Shown here piece by piece: positions 1 to 64,000 of a stretch of 64,000 nt of DNA (positions within the stretch are counted from its first letter, which is position 1; every line of letters starts with the position of its first letter). The translations under genes were made by a program, and so were the position numbers. Under the pieces are notes generated by a model that worked only from the letters and a program-made list of their open reading frames with translations, was not told where the DNA came from and ran no database searches. Location of the stretch: NCBI RefSeq assembly GCF_004634245.1, contig NZ_SJTF01000002.1:124001-188000 (forward strand). Direction: 5' to 3'. This stretch comes from Flavobacterium foetidum. Its GTDB lineage: Bacteria > Bacteroidota > Bacteroidia > Flavobacteriales > Flavobacteriaceae.

Positions 1-2115
1 TTTCGAAATTTCATTTTTAATGTGCGACATCGATTTTGAAAAACCGTATTGCTCAGTCTTAACCGATTTGGCATACAAAGAATCGGTTTCTACTTTTGGC
101 AAAGCATAAGCTGAAATCTGATTTGGTGTAAAAAATCCGTATCCGTTTTCGGCGCTTAACAGGTTTTTCTTTTGCGACGGTTCTAACTGCTCGATAAATT
201 TGGTTTCTTTTTCGGTGATTTTTGGTCTTGCCGAATACGCTTTTACCCAATCGTTTACTTTATCGGTCAGTTTGTTGTTTTTCTGCAATTGCAACATAAT
301 ATCCAAAGCCGACATACGTTGTTCCATATCGCCTTTTTCTACAATGGTCTCTACAAAAGAAACTATATTTTGGTCTTCCTGTTTTAGTAAAATCGATGTT
401 AGGTTTTTCTTTAAATTAGAATTTTTACGCTTGTACAATTCCTGAAAAGTTCCCAATTCTTCAGTGGTAAGCGTTAGATTGTTCAACGTACAGATTGCCG
501 AAGCCACAAGAGATTCTCCCCTGTCTTTTAAGATTCTTAAAGCAAAACTTCTCTGGAAATCGGTTGGTGCTTTTTTCTCTTTTCCAGCGTTGCTTTGGAA
601 ACTGTAAAACGAATAACAGTAATAATCGCCCAGAATCTGACGCGTCAGTTTTTCTCTTAAATTGATAGAGAAACTCTCGAACTGACCTAAAATCAGCTCT
701 AATCTGTCGTTATGATCGCCAATTAAATTAATGGCAGACGAATACAAAGTATCTTTTTCGAACTTCGCATGCAGCCATGAAAATACTTTTCCTTCAAATG
801 TTTTTTCTTTTACCGTTATCGTCTGTGCCAGATTATAGACTTTATTGAAGAAATCCGGATAATCGGCATTTTCTATGTAATATTTCGATTTGGTGTTGGC
901 ATCCAAAAGCGCGTTCATTCTTGGAACGGCAAATGCCAAAACCTGAAGATTTTCGTCGTCTAAAGCTTTAAAATAAAGCGGCATTTCGATATACGGATCG
1001 GCAGTTTCTCCGGCAAATTTTAGCGCCAGACATTTCTTTTCTACCGAACCTTTTTCCAATAATTCATGCAAAAACGGAACTGTTTTCTCAACATCTAAAA
1101 CACCCTGAACCCAAAGTGCCATATAGGCTTCGTTGTTATTTTTACTGCGGATGCCTGTCGGAATGGTTTCGGGATTCGAAAAATAACCGTAAGCCAAATC
1201 CAGAATATTGCGAACCGTCGTTTCTTTTTCAGCTTCCCAGCCTAAACCTGTCCACGTATCGATAGCTCTTACGACTGATGAAAAACGGCTCAGTTTATTA
1301 TCGATAATCACTTTGATCATAAATTGCAAAGCGCCAATACTGGTTTCGTCCAACGCTTCCAGAACCACCTGACGCAATCCTTCCTGACGCTGTGCCGAGA
1401 GCAATAATTTTTCTACCAATTCCCAGTTTTCTTTTTTCTCACTGTTTAAAAGCGCTTTGATGATATTTCGGGAAACTTTTCCCTGCGGGTCTTTATTGAA
1501 AATAATATCTTCAAAAAGCTCATACAGATTTTCTTTATCTGAATCAAGTGCCGACGACCAAATCATAAACTGGCTGTGCGAGTTCGAAATCTCCGTATCG
1601 TAGCGAATCTGATCTTCGATACTCAAATTGTAGTAAAATGTCTTGCCGTCTTGATAATTGTACTTGCTGGCGCCGTTTAGCAAAGAACGCAGAAAATTAA
1701 CCTGATTCACCAATAGATATTTCTTGTGATTTGGTGCTCTAAAAGAACGTCTGGAATATCCCGTCTGATACATTTTTTGCGGCAGTCTGTTCCAAGCATC
1801 TTTTACAAAAACGGCATTTTCTGGTCCGAAAAAGAAAACCAAAAGGTCATAATAGTTTTTATCTTCCCAGATATTTTCTTTTACCAGCTTTTCGAATTTT
1901 TCGGCTTCTTTTGAGCCTAAAGAAATATAATTGCCGTAATAATTGTCCTGAAACTTTACCAATTCCAAGCCAAATGCAGCGACTTCTTTTTTGAGTTTTG
2001 ACCCCGTAAGTAATTTCGTAACCACATTGCTGTTTACAATTTCCTCCAGTTCTTTTTTGAATCTCTTAATCGGATTCTCGATTACTTTGCTTTTTAATAA
2101 ATCTTCAATTGTCAT
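1..2115 (-). CDS. Large uncharacterised helical-repeat protein, N-terminal part (runs off the window)
   Basis: An open frame runs from an ATG at 2115 to the window edge, 705 codons with no stop, so the C-terminus is missing. It begins MTIEDLLKSKVIENP and is rich in Leu, Lys and Glu. Repeated amphipathic helices (for example around residues 340-400) suggest HEAT-like or other solenoid repeats. I see no catalytic motif in the visible part. From memory, very large Bacteroidota proteins of the DUF5724/DUF4132 type look like this, but that assignment is tentative. The 144-residue gene upstream on the same strand, 133 bp away, may be co-transcribed. Confidence 0.75.
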   Translation of the reverse strand, partial: MTIEDLLKSKVIENPIKRFKKELEEIVNSNVVTKLLTGSKLKKEVAAFGLELVKFQDNYYGNYISLGSKEAEKFEKLVKENIWEDKNYYDLLVFFFGPENAVFVKDAWNRLPQKMYQTGYSRRSFRAPNHKKYLLVNQVNFLRSLLNGASKYNYQDGKTFYYNLSIEDQIRYDTEISNSHSQFMIWSSALDSDKENLYELFEDIIFNKDPQGKVSRNIIKALLNSEKKENWELVEKLLLSAQRQEGLRQVVLEALDETSIGALQFMIKVIIDNKLSRFSSVVRAIDTWTGLGWEAEKETTVRNILDLAYGYFSNPETIPTGIRSKNNNEAYMALWVQGVLDVEKTVPFLHELLEKGSVEKKCLALKFAGETADPYIEMPLYFKALDDENLQVLAFAVPRMNALLDANTKSKYYIENADYPDFFNKVYNLAQTITVKEKTFEGKVFSWLHAKFEKDTLYSSAINLIGDHNDRLELILGQFESFSINLREKLTRQILGDYYCYSFYSFQSNAGKEKKAPTDFQRSFALRILKDRGESLVASAICTLNNLTLTTEELGTFQELYKRKNSNLKKNLTSILLKQEDQNIVSFVETIVEKGDMEQRMSALDIMLQLQKNNKLTDKVNDWVKAYSARPKITEKETKFIEQLEPSQKKNLLSAENGYGFFTPNQISAYALPKVETDSLYAKSVKTEQYGFSKSMSHIKNEISK

Positions 2116-2125
2116 AATTTTTACA

Positions 2126-2149
2126 GTTATGAGTTATGGGTTATGAGTT
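2126..2149. repeat. Short degenerate GTTATGG/GTTATGA heptamer repeat
   Basis: Heptamer-like units GTTATGA and GTTATGG are repeated just upstream of the large gene. The same units recur in both orientations around 55,420-55,577. They look like dispersed simple repeats rather than a regulatory site. Confidence 0.45.
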
Positions 2150-2248
2150 GCAGAAAACAACACATAAATTAGTTTTAATTGAATTTTGTCATTGAAATTG
2201 CCATTGCAAAAACAATTTTTAATTCTCAATTTTTAATTTTTAATTGAT

Positions 2249-2683
2249 TTACCAGTAGCTTCCCGCCAAGAACGTAAGCCTGATAAAAGTGATGGATTTG
2301 TTTTTGGATAAATCGATTACCTCGGTTAAAGTTTCGAGCTGGTCGTCGCCGTAAAAAACAGCGTATAAACCATCTTCAAAAGCTATAATGGCATTTTCCT
2401 GAGCTTTGGCCAAATCGACTTTATTGTGGTTATAAAGCGCTCCAAAACCCACTTTTCCGGTATCGGTTAAAATGGGGAGATAATTTTCTTTTGGAAGATG
2501 GATTTTGTCTTCGTCCTCAAACTCAAAAGAAGAAGAATGAAATAATTGTACCTGATACTCTACAATCGATTCAATCAGTTTTTGTGTGGTAATGACAGGA
2601 TTTTCTATAGCCAGCGCTATACTTTTGTCCTGAAGAAGGGGGTGTTTTTTTCCTAATTGTTTTACTGAGATGCTTATATTCAT
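2249..2683 (-). CDS. Conserved hypothetical protein, 144 aa
   Basis: The protein begins MNISISVKQLGKKHP and ends FLAGSYW. It is a small mixed alpha/beta soluble protein with no signal peptide or membrane segment, and no catalytic motif stands out. It lies directly upstream of the large helical-repeat gene on the same strand, 133 bp apart, so the two could form a functional pair. I do not recognise a named family. Confidence 0.7.
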   Translation of the reverse strand: MNISISVKQLGKKHPLLQDKSIALAIENPVITTQKLIESIVEYQVQLFHSSSFEFEDEDKIHLPKENYLPILTDTGKVGFGALYNHNKVDLAKAQENAIIAFEDGLYAVFYGDDQLETLTEVIDLSKNKSITFIRLTFLAGSYW

Positions 2684-2814
2684 CTTTAATTGGCTTTTAT
2701 TTTTGAGGCGGTAATGTAAGAATTTTAAATCATTTTATTCTTAAAATAATGTCTATTTAATGTTAAAAAAAATATTAGAAATAAACTCTTGAGCACAATT
2801 ATTTTTCGTTTCGT

Positions 2815-2942
2815 TTGTCATTTCGAGGAACGAGACTCGAGCGATAGCGAACAGGCGAAGCAAATCTTCGCGAGTAACTCCACAAAGTAAACCCAATCTG
2901 TGTCGAATCCCGCGTGCGATTTCTCGTTCCTCGAAATGACAT
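2815..2942. repeat. REP-like palindromic element, TGTCATTTCGA family, copy 1
   Basis: The element starts TGTCATTTCGAGGAACGAG and ends with the inverted counterpart CTCGTTCCTCGAAATGACA. About 90 bp of less conserved sequence lies between, including GCGATAGCGAACAGGCGAAG. Related elements occur at 2965, 9076, 10968, 16105 and 22753. All are intergenic and roughly 100-155 bp long, as expected for a non-autonomous REPIN or MITE family. Confidence 0.8.
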
Positions 2943-2964
2943 ACTGGACGAATTGACGGCGTTT

Positions 2965-3076
2965 TGTCATTTCGACCGAAGGGAGAAATCTCCACAAGTA
3001 GCTCTACAAAGATTGGCTCACGAAGATTTGCTTCGCCTGTTCGTCTATCGCTCGAGTCTCTTCCGTCGAAATGACA
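2965..3076. repeat. REP-like palindromic element, TGTCATTTCGA family, copy 2
   Basis: Flanked by TGTCATTTCGACCGAAGG and a matching TCGAAATGACA inverted end. It sits 22 bp from copy 1, and its internal GAAGATTTGCTTCGCCTGTTCG segment is in the opposite orientation to the same segment in copy 1. Confidence 0.8.
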
Positions 3077-3130
3077 AGATTGTGGAAACTATTTTCTATA
3101 ATCTCTTTTATAAAATTACAAACCAATACT

Positions 3131-3175
3131 AAAAAAATACCCTGCAAATTGGTATTTGCAGGGTTTAAGTTTTTA
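3131..3175 (-). terminator. Rho-independent terminator, apparently bidirectional
   Basis: ACCCTGCAAAT and ATTTGCAGGGT form an 11-bp stem with a 4-nt loop. A-rich and T-rich tracts flank both sides. On the minus strand it ends the 93-residue gene, whose stop codon lies at the edge of the element. Confidence 0.8.
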
Positions 3176-3454
3176 TTGGGCTAATTTACGATTGCTACTA
3201 CAAGCCTTATAAATCTGTTTCTCTGAAAATGGCGATAAGGTTTCTACCAGATTACGGCTGGTTCTTAAACAGCTCAGGATTTTGTGCCTTAAATTGATAT
3301 CGTCGCCAAACTCTGTATGCATTAAGAGCTCGAAGATTTCCTGCAAATACAGGGGCTGTTCTTTGTAATCTCCCTCAAACAATTCGTCTGAAAGGAAATT
3401 AATTACGGATGGCACTACATCACGATGTGTTGGTTTTTGATTTTCTTTTGACAT
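3173..3454 (-). CDS. Hypothetical protein, 93 aa, beside the Gabija-like genes
   Basis: A small soluble protein starting MSKENQKPTHRDVVPS, with charged helices and a C-terminal SRNLVETLSPFSEKQ stretch. There is no signal peptide or catalytic motif, and I do not recognise the family. It has its own terminator. On its 5' side, 22 nt before the ATG, is an 88-nt segment that can fold into a closed multi-hairpin structure. Downstream of gajB on the same strand, it could be part of the defence island or an unrelated flank. Confidence 0.65.
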   Translation of the reverse strand: MSKENQKPTHRDVVPSVINFLSDELFEGDYKEQPLYLQEIFELLMHTEFGDDINLRHKILSCLRTSRNLVETLSPFSEKQIYKACSSNRKLAQ

Positions 3455-3475
3455 TTTCGAAAATATTTAAACGCA

Positions 3476-3563
3476 CGAAGCCCTCATCTTCGGTTGTGTC
3501 AAAACACTACAAGGAGTGGAATTAGGGCTATCACTAGCTCCAGCAACGTGAATGAGGGATTCG
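3476..3563 (-). ncRNA. Candidate structured RNA or cis-regulatory leader
   Basis: On the minus strand CGAATCCCTCAT at the 5' end pairs with ATGAGGGCTTCG at the 3' end (12 positions, one mismatch). Three smaller hairpins can form inside: GCTA-GTGA-TAGC, CACT-CCTTGT-AGTG and GTGT-TTTG-ACAC. The element lies 22 nt upstream of the 93-residue gene and about 100 bp past the end of gajB. No known riboswitch family is recognised. It could equally be the end of a mobile element. Confidence 0.4.
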
Positions 3564-3666
3564 CTTATTATTAACTTGTATTAAGTTTTCAGGATATAAT
3601 CCTAGATTTATTTTGACATGACAAATATAAGTTTTTATTTTACAAAATAAGTATTTACCTACAATA

Positions 3667-5649
3667 TTAACTAATTGAGATTGCATCCAAATTAATAACA
3701 TTATCAACTCCAAACCATTTTTCAGCTGTACTTATAACATGCGAACTTGGACTTTGATAATAAACAGCTAACTTATTTTTTGCTCTTGTACAACAAACAT
3801 AAAAAATCTTTTGAGTTCTCGGCAGAGTATTATAAAATGACGTTAATTTAGACTTTGTTTTTGATTTTCCTTCAATGAGAATTTTTTCTTGATTTAAACT
3901 GTCAAAAACATATTCAAAATTGTATTTGTTCCAATTACCATTATCAAGAATTACAAGAACATTATCAAATTCATCCCCTTTGACTTTATGCTGAGTTGAA
4001 TAATTTGTTAAGCCTTCTAAATAATTGTAAACGTTTTGAAATTCTGAAAAACTAACTTTTTTTATTCTATTATAAGCATATGCTTTTTCTGTCTGAAACT
4101 TTAATAAATTATATGATTTCATACATATTCCCATTTCATGAGCCTCATTAATAACTTCTTCAATAGTCTTATTTCCAACATTAATAAGTTTATCGATATT
4201 TGTTTTCAAAACTTTCTTTTGTTCAATATTAAATATAAGTTTGTTTTCTTTTAAATATGCTTTGTAATCAGTTTCTTTTAAAAATTCTAAATATTTAGCA
4301 TCTTTATAATATTTTATATTGTTTTGAATTTTAAATAAATGTTTTAGTAGATGATCTCTTTTTGACCCTTTTTTAGCTTCGTCATCTTCATCTTGTTTCT
4401 TATCATCTGTTAAGATTTCACTGCTCAAATAAATTCTTCTAAAATTTACAAATTTATAATTTTTTGCCTCCGTAAAAAGTAAGGGATTTAAAGATATAAA
4501 TGAGCTTATTGGTCCAGTCATCGGTAATTTTACTTTTTCTATAACTTCACCAAAAGTATCATCATCTGATATGACAATATCTGTTGAGTTTTTCAGGTGC
4601 TTTACGATATTATTTTTATACTCAAGGATTTTATCATTGTTGTATATATCCATTAAAGTGGTGAACTGACCTTTTTTCGCATTTAAATTATGCGTAAGAT
4701 TTAACTCTTTAGTTTCTTTAAATTTTTTAAAATCCCATCCTAAATATGTTTTAACTTTCTCCAAATCATCATGTTTAGAATAAATAAATTTAATATCGCC
4801 TAATTTAACTTCTTCTTTAGAATTCATGTTAGGAGCATTTTCATCATTTGAATGAGTTTGTTGAATGCCATCAGTTCTTAACTTATTTGCTAATTCATAA
4901 ACTAATTTTGGATTTCTTCTATTTTGAATTTTCTTAACTTCAACTACTTTATTTTTTTTTAAATAAACATCTAAATTTCCTATACCATCATCATAAATAG
5001 ATTGCATTGCATCTCCAAAGAAACCAATGATATTTTGCTTTTTACTTTTATTTAAATGATCTAAAAATATTTCTACAACCTCTTTATGTGTATCTTGATA
5101 TTCATCTATGAAAATGAATTTAAATTTATCTTTTACTATATCGCATAACAGCTTACTGTTTTTAAACATCCTATTTGCAAGCAATAATAATTCATCATGT
5201 GAGATTATTCCTTGAGGTAATTGCACGCTTTGATATGAATACTTTATTTCTTCAATTCCGTCATAATATGTTTCACCAACTTTTTGATTGTTTATAAGTT
5301 CAATCTTATCAACCGCTTCATCATTTATTAATTCTATTAAGACTTTCTTCAGTTCTTTTTGATAGTTTTTAATATTATCCCATAAGAAATCATGTATAGT
5401 TGTTACATTTAAACTCTCATGATTAACTCTTTCTTCAATTTCTTTTACAGCTGAATTCGTATAAGTCATACATGCTACTTTGACAGTAGGGAATTCTTCA
5501 ATCACCTTTTTTATGACTTGAACCAAAGAATAGGTTTTTCCACTACCTGCTCCACCACTTAAAAGGAAATTATCTCCTTTTCTAATGAGTTCCATTATTA
5601 GCTGAAATTCATCTTTTCTTTCTACTTTTTCTAATCTTCCTTCAGCCAT
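3667..5649 (-). CDS. gajB: UvrD/Rep-like superfamily 1 helicase, Gabija GajB-like
   Basis: Superfamily 1A helicase motifs appear in order: Walker A GGAGSGKT (about residues 32-39), motif Ia MTYTNSAVKEI, Walker B DEYQDT (about 182-187), motif III GDAMQSIY, motif V HKVKGDEFDNV and motif VI VCCTRAK. The ATG at 5649 (MAEGRLEKV) fits better than an upstream in-frame start, and it overlaps the OLD-family gene by 19 bp, implying translational coupling. In Gabija, GajB partners the OLD-type nuclease GajA and helps activate it during phage infection. At about 660 residues it is longer than the best-known GajB (about 490). Function is inferred from the gene pair. Confidence 0.85.
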   Translation of the reverse strand: MAEGRLEKVERKDEFQLIMELIRKGDNFLLSGGAGSGKTYSLVQVIKKVIEEFPTVKVACMTYTNSAVKEIEERVNHESLNVTTIHDFLWDNIKNYQKELKKVLIELINDEAVDKIELINNQKVGETYYDGIEEIKYSYQSVQLPQGIISHDELLLLANRMFKNSKLLCDIVKDKFKFIFIDEYQDTHKEVVEIFLDHLNKSKKQNIIGFFGDAMQSIYDDGIGNLDVYLKKNKVVEVKKIQNRRNPKLVYELANKLRTDGIQQTHSNDENAPNMNSKEEVKLGDIKFIYSKHDDLEKVKTYLGWDFKKFKETKELNLTHNLNAKKGQFTTLMDIYNNDKILEYKNNIVKHLKNSTDIVISDDDTFGEVIEKVKLPMTGPISSFISLNPLLFTEAKNYKFVNFRRIYLSSEILTDDKKQDEDDEAKKGSKRDHLLKHLFKIQNNIKYYKDAKYLEFLKETDYKAYLKENKLIFNIEQKKVLKTNIDKLINVGNKTIEEVINEAHEMGICMKSYNLLKFQTEKAYAYNRIKKVSFSEFQNVYNYLEGLTNYSTQHKVKGDEFDNVLVILDNGNWNKYNFEYVFDSLNQEKILIEGKSKTKSKLTSFYNTLPRTQKIFYVCCTRAKNKLAVYYQSPSSHVISTAEKWFGVDNVINLDAISIS

Positions 5650-7847
5650 AACAATCCTTCTTTTATGTAGGCAGGGATTTGCCAATTACTATATTCATTT
5701 CCACTAACATCAGATGCACTATTTCGCAGGATTTCAATTGCTAAAGAAGGTTTACTATTCACCCCCTTTTCTGCTAATTGAAAAGGATCTTTGTCCATTC
5801 TAAATTTTTCAATCCATTTATTTGTTAATGATTCAAATTCATTACTTGGGTTAGATATAAAATCTTCATTTAATTTAAAAAATGCATCTTCAAAACTTCT
5901 AGCATGATATCCTAATTCTTCTGTTTGATATACAATTAACAATTTTCCTTTTTTGTCAACTTTCCACTCCTTATTTTTATCTTTTATTAGAGTTTTTGAT
6001 TCCAATAGAAGCTCTTTAAAATAACTTAAATCGTCACATGTTTTACCATAGAAAAACAACAATGAATGATTTGAGGTTTTATCTGAACTTGGCGCATTTG
6101 CAGGACACTTTTGAGTTTTAAATTCTGGCTCGCCATTAGCCTTTTTTTTAGGAGTAGTTTTATCTTTCTCCATTGCAGGAACTAGATAATAACTATCAAT
6201 ATCGGTTATTATTAAAGACTTCATTCCTATAAAATCTATAAACTTTTCAAAAATGTGAGAGTAAGCTCCAACTTCGACAATCGAAATATTTTGAGATAAT
6301 AATTTATTTTCAGGATACTCGCTATCAATTTTTTTCATCATAGCTGGTAATAAAATTCTTTCTGTATCACCTTCTATAAAAATTGCTTTATCTGTAAAAA
6401 ATAATTCAGCCCGATTAAGAGTCAAATACTGTTTTAAGAATTTGTAATTTTGCTGTTGACCTTTCTCGTTATATTCTTTTTCGAGATCCTTTAAATTTTT
6501 AGATATTACTTCATTTTTATTAAGCTTCTTAAGATATTTAATATCATCAAATTTACTTTCTGCAACTATATGAGATGAATGCGTACTCACAATATATTGC
6601 AACTCTCGTTGAATTATTTTCTCTTCACCTTCATCATTTTTTAGTTTCTTATTTATTCCTCCTTTTAATAATTCCTTTATGTTCTTAATAAAAACATATT
6701 GCATTTGAGGATGTGTATGTGCTTCTGGTTCTTCAATAAATAATAAATTAATATCTGATGGTTTTTCTAATTTTCCTCTTTTAAATTCTTCAACTTGAAT
6801 TTTGATTTCAAAAATTAAACTAATCAAATTCATATAACCTAAACCATTGTGATGTTCTGGCAACTTATCACTATTTTCATGTGAATACATTACGGTTGTA
6901 TTGCCTTCAAGTAATTCACGTTGCTGTAATGTTGAAAATATTTCAATATTTGTCTCATTTTCCTGAAGTCCTCCAAATTTTTTTATGTCAGATATAACTG
7001 CTTTAAAAATATCTGCATAAATTCCAGTTAAAGTCTTATCTGTACTTGATAACTCATCAGTGAATTTTTCAATCTTTTCTTTTTGTTCTTCACTTGTTTC
7101 TTCTCTTTTATAAATCTCAGAAGTTTGCTTAGATAAAGTTTTGTCTGTTTCTTTATTATTTACATCACGTTTAGCTTTAATAGATTTAAAATTTAAAATA
7201 TCTTTAAAATTTTCACTACCAACAAGAGTAGATTCAATTATTTCACTTTTAGTAAGATTCCATTCCAACGGTCCTTTATAAAGCTTAAAATATTCCGTGA
7301 AATTTTGTTTAAAAAATTCATTAAATCCACGTGGTGAATAGGTACTTATAACTTCTTCACTATCCTCTGATTTTATTTTCCCTTTCTCAAATTTTAACTT
7401 TTCTTTCTTTTCAAATTCAGAATATTCTTTTCTAAATTTTCTGTACCCATCAAAATTAATCACGAAATTAAATCCTAACACTACTTTATTATTATCTGGA
7501 TCTAAGTTCATCATTACATTGCATATATTTGATAAGTCATCGTTATCAAAATATTCAATTACTAATCTTAATTTTATTCCCAGATCTTTTCCTAATTCTT
7601 TAAATTCTTCTTCTGTTTTCTCAGCTGAATTTTTAATTAAATCCTCTAATCCATTTTTAAAAACGAGATTAAAATCCTCAGAAGTAAATTTACTTTTTTC
7701 AGAATTTATAAACTTTTCAAGTACTGACAAAATAGATGTTTTTCCAGTGTTATTTTTTCCTAAAACTAACGATAGTTCATCCTCTAAATCTAATTTAAAA
7801 TTTTGAAGAAGACGGTAATTATCAACCTGAATCTGTTTTATTTTCAT
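5631..7847 (-). CDS. gajA: OLD-family ATPase/TOPRIM endonuclease, Gabija GajA-like
   Basis: The N-terminal ABC-type ATPase has Walker A GKNNTGKTS (about residues 30-38), Walker B LLFIEEPE (about 368-375) and a switch STHSSH. It is followed by a TOPRIM domain with the catalytic glutamate in IEGDTE (about 492-496) and the acidic pair in ITDID. This ATPase-TOPRIM order defines OLD nucleases. In Gabija, GajA cuts DNA when nucleotide pools fall during infection. The ATG at 7847 (MKIKQIQVDNYRLL) is preferred to a TTG seven codons upstream. It is about 738 residues, longer than typical GajA (about 580), with extra charged helical sequence between the Walker motifs. The downstream overlapping helicase supports the assignment. 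Confidence 0.85.
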   Translation of the reverse strand: MKIKQIQVDNYRLLQNFKLDLEDELSLVLGKNNTGKTSILSVLEKFINSEKSKFTSEDFNLVFKNGLEDLIKNSAEKTEEEFKELGKDLGIKLRLVIEYFDNDDLSNICNVMMNLDPDNNKVVLGFNFVINFDGYRKFRKEYSEFEKKEKLKFEKGKIKSEDSEEVISTYSPRGFNEFFKQNFTEYFKLYKGPLEWNLTKSEIIESTLVGSENFKDILNFKSIKAKRDVNNKETDKTLSKQTSEIYKREETSEEQKEKIEKFTDELSSTDKTLTGIYADIFKAVISDIKKFGGLQENETNIEIFSTLQQRELLEGNTTVMYSHENSDKLPEHHNGLGYMNLISLIFEIKIQVEEFKRGKLEKPSDINLLFIEEPEAHTHPQMQYVFIKNIKELLKGGINKKLKNDEGEEKIIQRELQYIVSTHSSHIVAESKFDDIKYLKKLNKNEVISKNLKDLEKEYNEKGQQQNYKFLKQYLTLNRAELFFTDKAIFIEGDTERILLPAMMKKIDSEYPENKLLSQNISIVEVGAYSHIFEKFIDFIGMKSLIITDIDSYYLVPAMEKDKTTPKKKANGEPEFKTQKCPANAPSSDKTSNHSLLFFYGKTCDDLSYFKELLLESKTLIKDKNKEWKVDKKGKLLIVYQTEELGYHARSFEDAFFKLNEDFISNPSNEFESLTNKWIEKFRMDKDPFQLAEKGVNSKPSLAIEILRNSASDVSGNEYSNWQIPAYIKEGLLWLKED

Positions 7848-8054
7848 ATTCTTAATTGTTTTATTCAAACTTAGCTATATTAATTTTCTTAGCATTACGG
7901 TAATCCGTAAACAACAAATAATAGAATATTATTTCATTTTTAAATACATTAAGTTTTTTCTTCATAGCTGTTCAAATATATACAAACAAAAAGCCTTCAA
8001 ACCAAGTACAAACACCTGATTTAAAAGGCAACAAATAATCTTTATAATTAGGAC

Positions 8055-8855
8055 TTAAATCCCAAAAAATCTTTTAGAATTCCTAGTCGTTTCCTCCTCC
8101 ACTTTAGCCAAAGTAATTCCTTTAAACTGTGCAATAGTTCCGGCAACATACGGCAGAAAAGCAGGTTCGCAACGGCGTTCGTGGTATTTCTTCAAGAGGT
8201 TTTTCGGGACATTTTTAGGAAGCATAAACGGCGCATCGGTTTCAATCATCATTCGGTCGAGCGGTACGTACTGAATGACTTCTTTTAAATGACTAAAACG
8301 TTTGGCATCTGAAATCGCTCCCGTAAAACCCAGATAAAATCCGTTATCAAGATAAGTTTTAGCTTCTTGCAACGTTCCCGTAAAACAATGCACAACGGCT
8401 TTTGGCAATTGCGGTAAATAGTCTTTGGTAATATTCATAAACGAACTAAAAGCGCTTCTTTCGTGCAAAAACAAAGGTTTCTGTACTTCAATCGCCAATT
8501 CGAGCTGGGCTTTGTAACATTCCTCCTGTTTGTTTCGGGGCGAAAAATCACGATCAAAATCGAGTCCGCATTCTCCAACCGAAACGACGTGTTTCAGTTC
8601 TAATAATTTCCTGAGTTTCGAAATACTCTGCGTATCAAAACTCTTGGCATCATGCGGATGTATTCCCGCCGTAGCGTACAACACACCCGGATACTGCCTC
8701 GCAATCTTAGCAGATTCTTCACTATTTCGTATGCTGGTGCCTGTGAGTATCATTTGCGATACATCGGCGTCGAGCGCGTCTTGTACGACATCGTCTATGT
8801 CGTTTTGGAATTGTTTGTTGGTTAGGTTGATTCCTATGTCTATATATGTTTTCAT
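8055..8855 (-). CDS. tatD: TatD family metal-dependent DNase/hydrolase
   Basis: At 266 aa it matches the usual length. It begins with YIDIGINLTNKQF, as in Escherichia coli TatD where the usual HxH is replaced by NLT. Conserved metal-binding segments follow: AGIHPHDAK, GECGLDFDRDF, HCFTGT and IETDAPFMLP. TatD proteins are TIM-barrel 3'-5' exonucleases acting on DNA and RNA ends. It lies downstream of rtcB on the same strand, separated by about 500 bp of repeats, so co-transcription is uncertain. A role with the RNA-repair genes is possible but unproven. Confidence 0.92.
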   Translation of the reverse strand: MKTYIDIGINLTNKQFQNDIDDVVQDALDADVSQMILTGTSIRNSEESAKIARQYPGVLYATAGIHPHDAKSFDTQSISKLRKLLELKHVVSVGECGLDFDRDFSPRNKQEECYKAQLELAIEVQKPLFLHERSAFSSFMNITKDYLPQLPKAVVHCFTGTLQEAKTYLDNGFYLGFTGAISDAKRFSHLKEVIQYVPLDRMMIETDAPFMLPKNVPKNLLKKYHERRCEPAFLPYVAGTIAQFKGITLAKVEEETTRNSKRFFGI

Positions 8856-8867
8856 GTTTTTTGTTTT

Positions 8868-9060
8868 TTGCCACGAAGGCGCTAAGGCACAAAGTTTTTT
8901 TTATTCTTTGTATTGGTTATTATTTTTTTTTGCCACTAAGGTACTAAGACGCTAAGTTTTTGTTTCACGCAGATTTTGCAGATTCTAGCAGATTTAAATG
9001 ATTTTTATAAATAATCTGCGAGTATCTGCTTAATTTTTTTTAAATCTGCGTGAAAAAATC
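8868..9060. repeat. Dispersed flavobacterial repeats (GCCACnAAGGC and CACGCAGATT types)
   Basis: Two copies of a GCCACnAAGGnnCTAAG motif are followed by an inverted pair, TTTCACGCAGATTTTGCAG and TAAATCTGCGTGAAA, around 8965-9055. Fragments of the same families occur at 10810-10960, 11100-11140, 16040-16290 and 26225-26250. No gene is seen here. Confidence 0.6.
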
Positions 9061-9075
9061 TTTAACAACAAAGTT

Positions 9076-9203
9076 TGTCATTTCGACGGAGGAGACTCGA
9101 GCGATAGCGAACAGGCGAAGCAAATCGCACTAGAAACTCCGCCAGAATGTCGCCAATCTTTGTCGAATCCCGCGTGTGATTTCTCCCTTCGGTCGAAATG
9201 ACA
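9076..9203. repeat. REP-like palindromic element, TGTCATTTCGA family, copy 3
   Basis: Ends TGTCATTTCGACGGAGGAG and GGTCGAAATGACA. Its interior matches copy 1 (GCGATAGCGAACAGGCGAAG). Confidence 0.8.
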
Positions 9204-9269
9204 AACTGTGCGGAAAAATCTTTGCGAACTTTGCGTAAATCTTAGCGAACTTTGCGGTTAAAATCACCA

Positions 9270-9376
9270 CAAAGCGTTAGACGCACTACTGTGCGTCTCT
9301 ACACTGAAAACTGAGGCTGAGACTGAACACTAAAAAAGCGTCTCTACACTGAACACTAAAAACTGATCACTGACCA
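9270..9376. repeat. GACGCAC hairpin and ACTGAACACTAAAAACTG repeats after rtcB
   Basis: GACGCAC-TACT-GTGCGTC forms a hairpin near 9290. GCGTCTCTACACTGAA and ACTGAACACTAAAAACTG units are repeated up to the rtcB stop codon. There is no clear T-run, so this is not an obvious terminator. Confidence 0.45.
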
Positions 9377-10798
9377 CTAGTCCTCACGGCTCCCATCATC
9401 TGCCATTCTAACCAGTTTCGGTGTAAACTTCGCCACAACATCTACCAAATCTTTCTGCGCTTCCATGACCTGATTGATATCTTTATACGCCATTGGGGCT
9501 TCGTCAAGACCTGCTCCGATAAGCGTAACGCCATGATGGTTCAGGATCGATTTCATTTCGGTTTGGGTGATATTTTTTATGGCTTGGGTTCTGCTCATTT
9601 GTCTTCCTGCTCCATGCGAAGCGGAGTTTATTGCATTTTCTTGGCCTTTTCCTCTCACCAAAAATCCTGGTGCGGTCATACTTCCCGGAATGATTCCCAT
9701 AACGCCTTTTCCGGCTGGAGTTGCACCTTTTCTATGTACAATCACTTCTTCGCCGTTCCAGGTTTCTTTCCAGGCGAAATTATGGTGGTTTTCGACTTTG
9801 GCTAAAATCGTCGCACCCAAAGCACGTTCCATTTTGTTATGGATAATCTCGTGACAAGCCGAAGCGTAATCTCCCGCCAAGTTCATCGCCATCCAGTATT
9901 CCTGACCTAGTTGTGAATTCATATCCAAATACGCCAAGTTTTTGGCTACTTCTGGAAGTCGGCATTCGTCTTTGGCAATTTTAGTATAATGTCCGGCAAT
10001 GGTTGCGCCCATTCCGCGTGAACCGGAATGCGTTAACAAAGCGACGTATTTTCCTTTTGGGATGTTTAAAACCGTATCGTCTTTGGCAAATTCCATGATT
10101 CCGAATTCCACAAAGTGATTTCCACCACCCGAAGATCCTAATTGCGACCACGCTTTATCTTTCAGATTCTTCACAAACGGATTCATATTGAAAGTTTCAT
10201 TCTCCAAAACCGCATGATCCGATTTGTACTGACCGTGAAATCCGTGACCTGCTCCAAAAATAGAATTCGCTATTAATTCTCTTTTGAATTTGGCTTCGTT
10301 TTCAAAGTAAAAATCTTCCGGAATATCGTAAACCGACAACGCCATTCTACACCCAATATCAACTCCAACACCATACGGAATAATGGCATTTTTGGTTGCT
10401 AAAACGCCGCCAATTGGTAATCCGTAACCTTGGTGCGCGTCTGGCATTAAAGCTCCGGCAACCGTAACAGGAAGTTTCATCGCCACTTCCATTTGTTTTC
10501 TGGCTCCGTCTTCGATATGATCCAATCCGTAAGCCGAATACGCATTCGGATTCTGATTTAAAGCAATGAAATCTTCTGGTTTTTCATTCGATTTTTCAAT
10601 TAAAGCCACAGCCAGTTTGCTGAACACTTTATCGTCTATATAATTCTCTGGGGTTTCTAAGACGTTTTTGTAATGAGCAATCATTTCGTCTCTTGTGAAT
10701 CCGTTTCTTTTGCTGTTTATTTTTAAGGCAATCCCAATTATTTTTCCTTCTGGGAATCCTAATTCTAATATATCTGTACCGTTTATTTGTGTTTTCAT
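9377..10798 (-). CDS. rtcB: RtcB family RNA ligase
   Basis: RtcB joins RNA 2',3'-cyclic phosphate or 3'-phosphate ends to 5'-OH ends using Mn2+ and GTP. At 473 aa, all expected motifs are present: VGVDIGCRM with metal ligands D147 and C150, GGGNHF with H228, THSGSRG with H257, the HHN motif at 338-340, and NSASHGAGR, whose H395 corresponds to the guanylated histidine. The active site therefore looks intact. An imperfect palindrome and a -7-like box lie 45-82 bp upstream of the ATG. The same element precedes the tRNA-like RNA units 4 kb away, and the RING/TerD-like gene is upstream on the same strand. No archease gene is visible in the window. Confidence 0.95.
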   Translation of the reverse strand: MKTQINGTDILELGFPEGKIIGIALKINSKRNGFTRDEMIAHYKNVLETPENYIDDKVFSKLAVALIEKSNEKPEDFIALNQNPNAYSAYGLDHIEDGARKQMEVAMKLPVTVAGALMPDAHQGYGLPIGGVLATKNAIIPYGVGVDIGCRMALSVYDIPEDFYFENEAKFKRELIANSIFGAGHGFHGQYKSDHAVLENETFNMNPFVKNLKDKAWSQLGSSGGGNHFVEFGIMEFAKDDTVLNIPKGKYVALLTHSGSRGMGATIAGHYTKIAKDECRLPEVAKNLAYLDMNSQLGQEYWMAMNLAGDYASACHEIIHNKMERALGATILAKVENHHNFAWKETWNGEEVIVHRKGATPAGKGVMGIIPGSMTAPGFLVRGKGQENAINSASHGAGRQMSRTQAIKNITQTEMKSILNHHGVTLIGAGLDEAPMAYKDINQVMEAQKDLVDVVAKFTPKLVRMADDGSRED

Positions 10799-10842
10799 TT
10801 TTTTGTTTTTTTTAGTGGCAAAGTGACAAAGTTTGATAGTGA

Positions 10843-10880
10843 CAAAGGTCTTTTACTACTGCGCAGTTATTTTGCGTAGA
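10843..10880 (-). promoter_or_regulatory. Palindromic operator and promoter-like element upstream of rtcB
   Basis: On the plus strand, an imperfect palindrome (10855-10880) with ACTA, TGCGCAGTTATTTTGCG and TAG segments follows CAAAGGTC, which reads GACCTTTG on the minus strand (compare TAnnTTTG). Three close relatives occur near 14,550, 14,860 and 14,950. The distance to the rtcB ATG would leave a leader of about 40 nt. Confidence 0.5.
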
Positions 10881-10967
10881 TTTTTTATTTCTATTTTTTT
10901 TTGCTCAGCGAAGAGATAGTTCTCGCAAAGTCGCTAAGGTTTTTCTTTAAGTATTAAACACAAAGTT

Positions 10968-11069
10968 TGTCATTTCGACGAAGGAGAAATCTTCGCGAGA
11001 AGCTCTACAAAGATTGGCTTTTCGTTGCGGAGTTACTTGTGGAGATTTCTCCCTTCGGTCGAAATGACA
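10968..11069. repeat. REP-like palindromic element, TGTCATTTCGA family, copy 4
   Basis: Ends TGTCATTTCGACGAAGGAG and CCCTTCGGTCGAAATGACA. It sits between rtcB and the SMI1-like gene. The rest of this gap (10799-11190) holds fragments of other dispersed repeats and no gene. Confidence 0.8.
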
Positions 11070-11190
11070 AACTGTGTGGTTAGTATAACTCGAAAGATTT
11101 TTTTCACGCAGATTCTGCAGATTCAAACAGATTTTCTACTCTTAGTTATATCCCGTTTCAATTACGTTGCTATGACACATATTATTAATT

Positions 11191-11736
11191 TTATCTAATC
11201 CTAGATATGAGTTCATATTTTAAATACTCTCTCAGGTTATTTCCAAACATAATAATGTCAGCTCCCCAAACAGAAATAACCGGCGATAGATATTTATCTT
11301 CAAAAACCACCAGAACACGGTGATGATACATTGGTATGAATCCTACTATTTTTGAAACATCAAATCCAGCTTCAGTAAGAACTAATTCTGCTTCAGCTTT
11401 GTTATCATTAAGTTCATCGATAATCCATCTTGATTTTTCATAATCCTCTGGGTATTGATAAAAGAAATTATCCTGATTAAATGTTATATCTGTTTCATCT
11501 TCTGGATTAATTGAAATTGTTGGTCTATCTAAATTAGAAAAAAGTGAAAGCATTTCTCTATATTCCCAAGGAAAATCAAATCCAAATAATATTTGTAACT
11601 GATCTATTTCTTTTCTGCTAATACCATTTACAAGTTTACTATTAGGTTGAATTTGAAATCCATAAATATCATTGTAAAGTTTTATTTTTTGAAACTTCTT
11701 TTCTATTTTATACTTAAGGTCTTTAATTGTAATCAT
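11191..11736 (-). CDS. SMI1/KNR4-like (SUKH superfamily) protein
   Basis: About 181 aa from the ATG at 11736 (MITIKDLKYKIEKKF); an in-frame ATG 33 bp upstream is also possible. SUKH-type features are a helical N-terminus, then FGFDFPWEYREMLSLFSN, which resembles the core 'P..Y...L...N' segment, and a C-terminal VWGADIIMFGNNLREYL. SUKH proteins are often immunity proteins to nuclease or deaminase toxins, and eukaryotic members act in cell-wall regulation. It begins 58 bp past the stop of the RING/TerD-like gene (25 bp if the upstream start is used), so the two are probably co-transcribed. No toxin gene is visible next to it. The family call is by pattern only. Confidence 0.7.
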   Translation of the reverse strand: MITIKDLKYKIEKKFQKIKLYNDIYGFQIQPNSKLVNGISRKEIDQLQILFGFDFPWEYREMLSLFSNLDRPTISINPEDETDITFNQDNFFYQYPEDYEKSRWIIDELNDNKAEAELVLTEAGFDVSKIVGFIPMYHHRVLVVFEDKYLSPVISVWGADIIMFGNNLREYLKYELISRIR

Positions 11737-11794
11737 CTTTCTATTTTTGAGATAAAACCACAAATTCAATTAAGAATCTGTGGTTTCTAATTTT

Positions 11795-14035
11795 TTAATC
11801 CACCAATAACTGCGTAACAACCGCTGGGTTCATCGCCCATTGCGCTGTGTAAACCTCATCAGCAATTTCGTTTTCGGTGATTGTTAAACCTTGAGCTTCT
11901 GCTTTAAGTTGCAACAAATTACCAATATTCAATTTGCTGTTTAGTTTTGCCAATAACGCCCGAACTCCTTTGAAGTCCAAACCACCTACAACCTGACCTC
12001 CGAAAGTCATCTCTAACCAAACGATTTCTCTTTTGGCTACATCCAACACGCCGAAAACCAAACCTTTAGCAACATTCTGAGTTACACGAACCTGATGATC
12101 TACACACGACGGATCGTATGCTACACCAGTTCTTTCCGAAATTTTCATCGGATATTTGCTGTTCATCCAACCTACGATTAAATTTGGCGTAATACTTCCG
12201 TTGCTGTACGCATTGCAAGTAAAAGTTACAAATTTAGCTTTGGCATTCGCCAATTCGTCGATGTTGATGTTGATATATTCGGCAGTTCCAATTTTATTCG
12301 GAATGCTTCGGATATCTCCACTATGCTGACAACCTGTAGTCGTCAATCGGCTGAAAGAACAAATATCTGAACGGTCTTCGTAAGCAATATGACAGCTTAA
12401 ATCCATATCCAAATGTTGTGCAGGAAGATCTTTACCCCACTGCATAAACAATCGCACTTCGTTTCCTTCAACTGGGAAACGTGTTCCCATTAAAGCAACT
12501 GGCAAATCCTGAACAGTATCGCTTCGATCTCCAATAGAAACCGGAATATTAAACAATTGTGGATCGATATAGATCGTTTTATTAGTATTTGGAACAGAAG
12601 CAAATCGTTTTTTCATAGCCAAAAGACATAATTTCTCGATTTGATTTTTCATTTCTTCCAACTGAAAATCTTCGTATAATCCCAACAACTGATTGGCACC
12701 AATTCGTTTGTTTGTTCCACCCAAAGGTTTCACGCTTCTCTGCATGTTTTTATCAAAATAATTTTGAGCATACATATTCAAAGTAAACACCAATCGAGCT
12801 GGAACTTTATCGATGATTTCTTCAAAATGAGCAATGGTTTCTTCTGCTCCGAACCAAAGCATATTCGAAAACAACGAACGAGCAAATAATCCTGGACGTT
12901 GTTTCAATAAGGCAAATGTCTTATCGGCATCAAATTTCAATCTTGAAGAATTCACTTTGCTTTGCCAAACGTCGTACACTTGGTTGTAGAAAACATCCAT
13001 TAAAAAGTTCAATTTCTCAAACCCTTTTCTTTTGCTGTATTCTGCCAAACGCAACGCACGGATAAAACGAACCCACATTCCTCTTTTTGGATGCATCGTT
13101 TCACACATCGCCTCAACGTCCATGTTCATATTGTTTAGCCAATTTGCCACCATTAAACATTCTTTTCGGGAATATTTAAGTTTTAAATCTTTTTGAGATG
13201 CAATTCTCGCCTGAACGCTTGTATCTAAAACATTATGGAAATGCTGTGCATTTTTTGATGTTCTTTTGATAATCGTTTTTGGCTCAATAATCTGAAGCAT
13301 TCCTGTGTTTTTGTACCACAAGTATCGCAAGATATCTGTTGGCGTTTTCAAAAACTGAGACGCTTGGTCTTCCTTACCATTTTCAATCAAAAGATCGATC
13401 ACCAGCATTAAAGTTTCTTTCATAGCCACTTCTCCTTTTGGTAAAGGCAAATAGTGCATAGCCAATTTTAAACTATCTACCTGAGTAGCATCTAAAGCGG
13501 TTTTGGATTGCAATAATGAGATATAGAAATCATTTAGGTCTTTTTCTGACCATAATTCCAATATTTTCAATTTGCTTCCTTGTCCGATATTTTCCAGTTT
13601 ACCGAATTCAAACGGAGTGCCGCAGAACGGGCAACCATTGTATCTTTCTAATGGGAAAGTATTATCTGGGATTGTATGGCCGCATTGTAAAGTTGTTCCT
13701 CTTTTTATATTTAAAACATTCCAAAAATATGTAACTACATGATCTAAAACAGATTCTCCTGTTGGAACATTCCATTCTTTCACTAATGGCGTCCAGTTTT
13801 TATCAGTTCCTAGAACTTCTCTCAAGACTTCTAAAACCTCGATTTTATATTTTGGGTTTACGTTGTTCAAAGCATGAAGCAATGACTCAGAAAAGGTAAA
13901 TCCAAGTTTTGAAACATTGGCTAACAAAACTGAAGTTGTTCCTGATAAATTTTTAGAGTCATTCGCAATCATTTCTGACGGAATGAAAATAGCATTTTGA
14001 CGTAAACTGATTTTTAATAATTCTTTTGTTTTCAT
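11795..14035 (-). CDS. RING-like zinc finger, helical-repeat and TerD-like protein (MXAN_6230/SCO0854-type)
   Basis: A 746-residue protein. An N-terminal helical region leads to a RING-like zinc site, C118-G-H120 and C135-PF-C138. A long helical-repeat region follows (about 150-490), with basic, aromatic-rich segments such as RFIRALRLAEYSKRKGF. The C-terminal third (about 500-690) is beta-rich and resembles TerD-like domains (DLSCHIAYEDRSD, GWMNSKY). The architecture matches what I know as the MXAN_6230/SCO0854 RING-domain family, whose biochemical role is not established. It lies directly downstream of the tRNA-like RNA cluster, with rtcB further downstream on the same strand. I infer that it binds or sorts RNA for the RtcB system, much as Ro60-type proteins do. 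Confidence 0.75.
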   Translation of the reverse strand: MKTKELLKISLRQNAIFIPSEMIANDSKNLSGTTSVLLANVSKLGFTFSESLLHALNNVNPKYKIEVLEVLREVLGTDKNWTPLVKEWNVPTGESVLDHVVTYFWNVLNIKRGTTLQCGHTIPDNTFPLERYNGCPFCGTPFEFGKLENIGQGSKLKILELWSEKDLNDFYISLLQSKTALDATQVDSLKLAMHYLPLPKGEVAMKETLMLVIDLLIENGKEDQASQFLKTPTDILRYLWYKNTGMLQIIEPKTIIKRTSKNAQHFHNVLDTSVQARIASQKDLKLKYSRKECLMVANWLNNMNMDVEAMCETMHPKRGMWVRFIRALRLAEYSKRKGFEKLNFLMDVFYNQVYDVWQSKVNSSRLKFDADKTFALLKQRPGLFARSLFSNMLWFGAEETIAHFEEIIDKVPARLVFTLNMYAQNYFDKNMQRSVKPLGGTNKRIGANQLLGLYEDFQLEEMKNQIEKLCLLAMKKRFASVPNTNKTIYIDPQLFNIPVSIGDRSDTVQDLPVALMGTRFPVEGNEVRLFMQWGKDLPAQHLDMDLSCHIAYEDRSDICSFSRLTTTGCQHSGDIRSIPNKIGTAEYININIDELANAKAKFVTFTCNAYSNGSITPNLIVGWMNSKYPMKISERTGVAYDPSCVDHQVRVTQNVAKGLVFGVLDVAKREIVWLEMTFGGQVVGGLDFKGVRALLAKLNSKLNIGNLLQLKAEAQGLTITENEIADEVYTAQWAMNPAVVTQLLVD

Positions 14036-14218
14036 TTTTTTAATTTTTAAAATTTAGATAATTGTGTTTCTGAGTTCTACCTAAAAGAGTTTTGAAGTAA
14101 GAAACACTTGACCTGAAATTTGAGTGTAATGAACTAGCTGATACAAATTAAGAGTTTGGTGGGTTTCCCCAAGAAGTAAGCTAATTTTGACCCTCGTTTT
14201 TTTATTAATGATGATTTT

Positions 14219-14269
14219 AAAACTTGCCGGACTCGAACCGGAAAAAACCAATTGTCTGAAGTAAGTTTC
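14219..14269 (-). ncRNA. Truncated tRNA-like fragment (acceptor-like stem plus T-arm)
   Basis: On the minus strand CCGG-TTCGAGT-CCGG has a T-arm shape with a classic T-loop. GAAACTT, part of motif copy 3, can pair with AAGTTTT after the T-arm to give a 7-bp acceptor-like stem. There is no D-arm and no recognisable anticodon arm. It lies immediately 3' of the complete tRNA-like unit. It may be a decayed third unit or a minihelix RNA. Confidence 0.5.
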
Positions 14270-14285
14270 AATTGACCATTAATTG

Positions 14286-14401
14286 TGGAGCAGGTGGGAT
14301 TCGAACCCACGACCCGGACATTAAAAGTGTAAGAAGTAAATTTTGATTGACCATTATTGATAATTTCAAAACTACCTGCTCTACCACTGAGCTACTGCCC
14401 C
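14286..14401 (-). ncRNA. tRNA-like gene A with a 44-nt insert in the anticodon stem
   Basis: Acceptor GGGGCAG/CTGCTCC, D-arm GCTC-AGTGGTA-GAGC, and T-arm GTGGG-TTCGAAT-CCCAC are all canonical. The anticodon arm is broken after its second base by 44 nt (14331-14374). Removing them gives GGACA-CTTTTAA-TGTCC, a perfect 5-bp stem and 7-nt loop with anticodon UUU (Lys), and a normal 72-nt tRNA body. The insert carries TAGTTTTGAAATTA and GGTCAATCAAAA, whose AGTTTTGA/TCAAAA segments can pair, and ends with the TTACTTC motif. CCA is not encoded. Whether it is spliced, cleaved, or used as a decoy cannot be told from sequence. Confidence 0.8.
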
Positions 14402-14408
14402 AATTATG

Positions 14409-14575
14409 ATTGAAAAATAAAAAGGTAATGGTGTAAGTGTGTACATTGGAAAGTGTTTTCGAAGTAACTCAAACTTGACCTGTTTTATTCTTTTTCTATT
14501 TCTATGAACGTTTGTTTTTATTTCTGAACAAAGATTTTAAAACTAGTGCGCAGTTATTTTGCGTAGTTAAAATAT
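14409..14575 (-). repeat. Leader repeat of tRNA-like unit A (near-identical to 14721-14885)
   Basis: About 165 bp almost identical to the leader of tRNA-like gene B. It includes GTGTGTACATTGGAAAGTG, motif copy 5, and the palindromic element at the far end. The leader plus tRNA-like gene forms a duplicated unit of about 300 bp. A third, shorter trace of the leader lies at 14905-14970. Confidence 0.85.
14529..14567 (-). promoter_or_regulatory. Palindromic operator and promoter-like element, tRNA-like unit A
   Basis: The palindrome at 14542-14567 contains ACTAGTGCGCAG and TTATTTTGCGTAGT. On the minus strand it is followed 5 nt later by AATCTTTG, one mismatch from TAnnTTTG. The same arrangement precedes rtcB and unit B, so co-regulation is likely. 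Transcription would start about 120 nt before the tRNA-like body. Confidence 0.5.
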
Positions 14576-14591
14576 CTTTTTTTATTATTTG

Positions 14592-14714
14592 TAAAGCAGG
14601 TGGGATTCGAACCCACAACCCTTGGTACCCTGAGTTGAAGTAAGTTTTGATTGACCTATGTGGGTAATTTCAAAACTACTATTACCAATGCTCTATCCAT
14701 TGAGCTACTGCTTC
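14592..14714 (-). ncRNA. tRNA-like gene B with an insert of about 48 nt in the anticodon arm
   Basis: Acceptor GAAGCAG/CTGCTTT (last pair G-U), D-arm GCTC-AATGGATA-GAGC and T-arm GTGGG-TTCGAAT-CCCAC are intact. The arms TTGGTA and TACCAA pair around the insertion. Removing 48 nt (14635-14682) leaves the 7-nt loop CTCAGGG on a 6-bp stem, which would read CAG; this is not a standard class I leucine tRNA, so the exact boundaries are uncertain. The insert contains TAGTTTTGAAATTA and GGTCAATCAAAAC followed by TTACTTC, nearly the same as in gene A. The segment GGTAAT/ATTACC offers a competing hairpin. Confidence 0.75.
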
Positions 14715-14720
14715 GTATAT

Positions 14721-14885
14721 AATTGAATAAAAAGGTAATCGTATAAGTGTGTACATTGGAAAGTGTTTTCGAAGTAACTTAAACTTGACCTGTTTTATTC
14801 TTTTCTATTTCTATGAACGTTTGTTTTTAATTCTGAACAAAGATTTTAAAACTAGTGCGCAGTTATTTTGCGTAGTAAAATTTTT
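14721..14885 (-). repeat. Leader repeat of tRNA-like unit B
   Basis: Second copy of the leader described at 14409-14575, differing at scattered positions and by single-base indels. It carries motif copy 7 and its own palindrome at 14851-14876. Confidence 0.85.
14838..14876 (-). promoter_or_regulatory. Palindromic operator and promoter-like element, tRNA-like unit B
   Basis: Palindrome 14851-14876 is identical to the unit A palindrome (ACTAGTGCGCAG and TTATTTTGCGTAGT). On the minus strand AATCTTTG follows at the same spacing. Confidence 0.5.
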
Positions 14886-14925
14886 GTTTCATTTTTTAGA
14901 AATGCTATCTGTTTTATTTCTTGAG

Positions 14926-14964
14926 CAAAGATTTCAAAGCCACTACGCAATTATTTTGCGCAGT
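14926..14964 (-). promoter_or_regulatory. Fourth copy of the palindromic element
   Basis: ACTACGCAA-TTATT-TTGCGCAGT is a near-perfect inverted repeat of 9-bp arms with one mismatch (14942-14964). It is followed on the minus strand by AATCTTTG. It lies upstream of both tRNA-like units and may drive the whole cluster. Confidence 0.5.
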
Positions 14965-15068
14965 AAAAAAGAAATTTTAATTTTGAGTAAATATTTTTTT
15001 ATTAAAACCGTGTAAGTCCCAATTGTACGGCATATTCGTAATTTTTGAATTATTGTAAAAAATTGAAA

Positions 15069-15285
15069 GTCCCAGCGGGACGAAATATTTATAGCTATTT
15101 TTCTATGCGCATCTAAAAGAGCCCGAGCGGGGCGAAATATTTATTGATTAAAACAAACCGAAGTGTCGCTCCGCTGGAGCTTTATTGTTGGGTTTTGCAA
15201 ATTGGCTATAAATGTTGAGCTCCTCTGGAGCTTTAAGATTAGATTTTATAATTTGCTATAAATATTTCGCTTCTCCGAAGCTCTG
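15069..15285. repeat. Array of five palindromes linked to GAAATATTTATAG
   Basis: GTCCCAGCGGGAC (15069), GCCCGAGCGGGGC (15121), GCTCCGCTGGAGC (15168), AGCTCCTCTGGAGCT (15218) and GCTTCTCCGAAGC (15269) are arranged with GAAATATTTATAGC tails, the last in the opposite orientation. This looks like a REP/BIME cluster of the kind mobilised by REP-associated transposases. No gene lies between the tRNA-like cluster and the HD gene. Confidence 0.7.
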
Positions 15286-15302
15286 TTCAAACACATATTA
15301 AT

Positions 15303-15917
15303 ATGGATTTAAAAAAAACCTACACCGATTTACTTCTAAACATTGGCTTTTCAGAAAATGAAATTCAGCAAAACTGGGCTGATTTAGAAAAGGCATATTC
15401 CAAAAAATCAAGACATTATCATAATCTCACGCATTTAAAAGAAATGATCGAGAGTTTTGAAGTCTATCGTGATAAACTTCAAAACCCAAACGAAATATTA
15501 TTTTCGATTTTCTATCATGATTTTGTGTATTCGGCATCCAAAAAAGATAACGAACTCAAAAGTGCTGAATATGCTTTGTCTGTTTTACCTAAAAATGTCA
15601 ATCTAAATAAACAATTAGTTTTTGATGCAATCTGTGCAACGCAACAGCATCAACACAATGCAATCGAAGATATTAATTGGTTAATCGATTTTGATTTGAA
15701 AATCCTTGCTAAAGATTGGGATGATTATAAAACCTATTTTGAACAAATCAGAAAAGAATATCGCATTTATCCTGATTTTCTATACAGGCCAGGACGTGCA
15801 AAAGCTTTGAAACATTTTTTGGAAAACGAGTTTATTTTTCAGACTGATGAGTTTAGGAGTTTGTATGAGGAAAAAGCTCGGGCTAATATTGAAAAAGAGA
15901 TTCTATTATTAACGTAA
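15303..15917 (+). CDS. HD-superfamily metal-dependent phosphohydrolase (COG4339-like)
   Basis: 204 aa, all helical. HD-type metal ligands are visible as H38-x-H40-x3-H44 in RHYHNLTHLKEM and H72-D73 in FYHDFVYS. A later motif with Tyr and Arg (YPDFLYRPGRAKAL) matches the predicted metal-dependent HD family COG4339. The substrate is unknown; HD enzymes often remove phosphates from nucleotides or RNA ends. It is transcribed away from the tRNA-like cluster and precedes the WYL regulator on the same strand, so a role in RNA-end processing beside RtcB is a reasonable inference. Confidence 0.85.
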   Translation: MDLKKTYTDLLLNIGFSENEIQQNWADLEKAYSKKSRHYHNLTHLKEMIESFEVYRDKLQNPNEILFSIFYHDFVYSASKKDNELKSAEYALSVLPKNVNLNKQLVFDAICATQQHQHNAIEDINWLIDFDLKILAKDWDDYKTYFEQIRKEYRIYPDFLYRPGRAKALKHFLENEFIFQTDEFRSLYEEKARANIEKEILLLT

Positions 15918-16022
15918 ATGCGTGAGGGATTGAAGTGGAGCTCTTTTTTAAGGCGATTTTTCTTCGCCTTAAAAAAAGCGGGAACGTAAAGCCCGACCCG
16001 CCTTTTTCGGCGGGGCACGCCC
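15918..16022. repeat. Dispersed repeat GCGTGAGGGATTGAAG to GGCGGGGCACGCCC
   Basis: The segment starts GCGTGAGGGATTGAAGTGG, contains the hairpin AAGGCGA-TTTTTC-TTCGCCTT, and ends with GACCCGCCTTTTTCGGCGGG and GGCACGCCC. I recognise this as a repeat type common in Flavobacterium genomes. Its hairpins may also terminate the HD gene transcript. Confidence 0.5.
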
Positions 16023-16104
16023 AAAATTTCAACGCAGAATTAATCTCGCAAAGACGCGAAGTCGCAAAGTTTTTTTGTTTAAAGTATTAATTAATCGTAC
16101 AGTT

Positions 16105-16206
16105 TGTCATTTCGACGTAAGGAGAAATCACACACGGAATTCCACAAAGATTGGCGACGTTCTGGACGGAGTTTCTAGTGTGATTTCTCCTTACGTCGAA
16201 ATGACA
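16105..16206. repeat. REP-like palindromic element, TGTCATTTCGA family, copy 5
   Basis: Ends TGTCATTTCGACGTAAGGAG and CTCCTTACGTCGAAATGACA are perfect inverted repeats, with AAATCACAC inside. It lies just before the WYL regulator. Confidence 0.8.
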
Positions 16207-16297
16207 AAAAATGAGAGAAATCATTCTAATCCTCATAATCTGTGGCTTAAAAATAAAAAACTTAGTGCCCTCGCGCCTTTGTGGCAAAACAAAAACA

Positions 16298-17335
16298 ATG
16301 TCACAAAACAAAAATGCCTTAATACGCTACAAAACCATAGACAAATGCCTTCAGAATAAATACAGGCAATGGACACTCGAAGATTTAATCGAAGAATGTT
16401 CTGAAGCTTTATTTGAATATGAAGGACGACAGAACCCCATCAGTAAGCGAACAATTCAAATGGATATTCAGCTGATGCGGAGCGAAAAACTCGGTTACAA
16501 TGCGCCGATCGTGGTTTACGATAAAAAGTTTTATAAATATGAAGACGAAGATTTTTCGATAACCGATATTCCGCTGACAGAAACCGATATGAATGTTTTG
16601 ACAGAAACGGTTTCGATGTTAAAGCAGTTTAAAGATTTCTCTTTATTTAATGATGTTTCGGATATTTTGCAACGATTGGAGGATAAAATCTACTCCGAGA
16701 AATCGCATACCAGACCTGTCATTTATCTGGATAAAAATGAGAAACTAAAAGGATTGCATTATCTGGATGAAATCTATCAGGCGATTATCAAAAAAATGGT
16801 TCTGATTATTACTTATAAATCTTTTAAATCTGCTGAGGAAACAAAATTCCATTTTCATCCTTTTATCTTAAAGGAGTTCAATAATCGCTGGTTTTTAATT
16901 GGAAAGAAAAAAGCGTCACAGCCCATTACCAATTTGGCTTTGGACAGAATCATTTCTATTGATTACGATTTTAATCATCCTTATTTAGAAGAAGATTTCG
17001 ATGCCGATAATTTTTATAAGGATGTCATTGGCGTTACGGTCAATTCAGGGATGAATCCAAGACGCATTGAAATATGGGTTGACGCTTCAAATGCGCCCTA
17101 CGTACTCACAAAACCTTTGCATACTTCTCAGCGCATTATTAAGGAAAATGAAGACGGAAGCATAATCGTGCATTTGTTTGTGATACCAAATTATGAAATG
17201 GAAAGGCTGTTATTGGGTTTTGGAAGCTGTGTGGAAATTTTAAGACCCGAAAGTCTGAGAAATCGTATGAAAAAGATACTTCACGACGCCATTTCGCGCT
17301 ATGAACCAAAAGAATCAACTGAACAAAATGCATAA
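16298..17335 (+). CDS. WYL domain-containing transcriptional regulator
   Basis: The ATG at 16298 (MSQNKNALIRYKTID) is preferred because the upstream in-frame start reads through repeat sequence. The protein is about 345 aa, with an N-terminal winged helix-turn-helix (about 1-70, including SKRTIQMDIQLMRS), a WYL domain centred on the FHFHPFILKEFNNRWFLIGK segment, and a C-terminal WCX-like part. WYL proteins sense ligands or nucleic acids and often control defence or RNA-repair genes. It is the only regulator beside the rtcB/tRNA-like cluster and so the best candidate to bind the shared palindrome. That link is inference. Confidence 0.88.
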   Translation: MSQNKNALIRYKTIDKCLQNKYRQWTLEDLIEECSEALFEYEGRQNPISKRTIQMDIQLMRSEKLGYNAPIVVYDKKFYKYEDEDFSITDIPLTETDMNVLTETVSMLKQFKDFSLFNDVSDILQRLEDKIYSEKSHTRPVIYLDKNEKLKGLHYLDEIYQAIIKKMVLIITYKSFKSAEETKFHFHPFILKEFNNRWFLIGKKKASQPITNLALDRIISIDYDFNHPYLEEDFDADNFYKDVIGVTVNSGMNPRRIEIWVDASNAPYVLTKPLHTSQRIIKENEDGSIIVHLFVIPNYEMERLLLGFGSCVEILRPESLRNRMKKILHDAISRYEPKESTEQNA

Positions 17336-17508
17336 TTTTTTACAGAATGCAGAATTAAACTCATTTTAAAAACTAAAAAAGAGCTCATACAACTCTATAA
17401 ATGTTAAAATTACAAAAAAGAATAGTATATTACACTTAAAATAAACGACCCAAAAACCCTTCAAATTAGGGATATTTTCTAACCAACCAAAAATTTATTA
17501 AAAAATTA

Positions 17509-17540
17509 TATGCATGCATAGTATTTTTTAATTATATTTG
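17509..17540 (+). promoter_or_regulatory. Candidate MarR operator and -7 box of the fad operon
   Basis: A perfect 12-bp palindrome TATGCATGCATA (17509-17520) lies 12 bp upstream of a consensus -7 box TATATTTG (17533-17540), which is 19 bp before the regulator's ATG. The position suits autorepression by the MarR protein. Confidence 0.5.
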
Positions 17541-17559
17541 AAATCGATATAGTTCCCCT

Positions 17560-18045
17560 ATGAAAGACAAAACGATAGATTATATTTTGAGAGCAACCTG
17601 GCAGGCTGTTTCAAGAATGTACAACGAAGAAGCGGCAAAGTATGATGCCACAATGGCGACAGGATTTGCTCTTTTAAGTATGGATAAAGAAGAAGGAACT
17701 CCTTCAACCGCTTTAGGTCCGAGAATGGGAATGGAAGCCACAAGCTTAACCAGAACCTTAAAATCTATGGAAGAAAAGGGATTAATCCTTCGTAAAAAAA
17801 ACCCAAGCGACGGACGTGGCGTTTTGATTTACCTGACCGAGTTTGGAAAAGAAAAAAGAGATTTATCCAAAAATACAGTTCTGAAGTTTAATGAAACCGT
17901 TAGGAAACATGTTTCAGACGAAAAGCTGAATCATTTTATCGAAGTTGCTGAAATCATCAATGAATTGATTCAGGACAAAAACATATTTAATCATACAAGT
18001 GCCGACGAACTGGCGAAGCAAACAAAAAACACAGAAAACGAATAA
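17560..18045 (+). CDS. MarR family transcriptional regulator of beta-oxidation genes
   Basis: 161 aa. The winged helix-turn-helix includes LGPRMGMEATSLTRTLKSMEEKGLI and the wing RKKNPSDGRGVLIYLTEFG, which contains the DxR pattern typical of MarR proteins. It is the first gene of the block, 52 bp before the fadN-like gene on the same strand, so it probably regulates its own operon in response to acyl-CoA. A palindrome overlapping the promoter is a candidate operator. Confidence 0.9.
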   Translation: MKDKTIDYILRATWQAVSRMYNEEAAKYDATMATGFALLSMDKEEGTPSTALGPRMGMEATSLTRTLKSMEEKGLILRKKNPSDGRGVLIYLTEFGKEKRDLSKNTVLKFNETVRKHVSDEKLNHFIEVAEIINELIQDKNIFNHTSADELAKQTKNTENE

Positions 18046-18097
18046 TTTAAGATTTCTGAGATTATTTAGATTCTAGCAATAAAAACAATTAACAAAT

Positions 18098-20488
18098 ATG
18101 AAACGCACAATTAAAAAAGTTGCTGTAATTGGATCCGGAATCATGGGTTCAGGTATAGCTTGTCATTTTGCCAACATTGGTGTCGAAGTCTTACTTCTGG
18201 ACATTGTACCGCGTGAACTGACCGAAGCTGAAGCTAAAAAAGGATTAACACTTGAAAGTAAAGCCGTTCGCAACCGTGTGGTAAACGAACATTTGGCGAA
18301 TTCATTAAAATCAAAACCATCTCCTATTTACAGTCAGAAATTCGCTAGCCGAATCACTACTGGAAATACGAATGATGATATGGCAAAAATTGCTAATGTT
18401 GACTGGATTATCGAAGTTGTTGTTGAACGTTTGGACATCAAGAAATTGGTTTTTGAACAAATCGACAAATTCCGTAAACCGGGAACTTTGGTTACTTCTA
18501 ACACTTCTGGTATTCCAATTCATTTTATGAGTGAAGGAAGAAGCGAAGATTTTCAACAACACTTCTGCGGAACACACTTTTTTAACCCTGCGCGTTACTT
18601 AAAATTATTTGAAATTATTCCTGGTCCAAAAACTTCAAAAGAGGTATTGGATTTCTTAAACGAATACGGTTCTAAATTCTTAGGAAAAACTTCGGTTGTG
18701 GCTAAAGATACTCCGGCGTTTATTGGAAACAGAATTGGTATTTACGGAATCCAAAGTTTATTCCATTTAGTGAAAGAAATGGGATTAACGATTGAAGAAG
18801 TTGATAAATTGACAGGTCCGGTTATTGGTCGTCCAAAATCGGCTACTTTCCGTACCGTTGACGTTGTTGGTTTGGATACTTTGGTACACGTTGCCAACGG
18901 TATTTACGAAAACTGTCCGAACGACGAACAACATGAATTATTCAAACTTCCTGATTTCATTAACAAAATGATGGAAAATAATTGGTTAGGAAGCAAAACT
19001 GGACAAGGTTTCTACAAAAAAGTAGATAAAGACATTCTTTCTTTAGACTTAGATACATTAGAATATAGAGCAGCAAAAAAAGCAAATTTTGCCACTTTAG
19101 AATTAACTAAAACTATCGATAAACCAATCAATCGTTTTAAAGTTTTAGTAAAAGGAACTGACAAAGCGGGAGAATTCTACCGTAAGAGTTTCGCCGGAAT
19201 GTTTGCTTACGTTTCAAACAGAGTTCCTGAAATCACAGACGAATTCTACAAAATTGACGACGCTATGAAAGCTGGTTTTGGATGGGAAAATGGTCCATTC
19301 GAAATCTGGGATGCCATTGGTGTTGAAAAAGGAATCGAAATCATGAAAGCAGAAGGTTTAGAGCCTGCTGCATGGGTAAACGAAATGTTAGCTTCTGGAA
19401 GCAGCAGTTTTTATACTGTAAAAGAAGGCGCTACTTATTTCTACGATATTCCAACAAAATCACAAGTTAAAGTTCCTGGACAGGATTCATTTATTATTCT
19501 GAACAACATTCGCGAAAGCAAAAAAGTTTGGAGCAACAGTGGCGCTATTATCCAAGATTTAGGAGACGGAATCTTAAACTTAGAATTCCAATCTAAGATG
19601 AATACCATTGGTGGTGATGTTCTTTCGGCAATCAATAAAGCAATTGAATTGGCAGAAAAAGAACATCAAGGTTTAGTTATTGGTAACCAAGCAGCGAATT
19701 TCTCTGTTGGTGCTAATATCGGAATGATTTTCATGATGGCAGTTGAGCAGGAATACGACGAATTGAATATGGCAATCAAATTGTTCCAAGACACGATGAT
19801 GCGTGTTCGTTACTCTTCTATTCCAGTTGTGGTGGCACCTCACGGAATGACTTTCGGTGGCGGATGTGAAATGAGCTTACATGCTGATAAAGTGGTTGCA
19901 GCTGCAGAAACTTACATGGGATTAGTGGAATTTGGTGTTGGAGTTATCCCTGGTGGTGGTGGTTCTAAAGAAATGACTTTAAGAGCCTCAGATTTATTCC
20001 GTAAAAACGATGTGGAATTAAACGTTCTTCAAGAATATTTCTTAACAATCGCAATGGCTAAAGTTTCGACTTCTGGTTATGAAGCTTTTGACACTGGACT
20101 TTTACAACACGGAAAAGATGTTATTGTAGTAAATAAAGATCGTCAGATTGCTGAAGCTAAAAAACATGCGTTGTTAATGGCAGAAGCGGGTTATACGCAA
20201 CCTATCAGAAGAAATGATATTAAAGTTCTAGGAAAACAAGCTTTAGGTATGTTCTTAGTGGGAACTGACCAAATGCAGGCTGGAAAATACATTTCTGAGC
20301 ACGACAAGAAAATTGCTAACAAACTTGCCTACGTAATGGCTGGAGGTGATTTATCTGAAGCTACTTTAGTATCTGAACAATATTTATTAGATATCGAACG
20401 TGAAGCTTTCTTGAGTTTATGTACAGAACGCAAGACTTTAGAAAGAATCCAGTACATGTTGACTAAAGGAAAACCACTTAGAAACTAA
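18098..20488 (+). CDS. fadN: 3-hydroxyacyl-CoA dehydrogenase/enoyl-CoA hydratase fusion (FadN-like)
   Basis: 796 aa. The N-terminal NAD-binding Rossmann motif is VIGSGIMGSGIACHF (about 11-25), with GTHFFNPARYLKL and the 3-hydroxyacyl-CoA dehydrogenase C-terminal domain following. The enoyl-CoA hydratase/isomerase domain is at the C-terminus (GGGCEMSLHADKVVAAAETYM). This dehydrogenase-first order matches FadN of Bacillus and differs from E. coli FadB. It catalyses the hydration and oxidation steps of beta-oxidation. With the thiolase and acyl-CoA dehydrogenase downstream it reproduces a fadN-fadA-fadE order. Confidence 0.92.
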   Translation: MKRTIKKVAVIGSGIMGSGIACHFANIGVEVLLLDIVPRELTEAEAKKGLTLESKAVRNRVVNEHLANSLKSKPSPIYSQKFASRITTGNTNDDMAKIANVDWIIEVVVERLDIKKLVFEQIDKFRKPGTLVTSNTSGIPIHFMSEGRSEDFQQHFCGTHFFNPARYLKLFEIIPGPKTSKEVLDFLNEYGSKFLGKTSVVAKDTPAFIGNRIGIYGIQSLFHLVKEMGLTIEEVDKLTGPVIGRPKSATFRTVDVVGLDTLVHVANGIYENCPNDEQHELFKLPDFINKMMENNWLGSKTGQGFYKKVDKDILSLDLDTLEYRAAKKANFATLELTKTIDKPINRFKVLVKGTDKAGEFYRKSFAGMFAYVSNRVPEITDEFYKIDDAMKAGFGWENGPFEIWDAIGVEKGIEIMKAEGLEPAAWVNEMLASGSSSFYTVKEGATYFYDIPTKSQVKVPGQDSFIILNNIRESKKVWSNSGAIIQDLGDGILNLEFQSKMNTIGGDVLSAINKAIELAEKEHQGLVIGNQAANFSVGANIGMIFMMAVEQEYDELNMAIKLFQDTMMRVRYSSIPVVVAPHGMTFGGGCEMSLHADKVVAAAETYMGLVEFGVGVIPGGGGSKEMTLRASDLFRKNDVELNVLQEYFLTIAMAKVSTSGYEAFDTGLLQHGKDVIVVNKDRQIAEAKKHALLMAEAGYTQPIRRNDIKVLGKQALGMFLVGTDQMQAGKYISEHDKKIANKLAYVMAGGDLSEATLVSEQYLLDIEREAFLSLCTERKTLERIQYMLTKGKPLRN

Positions 20489-20490
20489 AA

Positions 20491-20516
20491 GCCTCGTAGA
20501 GGCATCCTGTTTGTAG
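20491..20516. repeat. Stray GCCTCGTAGAGGC unit before the transposase
   Basis: GCCTCGTAGAGGC followed by CTGTTTGTAG is the same palindrome that forms the tandem array at 21111-21450. It lies immediately after the fadN stop codon. Confidence 0.7.
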
Positions 20517-20539
20517 AAAATGAAATGATTTTTGGTTCA

Positions 20540-21072
20540 GCTCCGTAGGAGCGACCTGTTTTAAAACGAATTTTATGGCTAATACCTATTCACAAATTTA
20601 CATTCAAATTGTTTTCGCAGTAAAAAGCAGAGAAAATTTGATAAAAAAAGAAAACCGTGAAGAACTACATAAATTCATAACAGGTATTGTTTCAAACAGA
20701 GGACAAAAATTATTATCCATTTTTGCAATGCCAGATCACGTTCATATTTTGATTGGAATGAAACCAAACCTTTCATTATCAGATTTGGTCAGAGATATTA
20801 AAGCTGGATCATCAAAATTTATTAATGATAGCAAGTGGATTAATACAAAATTTAATTGGCAAGAAGGATTTGGAGCTTTTTCTTATTCAAAGAGCCATTT
20901 AGATAATGTGGTGAAATATATTCTAAATCAAGAAGAGCATCATAAAAAACAAACATTTAAAGAAGAATATCTTTCATTTTTAGAAAAATTTGAAATTGAT
21001 TATGACGAAAAATATTTGTTTGATTGGGTTGAATAACAAACGGGTTGGTAAAACAGGTCGCTCCTACGGAGC
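20540..21072 (+). mobile_element. IS200/RAYT-type mobile unit flanked by inverted palindromes
   Basis: GCTCCGTAGGAGCGACCTGTTT at the left (20540) and its reverse complement ending GCTCCTACGGAGC at the right (to 21072) bracket the transposase gene. A third, diverged palindrome GCTCCTTAGGAGC lies at 21477. The layout matches REP-associated tyrosine transposase units. No target duplication is visible. Confidence 0.7.
20575..21036 (+). CDS. IS200/REP-associated tyrosine transposase (Y1 HUH family)
   Basis: 153 aa. The HUH motif is in AMPDHVHILIG (about 42-52), and the likely catalytic tyrosine is in the later segment GAFSYSKSHLDNVVKYI. It is the size of a minimal TnpA with no TnpB partner. The gene is complete. 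It is flanked by inverted GCTCC palindromes and sits beside a tandem array of related GCCTC palindromes, as expected for a RAYT that acts on REP sequences. It lies between fadN and fadA. Confidence 0.88.
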   Translation: MANTYSQIYIQIVFAVKSRENLIKKENREELHKFITGIVSNRGQKLLSIFAMPDHVHILIGMKPNLSLSDLVRDIKAGSSKFINDSKWINTKFNWQEGFGAFSYSKSHLDNVVKYILNQEEHHKKQTFKEEYLSFLEKFEIDYDEKYLFDWVE

Positions 21073-21110
21073 TTGTAAACATATACCTAAATTAATGCTA
21101 CAAACAGTAG

Positions 21111-21450
21111 GCCTCTCCGAGGCAACTAGAGCAGAAATAATGTATGTAAATTTAAATAGCCTCGGAGAGGCAATCTGTTTGTAGCAGCAATAATGTATGT
21201 AAATTTAAATAGCCTCGGAGAGGCAATCTGTTTGTAGCAGCAATAATGTATGCAAATTTAAATAGCCTCGGAGAGGCAATCCGTTTGTAGCAGCAATAAT
21301 GTATGCAAATTTAAATAGCCTCGGAGAGGCAATCTGTTTGTAGCAGCAATAATGTATGTAAATTTAAATAGCCTCGTAGAGGCAATCCGTTTGTAGCAGC
21401 AATAATGTATGTAAATTTAAATAAGCCTCGGGGAGGCAATCTGTTTGTAG
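21111..21450. repeat. Tandem array of a 53-bp unit headed by GCCTCGGAGAGGC
   Basis: Six direct units start at 21159, 21212, 21265, 21318, 21371 and 21425, preceded by one inverted palindrome at 21111. Each unit is the GCCTCGGAGAGGC hairpin, then CTGTTTGTAGCAG, AATAATGTATG and TAAATTTAAATA. Units differ by only a few bases, implying recent expansion. No spacer diversity is present, so it is not CRISPR. Confidence 0.9.
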
Positions 21451-21537
21451 AAAATATAATTTAAATGATACGATTAGCTCCTTAGGAGCGACCTATAAAA
21501 ACATCAAAAACAAAAACAAAAACAAAAACAAAAACAA

Positions 21538-22719
21538 ATGAAAACAGCATATATAGTTAAAGCTTACCGTACAGCGGTAGGAAAAGCACCTAAAGGCGTA
21601 TTTCGTTTCAAACGTCCTGATGAATTAGCAGCAGAAACCATTCAGTTTATGATGGACGAACTGCCTAATTTTGACAAAAAACGAATCGACGACGTTATGG
21701 TAGGAAATGCCATGCCGGAAGCAGAACAAGGTTTGAACGTTGGACGTTTAATTTCTTTGATGGGATTAAAAGTGGAAGATGTTCCTGGTGTTACAGTAAA
21801 CCGTTACTGTGCATCTGGACTAGAAACTATCGGAATGGCAACTGCTAAAATCCAATCAGGAATGGCAGATTGCATCATTGCGGGTGGTGCAGAAAGTATG
21901 AGTTATATTCCGATGGGAGGTTACAAACCAACTCCAGATTATAAAGTTGCGGCGGCAGGTCACGAAGATTACTACTGGGGAATGGGTTTAACTGCCGAAG
22001 CGGTGGCTAACCAATACAAAATCTCTAGAGAAGACCAGGATGAGTTTGCGTACAACTCTCACATGAAAGCATTGAAAGCTCAGGCAGAAGGAAAATTCGA
22101 CAAACAAATCGTTCCGATTACTGTTGAGCAGACTTTCATCAATGAAAATGGGAAAAAAGAAACTAAATCATACGTTGTAAATAAAGACGAAGGACCAAGA
22201 GCTGGAACTTCTAAAGAAGCTTTAGCAGGACTAAAACCCGTTTTCGCTGCTGACGGAAGTGTAACGGCTGGTAACTCTTCTCAAATGAGCGACGGTGCCG
22301 CTTTCGTTTTAATCATGAGCGAAGAAATGGTAAAAGAATTAAACCTTGAGCCAATTGCACGTTTGGTAAACTTTGCTTCTTCTGGTGTTGAACCAAGAAT
22401 TATGGGTATCGGGCCCGTAAAAGCAATCCCGAAAGCACTGAAACAAGCTGGATTAGAATTAAAAGATATTGACTTAGTAGAATTAAACGAAGCTTTTGCT
22501 TCTCAGTCTTTGGCAGTAATTCGCGAGTTAGGCTTGAATCCAGATATCGTAAACGTAAATGGTGGAGCAATTGCTTTAGGTCACCCTCTAGGATGTACAG
22601 GTGCTAAACTTTCTGTTCAGTTATTCGACGAAATGAAACGCAGAGGTAATAAATACGGAATCGTTTCGATGTGTGTTGGGACTGGGCAAGGAAGCGCTGG
22701 AATTTACGAGGTATTATAA
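21538..22719 (+). CDS. fadA: Acetyl-CoA C-acyltransferase (3-ketoacyl-CoA thiolase)
   Basis: 393 aa, full length. The nucleophilic cysteine is in VNRYCASGLETI (about residue 90), and the other catalytic residues are in ALGHPLGCTGAKL and CVGTGQGSAGI. It cleaves 3-ketoacyl-CoA to acetyl-CoA and a shortened acyl-CoA, the last step of beta-oxidation. It is separated from fadN by the RAYT and repeats but keeps the same strand and operon order. Confidence 0.93.
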   Translation: MKTAYIVKAYRTAVGKAPKGVFRFKRPDELAAETIQFMMDELPNFDKKRIDDVMVGNAMPEAEQGLNVGRLISLMGLKVEDVPGVTVNRYCASGLETIGMATAKIQSGMADCIIAGGAESMSYIPMGGYKPTPDYKVAAAGHEDYYWGMGLTAEAVANQYKISREDQDEFAYNSHMKALKAQAEGKFDKQIVPITVEQTFINENGKKETKSYVVNKDEGPRAGTSKEALAGLKPVFAADGSVTAGNSSQMSDGAAFVLIMSEEMVKELNLEPIARLVNFASSGVEPRIMGIGPVKAIPKALKQAGLELKDIDLVELNEAFASQSLAVIRELGLNPDIVNVNGGAIALGHPLGCTGAKLSVQLFDEMKRRGNKYGIVSMCVGTGQGSAGIYEVL

Positions 22720-22752
22720 GAGAGTATTATTAAGTAAAGTATACGTTCAGTT

Positions 22753-22909
22753 TGTCATTTCGAGGAACGAGAAATCGCACTAGTATTTCGACAAAGTAAC
22801 CATACAGTTTGTCATTCCGAGGAACGAGGAATCTCCGCGACAATAATCCTCAAAGTTTGTCAATCGATGTGGAGCTACTTGCGGAGATTTCTCCTTCGTC
22901 GAAATGACA
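22753..22909. repeat. REP-like palindromic element, TGTCATTTCGA family, composite copy 6
   Basis: Two left ends (TGTCATTTCGAGGAACGAG at 22753 and TGTCATTCCGAGGAACGAG about 57 bp later) share one right end, GTCGAAATGACA. It looks like one element inserted into or recombined with another. It fills the gap between thiolase and acyl-CoA dehydrogenase. Confidence 0.75.
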
Positions 22910-22963
22910 AGATTAAGGATAAATGCATAAATAAAAAGATACTAAAACAAAAAAATAAAAGTC

Positions 22964-24754
22964 ATGAGCGACAAAACAAGAGGAGGTCAATTCCTAGTTA
23001 AAGAAACAAAATGCGAGGACATCTTTACTCCTGAAGATTTCTCGGAAGAGCAGTTAATGATGCGTGACTCTGTAAAAGAGTTCGTAGACAAAGAATTATG
23101 GGCGCATAAAGATCGTTTTGAGAAAAAAGATTATGCTTATACAGAAGCTTCGATGCGTAAAGCAGGTGAACTTGGACTTCTTGGAGTTGCAGTTCCTGAA
23201 GAATACGGCGGATTAGGAATGGGATTTGTTTCTACTATGCTGGTTTGCGACTACATTTCTGGAGCAACAGGTTCGTTCTCAACTGCTTTTGGTGCTCATA
23301 CCGGAATTGGAACAATGCCAATTACACTTTACGGAACTGAAGAACAAAAGAAAAAATACGTTCCGAAATTGGCTTCTGGAGAGTGGTTTGGTGCTTATTG
23401 CTTAACGGAACCAGGTGCAGGATCTGATGCAAACTCAGGAAAAACAAAAGCGGTTTTATCTGAAGACGGAACTCATTATTTAATTACTGGACAAAAAATG
23501 TGGATTTCGAATGCTGGTTTCTGCAGCTTATTCATCGTTTTTGCTCGTATTGGAGATGATAAAAACATTACAGGTTTCATCGTAGAAAACGATCCTTCAA
23601 ACGGAATTTCTATGAATGAAGAAGAGCATAAATTAGGAATCCGTGCTTCTTCTACTCGTCAGGTTTTCTTTAACGAAACAAAAGTTCCGGTTGAAAACAT
23701 GTTGTCTGAAAGAGGAAACGGTTTTAAAATCGCAATGAATGCCTTAAATGTTGGCCGTATCAAATTGGCTGCTGCTTGTTTAGATGCTCAAAGAAGAGTG
23801 ACTTCTGGAGCGGTAAAATATGCTAACGAAAGAATTCAGTTTAACACTCCTATTGCATCTTTTGGCGCTATCCGTTCTAAATTAGCTGAAATGGCAACTA
23901 ACGCTTATGCTGGAGAAAGTGCTTCTTACCGTGCTGCAAAAGACATCGAAGACAGAATCGCTGCTCGTGAAGCCGAAGGAACTTCTCACCAAGAAGCAGA
24001 ATTAAAAGGAGTTGAAGAATATGCTATCGAGTGTTCTATCTTGAAAGTAGCCGTTTCTGAAGACGTTCAAAACTGTTCTGACGAAGGTATTCAGGTTTTT
24101 GGCGGAATGGGATTCTCTGAAGATACTCCAATGGAAAGTGCTTGGAGAGACGCTCGTATCGCTCGTATCTACGAAGGTACAAACGAAATCAACAGAATGC
24201 TTTCTGTAGGTATGCTGATCAAAAAGGCGATGAAAGGACACGTTGATTTATTGGGGCCAGCAATGAAAGTTCAGGAAGAATTAATGGGAATTCCATCTTT
24301 TGATACTCCGGACTACTCTGAATTATTCTCTGAAGAAAAAGTAATCGTGGCTAACTTGAAAAAAGTTTTCTTAATGGTTGCCGGAAGCGCTGTTCAAAAA
24401 TACGGTCCAGAATTAGACTCTCATCAACAGTTATTAATGGCTGCTGCCGATATCTTAATCGAAATCTACATGGCTGAAAGTACAATTTTGAGAACTGAGA
24501 AATTGGCTAAAAAAGAAGGTGAAGATAAAGTACAAGAGCAAATCGCTATGGCAAAATTATACTTGTACAAAGCGGTTGATATCGTAAACTTAAGAGGAAA
24601 AGAGGGAATCGCTTCTTTCTCTGAAGGTGACGAACAACGTATGATGTTAATGGGACTTAAACGTTTCACTAAATATACTAATCTGCCAAATGTTGTGGCA
24701 CTTAGAGAAAAAATTGCAGAAAAATTAGTTGCAGAAAACACTTACTGCTTCTAA
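22964..24754 (+). CDS. fadE: Acyl-CoA dehydrogenase (FadE-like)
   Basis: 596 aa. FAD-dependent acyl-CoA dehydrogenase motifs are present: GAYCLTEPGAGSDA, GQKMWISNAGF, and the C-terminal QVFGGMGFSEDTPMES plus RIYEGTNEINR. A C-terminal extension of about 170 residues, as in very-long-chain or YngJ/FadE types, follows the core. It performs the first oxidation of beta-oxidation. It ends the fad block and is followed by a strong terminator. Confidence 0.92.
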   Translation: MSDKTRGGQFLVKETKCEDIFTPEDFSEEQLMMRDSVKEFVDKELWAHKDRFEKKDYAYTEASMRKAGELGLLGVAVPEEYGGLGMGFVSTMLVCDYISGATGSFSTAFGAHTGIGTMPITLYGTEEQKKKYVPKLASGEWFGAYCLTEPGAGSDANSGKTKAVLSEDGTHYLITGQKMWISNAGFCSLFIVFARIGDDKNITGFIVENDPSNGISMNEEEHKLGIRASSTRQVFFNETKVPVENMLSERGNGFKIAMNALNVGRIKLAAACLDAQRRVTSGAVKYANERIQFNTPIASFGAIRSKLAEMATNAYAGESASYRAAKDIEDRIAAREAEGTSHQEAELKGVEEYAIECSILKVAVSEDVQNCSDEGIQVFGGMGFSEDTPMESAWRDARIARIYEGTNEINRMLSVGMLIKKAMKGHVDLLGPAMKVQEELMGIPSFDTPDYSELFSEEKVIVANLKKVFLMVAGSAVQKYGPELDSHQQLLMAAADILIEIYMAESTILRTEKLAKKEGEDKVQEQIAMAKLYLYKAVDIVNLRGKEGIASFSEGDEQRMMLMGLKRFTKYTNLPNVVALREKIAEKLVAENTYCF

Positions 24755-24790
24755 TTTCAAAATAGTTTTTAGCTTTTAATTTGTTATAAT

Positions 24791-24827
24791 CCCGCACAAG
24801 TCCGAAACTGTGCGGGTTTATTTTTGG
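24791..24827 (+). terminator. Rho-independent terminator after fadE
   Basis: CCCGCACA and TGTGCGGG form an 8-bp GC-rich stem with a 10-nt loop, followed by TTTATTTTT. Confidence 0.9.
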
Positions 24828-24885
24828 ACATCATTTTTCTAAACAGTATAAAACTCAGCCCTAATTCTTTAGTTTGCATTTGCAA

Positions 24886-24893
24886 TATTTTTG
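24886..24893 (+). promoter_or_regulatory. -7 box TATTTTTG upstream of the chitinase
   Basis: TATTTTTG matches TAnnTTTG and lies among three TTTGCA repeats about 110 bp before the chitinase ATG. Confidence 0.4.
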
Positions 24894-25002
24894 CACCAAT
24901 TTGCAAAAAATTCGTTAAATAATACTCTAGGGGATAATCGCATTGCTAAATATCGAATCTAATGTTTTAATTTTAGCATTCTAAAACTTCAAAAAACAAA
25001 AA

Positions 25003-26097
25003 ATGAAACAAATTAACCTAATTGCAATTTTACTTCTCAGCGTTTTTACGTCGAATACATTTGCCCAGAAAAACAAAAAAATGGATATTATCGCTTACTA
25101 CACAGGCGATGCCAACTTAATTGATCAATATGAGGTCAATAAATTAAATCAAATTATTTTCAGCTTTTGCCATTTAAAGAATGGCAAATTGAGTGTCGAC
25201 TCCTCTAAAGATTCTGTCACAATAAAAAAATTGGTTTCTTTAAAATCTAAGAACCCACAGCTTAAAGTGGTGCTTTCTCTAGGAGGCTGGGGAGGCTGTG
25301 AGCCTTGTTCGCAAGCTTTTTCAACAGCAGAAGGCAGATTGACTTTTGCTAAATCAGTTAAAGAAGTTACTGATTATTTTAAAGTCGATGGTTTAGATCT
25401 AGATTGGGAATATCCTGCAATTGAAGGTCTTCCGGGGCATTTATACCAAGCTGTCGACAAACCAAATTTCACTGAACTGTTAAAGATTCTGCGCAGCACA
25501 TTAGGAAAAAAATACGAGTTAAGCTTTGCAGCAGGAGGTTTCCAAAAATATCTAGACGAGTCTATAGATTGGAAAGCAGTTACTCCATTGGTAAACCGCA
25601 TCAATATTATGAGTTACGATTTGGTAAATGGATATTCTCAAGTTACGGGGCATCACACACCATTGTATAGTACAAATCCAAACGAAGAATCTACAGATCG
25701 TGCGGTCACTTATTTATTAAAACAAGGTGTTCCCGCTGAAAAACTTGTAATTGGTGGTGCCTTTTATACTAGACAATGGATCAATGTTGAAAATATCAAC
25801 AATGGATTATACCAAGCAGGAAAACACGTTGAAGGAGTCAATTTCAAAGATTATGCTAAAACATATACTGAAGCAAACGGATGGAAATATTTTTATGATG
25901 AAAAAGCACAGGCTCCTTATTGGTACAATGCTAAAACCAAAACTTTTGCAACATCTGATGATATTAAATCTATCAAAGCTAAAACAGAATATGTAAAGTC
26001 TAAAAAGCTTGGAGGTATTATGTTTTGGGAACTCACATTAGACAGTCCGAAAAACGGAATGGTGAATGCAATTTATGAACTGAAAAATTCAAAGTAA
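25003..26097 (+). CDS. Glycoside hydrolase family 18 chitinase, secreted
   Basis: 364 aa with a signal peptide ending near FTSNTFAQ. The GH18 catalytic motif DGLDLDWE is at 129-136, the SxGG motif is LSLGGWGG, and the later barrel motif is NIMSYDLVNG. No carbohydrate-binding or type IX sorting domain is appended. It probably hydrolyses chitin or chito-oligosaccharides in the periplasm or outside the cell. The gene stands alone with its own promoter and terminator. Confidence 0.93.
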   Translation: MKQINLIAILLLSVFTSNTFAQKNKKMDIIAYYTGDANLIDQYEVNKLNQIIFSFCHLKNGKLSVDSSKDSVTIKKLVSLKSKNPQLKVVLSLGGWGGCEPCSQAFSTAEGRLTFAKSVKEVTDYFKVDGLDLDWEYPAIEGLPGHLYQAVDKPNFTELLKILRSTLGKKYELSFAAGGFQKYLDESIDWKAVTPLVNRINIMSYDLVNGYSQVTGHHTPLYSTNPNEESTDRAVTYLLKQGVPAEKLVIGGAFYTRQWINVENINNGLYQAGKHVEGVNFKDYAKTYTEANGWKYFYDEKAQAPYWYNAKTKTFATSDDIKSIKAKTEYVKSKKLGGIMFWELTLDSPKNGMVNAIYELKNSK

Positions 26098-26107
26098 GCA
26101 TTAAAAA

Positions 26108-26147
26108 GGGGAATCATTTATAAAAAATTGATTCCCCTATTTTTATT
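26108..26147 (+). terminator. Rho-independent terminator after the chitinase
   Basis: GGGGAATCA and TGATTCCCC form a 9-bp stem followed by TATTTTTATT. Confidence 0.88.
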
Positions 26148-26155
26148 GTAATAGT

Positions 26156-26533
26156 AACCCGTTGGGTGAAATTATTTTTTTCCAATTGCATTACATCAGC
26201 TTAGAAATAAATCTGTCTAAATCTAATCTGTATTAATCTGCGTGAAAAATTTATAAGCAAAAGGATTTCATGCCTATTTTAGCAGATCAATGAGATTTAA
26301 TGTCTTGAATGAAGCTATTGATAATACTAATCTAATTTAACCCGTTGGGTGTAATTAAAAAATAAAAGCATTTTAACACATAGAAGCATAGTTTTTTTGC
26401 CGAAAAAAGAAAATGGAAGAAACAAGTTTCCACACATACCTAAACTATGTGCATTTAGACTAGTGAAACGCCTTTTTTAAGTTTAGTCAAACTATGTTTC
26501 TGTGTGTTGAAAATAATTTCACCCAACGAGTTA
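26156..26533. repeat. Intergenic repeat cluster with ACCCGTTGGGT elements and an inverted repeat
   Basis: AACCCGTTGGGTG occurs at 26156 and 26339 and inverted as CACCCAACGAGTT near 26519, next to the stop of the following gene. An outer inverted repeat pairs a segment near 26378 (CACATAGAAGCATAGTTT) with one near 26491 (AAACTATGTTTCTGTGTG). An AATCTGCGTGAAA fragment is also present. No gene is seen. Confidence 0.65.
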
Positions 26534-27016
26534 ATTTACTTTGGTTTTATCGAGCTCTCCAATAAATGGTATTGCTTCTAAAATTTCGCTTCGAATTATG
26601 GTTTGCAGATACACCTCAAGCTGAATAAATTTGGCCGCATTTATAGCTCCAATCGCTTTTTTTGCCTGATGGTAAGTTTTAGTGTAAAGTTTCTCGTAGG
26701 CAATATGATTCTTAAGGGTTCCCTTGGCTAATTCGTCAGCCTTAGCATCAGTAAGTGTTTCATAATTAGCAGCATAATCATTAATTAACTGAAATTTAAT
26801 CTGCCCAAGAGCTTTTCGTTCTGTTTCATAACTGTCATAAACTTTAGTAAAAGCCACTGATTGTTCATCAGACAAATTCATGTATTGCTTTACGAGTTCA
26901 CTCTTAGTTTTACCATAAACGCTCTGAACCACTTCCACATCCTCTTTATAAGAAGACTGCGCATAAGATGAAAATGAGGTTGCCACCAAAATAAAAAGAA
27001 TACTTAGTTTTTTCAT
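26531..27016 (-). CDS. Secreted hypothetical protein, 161 aa
   Basis: A signal peptide (MKKLSILFILVATSFSSYAQ) is followed by an all-helical charged domain with LSDEQSVAFTKVYDSYETERKAL. The helical 'LSDEQ...YDSYE' pattern resembles small periplasmic Spy/CpxP-like proteins, but this is only a resemblance. It is the last of three small minus-strand genes for exported proteins, though the 127-bp gap suggests its own promoter. Confidence 0.75.
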   Translation of the reverse strand: MKKLSILFILVATSFSSYAQSSYKEDVEVVQSVYGKTKSELVKQYMNLSDEQSVAFTKVYDSYETERKALGQIKFQLINDYAANYETLTDAKADELAKGTLKNHIAYEKLYTKTYHQAKKAIGAINAAKFIQLEVYLQTIIRSEILEAIPFIGELDKTKVN

Positions 27017-27143
27017 AATGCTAGATTTTTTTGTTCATAAATACACCTAATCAAATATACTGATTTACAACACACTAACACTAAAAAAACTAAGAAAATA
27101 AACACAATTCTACAGAATACAATTCAGATTAAGAAATTGCCAC

Positions 27144-27662
27144 TCAATTATTTACATCGGTTTTTGGAGCACTTATTTCCCCATCATAAGAAATCGAAGC
27201 ACGGTTGTTGCTTATTACTGTCAGTGTAGCTTTTCCGTTAGCAAAAATTGAGAAAGTCAAATTATAAACATCATTTTTACCTTTTACAACAGCTTTCAGA
27301 TTCCAACCATTTTTTTTCTCACTTACTTTTATATCCTCAGGCTTACCTTCAAACTTGATGCCTCCATCGTTTCCATAACCTACATTAAATCCGCGTCCAA
27401 AAAAAGGCAGGTCGCAGGTTGTTTTTTCAGTATTAAACTTTAAAAAATAAGTATTATAGTCTAATTGTATAAGACGTCCGCCTTGTGGCGTAAGTTGTTG
27501 CGCTTCAAAAACAAAATTCTTAGCATCTATTAGGCTCTTTATTTTTTGTTTTTGCTGTTGTTCTCTTTCCGCTTTAAGTTCTTTTTTAGATTTTTCCTGA
27601 GCATTTATCACATTATTTAAAAACAATGATAAGAGTAAAATAATAGCAAACTTCCTTTTCAT
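27144..27662 (-). CDS. DUF4251 domain-containing exported protein
   Basis: A signal peptide (FAIILLLSLFLNNVINAQ) and a charged helix precede a beta-rich domain with FVFEAQQLTPQGGRLIQLDYNTYF and DLPFFGRGFNVGYGNDGG, as in DUF4251. The function of the family is not known. It lies 18 bp downstream of the META-domain lipoprotein gene, so they are probably co-transcribed. Confidence 0.88.
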   Translation of the reverse strand: MKRKFAIILLLSLFLNNVINAQEKSKKELKAEREQQQKQKIKSLIDAKNFVFEAQQLTPQGGRLIQLDYNTYFLKFNTEKTTCDLPFFGRGFNVGYGNDGGIKFEGKPEDIKVSEKKNGWNLKAVVKGKNDVYNLTFSIFANGKATLTVISNNRASISYDGEISAPKTDVNN

Positions 27663-27680
27663 AATCCTTATTGTTTTGAG

Positions 27681-28124
27681 TTAATTTTTTATTTTTTTTG
27701 CAAAGCGCATAGTCGCAATATCGCCAGAAATAAAATTCAAAGTTTTTCCGTCATCGCTTATATCGTATGAGGTTACTTTTTGCAAAGTATTCATATAAAC
27801 CTGTTCGCCTTGGCCGTCTAGACACATCATTTTGGTCATTGCCATGGGCTGCGTAAAATCGATTTTGTTTGCTTCTACAACAAGTTTTCCTGTATAAGAA
27901 TTACAGCTGCCGTTTCCAGAAACCTTCTTTTCTTTCAAATCAAAGCTTATAGTAGGTTTTTTATTGGGATAAAGCCCCTCAAAAGTTATCCTAGGACCTG
28001 TTATATAAGTAAGCTCCCAATGCCCTTCAAGTTTAGAAACCGAATCATTTTTTTTGTCTTTCGTACAATTGCAGGAAAAGAATATCGTAGAAAGAAAAAC
28101 AACAGCAAAAATATTTTTCATCAT
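27681..28124 (-). CDS. META domain-containing lipoprotein (HslJ-like)
   Basis: 147 aa with a lipobox near FFSCNC. The META domain shows EGHWELTYITG, the GNGSCNSYTG motif and a late TMRFAKK. META proteins are heat-shock or envelope-stress associated in other bacteria. An alternative start one codon later (MKNIF) is equally plausible. It heads a two-gene unit with the DUF4251 gene. Confidence 0.85.
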   Translation of the reverse strand: MMKNIFAVVFLSTIFFSCNCTKDKKNDSVSKLEGHWELTYITGPRITFEGLYPNKKPTISFDLKEKKVSGNGSCNSYTGKLVVEANKIDFTQPMAMTKMMCLDGQGEQVYMNTLQKVTSYDISDDGKTLNFISGDIATMRFAKKIKN

Positions 28125-28338
28125 AACATCAAGAGTTTAAATATAAACGAATTACAGCTAGTCGTTTTCCAAAAATGTCTCGAAAAACATCCTCTAATTT
28201 AAGGATTATTTTCTGTTTTTTTGAACTCTATCCAACTAAATTTTATGTGCTTAGTTTGACTTTTTTTTAACTTTTAGAGTTAATTAATTCAGTTATTTTA
28301 TGTTAAATTTACTTAATCTATAATTTAAAGCCTTTATT

Positions 28339-28866
28339 ATGAAAAAAATCATCGTCTCATTCGCTATACTTACAGCCTTAATTATTGGTTGTAAGACCAG
28401 TACAAAATCAAATGATGCCAAAGTGTTGACCGTGGCATTAGAGCCAAAAAGCAACACTTCAGTTGGCGGTACAGCAGTTTTTACCGAAAAAAACGGCAAA
28501 GTAACTTTTACAGCAAAAATCACTGGATTACAACCGGGAGTTCATGCCATACACATTCACGAAAAAGCAGATTGTAGCGCTGCCGATGGAAGTTCTGCAG
28601 CAGGACACTGGAATCCGACTTTTAAAAAGCATGGAAAATGGGGTTCTGCAGAATATCATAAAGGTGATATCGGAAACTTTACAGCAGATGCAAAAGGAAA
28701 CGGAACAATTACTCTTACGACAGATGAATGGTGTATAGGATGTGGAGACGCCAGCAAAGATGTTTTAGGAAAAGGTCTAATCGTACACGCAGGAGCAGAT
28801 GACTTTACTACGCAACCAACTGGAGACGCAGGTGGCAGAGTTGCTTGTGCTGGACTGATTAAGTAG
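28339..28866 (+). CDS. sodC: Copper/zinc superoxide dismutase, lipoprotein
   Basis: 175 aa with a lipobox ending LIIGC. Copper-binding histidines are in GVHAIHIHEKADC, the bridging and zinc ligands in AAGHWNPTFKKHG and EYHKGDIGN, and a late copper-ligand region in LIVHAGADD. GGRVACGL-type sequence near the end provides the disulfide cysteine. It converts superoxide to hydrogen peroxide and oxygen outside the inner membrane. Monocistronic. Confidence 0.94.
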   Translation: MKKIIVSFAILTALIIGCKTSTKSNDAKVLTVALEPKSNTSVGGTAVFTEKNGKVTFTAKITGLQPGVHAIHIHEKADCSAADGSSAAGHWNPTFKKHGKWGSAEYHKGDIGNFTADAKGNGTITLTTDEWCIGCGDASKDVLGKGLIVHAGADDFTTQPTGDAGGRVACAGLIK

Positions 28867-28888
28867 AAATAATCGACAAAAAGTTTGA

Positions 28889-28927
28889 TAACCACTATTT
28901 TTAACAAAAAGTAGTGGTTATTTCATT
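28889..28927 (+). terminator. Terminator after sodC
   Basis: AACCACTA and TAGTGGTT, extended by TTTTT/AAAAA pairing, form a long stem followed by ATTTCATTT. Confidence 0.75.
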
Positions 28928-28984
28928 TAAAATTAATTCAGAAACAAGAAAAAGATATAGCTTTGCATCAGCAAAATTAAGTCA

Positions 28985-30187
28985 ATGATTAATCCATCAG
29001 CACACGGCTGGATCGATAAATTCTTTAGTGAACAGAAGTTTTCAGAAGCGATTCCTGTTGAGACTCCAGATTCCTTTTACTATAAAGTAAGAGAAACAGG
29101 CTTTATTTACGGACATATCATCGCAATTGATTCACAGGTTCCAATTCCGATTAAGGGCTGGTTTAAAACCGAAATTTCTAAAGTTGCGCTTTTAAACACG
29201 CTTTACCACGTTTTTTGTTTGGAAAAAAGAAATTCTGAACCCAAAAATTTTATATCTGAAGTCTTAAAGTTTTACAAAGAAATGAGTCCTGAGGGATTCA
29301 ACTTGTTTAAAATTTTGCTGCCTAAGGATACTCCTTCGTTATCCTTAGAAAACATTATTGATGAAAGAGTGCAGACCAACGACAGCATCATCAGTAAAAA
29401 CTTTTCGCATTTAGTTACAAATGCGCTTTTGTTTATTGATGTTCTCGCGTTTAGAAAATACTTAGAACATGGAGAAATTCCAGAAAAATACTTAAAAAGA
29501 ATCGAAGAAACCGTTCTAGGAATTGTTGGACTGGCATTAAAAACTAAAACCGTTAAGTCGCAACATGACGACTTATTGATTAAACTTTTTGAAGCTTCAA
29601 TTCGTTACTCTAAATTCTCTAAGGTTACAGTTGAAACGCTCGAAACATTGCAACTGGATTATTTTCAGAACAAACTAGAACAATATTACTTAATCGACAT
29701 GGCCGGAATGGCTTTATGGAGCGATGGTGTTGTAGAAAATGAAGAATCCTATTTTTTGTATTCCTTAGGATCAACAATGGGAGTATCAGATGATTTTGTT
29801 ACTAAAAGCATCGATACAACCAATAATTTCATTACCACTCATAAACACAAAATTCCGTATTTTAATTATTCAAATCCGGTAAAGCATTTTTACGACCAAA
29901 TGACGCACAGCGTTATGAAATTAATTGTAAGAAACAAAAACAGGTTGATTAAGGAAATCGTTCAGAGTAAAGAGTTAATGGTCTTATTGGCCCTTTCTAC
30001 CACTCGTGATTTGGATCCCAAAGAGAAAAAGAAAGTAAAAAAACAGCTTTTGGATATTTGCAAAACTATTCCGTCACTGACTATATTTTTACTTCCTGGC
30101 GGAAGTTTATTGCTGCCTATATTAATCAAGTTTATCCCAACCATGCTTCCGTCAGCATTTAATGAAAACTTAGATGAAAATGAATAA
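28985..30187 (+). CDS. LETM1-related protein
   Basis: 400 aa, mainly helical. A TerB-like acidic segment (MAGMALWSDGVVENEESYFLY) sits mid-protein. The hydrophobic C-terminal LLPGGSLLLPILIKFIP resembles the conserved LETM1 membrane segment. Similar proteins are annotated in Bacteroidota as LETM1-related biofilm-associated proteins. No signal peptide. The molecular role is unclear; mitochondrial LETM1 is involved in cation exchange and membrane organisation. Confidence 0.75.
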   Translation: MINPSAHGWIDKFFSEQKFSEAIPVETPDSFYYKVRETGFIYGHIIAIDSQVPIPIKGWFKTEISKVALLNTLYHVFCLEKRNSEPKNFISEVLKFYKEMSPEGFNLFKILLPKDTPSLSLENIIDERVQTNDSIISKNFSHLVTNALLFIDVLAFRKYLEHGEIPEKYLKRIEETVLGIVGLALKTKTVKSQHDDLLIKLFEASIRYSKFSKVTVETLETLQLDYFQNKLEQYYLIDMAGMALWSDGVVENEESYFLYSLGSTMGVSDDFVTKSIDTTNNFITTHKHKIPYFNYSNPVKHFYDQMTHSVMKLIVRNKNRLIKEIVQSKELMVLLALSTTRDLDPKEKKKVKKQLLDICKTIPSLTIFLLPGGSLLLPILIKFIPTMLPSAFNENLDENE

Positions 30188-30190
30188 TAA

Positions 30191-30225
30191 AAAAATCGCC
30201 TTTTGAAATAGGGCGATTTTTTTAT
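30191..30225. terminator. Bidirectional terminator between converging genes
   Basis: AAAAATCGCC and GGGCGATTTTT flank a short loop, with A- and T-runs on both sides. It serves the LETM1-related gene and the converging carbonic anhydrase gene. Confidence 0.8.
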
Positions 30226-30244
30226 ATCTGCAAATCAGATTATT

Positions 30245-30880
30245 TTAAAGATCCAATTGATAAACTGCATCCAACTCTTCGTTTGAGCTAATAGTTACAT
30301 TTAAATCTGTTACAAATCCAGAATTTAATCCGTAAACCCATCCGTGAAGCATTAAATCTTGTCCGTTTTTCCATGCGCCTTGCACAATCGAAGTTTTTGC
30401 TAAGTTGTAAACCTGTTCTTTAGCATTAATTTCTACAAAAGCATTAAAACGCTCCGTTTCATCTTCAATCGAATTTAGATATTTATCATGCAAACGGTAT
30501 TCATCTTTAATATGACGCAACCAGTTATCGATAATTCCGACAGACTGGTTTCCCATTGCCGCTTTTACACCACCACAGCCGTAATGTCCGCAAACAATAA
30601 TATGCTTTATTTTCAGAACATTTACTGCGTAATCTAGTACGCTTAGCATATTCATATCAGAGTGAACAACCATATTTGCAATATTACGGTGCACGAAAAC
30701 TTCTCCTGGTTTTGCACCTACAATTTCGTTTGCAGGAACACGGCTATCAGAACATCCAATCCATAATAATGGCGGTTGTTGTCCTTTTGCTAAATCGGCA
30801 AAATAATTAGGGTCTTTTGCTAATGAATTTTCAACCCACTTTTTATTATTCTCTAATAACTGCTCATAAAATTTTCTCAT
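30245..30880 (-). CDS. can: Beta-class carbonic anhydrase
   Basis: 211 aa. Zinc ligands are C43 and D45 in GCSDSRVPA and H99/C102 in GHYGCGG, as in type beta enzymes. It interconverts CO2 and bicarbonate. It lies downstream of a SulP-family transporter on the same strand, about 115 bp apart, suggesting a shared role in bicarbonate supply or pH control. Confidence 0.94.
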   Translation of the reverse strand: MRKFYEQLLENNKKWVENSLAKDPNYFADLAKGQQPPLLWIGCSDSRVPANEIVGAKPGEVFVHRNIANMVVHSDMNMLSVLDYAVNVLKIKHIIVCGHYGCGGVKAAMGNQSVGIIDNWLRHIKDEYRLHDKYLNSIEDETERFNAFVEINAKEQVYNLAKTSIVQGAWKNGQDLMLHGWVYGLNSGFVTDLNVTISSNEELDAVYQLDL

Positions 30881-30994
30881 TTCCTTATTTTTTGTGTGGT
30901 AATTTCTAAATGTATAATAGTCTCAAAAAATGAACTTGATGTAAAGTTACCTAAATTTTGAGATTTCTTTTGCTTAAAAAGCATCTTAATTTAA

Positions 30995-32641
30995 TTACTC
31001 TTCCTTAATAACTTCTTTGTGAACCACTTCTCTTTTCGCTACATCATAATAATGTTCTATAGTAACATGATTATTGTTTTCTGGCGTATTTTCTAGTTCG
31101 TAAGCCTCTTTAAAACCTTTCAGCTTGACTTTGATATTTTCGTCGATTGCTCTGGTTTCTTTGAATTCACGAATCAAATCTAAGACATCATGAGCAATAT
31201 ATTCTGTATCATGAGCATTGATAATGACTTTAGAGTTTTCCGGAATTTCATTTAGAGTCTGCTTTATGGCCGCTTTATTCAAAAATGAAACTTCCTGTGC
31301 CAAATCGATATGAATAATGTCGCCATCTTCGTATTCTTCTTTTTTGAAGACATAAGCTCTTTTTAAGTTACCTCTCAAAACAAAAATGATACTGATGATG
31401 ATTCCCAGTGCAACACCTTTAAGCAAATCGGTGGCAACCACAAAAACCAAAGTTGCAATAAAAGGGACAAACTGATATTTTCCTTTTTTCCAAAAATGTA
31501 TAAAAGCGGCCGGTTTCGCTAATTTATAACCAACCAAAATCAGCACGGTCGCCAATGTCGCCAATGGAATCTTATTCAAAATAGTCGGAATAGACAATAC
31601 ACTTATCAACAATAAAATACCGTGAATAATCGCAGACAGTTTAGATTTTGCTCCTGCATTATTATTAGCAGATGACCTCACTACAACAGATGTCATTGGA
31701 AGGCCTCCTAATAGAGAACTCACGATATTACCAACACCTTGAGCTCTAAGCTCGACGTTTGTGTTCGTATAACGTTTTTGCACATCCATTCTATCGGTAG
31801 CTTCAATACACAAAAGCGTTTCGATAGAAGCAACAACTGCAATCGTAGCAGCAACTACCCAAACTTTTGGATTTGCCACAGCGGTAAAATCCGGCAAAAT
31901 CAGAATTGATTTAAAATCATCGAAAGATTTTGGAACCGGCAAAGAAACCAAGTGTTCTTTTGCAATTGCCAAAGGACTTCCTGTCGAGATGAACACTTCA
32001 TTTAAGACCACTCCAGCAATAACAGCTATTAAGGCTCCTGGCACTAGTTTTATTCTTTTTAAAAACGAAACTTTATCCCAAGCCAGTAAAATTGCTAATG
32101 AAACTACAGATACCACGACAGCTCCCATATGTATGTGGTTTAGAACATCAAACAAAAACGAAAACGAATTGCTTCCATCATTTTGAATAAAAGCTTGATC
32201 ACCTTCATAATCTGCATCATAACCAAACGCGTGCGGAATTTGTTTTAAAATAATGATAATCCCTATACCCGCTAGCATTCCTTCGATCACATTGGTCGGA
32301 AAATAATTTGAGATACTTCCCGCTTTTAAAAATCCTAACGCTAATTGAATTAATCCAGCAATAAAAACAGACATTAAAAATACATCAAAAGCACCTAAAT
32401 CAGTTATAGCGGTTAAAACAATAGCGGTTAACCCAGCAGCTGGACCTGATACGCTGATATGCGACTGGCTCAAATATCCTACAACGATACCCCCCACGAC
32501 ACCAGCGATAATTCCAGAAAATAATGGTGCTCCAGAAGCCATCGCAATACCTAGACACAATGGAAGAGCCACCAAAAAAACCACTAAACCTGAGGCAAAA
32601 TCAGATTTAAGGTTGGCAAAAAGATTGATTTTTTTTGTCAT
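30995..32641 (-). CDS. SulP family anion transporter with C-terminal STAS domain, likely bicarbonate
   Basis: 548 aa. About a dozen hydrophobic segments include the SulP signature region GLVVFLVALPLCLGIAMASGAPL. The C-terminal 120 residues form a STAS-like domain (VIINAHDTEYIAHDVLDLIREF). SulP transporters move sulfate, bicarbonate and other anions. The neighbouring carbonic anhydrase argues for bicarbonate here, though the substrate cannot be read from the sequence. Confidence 0.9.
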   Translation of the reverse strand: MTKKINLFANLKSDFASGLVVFLVALPLCLGIAMASGAPLFSGIIAGVVGGIVVGYLSQSHISVSGPAAGLTAIVLTAITDLGAFDVFLMSVFIAGLIQLALGFLKAGSISNYFPTNVIEGMLAGIGIIIILKQIPHAFGYDADYEGDQAFIQNDGSNSFSFLFDVLNHIHMGAVVVSVVSLAILLAWDKVSFLKRIKLVPGALIAVIAGVVLNEVFISTGSPLAIAKEHLVSLPVPKSFDDFKSILILPDFTAVANPKVWVVAATIAVVASIETLLCIEATDRMDVQKRYTNTNVELRAQGVGNIVSSLLGGLPMTSVVVRSSANNNAGAKSKLSAIIHGILLLISVLSIPTILNKIPLATLATVLILVGYKLAKPAAFIHFWKKGKYQFVPFIATLVFVVATDLLKGVALGIIISIIFVLRGNLKRAYVFKKEEYEDGDIIHIDLAQEVSFLNKAAIKQTLNEIPENSKVIINAHDTEYIAHDVLDLIREFKETRAIDENIKVKLKGFKEAYELENTPENNNHVTIEHYYDVAKREVVHKEVIKEE

Positions 32642-32719
32642 AATACAATACTAAAAAATTATTCACTAAAGATTTGCCACATTCATAAAAATGCAGCTAA
32701 GGTCAAAATAATTGAAGCA

Positions 32720-33004
32720 TTATACTAAATTGGGAGGTGGAGCAAAGATGCTCGGAGAAATATTGTCTAGTTTTACAATATTTTCAGAAATAATGGTTTT
32801 CTTCTCGATGCAAACCGCCATCAGGATTTCGTGTTCTAATATCACGGGATGCACTGCCGCCTTAAGTTCTTTATGCGCTTGTTCTTCTTCGGAAAAACTG
32901 AAAGACAAAGCCGTATTATTGCTTTTCTTAATCGCTTGGACAATGGTCGGAGTCGATAAGAAGGCAATAAATATGACTAATAATATGCGCGCAAGTACTT
33001 TCAT
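32720..33004 (-). CDS. Small exported hypothetical protein, 94 aa
   Basis: The ATG at 33004 (MKVLARILLVIFIAFLSTPTIVQAIKKS) gives a clean signal peptide. The mature part contains HKELKAAVHPVILEHEILM and a proline-rich end. I do not recognise a family. It lies 78 bp upstream of the SulP gene on the same strand. The antisense frame of similar length lacks a sensible start and is rejected. Confidence 0.6.
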   Translation of the reverse strand: MKVLARILLVIFIAFLSTPTIVQAIKKSNNTALSFSFSEEEQAHKELKAAVHPVILEHEILMAVCIEKKTIISENIVKLDNISPSIFAPPPNLV

Positions 33005-33072
33005 CAAGACAAAAATAACGTTAAACAAATAAAATCAAAGAGATTTTCATAGAAATTTAACAATAATAAAAA

Positions 33073-33102
33073 AGCAGAATGCAATTTTCATTCCATTCTG
33101 CT
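33073..33102 (-). terminator. Terminator after dps
   Basis: AGCAGAATG and CATTCTGCT form a 9-bp stem, followed on the minus strand by TTTTTTATT. Confidence 0.85.
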
Positions 33103-33126
33103 ATTAAATCCTTAAAAAACAAATAT

Positions 33127-33606
33127 TTACAGCGTCTCTTCCAACCAGGCATTCATCATCCAGATTGTTTTTTCCTGCTCTGCAATAAAATCACTCATCA
33201 TCGAATTGGTTCCTTCGTCGTTGATTTCGCCTGATTTGTTTAATATTTCTCTTTCAATTTTCAGAAGGTCAGACAACGAATTCACGATGAGTTGCACGGC
33301 TTTTTCGTCGTTAGAAATATTTTTACCCACCGTCAATTTATTATTCTTTACATAATCTTCAAAAGTATGCAGCGGTGTTCCTCCTATTGTCAAAACTCTT
33401 TCGGCTATCAAATCGATTTTTAATTGTGCATCGGTGTATAATTCTTCAAACTTAACATGCAGGTCAAAGAAACGTTTCCCACGGATGTTCCAATGAATTC
33501 CTCTCAAATTCTGGTAATACACTTGGAAATTCGACAATAATATATTTAATTCTTGAACCAATAATTCTGATTCTTTTACTGGTAATCCTAAGATATTTGT
33601 TTTCAT
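33127..33606 (-). CDS. dps: Dps family ferritin-like DNA-protection protein
   Basis: 159 aa. The ferroxidase signature is in RGIHWNIRGKRFFDLHVKFEELYTD with H, D and E ligands. Dps oxidises Fe2+ with hydrogen peroxide and stores iron, protecting DNA. It is divergent from oxyR across about 107 bp, a classic peroxide-response pair. A -7 box TAAATTTG on the minus strand (33634-33641) lies about 30 bp upstream of the ATG. Confidence 0.94.
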   Translation of the reverse strand: MKTNILGLPVKESELLVQELNILLSNFQVYYQNLRGIHWNIRGKRFFDLHVKFEELYTDAQLKIDLIAERVLTIGGTPLHTFEDYVKNNKLTVGKNISNDEKAVQLIVNSLSDLLKIEREILNKSGEINDEGTNSMMSDFIAEQEKTIWMMNAWLEETL

Positions 33607-33633
33607 AATGTACTTTTTAATCCTAATTTACTA

Positions 33634-33693
33634 CAAATTTAGAGCTTCTCCTATAGTTTATATATAATAAAAAATTATATTTACTTATTTTTG
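33634..33693. promoter_or_regulatory. Divergent dps and oxyR promoters
   Basis: TAAATTTG on the minus strand (33634-33641) faces dps. TATTTTTG on the plus strand (33686-33693) faces oxyR. The AT-rich dyad between them (CTATAGTTTATATATAATA) is a candidate OxyR-binding region. Confidence 0.6.
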
Positions 33694-33713
33694 CATCAAA
33701 AATTACTATTAAA

Positions 33714-34661
33714 ATGACTATAACTCAATTGCAATATGTATTAGCTGTTGCCGAACATAAAAACTTCACACTAGCAGCCGAAAAATGTTTTGTAACCCAG
33801 CCTACTTTAAGTATGCAGATACAGAAGATTGAAGAAGAACTAAATATTTTGATTTTCGACCGAAGCAAAAAACCGATTCAACTGACCGATATTGGTCAGA
33901 AAATTGTCAATCAGGCTAAAAATATTGTTAATGAGGCCGACCGAATTAAAGATATCGTAGAACAACAAAAAGGGTTTATAGGCGGAGAGTTTAGGTTAGG
34001 CATAATTCCGACCATCATGCCTACACTGCTGCCGATGTTTCTGAATAACTTTATTAAAAAATATCCAAAGGTTAAACTTCTGATTGAAGAGCTAAATACA
34101 GAAGAAATTATTATCAAACTAAAAAACGGGCATCTTGATGCAGCAATTGCCGCAACGCCGCTTGAAGATGAAAAAATAAAAGAAATAGTTTTATACTTTG
34201 AACCTTTTGTGGCTTATATACCAGAAAGCCACAGCAGTTTTCAGAAAGATGAAATCGAAGTTTCTGATTTGAACCTGAATGAGATACTTCTTTTACAGGA
34301 CGGGCATTGCTTTAGAGACGGAATTTTGAATTTATGCAAAAACACCTCTGATATTGACCAAAACAATTTTCAGATTGAAAGTGGCAGCTTTGAGACGTTA
34401 ATAAAATTAGCCGACGAGGGATTAGGCACTACATTACTTCCGTATCTACATACCTTAGACTTAAAAGATTCTGACAAACTCAAACTCCGAAATTTTAAAG
34501 AACCAAAGCCTGCACGCGAAGTAAGTCTGATTTACCCTAAGAGCGAATTAAAAATGCAAATCATTGACGCACTCAGATCCACAATTGCAGGAGTTGTAAA
34601 GGGAGCAATTGTTTTTCAGAATGTTCAGATTATTAGTCCGCTGCAAAAGAAAGCGCAATAA
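33714..34661 (+). CDS. oxyR: Hydrogen-peroxide sensing LysR-type regulator OxyR
   Basis: 315 aa. The N-terminal winged helix-turn-helix is typical of LysR proteins (QLQYVLAVAEHKNFTLAAEKCFVTQPTLS). In the sensor domain GHCFRDGILNLC places redox cysteines at 199 and 208, the same numbers as in E. coli OxyR. It is divergent from dps, a usual OxyR target. Its terminator has been split by an IS3-family insertion 20 bp past the stop codon. Confidence 0.95.
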   Translation: MTITQLQYVLAVAEHKNFTLAAEKCFVTQPTLSMQIQKIEEELNILIFDRSKKPIQLTDIGQKIVNQAKNIVNEADRIKDIVEQQKGFIGGEFRLGIIPTIMPTLLPMFLNNFIKKYPKVKLLIEELNTEEIIIKLKNGHLDAAIAATPLEDEKIKEIVLYFEPFVAYIPESHSSFQKDEIEVSDLNLNEILLLQDGHCFRDGILNLCKNTSDIDQNNFQIESGSFETLIKLADEGLGTTLLPYLHTLDLKDSDKLKLRNFKEPKPAREVSLIYPKSELKMQIIDALRSTIAGVVKGAIVFQNVQIISPLQKKAQ

Positions 34662-34720
34662 AAAAGGAGCCGTTTATTGCACTGCCCCCAAAAAGTTAGA
34701 CACTATTTGGGGGCATTTTT

Positions 34721-35248
34721 ATGGAAAGAAAAGTAAAATACAGTTATGAATTCAAACTTGAATGTGTAGAATTAGTAGTTCATAAGCATTATTCATGTGA
34801 GTCAGTATCTAATGAGAAAAGCACCAGCGAATCTAATATTCGCAAATGGGTTAGTTTTTACAGGGAGTTTGGCAAGGCAGGTTTATTATCACGGAAAAAT
34901 CAGCTTTATCCGATTGATTTCAAATTAAAAGTTCTCCAATCCATTGAGTCAGATTCGTTATCTTTAAGAGAAGCCCGTCTGCGATTCAATATTCCTTCAG
35001 ATTCGATTATTATTAAGCGGAAGAAAGATTTTGCTAAATTTGGTTTAGAAGGATTAAAACTAAAACCAAGAGGAAGACCAAAATCTATGAGCAATCCCAA
35101 ACGTAAAAAGCGTAAAACTGAAAAACCTTTAACAAGAGAGGAAGAGCTTTTGTTGGAGAATGAAACATTACGCTGTGAAATTGATTTTCTAAAAAAGTTA
35201 CAAGCCTTGATTCAAGCCGAAGAAAAAGCCAAAAATCGCAAGCCATAA
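34721..35248 (+). CDS. IS3-family transposase OrfA (IS150-like helix-turn-helix protein)
   Basis: 175 aa with two helix-turn-helix segments (SYEFKLECVELVVHKHYSCESVS and DFKLKVLQSIESDSLSLREA), then a basic linker GRPKSMSNPKRKKRKTEK and a leucine-rich coiled coil at the end. It overlaps orfB by TAATG. OrfA binds the IS ends and is normally fused to OrfB by frameshifting or works with it. Confidence 0.9.
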   Translation: MERKVKYSYEFKLECVELVVHKHYSCESVSNEKSTSESNIRKWVSFYREFGKAGLLSRKNQLYPIDFKLKVLQSIESDSLSLREARLRFNIPSDSIIIKRKKDFAKFGLEGLKLKPRGRPKSMSNPKRKKRKTEKPLTREEELLLENETLRCEIDFLKKLQALIQAEEKAKNRKP

Positions 35249-36081
35249 TGGAATTAAGGCATCGCTACGATTTAGATTTACTTTTAAATTGTAGTAATGT
35301 GGCGCGCAGCAGTTTTTATTATTATCAAAAGCAGAGTAAAACAGCCGATAAATACAAAGAAATAAAAGAACAAATAAATGCAATCTATTCCAGACACAAA
35401 GGGCGTTATGGCTATAGAAGGATAACTAACGAATTAAGACTGAAAGGGGTGCTCATAAATCATAAAACAGTTCTGAGATTAATGAAATCATTGGGATTAA
35501 AAAGTCTTATCAGGGTTAAAAAGTATAAATCATATAAAGGAGAACAAGGCAGGATTGCTCCAAATATTCTGAGCAGAAATTTTAAATCATCAGTACCTAA
35601 TCAAAAATGGGCAACCGATATAACTGAATTTAACGTATCGGGGAAAAAATTATATTTGTCTCCAATCATTGACTTGTTTAATGGAGAAATAATCAGTTAT
35701 GAACTGGCTGAAAGACCAGTATTTAATCAAGTAATCATGATGCTTGAAAAAGCATTTAATAAAATACCCGATAATGCAGATTTGACACTGCACTCTGATC
35801 AGGGATGGCAGTATCAAATGAAGCAATATCAATATTTGCTAAAGGAAAAAGGAATTAAACAGAGTATGTCCAGGAAAGGAAACTGTCTTGATAATGCAAT
35901 TATTGAAAACTTCTTTGGAACATTAAAGTCAGAATTGTTTTATCTTAAAAAATACAGTTCCATTAATCAGTTAAAAGAAGATATTATTGAGTATATCGAT
36001 TATTATAATAATGACAGGATCAAACTTAATCTAAAAGGAATGAGCCCGATAAAATATCGAGCTCATTATTATCAAACTTAA
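35248..36081 (+). CDS. IS3-family transposase OrfB (DDE integrase core)
   Basis: 277 aa. The HTH_21-type segment RHKGRYGYRRITNELR is followed by the rve integrase core with DDE residues in KWATDITEF, LHSDQGWQY and NAIIENFFGTLKSE. It is full length. Its ATG overlaps the orfA stop codon. Confidence 0.93.
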   Translation: MELRHRYDLDLLLNCSNVARSSFYYYQKQSKTADKYKEIKEQINAIYSRHKGRYGYRRITNELRLKGVLINHKTVLRLMKSLGLKSLIRVKKYKSYKGEQGRIAPNILSRNFKSSVPNQKWATDITEFNVSGKKLYLSPIIDLFNGEIISYELAERPVFNQVIMMLEKAFNKIPDNADLTLHSDQGWQYQMKQYQYLLKEKGIKQSMSRKGNCLDNAIIENFFGTLKSELFYLKKYSSINQLKEDIIEYIDYYNNDRIKLNLKGMSPIKYRAHYYQT

Positions 36082-36133
36082 TTATAAATTTGTCTAAACT
36101 TTTGGGTGCAGTCTATATTAGGCTCCTTTCTTT

Positions 36134-36331
36134 TTATACTTTAATTAGCTGCAGACTTGGTTTTAATTCTGGTTTTCCGATTACAAAACTTAGCAACCAT
36201 TCTTGTAATTGTTCCATTTCGTATGGTAACAGTGTTTTGATAGCTTTTTCTAACTCTTTGCAGAAAAGCACCGGATCGAAACTAACTCTTTCAAGTATTG
36301 ATTTCGTGTAATCAAACATCATTTTTGACAT
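36134..36331 (-). CDS. Small conserved hypothetical protein, 65 aa
   Basis: MSKMMFDYTKSILERVSFD, with KELEKAIKTLLPYEMEQL in the middle, is a charged helical protein without a signal peptide. I recall similar short proteins in other flavobacteria, so it is probably real. It converges on oxyR and originally shared the terminator that the IS now splits. Confidence 0.65.
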   Translation of the reverse strand: MSKMMFDYTKSILERVSFDPVLFCKELEKAIKTLLPYEMEQLQEWLLSFVIGKPELKPSLQLIKV

Positions 36332-36497
36332 AATAAAATAAGATTTTTGGGGGTTATCTATATTTTTAAACTCGCACCAAATTTAAACAAATAACCTATA
36401 TAAAATCCTATTTTAACTATTTTTTTTAAAAATTTTAGCAACGAAACCGTTTTCTTAAAACACATAAATCAATATAGAACAATTCTAAATAATTTAT

Positions 36498-37163
36498 TTA
36501 AACCTTTTTAACAGCCCTGAACATTTCTCTTTTTCCTGGAGGCCCTGCCAACTTTTCGACTGTAAAACCGACTTCGATCATGTTTCTTTTAACAACTCCT
36601 CGAGCTGCATAAGTTACCAAAACGCCACCAGGTTTTAAACTATTGTACATTTTTTCAAAAATTAACGTACTCCAAAGTTCAGGCTGGACACGATATCCAA
36701 AGGCATCAAAGTAAATCAAATCAAAAATCTCATGATCGTCAATTTCATGAAAAAATTGTTTTCTTTTGGTTAACGAAAAATCAGAAGTCACTGTATTCTT
36801 TACATTCCATTCATATTGGTGCATCTTTTCAAAAACCGATTTGTAATTCTCTGCCTCTAACTCCTCAACATAATTCATTCCGACAACTTCTTCTGGAGCC
36901 ACAGGAAATGCCTCTACTCCAACATAATCAATACATTGTTTTCTTTTGATTGATTCTAAAAAAGTAATAAAAGCGTTCAAGCCAGTCCCAAAACCGATTT
37001 CTAAAATACTGACAGACTTGTCTTTAAACAAGTCGAGACCATTCTTTATAAATACGTGTTTCGCTTCTTGTATGGCGCCGTGTTTAGAATGATAAAATTC
37101 ATCCCAATCTTTCAAAAATATTGTAGTTGATCCATCGAGGGTCTTAATGATTTCTCTTTTCAT
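36498..37163 (-). CDS. mnmD: tRNA (mnm5s2U34)-methyltransferase MnmD
   Basis: 221 aa. S-adenosylmethionine-binding motif LEIGFGTGLNAFITFLES, the conserved YFDAFGYRVQPELWS segment, and the end GGVLVTYAARGVVKR and GPPGKREMFRA are characteristic of the MnmC methyltransferase half. The oxidase half is absent, as in stand-alone MnmD. It methylates the wobble uridine of tRNAs for Lys, Glu and Gln. Confidence 0.9.
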   Translation of the reverse strand: MKREIIKTLDGSTTIFLKDWDEFYHSKHGAIQEAKHVFIKNGLDLFKDKSVSILEIGFGTGLNAFITFLESIKRKQCIDYVGVEAFPVAPEEVVGMNYVEELEAENYKSVFEKMHQYEWNVKNTVTSDFSLTKRKQFFHEIDDHEIFDLIYFDAFGYRVQPELWSTLIFEKMYNSLKPGGVLVTYAARGVVKRNMIEVGFTVEKLAGPPGKREMFRAVKKV

Positions 37164-37378
37164 TGTTTTAGAAATTTACAATTCGCTCTAAAGGCGTTTT
37201 GAGCTATTTATCATTCAAATTTAATCAAAACAAATGCGTAAAGCCCTAAAAATGCGCTTTTTTTTCATAAATTCTTTATAAAATATAGGCAAATATTTGA
37301 GTTTATTATAAGATAAACAAATCTCAATTAAATCCCGCAATTAATGCGATTTTACTAAGCAAATTACATATTTTTACT

Positions 37379-37386
37379 TAATTTTG
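37379..37386 (+). promoter_or_regulatory. -7 box TAATTTTG upstream of ilvE
   Basis: TAATTTTG matches TAnnTTTG, about 86 bp before the ilvE ATG. The 308-bp gap between mnmD and ilvE otherwise shows only AT-rich sequence. Confidence 0.45.
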
Positions 37387-37471
37387 CATTCGATAAAATC
37401 TATTTCACATTAAATCATCACTTTAGATTTATTAATAGTGATGAAAAATTTTATAAAAACCTTATATAATT

Positions 37472-38542
37472 ATGAGTACGACTCAAACCAGCAAAATTGA
37501 AATCATCAAATCGCCTACCACAAAAATAAACGAGGTAGACTTTGACAACCTGAGCTTTGGTGCTGTTTTTACAGACCATTTATTTGAATGTGATTTTAAA
37601 AACGGGCAATGGCAGAATCCGGTCATTAAGCCTTATGCTCCCATTTTGATGGATCCTTCATCTAAAGTCTTTCACTACGGACAGGCAATTTTTGAAGGAA
37701 TGAAAGCGTATAAAGATGAGAATAATGATGTTTGGTTGTTTAGGCCAGATGAAAACTACAAGAGATTCAATAATTCTGCGGTGAGAATGGCAATGCCAGA
37801 AGTTCCAGAATCTGTTTTTATGGATGGATTAAATGAATTATTAAAATTAGACAAAGACTGGATCCAAAGAGGAAACGGAGCGAGTATGTACATCCGCCCA
37901 TTTATGATTGCGACGGGTCCTGGAGTTATTGCAAACCCATCTGACGAATATAAATTCATGATATTACTTTCTCCTGCGAAAGCATACTACGGAGGCGAAG
38001 TAAAAGTAATCATTGCAGAACATTACAGCCGTGCCGCAAATGGTGGTATCGGAGCCGCAAAAGCTGCAGGAAATTACGCCGCACAGTTTTACCCAACAAA
38101 CCTTGCCAACAAAGACGGTTTCCAGCAGGTAATCTGGACAGATGACGCGACTCATACAAAACTTGAAGAGGCAGGAACAATGAACGTATTCTTCAGAATC
38201 AACGATACCTTATTGACTGCGCCAACCAGTGAAAGAATTTTGGATGGTATTACTAGAAAAAGTTTGATTGAAATGGCTCAAAAAGAAGGTTTAAATGTGG
38301 AAGTTCGCCCAGTTATCGTTTCAGAGTTGGTGGAAGCAGCTAAAAACGGATCTCTAAAAGAAATTTTTGGTGCTGGTACAGCTGCCGTAATCAGTGTAAT
38401 CAAAGGGTTCTCTTATAAAGATGAATATTATGAAATGACGCCAATCGAAAATTCATACGCTTCATTCTTAAAAGAGAAATTAACAAATTTACAGAACAAA
38501 TTATCTGAAGATACTTTTGGATGGACCGTAAAAGTTCAATAA
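37472..38542 (+). CDS. ilvE: Branched-chain amino acid aminotransferase
   Basis: 356 aa, a fold-type IV PLP enzyme. The PLP lysine lies in GGIGAAKAAGNYAAQFY, and the EAGTMNVFF and GTAAVISVIKG motifs are conserved. It transfers amino groups between glutamate and the keto acids of Leu, Ile and Val. Monocistronic, with a strong terminator. Confidence 0.94.
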   Translation: MSTTQTSKIEIIKSPTTKINEVDFDNLSFGAVFTDHLFECDFKNGQWQNPVIKPYAPILMDPSSKVFHYGQAIFEGMKAYKDENNDVWLFRPDENYKRFNNSAVRMAMPEVPESVFMDGLNELLKLDKDWIQRGNGASMYIRPFMIATGPGVIANPSDEYKFMILLSPAKAYYGGEVKVIIAEHYSRAANGGIGAAKAAGNYAAQFYPTNLANKDGFQQVIWTDDATHTKLEEAGTMNVFFRINDTLLTAPTSERILDGITRKSLIEMAQKEGLNVEVRPVIVSELVEAAKNGSLKEIFGAGTAAVISVIKGFSYKDEYYEMTPIENSYASFLKEKLTNLQNKLSEDTFGWTVKVQ

Positions 38543-38565
38543 TCAAGAAATAAGCATCAAAAAAG

Positions 38566-38598
38566 AACCCGATAAATTCATTTTTATCGGGTTTTATA
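38566..38598. terminator. Terminator between ilvE and the MazG-like gene
   Basis: AACCCGATAAA and TTTATCGGGTT form an 11-bp stem with A- and T-runs on both sides, serving converging genes. Confidence 0.88.
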
Positions 38599-38599
38599 T

Positions 38600-38980
38600 T
38601 TAAAAAAGTTTAGAAAAATCAGGCTTAAAATAGTTTGGACCTTTCATCACTTTACCGTCTTCGCGATAAATCGGCTGGCCGTCTTCTCCCAATTTGCTCA
38701 TGTTGCTGCGCTGAATTTCATCAAATACCGCTTCAATCTTGTCTTGCAGTCCATGCTCGATAATAGTGCCGCATAAAATGTACATCATATCTCCAAGAGC
38801 ATCTGCGATCTCAACCAAATCATTGTTCTGCACAGCCTCCAGATATTCTTCGTTTTCTTCTTTCATTAAATTATAACGAAGCAACTTTTTCTCTGCGCTT
38901 AAGTTTGTTGTTGGAGTCGTACTGTGCCCGATTCTAAAAGCGGTATGGAATTCGGTAACAGCATCGAGTTGTTTTTTCAT
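38600..38980 (-). CDS. MazG-like nucleoside triphosphate pyrophosphohydrolase
   Basis: 126 aa from the ATG at 38980 (MKKQLDAVTEFHTAF); the longer frame upstream is unlikely to be translated. The acidic metal-binding motifs are EENEEYLEAV and EIADALGDMMYILCG, matching the EExxE-(n)-ExxD pattern of all-alpha NTP pyrophosphatases. It probably hydrolyses a nucleotide triphosphate for pool cleaning. Substrate not known. Confidence 0.87.
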   Translation of the reverse strand: MKKQLDAVTEFHTAFRIGHSTTPTTNLSAEKKLLRYNLMKEENEEYLEAVQNNDLVEIADALGDMMYILCGTIIEHGLQDKIEAVFDEIQRSNMSKLGEDGQPIYREDGKVMKGPNYFKPDFSKLF

Positions 38981-39124
38981 ATTTTTTTGTTTTTTTGAGC
39001 CTCTAAAATTACATAATTTACCCAATTCAATAAAAACTAATCAGCGTTTTTATTTCACAACCACCCTTTTGGTAACCGAAGTTTATTTACAATTCTTTAA
39101 ATTTGCCGAAAATAAAATCGAATT

Positions 39125-39313
39125 ATGTTTAGTCAAGGTCAGTTAATATTTGGTGCGTGCTTTTTTGCAGTTTTTGTAATCATAATGATATTCGCATATC
39201 GAAAAGATTTGGCGCTGCACAAAATTTTTTACAAGGGAAATTATAAAGTCTTGATTGTCTTTCTGCTTTTTATCGCCATTTTATTTGCAATCAAAATCTT
39301 CTTTAAAAGATAA
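39125..39313 (+). CDS. Small membrane protein, 62 aa
   Basis: Two hydrophobic segments (QLIFGACFFAVFVIIMIFAY and VLIVFLLFIAILFAI) are joined by a basic loop, with a lysine/arginine C-terminus. No family is recognised. The gene stands alone between the MazG-like gene and the SRPBCC gene. Confidence 0.7.
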   Translation: MFSQGQLIFGACFFAVFVIIMIFAYRKDLALHKIFYKGNYKVLIVFLLFIAILFAIKIFFKR

Positions 39314-39438
39314 ATTTCATTAAAAAACGTTGTTTTAAAAAAAGAGCACTGTTTAAGAAATAAAACTTATTATATATTTGTTATAAAGGTAAGACTCCCA
39401 ATAAAATTCATAACTTTACAACAATAAACAAACCTACA

Positions 39439-40596
39439 ATGAAGATTCTTAAATATTTGTTCCTACTCTCATTATTAAGCCTTGTTGCCCTTACAGTTTT
39501 TGTTGCTACCCAAAAGGGTGATTTTGACGTAGAAAGAAGCAAGGTCATCAATTCGTCAAGAACATCTGTTTACAGCTATCTTAATGATTTTAGAAATTAC
39601 GAAGATTTCGAATCTTGGTCTGTTGAAGATCCTTCGATGAAAATGACTTATCCGAATAAAACAAGCGGAAACGGCGCTTCATTTTATTGGGAAGGTGCTG
39701 AAGGGAAAGGAAATGCAATCACTTTAAACACAAAAGAAGGAGAAAGCATTGAGCAAAAAATGAAATATGAAGGCACCAATGCAGCTGTAACATGGACACT
39801 TAAAGATACCTTAAACGGAAAAACAAAAGTGACTTGGAAAGGTAAGGGAACAATGAGTTTTTTATTTAAGATCTATGCCGCTCTTCATGGCGGTTCAGAT
39901 AAAGTTATTGGTACAATTTATGAAAAAAGCCTTGTAAACATTGATAAAAATTTAGACTACGAAACCAAAACTTACGCTATAAAAGTAAATGGTCTAGTTA
40001 AAAAAACTGAAACTCCCTATATACGACAAACTTTTACAAGCGAAATTTCGAAGATAAACAAGAATGCCCGTATCGTAATTCCGAAACTGATTCATTTTAG
40101 CGAAAACAACAGTTTATCTTCAAATGGCAAGCCTTTTATTATTTATCATACTTATGATACAGCAAACGGCCTTGCAAAAATTTCAATCTGCCTTCCGATT
40201 AATAAAGAAATTTCGATAAGTGCAGGAAGTGATATTTCGTCTGGAAAACTAGACAGTTTTGAAGCTGTAAAAACCACATTGAAAGGCGATTATTCGCATA
40301 GAGATGAAGCAATCAAAAAAAGCACCGCTTTTATTAATAAAGAAAAAATCACTCCAGATTTAAGCTGGTCACATCTGGAAATATTATCAATAAGTAAATT
40401 AGACGTTAAAAGTCCGTCTAAATTAATGACTGAAATTTATTTCCCGACCAGACCAAAAATTGTTCCTGTTGTAAAGGCTCCGGTTTATCAGTCAGAAACG
40501 CCAGTAGCAGAGCCAGCTCAGCAGACGCAGCCAAAACCTGCGACTCCAAAACCAGCACAAACTACTACTCCTGAAGAGGAACAGTCAGAATTCTAA
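39439..40596 (+). CDS. SRPBCC (START-like) domain protein with membrane anchor
   Basis: 385 aa. An N-terminal transmembrane segment (YLFLLSLLSLVALTVFVAT) is followed by an SRPBCC domain (about 30-175; SSRTSVYSYLNDFRNYEDFESWS), a second domain with GyrI-like alpha/beta character, and a disordered Pro/Thr/Gln tail. SRPBCC domains bind lipids or other hydrophobic ligands. Ligand unknown. Confidence 0.8.
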   Translation: MKILKYLFLLSLLSLVALTVFVATQKGDFDVERSKVINSSRTSVYSYLNDFRNYEDFESWSVEDPSMKMTYPNKTSGNGASFYWEGAEGKGNAITLNTKEGESIEQKMKYEGTNAAVTWTLKDTLNGKTKVTWKGKGTMSFLFKIYAALHGGSDKVIGTIYEKSLVNIDKNLDYETKTYAIKVNGLVKKTETPYIRQTFTSEISKINKNARIVIPKLIHFSENNSLSSNGKPFIIYHTYDTANGLAKISICLPINKEISISAGSDISSGKLDSFEAVKTTLKGDYSHRDEAIKKSTAFINKEKITPDLSWSHLEILSISKLDVKSPSKLMTEIYFPTRPKIVPVVKAPVYQSETPVAEPAQQTQPKPATPKPAQTTTPEEEQSEF

Positions 40597-40666
40597 AAGA
40601 GACTCATTAAACCTTTTGTTTGTAAATCAGTCTAACTAAACAGTAAAGGTTTATAAAACAATAGGT

Positions 40667-41209
40667 TTGATAGACGAGAAGGAATTTATACAACAATTAT
40701 TAGATCCTAAAACGCAGAATTCCGCGTTTCAAAAGCTCTTGTCAGATTACCAAAAGCCTCTATATTCTCATATACGAAATATAGTTTTGAGCCATGACGA
40801 TGCCGATGATGTCCTGCAAAACACTTTTGTAAAAGTATTTCAGCATCTTAAAAATTTCAAGGGAGAAAGCAAGCTTTTTTCCTGGATGTATCGCATTGCA
40901 ACAAACGAAGCTCTTACGTTTTTAAATCAGAAAGCAAAACTGAATGGCATTACCGCCGAAGACTTGCAAAACAAAACCATTGACAATCTAAAGGCGGATG
41001 TTTATTTTGATGGTGACGAAATACAGATCAAACTTCAGAAAGCAATCGTGACACTGCCCGAAAAACAGCAGTTGGTTTTTAAAATGAAGTATTTTGAAGA
41101 ATTAAAATACGAAGAAATAGCAGAAATTTTAGGCACATCTGTAGGTGCATTAAAAGCCTCTTACCATCATGCGGTAAAAAAAATTGAATTATATGTTACA
41201 TCAAATTAA
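40667..41209 (+). CDS. ECF-type RNA polymerase sigma factor
   Basis: 180 aa with a TTG start (TTGATAGACGAG); no nearby ATG fits. Region 2 is DDADDVLQNTFVKVFQHLKNFKGESKLFSWMYRIATNEA, split across typical helices. Region 4 is LPEKQQLVFKMKYFEELKYEEIAEILG. It heads a three-gene cluster with a membrane protein and a small secreted protein, the usual layout for a sigma/anti-sigma unit. Confidence 0.92.
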   Translation: MIDEKEFIQQLLDPKTQNSAFQKLLSDYQKPLYSHIRNIVLSHDDADDVLQNTFVKVFQHLKNFKGESKLFSWMYRIATNEALTFLNQKAKLNGITAEDLQNKTIDNLKADVYFDGDEIQIKLQKAIVTLPEKQQLVFKMKYFEELKYEEIAEILGTSVGALKASYHHAVKKIELYVTSN

Positions 41210-41242
41210 ACCTTTTGTAATAAAATATATCTAACTGGTATT

Positions 41243-41656
41243 ATGAAAACATTTAAACTAGAGAACGAACCGAAAATAAAATCTGGGTTTACCACACCGG
41301 AACATTATTTTAATGATTTTTCGGCAAAGATTTTAGAAGAAATAAATCAGACGCAGACTAAGGTAATTCCACTTTACAAACGTAAAAAGGTTTGGACCAC
41401 CTTTGCTGCCGCAGCAGTTGTTGTGAGTTTGATGATTCCTATTGTCAATCATTACAGATCCGCTTCGAATGATTTGGATGCAGCTACGCTGGAGAACTAT
41501 ATTTCGTATCAGTCCAATATCAATCAATATGATTTAATTCAGAAACTCGATGATAAAGACATACAAAAGCTGAACAGCAACATCGCTCTTGAAGAAGAAA
41601 CGCTAGAAGATATTTTATCTTCTAATCCTAATATCGAACACTTAATTACTGAATAA
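41243..41656 (+). CDS. Putative anti-sigma membrane protein
   Basis: 137 aa. A soluble N-terminus of about 50 residues (FTTPEHYFNDFSAKILEEI) is followed by one transmembrane segment (TTFAAAAVVVSLMIPIV) and an acidic periplasmic tail with EEETLEDIL. Position after the sigma gene and topology suggest regulation of that sigma factor, although no zinc-binding anti-sigma motif is present. Confidence 0.75.
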   Translation: MKTFKLENEPKIKSGFTTPEHYFNDFSAKILEEINQTQTKVIPLYKRKKVWTTFAAAAVVVSLMIPIVNHYRSASNDLDAATLENYISYQSNINQYDLIQKLDDKDIQKLNSNIALEEETLEDILSSNPNIEHLITE

Positions 41657-41669
41657 CAAAACTTAAACG

Positions 41670-42128
41670 ATGAAGATTAAAAATATAATAACCTTACTGC
41701 TCTTTCTGATAAGTTTTTCTTTTTTTGCGCAAAACAACAAAACAGATGAGAAGAGAGAAAAAATTAAAGCTTTCAAAGTTTCATTTTTGACAACCGAGTT
41801 AGAATTGACGCCAACAGAAGCCGAAAAATTCTGGCCGATTTACAATGCTTATGATGACAGGCAATTCGAATTAAGACAATTAAAGATGAAAACCTATCTG
41901 AAAAAGCTGGATGACGACAATCTGAGCTCAATGACAGAAAAAGAATCTGTTGCCCTGCTTTCGCAGATGGAAAGTACCGACAAAGAGCTTTATCAGCTGA
42001 AAGAGAAATACATGTCTAATCTTAAAAAAGTACTTTCAGCAAAAAAAATACTGAAGCTAAAAAAATCAGAAGACGATTTTAATCGAAAATTACTGCAGCA
42101 ATACCGAGATAAAGCAGGAAAAGATTAA
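41670..42128 (+). CDS. Spy/CpxP-like periplasmic protein
   Basis: 152 aa with a signal peptide (ITLLLFLISFSFFAQ). The mature protein is helical, with ELTPTEAEKFWPIYNAYDDRQ and LREL-like repeats as in LTXXQ/Spy-type proteins and in sensors linked to sigma factors. It begins 13 bp after the membrane protein, so the three genes form an operon. Confidence 0.75.
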   Translation: MKIKNIITLLLFLISFSFFAQNNKTDEKREKIKAFKVSFLTTELELTPTEAEKFWPIYNAYDDRQFELRQLKMKTYLKKLDDDNLSSMTEKESVALLSQMESTDKELYQLKEKYMSNLKKVLSAKKILKLKKSEDDFNRKLLQQYRDKAGKD

Positions 42129-42152
42129 ACTCATTTACCATACAACAGCGAT

Positions 42153-42196
42153 AAGAACCCTATATAATAATACTTACTTTATTATTTAGGGTTCTT
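42153..42196. terminator. Terminator shared by converging genes
   Basis: AAGAACCCTA and TAGGGTTCTT, extended by ATAATAAT/ATTATT pairing, form a long stem followed by TTATTTTTAG. Confidence 0.8.
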
Positions 42197-42219
42197 GTTA
42201 TTTTTAGTTGGCTGTGTAC

Positions 42220-43281
42220 TTATTTAAAACGGAGTTTTGCCAAAATATTATGGCCTGAAGCTATGGCCGTATTCTTATTGATAAAACGGATACTGAAAAA
42301 TCTTGTAGTTGGAGACAATTGCACCCAGCTTGCTCCACCGTCTGTAGTATAATGAATTCCTGTAGAGCCCACAGATACCAATTCCTGGCCATTTCCGCCT
42401 GGAACATACTGTACGCAGGAAGAATATCCAAAACCTTGTCCTTGCCCGATTAATTCCCACGTTTTACCGCCATCTTTTGTAAAAGCTTTATTGTCTGAAT
42501 TTTTCTCAGGCTCGTCAAAATTTCCTCCAGCAATAAATCCTTGCTTTTCATCATAAAAATCTGCCGTAAAAATACCGGTCATCTGTTGTCCTTGAACAAT
42601 TGGAGTATCAATCGCTTTCCATGTCTTTCCTTTGTCTGGAGAATAAAACACTCTTGATTTTTTTCCTCCCGAAACAAGCCAAGTATCATTTCCTTTAACA
42701 ACGACGTTGGTATTACTAGAAGCAAAAGCACCTTCGCCTTGCGCATTAGTAGGAAGCTTATCTGACAAAAGTTTAGTCCAAGTTTCGCCTCCATCTCGGG
42801 TAATGATTACAGAAAAAGTATCTTCTGTAGGATCTCCTAAAGCTATTCCTTCTTTATCATTCCAAAACTGCATGCTGTCATAAAAAACTTTTGGATTTAC
42901 TTCTTTGTAGACTAACTTAACCTTTTGTGTTTTTTTGTCAACTTGGTACAATAAAGCAGGATTACCGATGCTTAACAAAAACACACTTTTTTGAGTTTGA
43001 GCAATACTTCTAAACTCCAATTTAAGTGTATCGCGATAGATATGTTCTTCAAATTTCTGGTTTTTATCGAGGTCATAGTAGCCAAAACGAGAATTATCGG
43101 CACCATACCATACTCTGTTTTTATCAATTGAAATGGCTCGAATGCTGATTCTGTCCTTAATTAATGTATCAACTTCTACAACGGAAAACCAATTATTGAA
43201 TTTTACCAAATCTTTATAGACAGGAGATTTAAAAGACATCAACAAAGCAAAAGCGCCAAAACACAGTATTATTTTCTTCAT
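42220..43281 (-). CDS. Secreted BNR/YCF48-type beta-propeller protein
   Basis: The ATG at 43281 (MKKIILCFGAFALLMSF) gives a clean signal peptide; an upstream in-frame start is less likely. Bacterial neuraminidase or YCF48-like repeats are visible: ITRDGGETWTKL, YSPDKGKTWKAI, FTKDGGKTWELI, YTTDGGASWVQL. No catalytic sialidase residues are obvious. Such propellers often act in photosystem-like assembly or as oxidoreductase-annotated proteins; the role here is unknown. Confidence 0.85.
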   Translation of the reverse strand: MKKIILCFGAFALLMSFKSPVYKDLVKFNNWFSVVEVDTLIKDRISIRAISIDKNRVWYGADNSRFGYYDLDKNQKFEEHIYRDTLKLEFRSIAQTQKSVFLLSIGNPALLYQVDKKTQKVKLVYKEVNPKVFYDSMQFWNDKEGIALGDPTEDTFSVIITRDGGETWTKLLSDKLPTNAQGEGAFASSNTNVVVKGNDTWLVSGGKKSRVFYSPDKGKTWKAIDTPIVQGQQMTGIFTADFYDEKQGFIAGGNFDEPEKNSDNKAFTKDGGKTWELIGQGQGFGYSSCVQYVPGGNGQELVSVGSTGIHYTTDGGASWVQLSPTTRFFSIRFINKNTAIASGHNILAKLRFK

Positions 43282-43405
43282 AATAAATAAAAAATTTAGG
43301 GTTTTGCTAAAATACAATTATTTACAACATCTAAAATTTATTTTATGTTTTTTTCTGGCACAGTAATTGAATATTCCACAATATTAAATTTTAATATGAT
43401 TTGCC

Positions 43406-44701
43406 ATGAAAGCCAAATTACTTTTTTTAGCCCTGCTTACTTTAGGTTTTAGCTCATCAAATTTGCACAGCCAAACTACTGTATACGCGAAGAATTCAGA
43501 TATTAGTGATAATTTAGACTTAAGAGCTGTAGCTTCTATTTTTGGAGAGTCTGCAAATCTTCAGGATTTTGAAAGACGATTGAACGACCCAAAGTATCAG
43601 TTATCAAACCTTGACTTAAATGGTGATGATGAAGTCGATTACCTTAGAGTAATCGAAACAGTGGAAGACAGAACACACGTTGTAATTATTCAAGCCGTAC
43701 TGGATCGTGATGTTTATCAAGACGTTGCCACTATCGATGTTGAGAGAGACAATTACAATAAGGTAAGTGTTCAGGTCGTTGGAAATGCCTATCTGTATGG
43801 TGCCAACTACATTTATGAGCCAGTTTATAATGTGGTTCCGGTAATTTACACCTCTTTTTGGGTGACCAATTACAGACCTTATTATTCAACTTGGTACTGG
43901 GGTTACTATCCATCTTATTACACTGCTTGGAGACCTTACCCTGTTTATAGATACAGAAATAACGTAAACATCTGCATCAACATAAACAACCATTACAACT
44001 ATGTTAATGTAAGAAGAAGTTACAGAGCTCCTGTATTATACGAAACAAGACGTTCTTACGGATACGAGAGAATGCGCCCGAACTACAGTTTTGCTCAAAG
44101 ACATTCTAACATAAACAATAGATATGAGCTGGATCAAAGACGTGTTGCAAACAGAGAAAGCAACAGAAACAGCTATAACACAAACAGAAACAGTTCTTCT
44201 AGATCAAATGCTTACGAAAACAGAAACAGCAACAGAAATTATGCTGAAAACAGAAATAATTCGGTAAGAACTTCTGGAGACAGAGGCTATAACTCGAACC
44301 GTTCGACTGCCAACACATACAGTACGGAAAAACCAAATAATTCTGTACGCGTTGAAAACAGTCCGAGAACAGAATCAAGAAATGAAAGCAGAACCTACTC
44401 TGAAAACAGAACAAATACGCCAAGAGTTGAAAATGCTCCAAGAACAGAATCAAGAAGCAACAACTCCAACGAAAACAGAATGAATTCGCAACGAGTTTCA
44501 AACAGTCAAAGATCTGAGTCTTCAAGAGGTTATTCTGAAAACAGGTCTTCTAACGAAAACAGATCTTACTCTGCGAGACCGCAACAACAAACAATGCAGC
44601 GTTCTGAAGCTCCAAGAGCAAGCCAAGAATCTAGAGGCGGCGGGCAACCTCAGAGAGAAGCAGGCGGTAATTCTAGAGGTGGCGGCGGCAGAAGAGGTTA
44701 A
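43406..44701 (+). CDS. Secreted Asn/Arg/Ser-rich low-complexity protein
   Basis: 431 aa. A signal peptide (LLFLALLTLGFSSSNLHSQ) precedes a folded N-terminal domain (about 20-130; AVASIFGESANLQDFERRL and a DLNGDDEVDYLR segment that resembles a calcium-binding loop). A Tyr/Trp-rich stretch follows (YRPYYSTWYWGYYPSYY), then about 200 residues of Asn, Arg, Ser and Glu repeats such as SENRTNTPRVENAPRTESR. It ends RGGGGRRG. Function unknown. Confidence 0.85.
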   Translation: MKAKLLFLALLTLGFSSSNLHSQTTVYAKNSDISDNLDLRAVASIFGESANLQDFERRLNDPKYQLSNLDLNGDDEVDYLRVIETVEDRTHVVIIQAVLDRDVYQDVATIDVERDNYNKVSVQVVGNAYLYGANYIYEPVYNVVPVIYTSFWVTNYRPYYSTWYWGYYPSYYTAWRPYPVYRYRNNVNICININNHYNYVNVRRSYRAPVLYETRRSYGYERMRPNYSFAQRHSNINNRYELDQRRVANRESNRNSYNTNRNSSSRSNAYENRNSNRNYAENRNNSVRTSGDRGYNSNRSTANTYSTEKPNNSVRVENSPRTESRNESRTYSENRTNTPRVENAPRTESRSNNSNENRMNSQRVSNSQRSESSRGYSENRSSNENRSYSARPQQQTMQRSEAPRASQESRGGGQPQREAGGNSRGGGGRRG

Positions 44702-44718
44702 CAATAATTAGTAAAATT

Positions 44719-44757
44719 AAAAGCACAATTTTAAGGATTGTGCTTTTTTTTATCTTT
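44719..44757 (+). terminator. Terminator after the low-complexity protein
   Basis: AAAAGCACAAT and ATTGTGCTTTTTTTT form a stem followed by a T-run. Confidence 0.85.
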
Positions 44758-44792
44758 TTAATTATAATTGACGCTAATTTGTTTTAAAACAG

Positions 44793-44800
44793 TAAATTTG
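44793..44800 (+). promoter_or_regulatory. -7 box TAAATTTG upstream of kup
   Basis: TAAATTTG is a consensus -7 box 24 bp before the kup ATG, with TTG 22 bp upstream as a candidate -33 element. It rules out the longer in-frame start upstream. Confidence 0.6.
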
Positions 44801-44824
44801 CAACCGTCTTTTATAAAAATATAC

Positions 44825-46798
44825 ATGAGCGCATCGCATAAAAACTTACATAGTAAGTTGACTATAGGGGGTTTATTGATTACATTAGGGATTATATATG
44901 GAGACATCGGAACTTCTCCATTGTACGTAATGAAGGCCATTCTTGGTGACCACAGCATAAATGCAGATATTGTTTTAGGAGGTATATCATGTGTTTTCTG
45001 GACTTTGACTTTACAGACTACGCTAAAATATGTAGTAATTACGTTGAGTGCTGATAATCATGGTGAAGGAGGGATTTTTGCTTTGTATGCATTAGTCAAA
45101 AAAACAAAAATACAATGGCTCATCGTCCCGGCGATTATTGGAGGAAGTGCACTTCTCGCAGATGGTATTATTACCCCTCCAATCTCTATTTCTTCTGCAG
45201 TTGAAGGAATCAGGGCGTTTTATCCAACCATGAAAACCCAAACAATAGTATATATTGTAATTAGCATTTTATTTGTCTTATTTACCATTCAACAATTTGG
45301 AACAAAACTGGTAGGTAAATTTTTTGCTCCAATGATGATGATTTGGTTTGCAATGCTCGGAACCCTTGGCGCGATTCAGGTTATCAACTATCCAGAAGTC
45401 ATCAAGGCAATAAATCCGTATTACGCTTATCACTTACTTTCTATTCATCCTGATGGTTTCTTTGTTCTTGGATTTGTATTTTTATGTACAACAGGAGCAG
45501 AAGCCTTGTATTCTGACATGGGACACTGTGGTAGAAAAAACATCAGAATCAGCTGGATTTTTGTAAAAACAACATTAGTTTTAAACTACTTCGGACAAGC
45601 TGCTTATTTAATTCATCACGAAGGAAGTACATTACAGCAATTAGGTGGCGAAAACGGAAATCCGTTTTACTTAATTATGCCGCATTGGTTTTTGCCATTC
45701 GGAATCGTAGTGGCTACCTTAGCAGCAGTAATAGCTTCTCAAGCATTGATAAGCGGTTCTTTTACGCTGATCAACGAAGCAATGCGTCTGAATTTCTGGC
45801 CGAAGGTAAAAATCAAATATCCTACGGAGGTTAAGGGACAGCTTTATATTCCATCAATCAACTGGCTTCTATTTATTGGCTGTGTTGGGATTGTGCTTCA
45901 CTTTGAAAAGTCAGGAAATATGGAACATGCTTACGGCTTGGCCATCATTCTCTGTATGATTATGACTACAATCCTTCTAAATTATTATTTGATTATGAAG
46001 CGTGTAAAACTGTACTTCATGGTGCCGTTAATCACTATTTACTTATTAATCGAATTTAGTTTCCTTTTCGCCAACATTACCAAATTTGCCGAAGGAGGTT
46101 ATGTGACATTAATTATTGCCAGCTTACTGATTTCTGTAATGACCATTTGGTATCTGGCCAAGAAAATCAACAAAAACTACACGAAAGTGGTCAAAATTGA
46201 CGACTACAAACAGGTATTAGTCGAATTGAGCCAAGATTTATCGATTCCGAAATATGCTACGCACCTTGTTTACATGACCAATGCAAATCGTGTTGATGAA
46301 TTGGAGGAAAAAATCATTTATTCTATCCTTCAAAAACGCCCAAAAAGAGCCGATATTTATTGGTTTGTTCACGTAAACATTTTGACTGAACCTTATAAAA
46401 CGCAATATAAAGTAACAGAAATCGCCAAAGATGATATTTACAGAATTGACTTTAATTTAGGTTTTAGAGAACCAACCAAAATCAATTTGATGTTTAGAGA
46501 AGTTATCAAAGACATGGTAAAGCGAGGCGAAGTAGATATTACAAGCCGTTACGAATCCTTAAACAAAAACAATATTATTGGAGACTTCAAATTTGTATTG
46601 TCTGAGAAATTCTTATCTAATGACAATGATTTAAGATGGCACGAAAACATTATTATGAACTCGTACTTCTTCATCAAAAAACTGAGTTTGTCTGAAGAAA
46701 GAGCATTTGGATTAGACAGCAGCTCTGTTAAAATAGAGAAATTCCCAATGGTGCTTCATGCTCCAGAGAATATTGGATTAACGCGTATTATTAAATAA
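44825..46798 (+). CDS. kup: KUP/HAK/KT family potassium transporter
   Basis: The ATG at 44825 (MSASHKNLHSKLTIGG) agrees with the promoter. About 657 aa. Signature LGIIYGDIGTSPLYVMKAIL is at the start of the first membrane helix, with about twelve helices (for example GSALLADGIITPPISISSAVEG) and a soluble C-terminal domain of about 210 residues. It takes up K+, likely with protons. Confidence 0.94.
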   Translation: MSASHKNLHSKLTIGGLLITLGIIYGDIGTSPLYVMKAILGDHSINADIVLGGISCVFWTLTLQTTLKYVVITLSADNHGEGGIFALYALVKKTKIQWLIVPAIIGGSALLADGIITPPISISSAVEGIRAFYPTMKTQTIVYIVISILFVLFTIQQFGTKLVGKFFAPMMMIWFAMLGTLGAIQVINYPEVIKAINPYYAYHLLSIHPDGFFVLGFVFLCTTGAEALYSDMGHCGRKNIRISWIFVKTTLVLNYFGQAAYLIHHEGSTLQQLGGENGNPFYLIMPHWFLPFGIVVATLAAVIASQALISGSFTLINEAMRLNFWPKVKIKYPTEVKGQLYIPSINWLLFIGCVGIVLHFEKSGNMEHAYGLAIILCMIMTTILLNYYLIMKRVKLYFMVPLITIYLLIEFSFLFANITKFAEGGYVTLIIASLLISVMTIWYLAKKINKNYTKVVKIDDYKQVLVELSQDLSIPKYATHLVYMTNANRVDELEEKIIYSILQKRPKRADIYWFVHVNILTEPYKTQYKVTEIAKDDIYRIDFNLGFREPTKINLMFREVIKDMVKRGEVDITSRYESLNKNNIIGDFKFVLSEKFLSNDNDLRWHENIIMNSYFFIKKLSLSEERAFGLDSSSVKIEKFPMVLHAPENIGLTRIIK

Positions 46799-46819
46799 AA
46801 GCGCTTTTAGATAATTCAA

Positions 46820-46848
46820 AAAACACTCTCAAACGGAGTGTTTTTTTC
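46820..46848 (+). terminator. Terminator after kup
   Basis: AAAACACTC and GAGTGTTTTTTT form a 9-bp stem and T-run. Confidence 0.88.
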
Positions 46849-46908
46849 TTTTAATTTTAGTCTGGAGAAGATTCAGTATTAAAAATTTAACTTTCAATCA
46901 ATTAATAG

Positions 46909-46916
46909 TACCTTTG
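46909..46916 (+). promoter_or_regulatory. -7 box TACCTTTG upstream of the RsmB-like gene
   Basis: TACCTTTG matches TAnnTTTG, 17 bp before the ATG at 46934. Confidence 0.6.
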
Positions 46917-46933
46917 CACTTCAAATAAATAAA

Positions 46934-48148
46934 ATGAGATTACACAGAAATTTAGTTTATACGACAATCGATTCTTTGAATGCAATTTTCAATGAAGGAG
47001 AATATGCAGACAAAGTGGTAGCCAGAGCTTTAAAAAAAGACAAACGCTGGGGAAGTTCTGACCGCAAATTTGTTGCTGAAACCATATACGAAATTGTTCG
47101 CTGGAAACGATTATATGCCGAAATTGCTGAAGTAAAAGAACCTTACGACAGAGATAATTTATGGAGGATGTTTGCCGTTTGGGCTGTTCTTCGCGGTTAT
47201 CCAATTCCCGATTGGAGACAATTGGAAGGAACTCCTGAAAGAAAAATAAAAGGCCGTTTTGACGAATTATCTAAAACTAGAGCCATAAAAGAGTCTATTC
47301 CAGACTGGATGGATGAATTGGGCGTGAAAGAATTGGGCGAGAAAGTTTGGGCTAAAGAAATCGCAGCGCAGAATCAACCTGCAAAAGTGATTCTTAGAAC
47401 CAATACTTTAAAAGGAACCAAAGAAAGCCTTCGAAATACTTTAATGGATTTAAATATCGAAACTGAATATTTAAAAAACCAACCGGAAGCTTTAGTTTTA
47501 AAAGAAAGAGCAAATGTGTTTTTGACTGATGCTTTTAAACAAGGTTTATTTGAAGTTCAGGATGCCAACTCACAATTAGTTGCTGAATTCCTAGATGTAA
47601 AACCTGGAATGCGCGTTGTGGATACTTGCGCAGGAGCGGGAGGAAAAACATTGCATATGGCATCCTTAATGCAAAACAAAGGACAGCTGATTGCAATGGA
47701 TTTGTACGAGAGTAAATTGAAACAACTTAAATTGAGAGCGAAAAGAAATGGCGCTTTCAATATTGAGTACCGCATTATCGACAGCACTAAAGTGATTAAA
47801 AAATTACACGAAAAGGCAGATCGTGTTTTGATTGACGCTCCTTGTAGCGGATTAGGCGTTTTAAAAAGAAATCCGGATTCTAAATGGAAATTACAGCCTG
47901 AATTTATCGATAACATTCGTAAAGTTCAGAGCGAAGTTTTAGAAAGCTATTCTAAAATTGTAAAACCAGGCGGTAAATTGGTTTACGCAACTTGTTCTGT
48001 ATTGCCGTCAGAAAACCAAGAACAGGTGGAGAAATTCTTAAAAACAGAAATCGGGAAACAATTCAATTTTATTGAAGACCGTAAAATGCTGGCTTCAGAA
48101 TCTGGCTTTGATGGATTTTATATGGCACTTTTGGAAAGAAAAAAATAA
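46934..48148 (+). CDS. rsmB: RsmB/NOP family rRNA (cytosine-C5) methyltransferase
   Basis: 404 aa. The S-adenosylmethionine motif is VDTCAGAGGKTLH. The catalytic cysteine pair lies in DAPCSGLGVLKRNPDSKW and YATCSVLPSENQEQV. An N-terminal helical RNA-binding region is present. The enzyme probably makes m5C in 16S rRNA. The exact target position is not readable from sequence, and the E. coli name is used by family. Confidence 0.88.
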   Translation: MRLHRNLVYTTIDSLNAIFNEGEYADKVVARALKKDKRWGSSDRKFVAETIYEIVRWKRLYAEIAEVKEPYDRDNLWRMFAVWAVLRGYPIPDWRQLEGTPERKIKGRFDELSKTRAIKESIPDWMDELGVKELGEKVWAKEIAAQNQPAKVILRTNTLKGTKESLRNTLMDLNIETEYLKNQPEALVLKERANVFLTDAFKQGLFEVQDANSQLVAEFLDVKPGMRVVDTCAGAGGKTLHMASLMQNKGQLIAMDLYESKLKQLKLRAKRNGAFNIEYRIIDSTKVIKKLHEKADRVLIDAPCSGLGVLKRNPDSKWKLQPEFIDNIRKVQSEVLESYSKIVKPGGKLVYATCSVLPSENQEQVEKFLKTEIGKQFNFIEDRKMLASESGFDGFYMALLERKK

Positions 48149-48196
48149 AAATTAAATTCCAAATTCCAATTTGTTTTGGAATATCTAAATACTAAA

Positions 48197-48240
48197 AATT
48201 CCAAATTCCAACTTTTACAATTGGAATTTGGAATTTTTTA
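48197..48240. terminator. Terminator-like AATTCCAAATTCCAA hairpin
   Basis: AAATTCCAAATTCCAA and TTGGAATTTGGAATTTTT form a long AT-rich stem. The same repeat type recurs at 53,240-53,323, and copies within the gap at 48,150-48,180 extend it. It separates converging genes. Confidence 0.75.
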
Positions 48241-48251
48241 TTTTTGGAATT

Positions 48252-49295
48252 TTAATCCTGAAGGGTAGGTTTACGAAGTAGCTTTCCGTTTTCATTTTCT
48301 TTAAATTTAGAAACAAAAACTATTTCTTTTGGTTTTTCATATTTTCCCAAAACATCGAAAAAATCGGCTGGAAAATCTTGCTTTTCTCCTTCGATGACCA
48401 AAACTAATTTTTCTCCTAAAGTTGTATCAGGAAGTCCCGTAACGAAAAATCGATTAGCAATTTTGCCAGTCAATTTAGCTTCAATCTGTTCCGGAATCAG
48501 CTTTACTCCTCCACTATTGATTACATTATCAATTCGTCCAAGAAACACAAACTGATGATCATTTTTTAATTCCACCAAATCATTTGTAACAATTGGCTCG
48601 TCTGAAATTGTAGCCACATTAATTACCAAACATTGGCGATCGTCTTGAGAAATTTTCACGTTTGGAAGAATCGAAAAAACAGCATCACCTAAACGTTTAG
48701 CCGCAATGTGCGTAATGGTTTCGGTCATTCCGTAAGTTTCGTAAATTTCGGTTTTAAGCGGCAAAAGCCTTTCTTCAAGAGCAGAATCCAGTTTTGCACC
48801 GCCGATAATCAATTTTCGTACAGCATCTAATTGATCGATTGAATTCTGAACCTGCAAAGGCACCATAGCCACAAAATCATACATCTTTTTATTGAATTCA
48901 AGCGGATGAAGGCTTGGCGAAACAACATCCAACTCTAAACCGAGAATCAGGCTGCGCACCAACATCATTTTTCCCGCAATAAACTGTGTTGGTAGACATA
49001 ACAACGCCTTATTTCCTGGCTCGAGTCCGAAAAAATCTCCAGTTGCGAGCGCAGAATAAATCATTGCTTTTTTCTCTAAACGAACCAGTTTCGGCAATCC
49101 CGTGGTGCCAGAAGTAGTCATTTCGATATACTCTTTTTCATCGAACCAATCAAGAAAAAACTCCCCAATCGACTGTTCGTAGGCATCTCCTTCTTTAATA
49201 AAACTATAGCCTACACGACACAAATCTTTCGCATTTAAATGATATCCATTTAGTTTAAAATAATTATGAACGTTTTTATGAGTTAAATTTGACAT
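48252..49295 (-). CDS. menE: AMP-binding enzyme, likely o-succinylbenzoate-CoA ligase
   Basis: About 347 aa from the ATG at 49295 (MSNLTHKNVHNYF). Acyl-adenylate motifs are TTSGTTGLPKLVRL, YETYGMTETITHIA and VFLGRIDNVINSGGVKL. It is short for the superfamily but close to Bacteroidota MenE. MenE activates o-succinylbenzoate in menaquinone synthesis. The rest of the men pathway is not in the window. It overlaps the upstream protease gene by 20 bp. Confidence 0.82.
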   Translation of the reverse strand: MSNLTHKNVHNYFKLNGYHLNAKDLCRVGYSFIKEGDAYEQSIGEFFLDWFDEKEYIEMTTSGTTGLPKLVRLEKKAMIYSALATGDFFGLEPGNKALLCLPTQFIAGKMMLVRSLILGLELDVVSPSLHPLEFNKKMYDFVAMVPLQVQNSIDQLDAVRKLIIGGAKLDSALEERLLPLKTEIYETYGMTETITHIAAKRLGDAVFSILPNVKISQDDRQCLVINVATISDEPIVTNDLVELKNDHQFVFLGRIDNVINSGGVKLIPEQIEAKLTGKIANRFFVTGLPDTTLGEKLVLVIEGEKQDFPADFFDVLGKYEKPKEIVFVSKFKENENGKLLRKPTLQD

Positions 49296-50220
49296 GATTT
49301 CCTGATTTATTAATATTTCCACTTAGTTTTTCTTTCCAATTATTCCAGCCATATTTTCTACTGAAAATAAAAAGCAAAATCGGATAAATAATCACAACCG
49401 GAAGAATTACATCCAAGCCGGCCGAGGGTTCTGAACGATCTATAAAAACAGAATTGGTCTGAAAAACAGTCCAATCAGATGTAACTAACAAAGCTCCCAC
49501 CAGATTATTTGCGGCATGAAATCCTAAAGCTAATTCAATCCCCTCATCCATCAAGGTGATAATCCCCAAAAACAGACCTGTTCCGATATAGTAAATCATT
49601 ATGATGTTTCCCATTTTTGCAACTTCTGGATTGAAAATATGCATAGAACCGAAAATTATGGAAGTCATGAGAAGCGGAAACCATCTGTTGTACGAAAGAT
49701 TAGCAAATCCCTGCATTAAATATCCTCTAAAAACATATTCTTCTGTACTGGTCTGAATCGGAATCAAGATTGAAGCAATCAGAATCAGAATCAAAAACGG
49801 AATTAAATTAAAATTGAAAACAAAATTCTCGGGAGACCTTAAATACACAAACAGAAAACTTATGCCCGAAAAGAAAGCCCATAAAAAAAAGGAAAACCAA
49901 ATTCTTTTCCAATCGACTTTTGCTCGCGATGTTGTTATCGACAGCAAGGTCTGATGGTGAATATATTTTACTACGAAATAAATTCCGGCAAAAGCAAAAA
50001 CAAAAGAAATCATGACCAGAAACAAGGTCATATTAGACTCAAACATCTTCATGACACCTTCGTTTGTTGTGGGGAAAGGCTTATTTTCTGCAAAACATTT
50101 GTAAAGCACTGCTGCAGAGAGTGGAATTTGCCCTATAAACGATGCTGCAATGATAAAAACAGAGCCTAAAAGGTATTTCCAAAACCTATTTTCAGGTTTA
50201 ATTCCTTGTTCTAAAAACAT
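49276..50220 (-). CDS. CPBP family intramembrane metalloprotease
   Basis: 314 aa with about eight hydrophobic helices. The Abi/CAAX protease motifs are STEEYVFRGYLMQGF (EExxxR), FGSMHIFNP and LGFHAANNLVGAL. Substrate unknown; such proteases act on prenylated or other membrane peptides. Its 3' end overlaps the start of menE. Confidence 0.9.
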   Translation of the reverse strand: MFLEQGIKPENRFWKYLLGSVFIIAASFIGQIPLSAAVLYKCFAENKPFPTTNEGVMKMFESNMTLFLVMISFVFAFAGIYFVVKYIHHQTLLSITTSRAKVDWKRIWFSFFLWAFFSGISFLFVYLRSPENFVFNFNLIPFLILILIASILIPIQTSTEEYVFRGYLMQGFANLSYNRWFPLLMTSIIFGSMHIFNPEVAKMGNIIMIYYIGTGLFLGIITLMDEGIELALGFHAANNLVGALLVTSDWTVFQTNSVFIDRSEPSAGLDVILPVVIIYPILLFIFSRKYGWNNWKEKLSGNINKSGNHVKFNS

Positions 50221-50266
50221 ATTTTAAAATTTTAAAGAGGGAGATCCAAATATTATAAGTTAATCT

Positions 50267-50274
50267 TATTTTTG
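50267..50274 (+). promoter_or_regulatory. -7 box TATTTTTG upstream of the ArsC-like gene
   Basis: TATTTTTG lies 60 bp before the ATG at 50335. A longer in-frame start would overlap this promoter and is rejected. Confidence 0.6.
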
Positions 50275-50334
50275 ACAATGCTAAAATACCGCTTTTTTGT
50301 CTTAGCGTTTTTACCATTTCTTAAATATAACAAA

Positions 50335-50679
50335 ATGATACAAATTTACCACAATCCTCGTTGCGGAAAATCTAGAAACTGTGTGGCTTTTATTGAAAAC
50401 ACCAATCAGGAATTTGAAATTATTCCGTATCTGACACAGAATCCTTCTTTTGATGAATTAAAAACGCTGTTGCAACAACTTGATTTAAAACCGCTGCAGT
50501 TAATTCGCACCAAAGAAAAAATTTGGACAGAAAGCTACAAAGACAAATCACTGACCGATGACGAAATTGTGCAGGCAATGGTTGACAATCCTATTTTGAT
50601 TGAAAGACCAATTGTTGTAAAAAACGGAAAAGCCATAATTGGAAGAGATTTAGAAGCCGTAGCAAGCTTTTTAGATTAG
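50335..50679 (+). CDS. arsC: ArsC/Spx-like arsenate reductase (glutaredoxin type)
   Basis: 114 aa from the ATG at 50335 (MIQIYHNPRCGKSRNCV). The catalytic cysteine is in HNPRCGKSRN, and the ArsC-type arginine segments LIRTKE and PILIERPIVVKNGKAIIGR are present. It could reduce arsenate, or act as a thiol reductase of the YffB type. No other ars gene is nearby. Confidence 0.88.
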   Translation: MIQIYHNPRCGKSRNCVAFIENTNQEFEIIPYLTQNPSFDELKTLLQQLDLKPLQLIRTKEKIWTESYKDKSLTDDEIVQAMVDNPILIERPIVVKNGKAIIGRDLEAVASFLD

Positions 50680-50733
50680 TTCTAAAATATTCTGTTAACA
50701 TTTTTTTGTGATTTTCTAAATTAAACCAAAGTC

Positions 50734-50741
50734 TATTTTTG
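50734..50741 (+). promoter_or_regulatory. -7 box TATTTTTG upstream of the TonB-linked receptor
   Basis: TATTTTTG is 28 bp before the ATG at 50770, with TTG near 50706. Confidence 0.55.
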
Positions 50742-50769
50742 CGGTCTAAGAAGAAAAGAAACCAAAAAA

Positions 50770-53223
50770 ATGAAACAATTTAAATTTGCTGTACTGCTTG
50801 CATTCTTATTTACAAGCATTTACAACTATTCACAAGAAGGCCCGGGTCCGAAAAGCAAAGCCAAGGTTACGGGAAAAGTTTTAGAAAAAGTTACGAAACA
50901 ACCTCTCGAGTACGCTACAATTTCGATTACGGCACCAAACGACACTAAAGTTATTGCTGGCGGAATCACCAATCCGAAAGGAGAATTTGAGGTAGCGATT
51001 GCTCCTGGAACCTACGATATTAAAATTGAATTTATTTCGTTTAAATCAACTGAAATAAAACAAAAAAGCATTCAGGGCGATACCAATTTAGGTACAGTAA
51101 ATTTATCTGAAGATGCCGCACAGCTGAACGAAGTTGTAGTTCGCGCCGAGAAATCGACAGTAGACATTAAATTGGACAAAAAAGTTTATAACGTTGGGCA
51201 GGATATGATTGTAAAGGGCGGAAGCGTAAGCGATGTTCTAGACAACGTACCTTCTGTATCTGTAGATACGGAAGGAAATGTAAGTTTAAGAGGTAGTGAC
51301 AACATCAGAATTTTGATTGACGGAAGACCTTCGCAAGCTATTAATATGGCAGAAGCTTTAAGACAACTTCCTGCCGATGCGATTGACAAAGTAGAAGTAA
51401 TCACGAATCCATCTGCGCGTTACGATGCAGAAGGAGGTTCTGGAATTATCAATATCATTCTTAAAAAAGGAAAAAATCAAGGATTCAACGGAACTTTTAT
51501 TGCTTCTACAGGAATTCCTGAAACTTACGGTTTGAGCGGAAACTTGAACTATAAAACAGAAAAACTAAACTACTTTACTACCGCTGGTTACAACTACAGA
51601 ACCAACGAAGGACGCGGTTTAACAAATTCGCAATACTTTAACGAAGACGGATCTACAAGAAGTTATCTTGATGAAGATCGTGATACCAAAAGAATACGAA
51701 ATGGCTTTAATGCAAGAGCTGGCGTAGAATGGACAGTAGCTCCAAATACGTTTTGGACCAATGCAATAAACTATCAAAAAAACAGCGGCGAGGACAGAGA
51801 CCTTATCAACTACAATAATTTTGATGCTGACCGTAATTTTACAGGAGCAACTTATCGTTTAAATGATGGAGATACAGGAAGTGATAACGTTGAGTTTACG
51901 TCTAACTTAATCAAAAATTTCAACGACAAAGGACACAAACTTACCGCAGATTTGTCTATTTCAAGAAATACAGACGACAGCAATAGTGTAATCTCAAACT
52001 CACCAAACACAATCGTAAACTCAACTTTGAACGACCAGGTTCAGAAACAAGTTTTGTTTCAAGCAGACTATGTTCTTCCTTTAGGAAAAGGCGGTCAGTT
52101 TGAAGCTGGTTATAAAGGAAGCTTCGGAGATCTAAATAACGAATATTTTGTAACTGATTCGCAAGGCGCAAAAGACACAAATCTTTCTAACAATTTAGAA
52201 TACAAAGAATACATCAATGCTCTCTACACGCAATACGGTTTTAAAGTAAACAAATTTTCGTATTTATTCGGTCTTCGTTGGGAAGACACCAATATAGAAG
52301 TTAACCTATTGGATTCTAACGACTTTAATACTAAAAAATACAATAATTTATTTCCAAGCGCTTTCATCAGTTATGAAATCTCTGATCAGAGTAATTTTAA
52401 CGTAAGCTATAGCAAACGTTTGTCAAGACCAAGAGGACGTTTTATGAATCCTGCGGTCAATTACGCTAGTAACATTAATATTTTTCAAGGAAATCCTGAC
52501 TTAGATCCATCTTTAACAGACAAATACGACATTGGCTACATCAAAAGATGGACAAAAGTTACTTTTAGCACTTCTGCTTATTTTGAAGACACAAAAGATG
52601 TGTTCAGCTTTGTAAGAACTCCAACAGGCGAAGTAGTGGACGGAAATCCGGTTATTTTAAGTCGTCCGATAAACTTAGGAAAAGAGCAAAAGTTTGGTTT
52701 TGAATTTACCTTCAACTATACTCCATTTAAATGGTGGAAGTTAAACAGTAATTTTAATTTCTTCAATATAAATTCAACAGGAGAAAATAGTTATACCGAT
52801 TTTGTAACAGGCGAAGTTATTACACAAAATCTTGACAATAAGGCCAATTCTTGGTTTACAAGAGTTAGCTCAAAAGTAACATTACCTTACAAAATTGACT
52901 GGCAATTGACTGCCATGTACAATGGCCAACAAAAAACCGCTCAAGGTAAAAACCTAGGACAATTCGGAATGAATACTTCGTTGAGCAAAGATGTTTTAAA
53001 AGACAAAGGAACTATCGCATTCAACATCAGCGACGTTTTCAATTCAAGGATTATGAAATCATACACTTATCTTGAAAACCAAACTTCTTATGGTGAAATG
53101 CAATGGCGTAGACGTCAATTCAATTTATCGTTCACCTACCGTTTCAATAAACCAAAAGGTGAAAGAGATAAAAACGCACCAAGAAATGGCGGTGGCGAAG
53201 AAGGAGGAGATTTTCCTGGATAA
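50770..53223 (+). CDS. Outer-membrane beta-barrel protein, TonB-dependent receptor-like
   Basis: 817 aa. A signal peptide is followed by a carboxypeptidase-regulatory-like beta domain (about 35-120; KVTGKVLEKVTKQPLEYATISI), a plug domain (VSDVLDNVPSVSVDTEGNVSLRG, RILIDGRPS) and a long beta-barrel ending RFNKPKGERDKN. No TonB box is clearly seen. Substrate unknown. It stands alone with its own promoter and terminator. Confidence 0.9.
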   Translation: MKQFKFAVLLAFLFTSIYNYSQEGPGPKSKAKVTGKVLEKVTKQPLEYATISITAPNDTKVIAGGITNPKGEFEVAIAPGTYDIKIEFISFKSTEIKQKSIQGDTNLGTVNLSEDAAQLNEVVVRAEKSTVDIKLDKKVYNVGQDMIVKGGSVSDVLDNVPSVSVDTEGNVSLRGSDNIRILIDGRPSQAINMAEALRQLPADAIDKVEVITNPSARYDAEGGSGIINIILKKGKNQGFNGTFIASTGIPETYGLSGNLNYKTEKLNYFTTAGYNYRTNEGRGLTNSQYFNEDGSTRSYLDEDRDTKRIRNGFNARAGVEWTVAPNTFWTNAINYQKNSGEDRDLINYNNFDADRNFTGATYRLNDGDTGSDNVEFTSNLIKNFNDKGHKLTADLSISRNTDDSNSVISNSPNTIVNSTLNDQVQKQVLFQADYVLPLGKGGQFEAGYKGSFGDLNNEYFVTDSQGAKDTNLSNNLEYKEYINALYTQYGFKVNKFSYLFGLRWEDTNIEVNLLDSNDFNTKKYNNLFPSAFISYEISDQSNFNVSYSKRLSRPRGRFMNPAVNYASNINIFQGNPDLDPSLTDKYDIGYIKRWTKVTFSTSAYFEDTKDVFSFVRTPTGEVVDGNPVILSRPINLGKEQKFGFEFTFNYTPFKWWKLNSNFNFFNINSTGENSYTDFVTGEVITQNLDNKANSWFTRVSSKVTLPYKIDWQLTAMYNGQQKTAQGKNLGQFGMNTSLSKDVLKDKGTIAFNISDVFNSRIMKSYTYLENQTSYGEMQWRRRQFNLSFTYRFNKPKGERDKNAPRNGGGEEGGDFPG

Positions 53224-53239
53224 ACGCTATTAAAATTTC

Positions 53240-53323
53240 AATATAGAAATTCCAAATTCCAATCTTTGGACTCAAAAATAAAATCCAAATTCCGACTTAA
53301 AAATTGGAATTTGGATTTTTTTC
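53240..53323. terminator. TTCCAAATTCCAA-type hairpin after the receptor
   Basis: AAATCCAAATTCCGA and TTGGAATTTGGATTTTTTT form a stem and T-run. It is another copy of the AATTCCAAATTCC repeat that is seen after the RsmB-like gene. Confidence 0.75.
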
Positions 53324-53467
53324 TACCAACGATATATTCCTACGGAATATTAAATATCTAAATCAAAAGAAAACCCGACAGATTTAAAAAAAACTATCCG
53401 GTTTTAATATGTTCAATCAATTTGGAATTTAGAATTTCAGATTTTGGAATTTGTTATGGATTCAAAA

Positions 53468-53500
53468 AAAAGGACTCGTAAAAACGGGTCCTTTCTTTTT
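53468..53500. terminator. Terminator near the 59-residue gene
   Basis: AAAAGGACTCG and CGGGTCCTTTCTTTTTT form a stem with A- and T-runs on both sides. Confidence 0.75.
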
Positions 53501-53509
53501 TGAAATCAA

Positions 53510-53689
53510 TTAAATTTTAACTGATTGTTCTTCTTGTCTTTTTTTGGCTCTTTTCTCTTTGATCATTTCCCAACTAGCTCCTGTTACCCAATAAGATAAG
53601 AAACCAACCAAGAAAAACATTAACCAAAACCCTATAGTTAGTATGGTTAAGAAAAGCAAAAAGCCTAAGTACTGTGAAAATTCAAACAT
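53510..53689 (-). CDS. Small membrane protein, 59 aa
   Basis: The ATG at 53689 gives MFEFSQYLGFLLFLTILT, a hydrophobic helix pair, then a basic tail MIKEKRAKKRQEE. A TTG 19 codons upstream is less likely. No family is recognised, but the composition suits an inner-membrane protein. Confidence 0.65.
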   Translation of the reverse strand: MFEFSQYLGFLLFLTILTIGFWLMFFLVGFLSYWVTGASWEMIKEKRAKKRQEEQSVKI

Positions 53690-53868
53690 GTTTTCCGGAA
53701 TTTTGAATGTTACCGCAAATGTAAGCCTTATATTTTTTCTCAGCAATAAAATCTAAATCAATTTTCGTGAAATAACATTTATCCGTATATTTATACTCAT
53801 TTTAAATAAGCTTTTTTTGAATACAAATCTCTTTTAAATAAAGGCTTTTAAAAGATGTAAATATTTTT

Positions 53869-53975
53869 GAAGAGCTATTTCCTGCTTTCCGCTGTAATGC
53901 CGATAAGCAAAAGCAACGGATAAAAAACCTTGTTTTTCTAGATTGGGAGATTTCGCTTTCATCAGGCTAGGGAAT
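53869..53975. repeat. Degenerate flavobacterial repeat (GAGCTATTTCC type)
   Basis: GAGCTATTTCCTGCTTTCCG at the start and GATTTCGCTTTCATCAGG then CTAGGG at the end resemble a dispersed repeat I recall from other Flavobacterium genomes. It lies in the 276-bp gap upstream of fumC. Recognition is from memory. Confidence 0.4.
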
Positions 53976-54022
53976 CATTTTCAAAAGAACGACAACAATA
54001 AACAACAAACCCTACATATATA

Positions 54023-55408
54023 ATGAAATACAGAATAGAAAAAGACACCATGGGAGAAGTTCAGGTCCCTGCCGATAAATATTGGGGTGCACAGACAGAA
54101 CGTTCTCGAAATAATTTTAAAATTGGAGCAGCTGGCTCTATGCCGTCAGAAATCATTGAAGGATTTGCCTATCTAAAAAAGGCTGCAGCGTATGCAAACT
54201 GTGACCTAGGCGTTCTTTCAACCGAGAAAAGAGATGCTATCGCCGCAGTCTGCGATGAGATATTAGAAGGAAAACTGGACGATCAGTTTCCGCTTGTAAT
54301 CTGGCAGACTGGTTCTGGGACACAAAGCAATATGAATGTCAATGAAGTAATTGCCAATCGCGCTCAGGTTCTTAAAGGTTTTGAAATCGGCGAAGGCGAA
54401 CAATTCATAAAAGCCAATGACGACGTCAACAAATCACAATCGTCTAACGATACTTTCCCGACCGGAATGCATATCGCAGCTTACAAGATGGTGGTAGAAA
54501 CCACAATTCCAGGAGTTGAAAAACTGCACGCAACTTTAGTTTCAAAAGCAAACGAATTTAAAGACGTTGTAAAAATAGGACGTACACACTTAATGGACGC
54601 CACTCCCCTCACCCTTGGTCAGGAAATTTCTGGATATGCCGCACAATTGGCTTTTGGACTAAAAGCGCTAAAAAACACTTTAAGCCATTTATCAGAAATT
54701 GCTCTTGGAGGAACAGCAGTCGGAACCGGATTGAACACTCCAAAAGGATACGATGTAAAAGTTGCTGAATACATCGCCAAATTTACAAATCACCCGTTTG
54801 TAACGGCTGAAAACAAATTTGAGGCACTGGCCGCACACGATGCCATTGTAGAAACGCATGGAGCTTTGAAACAATTAGCGGTTTCATTAAATAAAATTGC
54901 AAACGATGTAAGAATGCTAGCTTCCGGGCCTCGTTCCGGAATTGGCGAAATTCATATCCCAGAAAACGAGCCCGGCTCTTCTATTATGCCCGGAAAAGTA
55001 AATCCGACACAATGCGAAGCGCTTACCATGGTTTGTGCTCAAGTTATCGGAAATGATATGGCGATTGCTGTTGGAGGCATGCAGGGACATTATGAACTGA
55101 ATGTTTTTAAACCTATAATGGTTGCCAACTTTTTACAATCGGCACGATTACTTGGTGATGCCTGTGTTTCTTTTGACGAACACTGCGCACAAGGAATCGA
55201 ACCAAACCACAAAAGAATCAAAGAATTAGTAGACAATTCCTTAATGTTGGTAACAGCTTTAAATACAAAAATTGGATATTATAAAGCGGCAGAAATTGCG
55301 CAAACAGCTCATAAAAACGGAACAACTTTGAAAGATGAAGCCGTACGCCTAGGTTATGTAACACCCGAAGATTTTGATGCTTGGGTGAAAGCCGAGGATA
55401 TGGTTTGA
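54023..55408 (+). CDS. fumC: Class II fumarate hydratase
   Basis: 461 aa. Family signature [17 protein letters not shown], along with [15 protein letters not shown] and [12 protein letters not shown], marks a FumC/aspartase-type lyase. It hydrates fumarate to malate in the TCA cycle. The aspartase alternative is less likely because of overall FumC-like length and motifs. Confidence 0.94.
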
Positions 55409-55419
55409 TTTGAAGTAAT

Positions 55420-55577
55420 CAGTTATGGGTTAAGAGTTAGAAGTTTATAGATTGACGCTTAATCTTTAACAGTAAAAGCGGTAAAACATAAAATGCTTTA
55501 CCGCTTTTTATTTTCAAGAACAAAACTCTCAACTTCTAACTCATAACCCTTAACTCTTAACCCATAACCCATAACTT
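55420..55577. repeat. Inverted TAACCC/TAACTC heptamer repeats around a terminator
   Basis: GTTATGGGTTAAGAGTTAG at the left and a run of ACTCATAACCC, TTAACTC and ACCCATAACC at the right form a loose inverted pair around a terminator hairpin. Related to the repeat at 2126-2149. Confidence 0.5.
55474..55509. terminator. Terminator between converging fumC and dehydrogenase genes
   Basis: AAAAGCGGTAAA and TTTACCGCTTTTT form a 12-bp stem with runs on both sides. Confidence 0.88.
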
Positions 55578-56781
55578 ACTTTCCCCCATCAACATAATCC
55601 TGCAGATAGCTGAATCTTTCTGTAAGTTTTCCGTTTTCTGTTATTTTGGCTCGTTTTAGAATTCCGTCTTTATCCCCATTGAAGAAGGCCGGAATTACAA
55701 ATTCCATAAACTGTTCTCCGAAACCTATACTGGAATCTTTCGGTATTTCGCATGGCAGATTATCCACCGCCATTACTGCGACTGCCGCAGGATGAAAAAA
55801 ATCTACTTCCCTGTCTTCGAAAGGAAAATAACCGTAAAGCGGTTCTTCTATGGTAGAAGAACGTACCGTACAAGCAATTGGTCCGTTAACGTCACACGAA
55901 ATATCGGCTACCACTTTGAGTTTGCAGTCGCTTGCGTTGAGCATCTCTTTTGTCAAAATCATGGGAGCATTATTGGCGTGAAAATGTCCAGCGAAATAAA
56001 TATCTGAAACCTTTGTGAATCGTTCAAAATCTGAAACATACTCCTCTGGATGCGCCACAAAGTCTTTGAAATCCAAAACCAGACCGTCTTTTCGTTTATT
56101 GTATTCCAAAACATCAAGTTGCACATACACTGCCTGCGCATAAGTTTTGCTTAAGTAATTTTCTATCGTAATTTCTTTAACCTTTATCGCATCCAAAATT
56201 TCTTTTGCACCGCTTCCTACCTTCCCGGTTCCCGTTACTACAAATTTCAGAGCCGGCATCGTAATACGTTTTAGATGCTTTATCAAATCTTCTTTCCCCG
56301 AAAGCGTTTCGGCTTTTGGAAGCTTAAACAATTCGAATTTAATTCCGAAAGCTCTAATTCCGTTATAAACACCCACCATTCCGGCATATTTTCCAAAACC
56401 AATCAAACGACGGTCGTGTTCATCGACAATCGTTTCATGATCGTAAAGATCAATTTTTTTCTCCAAAATGGCCTGAAGCAACTTTCTGTTATGAGGCTGT
56501 TTTTTGATGGTATGTGAGAAAAAGAAATACGACTTATTCGGAATCAGATTTTCTACCGGAACTTCTTTTACGCCAAAAAGAACATCACAGTCAGAAACAT
56601 CATCGGTCACTGTCAGCCCCATGTTTTTATAGTCAGTATCAGAAAAAATTCTGATGTCGGAACTTTCCACTGCAACCGAAACCTCGGGATAAAGCTGTTT
56701 AAGTTTTGCGAGTTCGTCTGGCGAAAACACTACTCTTCTGTCGGGCGGATTTTTTCTTTCTTTTAGTATTCCAAATTTCAT
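55576..56781 (-). CDS. Saccharopine/lysine dehydrogenase-like NAD(P)-dependent oxidoreductase
   Basis: 401 aa. The N-terminal AlaDh/PNT-type domain begins MKFGILKERKNPPDRRVVFSP. The nucleotide-binding segment is KFVVTGTGKVGSGAKEIL. The late segment VVADISCDVNGPIACTV is also typical of the family. It may make or degrade lysine via saccharopine, or act on another amino acid. The substrate is not readable. Confidence 0.8.
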   Translation of the reverse strand: MKFGILKERKNPPDRRVVFSPDELAKLKQLYPEVSVAVESSDIRIFSDTDYKNMGLTVTDDVSDCDVLFGVKEVPVENLIPNKSYFFFSHTIKKQPHNRKLLQAILEKKIDLYDHETIVDEHDRRLIGFGKYAGMVGVYNGIRAFGIKFELFKLPKAETLSGKEDLIKHLKRITMPALKFVVTGTGKVGSGAKEILDAIKVKEITIENYLSKTYAQAVYVQLDVLEYNKRKDGLVLDFKDFVAHPEEYVSDFERFTKVSDIYFAGHFHANNAPMILTKEMLNASDCKLKVVADISCDVNGPIACTVRSSTIEEPLYGYFPFEDREVDFFHPAAVAVMAVDNLPCEIPKDSSIGFGEQFMEFVIPAFFNGDKDGILKRAKITENGKLTERFSYLQDYVDGGK

Positions 56782-57022
56782 TTAAACCAGAATTAAAATA
56801 TTATTTATATAACTTTTTAAGCAATATTTGTTTCAAATATAACAAATTTAGTTAAAATTTTCTTTCACAAAAACAATTTAGAATGTTTAAAAACCGTTAA
56901 ATACTGATAAACAAACAACTAAAAAAACACGTTGTTAAAAACATGTTAAAACAACCGTTCTAGAACGCTTTAAAATGCGAAAACAACAAAATTGAATTCG
57001 ATATATTTGTTTTTAAAGAACG

Positions 57023-58225
57023 ATGCAAATGATTTTCCTTAAAAAAACAAATATACCACAAATACTTTTCTCTATCCTAGTTTTAAGTTCTTGTGGAAAT
57101 GATAAAAAAACACAAACTGCTGAAACACCAGCAATCGAAGATACCTTACCGAAAATGAAACCTTTAGGCGCTGAAAAAAAGATTTCTCAGGCCTTTAAGA
57201 ACTCTGTAACAGGCAGAATCAATCATTTTTACAATAAAAATTGGCCTAATAACACCATGAATGGCGGCTTTTTGGTAGCCAAAAACGGTCAGATTATTTT
57301 TGAAAGATATAACGGATTCGCCGACAAAAATGAGGGAACGAAAATAAATGCCGATACTCCGCTTCATATCGCTTCTGTAAGCAAGGTACTTACAGCTACT
57401 GCGATTTTGAAATTGGTAAATGCCGGAAAAATAGAACTTGACCAGAAGGTAAATACTATCCTTAAAACTTTTCCATATCCAGATTGTACCATCAGAATGT
57501 TGTTGGATCACCGCAGTGGCATGCGTAATTATGCCTACTTTACAGACCGCGACAAATCGATTTGGGACCGACACAATCAGCTGACGAATAAGGATATTCT
57601 CGAAATCATGGCAACCAAAGATATCGGTTTGGAATCTAGAACCGGAACTCGTTTTGCTTACTGCAATACCAACTACGCCATGTTGGCGCTGATCATTGAG
57701 AAAATTACCGGCTTAAGCTATAAAGAAGCAATGACCGAAATGATTTTTAAGCCATTGGGAATGAAAAACACTTTTGTTTTTGATTATGAAAAAGACCGCA
57801 AAACAATAGTGCCTTCTTATAAAGGATCTGGTGTAGAAATTGGCTTAGATTATATGGATGCCGTTTATGGCGACAAGAATATATTTTCGACGCCTCGTGA
57901 TTTGCTGAAATTTGACCGAGCAAGAAATTCTCCTGATTTTCTGAAACCTGAATTATTAAAACAGGTCTACGTAGGCTATAGCAATGAACGAAAAGGCACC
58001 AAAAATTACGGCCTCGGAATCAGAATGATAAACTGGGAGACGGGACAGAATTTTTACTTTCATAATGGCTGGTGGCACGGTTATACGTCTTCTTACATCA
58101 CTTTGATGAAAGAACAGGTAACGATAATTGCATTGTCTAACAAAATGACTAGAAACACTTATGCCGTTCGCAAATTGGCTCCTATTTTTGGCGATTATCC
58201 TTTTAACTTCAAAGATGAAGAATAA
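57023..58225 (+). CDS. Beta-lactamase/serine hydrolase family lipoprotein
   Basis: 400 aa. A lipobox (VLSSC, about residue 24) is followed by an acidic linker. The SxxK motif is S118-V-S-K121 in HIASVSKVLT, and the YxN motif is in YCNTNYAML (about 213). A late HNGWWHGYTSS segment replaces the KTG box. It is probably a penicillin-binding-protein-like or class C type esterase/peptidase rather than a resistance enzyme. Confidence 0.88.
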   Translation: MQMIFLKKTNIPQILFSILVLSSCGNDKKTQTAETPAIEDTLPKMKPLGAEKKISQAFKNSVTGRINHFYNKNWPNNTMNGGFLVAKNGQIIFERYNGFADKNEGTKINADTPLHIASVSKVLTATAILKLVNAGKIELDQKVNTILKTFPYPDCTIRMLLDHRSGMRNYAYFTDRDKSIWDRHNQLTNKDILEIMATKDIGLESRTGTRFAYCNTNYAMLALIIEKITGLSYKEAMTEMIFKPLGMKNTFVFDYEKDRKTIVPSYKGSGVEIGLDYMDAVYGDKNIFSTPRDLLKFDRARNSPDFLKPELLKQVYVGYSNERKGTKNYGLGIRMINWETGQNFYFHNGWWHGYTSSYITLMKEQVTIIALSNKMTRNTYAVRKLAPIFGDYPFNFKDEE

Positions 58226-58291
58226 CCAAAATTTTCTGAAAATTTTAATATAAACTAATTGCAAAAAGTCTAAATTTGCAAACTCATTTTT

Positions 58292-58687
58292 GGGGTCGAC
58301 TGGTTTTGACAGCAAGTCGAGTTGAAAAGTAAGCACGTCGAGCATTGAGACCTTGCTCGTAAATATAAGATCTCACACTTTTAAACGGCGAAAATAATTA
58401 CGCTTTAGCTGCATAATCTGAATTATAGTACGATTAGCCACGTCTCTACAAGGTAGGGAAGCTGGATTCTCCTAGAAAGCCTTGGTTTGTGGCGTTCTGT
58501 CAAGGGGAACCGTAAAAATAAACCTAGATTTTCAAGAGCTTCGGGTGGATTTCGAAAATTAAGAAGATAAGTGTTGGGTGGTTGTTTCTGACCTAGCTCA
58601 ACATCGAAAACCCAATCAGGAAATAAGCGTGTAGAAAGCTCTTTAGCTGCTTGTTTGGACCCGGGTTCGATTCCCGGCGACTCCACA
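58292..58687 (+). ncRNA. ssrA: tmRNA (ssrA)
   Basis: The 5' end GGGGTCG pairs with CGACTCC near the 3' end, and GGACCCGGGTTCGATTCCCG forms the T-arm region. The resume codon GGC at 58387 starts the tag GENNYALAA followed by TAA (to 58416). tmRNA rescues stalled ribosomes with SmpB. CCA is not encoded. A -7 box TAAATTTG is at 58271-58278. Confidence 0.96.
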
Positions 58688-58693
58688 AAAAAA

Positions 58694-58728
58694 AGCCTGT
58701 AAACTTTTTGTTTATGGGCTTTTTCGTT
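58694..58728 (+). terminator. Terminator after tmRNA
   Basis: GCCTGTAAAC and GTTTATGGGC form a stem (two G-U pairs), followed by TTTTT. Confidence 0.85.
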
Positions 58729-58865
58729 TTTTGGTTGACAATTTCGTTGATATTTTTATTGTTGATAAATTTAATATTAAACTAAATCAAATCAGGTAGT
58801 TTCACTCTAACAAAAAGAGTGGTAAAGTTATATTTTTAGTAATTAAACTAATAACTAACTATCAT

Positions 58866-60533
58866 ATGAAACTACAAAAGCTTATCATTAAAAATTTTCG
58901 AGGTCTTAAAGGAGAAAACAATACAATTGATTTTTCATCCTCAAACATTATTTTTCTTATCGGACTAAATAATGTTGGTAAATCTTCTTTTCTGCGCGCA
59001 TATGAATTTTTTATTAATTCCGCTCAAAAAGCAAACACATCTGATTTTTACAACTATGACGTTAATACACCTATTGAAATAGAAGGCGTCTTTTTAAAAG
59101 ATGAAAATGACGATGATGATGACGAATTAGCTGCAGTAACTAAAGGAAAAGGCAGTGACCCTGATTGGATTAAAAAATGGGTAGATGAAAATAACTTTAT
59201 TCGAATAAAAAAAATCTGGACAAAACATGAAACTGCAGATAAATATACATTTTCTCCTGAAACTGATGAATGGATACTTAACGGTTTTGGCGGAATGCCT
59301 TCATTATTCCAGAAACACTCTCCTACACCAATTCTAATCAGCGCCATGGAGACCGAAAGTAGTCTTGAAGAAAAAGTCAATAAATTAATACAAGATGAAA
59401 TTCTTAAAAAATTAAAAGACGACTACGGTGAAGACCTAAATCAGTTGATAGACGGCGTTAAGAAACTACAGCAAAAAATAGCTGACTCAGATATTGTTAC
59501 AAAATATAATGAGGAAATAAATGAATATTTTAAAAAAGTGTTCTCAGACCTTACACTAAAACTTTCACCTAAAGATGATGATAATATAAAACTGGAAGAT
59601 TCATTTAAAAAAAATCACAGTGTAACAATTAGCAAAGAAGGAATCGATAGAAACGAGGTTTTTACGCAATATGGACATGGTGTGATTCGTCAAGCATTAT
59701 ATAATTTTTTAACTTTCCTAAAAAGATCTCGCGAAGGAAAAAGGAAAGAATATATAATATTATATGAAGAGCCTGAACTATTCTTACATCCAGAAATTAC
59801 ATTTAAACTTAGAACAAGTTTATATGATCTAGCCGAAAATTCTCCATTTCAAGTCATATGTGCAACCCACTCCCCTCTTATGATCGACATTTCCAAACCA
59901 CATTCATCATTGGTGAGAGTAGTTAAGAAACATGATGAAACCACATTTACATACCAAGTAGGAGATGAAGTTTTTAGAAGCGATGACGAACGAAAACAAC
60001 GTATCCAAATGATTAATAGATTTAATCCTCATGTATGCGAATCATTTTATGCGAAAATGGTGATTATAGTTGAAGGTGATACTGAAGCTATTGTATTTAG
60101 AGATTTGATAAAACGTTTTTATAATGACTATGAAATTTATGTATTAAATTCAGGTTCCAAAAATAACATCCCATTCTTCCAAGAAATTTTTACTGCATTT
60201 CACATAGAACATTGTGTTATACATGATTCGGACACAAGATTTAATAAGGATAGTTCAGCGAATAGTGCTTGGTCATTAAATAGTTCAATTTGGGACAAGA
60301 TTGTTAACGCAAATCAAATTATGAAAGGAATGGCTAGAAGATACGTTCATGTTCAAAACTTTGAAAATGCACATAACATTAATTCAAATGGTAAAGACAA
60401 ACCCCTCAAAGCATTCGACTTTGTACAGGGTTTGGAATTTGATTCAGACGCACCATGCCTAATGCTCTTGAAAGACCTTTTAGGAGATAAAATTATCCTC
60501 CACGATAATATGTATGTTGAGCAATTAAATTAG
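58866..60533 (+). CDS. Stand-alone OLD-family ATPase/TOPRIM endonuclease
   Basis: 555 aa. Walker A GLNNVGKSS (33-41), Walker B IILYEEPELFLHP (about 297-309), switch ATHSP, then TOPRIM with IVEGDTE (402-407) and VIHDSDT (451-457). No GajB-type helicase or other partner is adjacent, so it looks like a class 1 OLD nuclease. Such enzymes restrict phages or plasmids. It is placed just after ssrA, a common integration hotspot, and is bounded by terminators on both sides. Confidence 0.88.
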   Translation: MKLQKLIIKNFRGLKGENNTIDFSSSNIIFLIGLNNVGKSSFLRAYEFFINSAQKANTSDFYNYDVNTPIEIEGVFLKDENDDDDDELAAVTKGKGSDPDWIKKWVDENNFIRIKKIWTKHETADKYTFSPETDEWILNGFGGMPSLFQKHSPTPILISAMETESSLEEKVNKLIQDEILKKLKDDYGEDLNQLIDGVKKLQQKIADSDIVTKYNEEINEYFKKVFSDLTLKLSPKDDDNIKLEDSFKKNHSVTISKEGIDRNEVFTQYGHGVIRQALYNFLTFLKRSREGKRKEYIILYEEPELFLHPEITFKLRTSLYDLAENSPFQVICATHSPLMIDISKPHSSLVRVVKKHDETTFTYQVGDEVFRSDDERKQRIQMINRFNPHVCESFYAKMVIIVEGDTEAIVFRDLIKRFYNDYEIYVLNSGSKNNIPFFQEIFTAFHIEHCVIHDSDTRFNKDSSANSAWSLNSSIWDKIVNANQIMKGMARRYVHVQNFENAHNINSNGKDKPLKAFDFVQGLEFDSDAPCLMLLKDLLGDKIILHDNMYVEQLN

Positions 60534-60546
60534 ATCTCTAAACCAA

Positions 60547-60586
60547 AAAATCCTGTGAAATCAACATTTACAGGATTTTTACTTTT
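60547..60586 (+). terminator. Terminator after the OLD-family gene
   Basis: ATCCTGT and ACAGGAT, extended by AAA/TTT, are followed by TTTTACTTTTT. Confidence 0.85.
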
Positions 60587-60805
60587 TGATCAACTATAAC
60601 TACATAGTTGATATTTTAATTGTTAACAAAATGACTTTCATTAATCAATAACTTTTATAAAAACATACAATCTAACTATTATATTGGCATATCGTATAAA
60701 TAATTCATTAATCAAATATTAATCCCCAAAAAATCTCTTTTTTCATAAATTAGCACTAACCAATTTACCTTTCATCAGATTAACATCATCAATCAAAAAA
60801 TCAAA

Positions 60806-61675
60806 ATGCTACTAAACACCCTATACCCAAACAGCGAAACCAATAAGGAAATCATCCTAACCTCTTCCCTAACAGGTATGTTATTGTATTTTCTTTTAAT
60901 CATTTATCAGCCATTTGGAACCAGTCAGTTTGAGCATAGTTATAAATATTTGCTGTTGTTTCCGTACGGAATTATTACCACGTTTTCATTTTGCAGTATC
61001 AATTTGTTGCTTTCAAAACAAAATATAAAATGGACAATCGGTTCTGAATTGTTTAAGACGTTCTGGATTTTGTTATTAATTTCTTCTTTGTCTTACTTTT
61101 ACAACACTTTATTTGTCAGCAAAGTAAGTTTTTCATTTGAAAACTATTTGTATATGTTCGCTTACACAACAGCGCTTGGAGGTCCAGTTGTTATGGCTTA
61201 TATTCTGGCTCGATATATTTACCTCAACAACAAGGAAAATCATTTAATGAACAAAAATGTATCTTTCGGAAAAACTGTTTTGGAACATGATACTTATTCG
61301 AAAACAAATGAAAAAAACACCAAATTGTTTATCACTGCCGATTATTCCAATTATTGTTTAGAACTGCAAGAGAGCGATTTTCTTTTTGCCGAATCTGCTG
61401 ATAATTATTGCATGCTGTATTTTTATAAGAACGGAATGCTTCAAAAAGAAATGATTCGAATTTCGCTGACCAAATTATTAAGCCAAATTCAGACCGATAC
61501 CATTAAGCAAATCCATCGCTCCTTTATTGTCAACTTAGAAAAAACTACAAGATTTAAAGGCAATAGTTCGGGTTACAAAATCGCGATACAGGACATCGAA
61601 AAAGAATTGACTGTTTCGAGAAAATATCTCGATTCGGCAGTACCGATTTTAAAGAATTTTGTTCTTCGTCCCTAA
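60806..61675 (+). CDS. Membrane LytTR-type transcriptional regulator
   Basis: 289 aa. Four hydrophobic helices fill the first 150 residues (for example SSLTGMLLYFLLIIYQPFG). The C-terminal LytTR DNA-binding domain (about 185-285) contains DFLFAESADNYCMLYF, RISLTKLL and IHRSFIVNLEK. It probably links a membrane signal to transcription. The CPBP protease gene follows 76 bp later. Confidence 0.9.
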   Translation: MLLNTLYPNSETNKEIILTSSLTGMLLYFLLIIYQPFGTSQFEHSYKYLLLFPYGIITTFSFCSINLLLSKQNIKWTIGSELFKTFWILLLISSLSYFYNTLFVSKVSFSFENYLYMFAYTTALGGPVVMAYILARYIYLNNKENHLMNKNVSFGKTVLEHDTYSKTNEKNTKLFITADYSNYCLELQESDFLFAESADNYCMLYFYKNGMLQKEMIRISLTKLLSQIQTDTIKQIHRSFIVNLEKTTRFKGNSSGYKIAIQDIEKELTVSRKYLDSAVPILKNFVLRP

Positions 61676-61751
61676 CTTTTGTCAATCGCCACTTTAATTT
61701 GATTTGTGGTTTCTGTGTCTTTTACTTTTGCTGCAAACACCTGAAACAACT

Positions 61752-62567
61752 ATGAACAAATTAAAATTTCCGCTGCTTTTCATTTTCGGTTTTGCGATTT
61801 ATTTCTTAATCGATGCCACTACTTTTTCCTTCCTTCAAAAAGAAATTACAGTAGCAAGCCATTCTAAAATTCTAGGACATGTCCTTGCTTACACCATAAC
61901 TTTAATCCCTTTAATTATTACGGTGATGTTTTTGCATAAAAGCACTGGTAGCGTTACTGAGAAATTAGGTCTTTCTAAAGGCTTGTTTATCGGTGTTATT
62001 TTTGCTTTTGTATCGACACTTCCAATGTTGATTGCTTATTTGGTAAACTTTAGTTTGAATACAAAACTATCTCTAGACACGATTCTCATCAACACCATTT
62101 CATCTGCAATTTTTGAAGAAATCATCTATAGAGCATTTCTTTTCGGAATGTTGTACCGATTTACACGATTGGGTTTTATGCCTTCCATTTTTCTGGGTTC
62201 GCTTTTGTTTGGAATAGCACATTTATACCAAAGCACCGACCTAAATGAACTTATCGGAATTTTTCTGATTACCTTTTTGGGTTCGGTCATATTCGCATGG
62301 ATTTACGCTGAATGGAATTTCAATTTGTGGACTGCTGTTTTTTTACATTGTCTGATGAATCTGTATTGGCTTCTTTTTGATGTCAGCAGTAATTCGCTCG
62401 GAGATACTTGTGCTAATATTTTCAGATTTTCAACACTATTTATCGCCATTTCTATAACGATTTATTACAAACGAAAAAACAAAATAGCGCTTGAAATCAA
62501 CAAGAAAACTTGGTGGATGAAGCGGAAAGCTATAATTAGACACAAACAAAAAGCCTGTAAAGATTAA
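61752..62567 (+). CDS. CPBP family intramembrane metalloprotease
   Basis: 271 aa from the ATG at 61752 (MNKLKFPLLFIFGFAIYF). About seven membrane helices. Motifs: FEEIIYRAFLFGMLYR (EExxxR), FGIAHLYQS and FLHCLMNLYW. Possibly co-transcribed with the LytTR gene. Its stop codon lies inside the loop of its own terminator. Confidence 0.9.
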   Translation: MNKLKFPLLFIFGFAIYFLIDATTFSFLQKEITVASHSKILGHVLAYTITLIPLIITVMFLHKSTGSVTEKLGLSKGLFIGVIFAFVSTLPMLIAYLVNFSLNTKLSLDTILINTISSAIFEEIIYRAFLFGMLYRFTRLGFMPSIFLGSLLFGIAHLYQSTDLNELIGIFLITFLGSVIFAWIYAEWNFNLWTAVFLHCLMNLYWLLFDVSSNSLGDTCANIFRFSTLFIAISITIYYKRKNKIALEINKKTWWMKRKAIIRHKQKACKD

Positions 62568-62586
62568 TTTTACAGGCTTTTTTCGA
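62549..62586 (+). terminator. Terminator overlapping the protease stop codon
   Basis: AAAAGCCTGTAAA and TTTTACAGGCTTTTTT form the stem. The loop GATTAA contains the TAA stop codon. Confidence 0.88.
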
Positions 62587-62602
62587 AAACTTAAAGAACA
62601 GC

Positions 62603-63616
62603 TTACTTCACAAACTCCTTATCGCTCAATGTTTTCATAAAAGCGATAAGATTTGTTTTTTCTTCTTCTGTGAGCGGAATTCTGTTTCCGTTATTTTTAA
62701 AAATCGGATCAAGATTATCGGCTTCTAGAACTCCGTTATCAAAATAATCCAAAACAGATTTTAAGGTCGGAAACTGACCGAAACTTCCATAAGGTGCTGT
62801 ATATTCAATATTCCGTAAAGTCGGAACACGAAAACTCATAAAATCGGCAGGGAGTCCGGTAACTCTCGCTCTTCCGGCTTCATTAGAATTGGTGTTTACA
62901 GGAAAACCGATGTTTCTAAAACTCTGATCCGTAAATAACTCTGTACTGTGACAACTCGCACATTTTTGCTGAAAAGTTTCATAGCCTTTTGCTTCCTCGA
63001 TTGTAAAACTATCGCCTTCGTTGCGCTTTACTTTGTCGTATTTGCTGTTTGCAGAAATTAAGCTGTACTCAAATTGTGCAATGCTTTTATAAATCCTCTC
63101 GGGCGTTATGTTTTCGTCTCCGAATGTTTTCCTGAATAATTCTTTATAAGTAACATCATTTTCTATTTTACCGATGACTTCCAAAATCGACGAATCCATT
63201 TCTTCGTGGGTTATAATGGGAACCAAAGGCTGGTTCTCGAGTTGCAGCTTGCTTCCGTCCCAATTGTAAAATTGCATAAAGATTAAATTCTGAATTGATG
63301 GCGTATTACGCAGTCCGACCCTGCCATCAATTCCGATTGCCTGCGCATTATGATCTGCAAAAGCATTCGCTTGAATATGGCAACTCGAACACGAAATTGT
63401 ATTATCTGCACTGAATCTTTTGTCTGAAAAAAGCTTTTCTCCTAACGCTACTCCATATTTTGTGGGTTTGTTTAAACTCACAAAGCTATTCACTTCCGGA
63501 AAGTCGGCGGGAATGTTTAAGGCAATTTCCGGATTATCAACAGCAACCATTTCAGCATCATCATTACTACAAGAAATCAGCAACATCAAAGCTATAAAAC
63601 CAATTATTTTTTTCAT
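62603..63616 (-). CDS. Di-haem cytochrome c peroxidase family lipoprotein (MbnH-like)
   Basis: 337 aa. Lipobox MLLISC (cysteine 16). Two haem-binding motifs, CSSCH (76-80) and CASCH (about 215), define the CCP/MauG superfamily. The adjacent MbnP-family gene upstream suggests it is MbnH-like, an enzyme that oxidises a tryptophan in its MbnP partner, rather than a plain peroxidase. Assignment between the two is by context. Confidence 0.9.
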   Translation of the reverse strand: MKKIIGFIALMLLISCSNDDAEMVAVDNPEIALNIPADFPEVNSFVSLNKPTKYGVALGEKLFSDKRFSADNTISCSSCHIQANAFADHNAQAIGIDGRVGLRNTPSIQNLIFMQFYNWDGSKLQLENQPLVPIITHEEMDSSILEVIGKIENDVTYKELFRKTFGDENITPERIYKSIAQFEYSLISANSKYDKVKRNEGDSFTIEEAKGYETFQQKCASCHSTELFTDQSFRNIGFPVNTNSNEAGRARVTGLPADFMSFRVPTLRNIEYTAPYGSFGQFPTLKSVLDYFDNGVLEADNLDPIFKNNGNRIPLTEEEKTNLIAFMKTLSDKEFVK

Positions 63617-63634
63617 TTTAAATGAATTTTTAAA

Positions 63635-63669
63635 AGAGCTGTCCGAAACCTAAAATTTCAGACAGCTCT
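63635..63669 (-). terminator. Hairpin between the MbnP and MbnH-like genes
   Basis: AGAGCTGTC and GACAGCTCT, extended by CGAAA/TTTCA, form a strong stem followed on the minus strand by TTTTAAAA. It may attenuate read-through from mbnP into the peroxidase gene. Confidence 0.7.
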
Positions 63670-63678
63670 GAAATAATT

Positions 63679-64000
63679 TTAGTTTTCGACAGCCGTAACC
63701 GAGAACATTCCGCTAATATCGCTTGTTCCGTTTCCACCCAAATTATCCACAAACTTAACCATCTGTGCAGCCGTGTGAACATTTGGAGTTGCATTATCAG
63801 CATCTCCTGTTCCGGTTGAAAGCGTAATCGTATTCGTTTTGCCGCTCAACATTTTATCAAAATCAGCCTTAATTTTAATAACTGGAGCATTACCTCCAAC
63901 TACTACATTGGTTGTTAGACTTAAAGTGATATCTCGGTAAGCATTTACGCCCTGAGTATAAGTAGACGCATCTCCTTTTTTTCCTTCGACAGTACTTCCG
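63679..64000 (-). CDS. MbnP-family protein, C-terminal part (runs off the window)
   Basis: 107 codons before TAA. The visible sequence, ending NGTSDISGMFSVTAVEN, is beta-rich with GVNAYRDITLSLTTN and GTGDADNATPNVHTAAQM segments. I recognise this as the end of an MbnP-like protein, partner of MbnH peroxidases in copper-related systems. The N-terminus lies outside the window. Confidence 0.75.
   Translation of the reverse strand, partial: GSTVEGKKGDASTYTQGVNAYRDITLSLTTNVVVGGNAPVIKIKADFDKMLSGKTNTITLSTGTGDADNATPNVHTAAQMVKFVDNLGGNGTSDISGMFSVTAVEN

What the first reader, a model, noticed from the sequence alone, without database searches (positions are those of the whole stretch)
9377..17335. Candidate RNA-repair locus with its own tRNA-like RNAs
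RtcB, a RING/helical-repeat/TerD-like protein, tRNA-like genes with interrupted anticodon arms, an HD phosphohydrolase and a WYL regulator cluster here. The Salmonella rsr-yrlBA-rtcBA operon is a known precedent for RtcB with a ring-shaped RNA-binding protein and tRNA-like RNAs. Here the protein and RNA parts are different. I infer that the RNAs are substrates, guides or decoys handled by the RING protein and RtcB. I do not know of a published description of this arrangement.
Basis: partly seen in the sequence, partly recalled or inferred. Interest (0 to 1): 0.93.

Follow-up and report, generated by a model that had tools for sequence, protein, structure and literature searches.

The report
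Docking hairpins inside bacterial tRNA genes
Flavobacterium and its relatives carry a gene, for a protein predicted to be ring-shaped, that is preceded by two to seven conserved hairpin elements, some of them inside tRNA genes, and it often shares a DNA control sequence with the gene of an RNA ligase, so the parts likely form a kit that handles cut tRNAs.

Summary
The tRNA-like genes are real and belong to a larger RNA array. On the minus strand upstream of the RING/TerD gene lie seven exact copies of GGTCAA-N7-TTACTTC, with none elsewhere in 5.1 Mb. Each is one strand of a covarying hairpin (P1: 7 of 7 pairs with compensatory changes). Five copies are free hairpins; two sit inside the anticodon arms of tRNA genes. 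All 80 homologous loci examined carry the motif (at most one mismatch), and a covariance model hits exactly the 5 of 299 family genomes that hold the protein. A palindromic operator is exact at five places: three in or before the array, one before rtcB, one upstream of a slipin gene with a YrlA-like RNA. Nearby ligases are RtcB (42 loci) or Rnl1/Pnkp-type (22), never both. The protein's helical domain matches Ro60/TROVE best at fold level; no sequence profile does. Best reading: a Ro60/Y-RNA-like RNA-repair particle with tRNA-bearing RNAs; function is untested. Diverged hairpins of the same plan lie beside distant relatives in a Rhodococcus phage and on a Niallia plasmid.

The parts
11795..14035 (-). 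RING / helical-repeat / TerD protein, 746 aa; predicted Ro60-like ring
9377..10798 (-). RtcB RNA ligase, 473 aa
   Evidence: PF01139 280.6 bits; operator in front of it at 10860
11191..11769 (-). SUKH/SMI1-like ORF, 192 aa; accessory, not conserved
   Evidence: below cut-off (15 of 25.4 bits); tblastn relative in 11 of 80 loci
14057..14113 (-). hairpin element nearest the start codon
   Evidence: R1 62.0 bits
14125..14192 (-). hairpin element
   Evidence: R1 28.2 bits
14210..14277 (-). hairpin element with a T-arm-like apical stem-loop (CCGGTTCGAGTCCGG)
   Evidence: R1 34.4 bits; sequence
14286..14401 (-). tRNA-Lys(UUU)-like gene with a 44-nt insert (14331-14374) after nt 28
   Evidence: RF00005 50.9 bits; junction
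14333..14372 (-). permuted hairpin element inside that tRNA
14424..14480 (-). hairpin element
   Evidence: R1 47.7 bits
14592..14714 (-). second interrupted tRNA-like gene (Pro-type loop; junction ambiguous)
   Evidence: RF00005 54.1 bits
14637..14676 (-). permuted hairpin element inside that tRNA
14734..14790 (-). hairpin element, farthest upstream
   Evidence: R1 56.1 bits
10860..10878 (.). operator-like palindrome TRCGCA-N7-TGCGYA before rtcB
14547..14565 (.). operator-like palindrome within the array, between a hairpin and a tRNA-like gene
14856..14874 (.). operator-like palindrome before the array
14944..14962 (.). operator-like palindrome before the array
16211..17335 (+). WYL-domain regulator, candidate reader of the operator
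   Evidence: WYL/WCX; relative in 59 of 80 loci
15303..15917 (+).
   Evidence: no Pfam match; in 57 of 80 loci, 0 of the 23 without the window's synteny

Best explanation
A protein predicted to be Ro60-like and ring-shaped likely binds a set of conserved hairpin RNAs encoded just upstream of its gene, several of them inside tRNA genes, and together with RtcB, whose gene bears the same operator sequence, would repair cut tRNAs. Shown by sequence: the element is GGU-CAA-[P1, 7 bp]-UUACUUC ... [P1']-N-AUU-AYC. Its GGU/AYC end points away from the tRNA module and its UUACUUC end faces it, in free hairpins (module = loop or T-arm) and, with the chain connected the other way round, inside tRNA anticodon arms. 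Shown: protein and RNA co-occur, and the same operator sequence stands at the array and before the ligase. Inferred: the hairpin is the docking handle of the protein, as the Ro-binding stem is in Y RNAs; the WYL regulator reads the operator when RNA is damaged; the tRNA module (mostly Lys-UUU or Arg-UCU loops on a near-constant body) serves as bait or adaptor that brings tRNA-cutting toxins, or cut tRNA ends, to the ring, where RtcB (elsewhere Pnkp/Rnl1/Hen1) seals them.
Confidence: 0.5

Rival explanations
1. The inserts are true introns: the hairpin is cut out of the tRNA by an unknown nuclease and RtcB (or Pnkp/Rnl1) joins the exons, giving functional tRNAs under stress. This would be protein-dependent tRNA splicing in bacteria.
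For: Leaving out the insert gives canonical anticodon arms: 71 of 83 parses with 5 pairs, U33 and a purine at 37; 64 of 83 cut after nt 28, and 62 of those 64 inserts are 43-46 nt. In 61 of those 64 the 3' exon begins 2 nt after UUACUUC (most are closely related Flavobacterium). RtcB acts in tRNA splicing in archaea and eukaryotes (PMC10272220, passages).
Against: The other rows cut after nt 28 or 29 have 0-3 nt there, so the distance is not strictly fixed; the parser picks the best junction, which favours canonical arms. A near-constant body carries many anticodons. Intact Lys-UUU and Arg-UCU genes exist in the same genome. Free hairpins with no exons carry the same element, within 130 nt of the start in 78 of 83 leaders. 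No endonuclease was found among the neighbour clusters that I identified (not every cluster was identified).
Confidence: 0.2
2. The hairpins are a cis-acting leader: the protein binds its own mRNA to control its synthesis, and the tRNA bodies are RNA-processing signals that cut the transcript.
For: In the 83 leaders the elements were found upstream of the gene (looked only there, over whole loci, nearly all motifs lie there), and a hairpin lies within 130 nt of the start in 78 of 83.
Against: In phage Weasels2 and on the Niallia plasmid the hairpins lie downstream of the gene. Two to seven copies with tRNA and T-arm modules exceed what a leader needs.
Confidence: 0.2
3. It is an anti-phage or toxin-sensing defence locus in which cleaved bait triggers a response, rather than a repair system.
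For: Patchy distribution (5 of 299 family genomes); a Gabija pair (GajA, GajB) lies next to TatD and rtcB; relatives occur in phages.
Against: No effector was recognised beside the array; the recurrent partners identified are repair enzymes; no PADLOC model matches the RING/TerD protein or RtcB.
Confidence: 0.1

Closest known systems
Salmonella rsr-yrlBA-rtcBA RNA-repair operon (Hughes 2020, PMC7790460, passages read)
   Same: RtcB, an RNA-binding ring (here predicted), tRNA-mimicking RNAs and a damage-linked regulator (here inferred); [quoted passage not shown]
   Different: Here TerD stands where Ro proteins have vWA; RNAs are up to seven and include full tRNA bodies with anticodon loops; a WYL gene stands nearby instead of RtcR; the ligase is swappable.
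Ro60 / Rsr (TROVE) proteins
   Same: Helical-repeat fold by structure comparison; RNA partner encoded next to the gene.
   Different: No TROVE sequence match; RING-like zinc motif before and TerD after the repeats.
YrlA bacterial Y RNA (Rfam RF02553)
   Same: Open-end stem with a conserved internal loop, tRNA-like module at the far end; by eye some modules run T-arm, hairpin, D-loop-like as in YrlA.
   Different: No YrlA match in the array; different conserved letters; also inserted into tRNA anticodon arms.
Band-7/slipin with its tRNA-like RNA (reported by Burroughs and Aravind 2016; recalled, paper not held)
   Same: A slipin gene with a YrlA-like RNA, outside the window, carries the same operator.
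   Different: Different protein; no R1 hairpin there.
Anabaena TrcR regulon (PMC10272220, passages read)
   Same: Co-represses a tRNA operon, rtcB and a slipin gene, relieved under translational stress.
   Different: Different regulator; no hairpin-bearing tRNAs described in the passages read.
MXAN_6230/SCO0854 RING family (NF041916)
   Same: Distant relative, 121 bits.
   Different: Far below its cut-off of 600; its function was not looked up.

Membership tests
Ro60/TROVE | TROVE domain by sequence profile | tested here: not met
   No PF05731 at E 0.1; hhalign against 13 Bacteroidota TROVE proteins, probability 0.1 (shallow profiles, Neff 2-3)
Ro60/TROVE | ring of helical repeats | tested here: inconclusive
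Ro60/TROVE | C-terminal vWA domain | tested here: not met
Ro60/TROVE | binds Y RNA or misfolded RNA | not testable with these tools
   needs binding assay
Y RNA / YrlA (RF02553) | covariance-model match | tested here: not met
   No YrlA match in window 13900-15300 or in five whole loci
Y RNA / YrlA (RF02553) | stem with conserved internal loop plus tRNA-like module | tested here: met
   similarity of layout judged by eye, not of letters
rsr-yrl-rtcBA type RNA-repair operon | RtcB in the regulon | tested here: met
   regulon membership by operator only
rsr-yrl-rtcBA type RNA-repair operon | RtcA and RtcR | not tested
   no family search made for RtcA or RtcR; rtcR is annotated near a 25%-identical Variovorax relative
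TerD family | TerD fold | tested here: met
Group I or other self-splicing intron in tRNA | known ribozyme core in the insert | tested here: not met
   Rfam at E 0.5 over 13900-15300 gives no intron family; insert of 44 nt
Archaeal/eukaryal tRNA intron | bulge-helix-bulge and splicing endonuclease | not tested
   no search made

The most novel reading that the evidence does not exclude
The array is an inherited panel of bait tRNAs: one near-constant tRNA body with interchangeable anticodon loops, held through a docking hairpin grafted into the anticodon arm by a ring protein of an unrecognised Ro60-like superfamily, so that tRNA-cutting toxins hit bait which the linked ligase reseals; the same docking hairpin has spread into phages and other phyla.
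Probability: 0.3. Interest if true: 0.95.

Novelty: new variant of a known kind. Interest (0 to 1): 0.86.

Why it matters
If right, Ro60/Y-RNA-like particles are far wider than TROVE sequence searches show, and bacteria and phages share a modular RNA handle that can be grafted onto tRNAs. It gives a testable answer to what tRNA-like RNAs do in RNA-repair operons, an open question in the Salmonella system, and it shows bacterial tRNA genes interrupted by a conserved element that matches no self-splicing intron family in Rfam.

Tried and rejected
HD gene as a partner: rejected; 57 of 80 loci, none of the 23 without the window's synteny.

Fixed sequence motif with random N7: rejected; N7 pairs.

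TROVE by sequence: no match. Foldseek gave TerD only for the whole model and nothing clear for the helical domain; Ro60 rows came from the second aligner. Families not listed by these tools are not excluded.

PDB by sequence: nothing useful. Viral contigs by peptide patterns: none; phage records by tblastn gave distant relatives.

Hairpins beside distant relatives: the first scan found four candidates in Weasels2. A looser scan gave hits whose reversed-core controls were often similar, so only the strict scan is counted: 9 hits in 5 of 16 loci, against a mean of 0.58 hits for 195 permuted-core runs, highest 8 hits and 6 loci. That scan misses the Segatella locus, which has R1 hits. Repeated hairpins seen by eye in Mycobacterium phage WXIN and Ruegeria phage RpAliso are not counted.

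In print? The listings of nine library searches showed no paper on this element by title or start of abstract; passages were read in four papers. The closest review (Burroughs and Aravind 2016) is not held, so a prior mention there cannot be excluded.

Full report
WHAT IS THERE. On the minus strand, upstream of the 746-aa RING/TerD gene (11795-14035), lies a 0.75-kb array (14057-14790). A 13-letter motif with a fixed gap, GGTCAA-N7-TTACTTC, occurs in it seven times without mismatch; the rest of the 5.1-Mb genome has no exact copy. Two copies lie inside Rfam tRNA matches, which ARAGORN does not call.

THE ELEMENT. In related loci N7 changes freely but pairs with a second 7-mer that is followed by NATTAYC. 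With 394 motifs in 83 leaders (80 loci, the window, and L012 and L013), a strict rule pairs 331, against 84-109 when N7s are swapped among motifs; a looser rule without control assigns 392 of 394: 290 with the partner downstream (free hairpins) and 102 upstream (inserted form). On 37 free hairpins the named structure has 96.8% of cells paired, all seven P1 pairs changed on both sides, and a covariation score of 0.789 against 0.246 in shuffles and at most 0.20 when slid. On 17 inserted forms the score is 0.544 against 0.239 (0.27 at the nearest slide), six of seven P1 pairs changed on both sides, a number of pairs that 23 of 500 shuffles also reach. In both forms the GGU/AYC end points away from, and UUACUUC towards, the cargo: a loop, a T-arm-like stem, or a tRNA.

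THE tRNA CARGO. Parsing gave 89 rows, of which 83 (75 loci) have a tRNA body and an anticodon arm of at least 4 pairs once the insert is left out; 6 rows were dropped. 64 of 83 are cut after nt 28, and 62 of those 64 inserts are 43-46 nt. Best-junction anticodons are 42 UUU, 19 UCU and 22 others; 11 rows at the edge of the search grid (cut after nt 35) are unreliable, including most loop-type Pro readings. The choice of best junction favours canonical arms. The acceptor shows GCAG at nt 4-7 in 73 of 83, over 13 of the 18 parsed anticodons, while none of 30 acceptors of intact tRNAs in the same genome ends in CAG. Intact Lys-UUU, Arg-UCU and Pro-UGG genes exist there. A near-constant body with changing anticodon is what bait would look like; it does not prove bait. 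48 of 83 leaders have a T-loop-like sequence in a hairpin apex.

COUPLING OF RNA AND PROTEIN. Of 106 relatives found, the best 80 were kept; 79 have an exact motif upstream and all 80 one with at most one mismatch. The protein occurs in 5 of 299 family genomes; model R1, run with the stricter filters used for many genomes, hits the same five and none of the other 294. Three of the five contributed to R1, and in G033 the hit lies on another contig than the gene. Two plasmid relatives (Hymenobacter 60%, Segatella 51% identical) also have R1 hits and an interrupted tRNA match.

REGULON. The palindrome TRCGCA-N7-TGCGYA is exact at five places in the genome: 10860 before rtcB, 14547, 14856 and 14944 in or before the array, and one outside the window, upstream of a slipin (Band_7) gene preceded by a YrlA-like RNA (39.9 bits, below the Rfam cut-off of 69). 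73 of 80 loci have an exact site within 1.2 kb upstream of the RING gene, 76 with one mismatch. It precedes RtcB in 35 of 42, T4-type Rnl1 in 16 of 21 and Hen1 in 14 of 14 (family names rest on one or two scanned members of each cluster). RtcB (42 loci) and Rnl1/Pnkp-ligase (22 loci) never occur together; 16 of 80 have neither in the fetched flanks, some short. A WYL gene is in 59 of 80 loci, 7 of the 23 without the window's synteny; that it reads the operator is inferred. RtcB is present in 37 of 38 genomes tested among loci that are distant or lack it nearby, and in 5 of 5 protein-bearing against 65 of 299 family genomes (hypergeometric P 0.0004, ignoring kinship).

WIDER FAMILY. At 21-25% identity, relatives lie near rtcR on a Variovorax plasmid, on a Niallia plasmid, and amid tRNAs and RtcB in Rhodococcus phage Weasels2; with the Weasels2 protein as query, relatives appear beside tRNA genes in Ruegeria and Rhodobacter phages. 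A strict scan finds hairpins of the same plan in 5 of 16 such loci (9 hits; 195 permuted-core controls average 0.58 hits, highest 8 hits and 6 loci): Hymenobacter, Weasels2, an unclassified gut phage, a metagenomic phage and Niallia. In Weasels2 one hairpin carries, by eye, a T-arm, a second hairpin and a D-arm-like segment, the YrlA order.

MECHANISM. Shown: structure, coupling, shared operator. Inferred: docking of the hairpin on the ring, damage sensing by WYL, bait or adaptor role of tRNA cargo, sealing by the ligase. [quoted passage not shown] The intron reading stays open: in 61 of the 64 rows cut after nt 28 the 3' exon starts 2 nt after UUACUUC, a regularity that also fits splicing. 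The cis-leader reading stays open too.

Noticed in passing
window 3667-7868: Gabija defence pair downstream of TatD and rtcB: GajA (E 4e-277) and GajB (E 3e-216) in PADLOC.
   Followed up: yes
window 15907-16002 +: Flavo-1 RNA (RF01705, 51.1 bits, cut-off 42), overlapping the end of the 204-aa ORF.
   Followed up: no
window ~9070-9205, ~10975-11070, ~16100-16205: Repeated inverted GTCATTTCGAC...GTCGAAATGAC elements, REP-like (read).
   Followed up: no
L170:3998-5871 (outside the window): Slipin gene with a YrlA-like RNA and the same operator.
   Followed up: partly
L063, L068, L069, L073 within 6 kb upstream of the RING gene: Ordinary tRNA groups of 6-11 genes; with one tRNA in L075, 5 of 25 loci scanned, recalling spare-tRNA operons.
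   Followed up: no
L137 and L012 (genome G033): By eye, the array looks split by an insertion sequence within a hairpin element, the two parts lying on different contigs.
   Followed up: no
L078 and L079 leaders; by eye also L069 and L073: A second hairpin element nested in the loop of the insert in a tRNA; inserts of 123 nt in L078 and L079.
   Followed up: no
L176:446-567: An annotated tRNA-Gln of 122 nt in Ruegeria phage RpAliso, possibly another interrupted tRNA.
   Followed up: no
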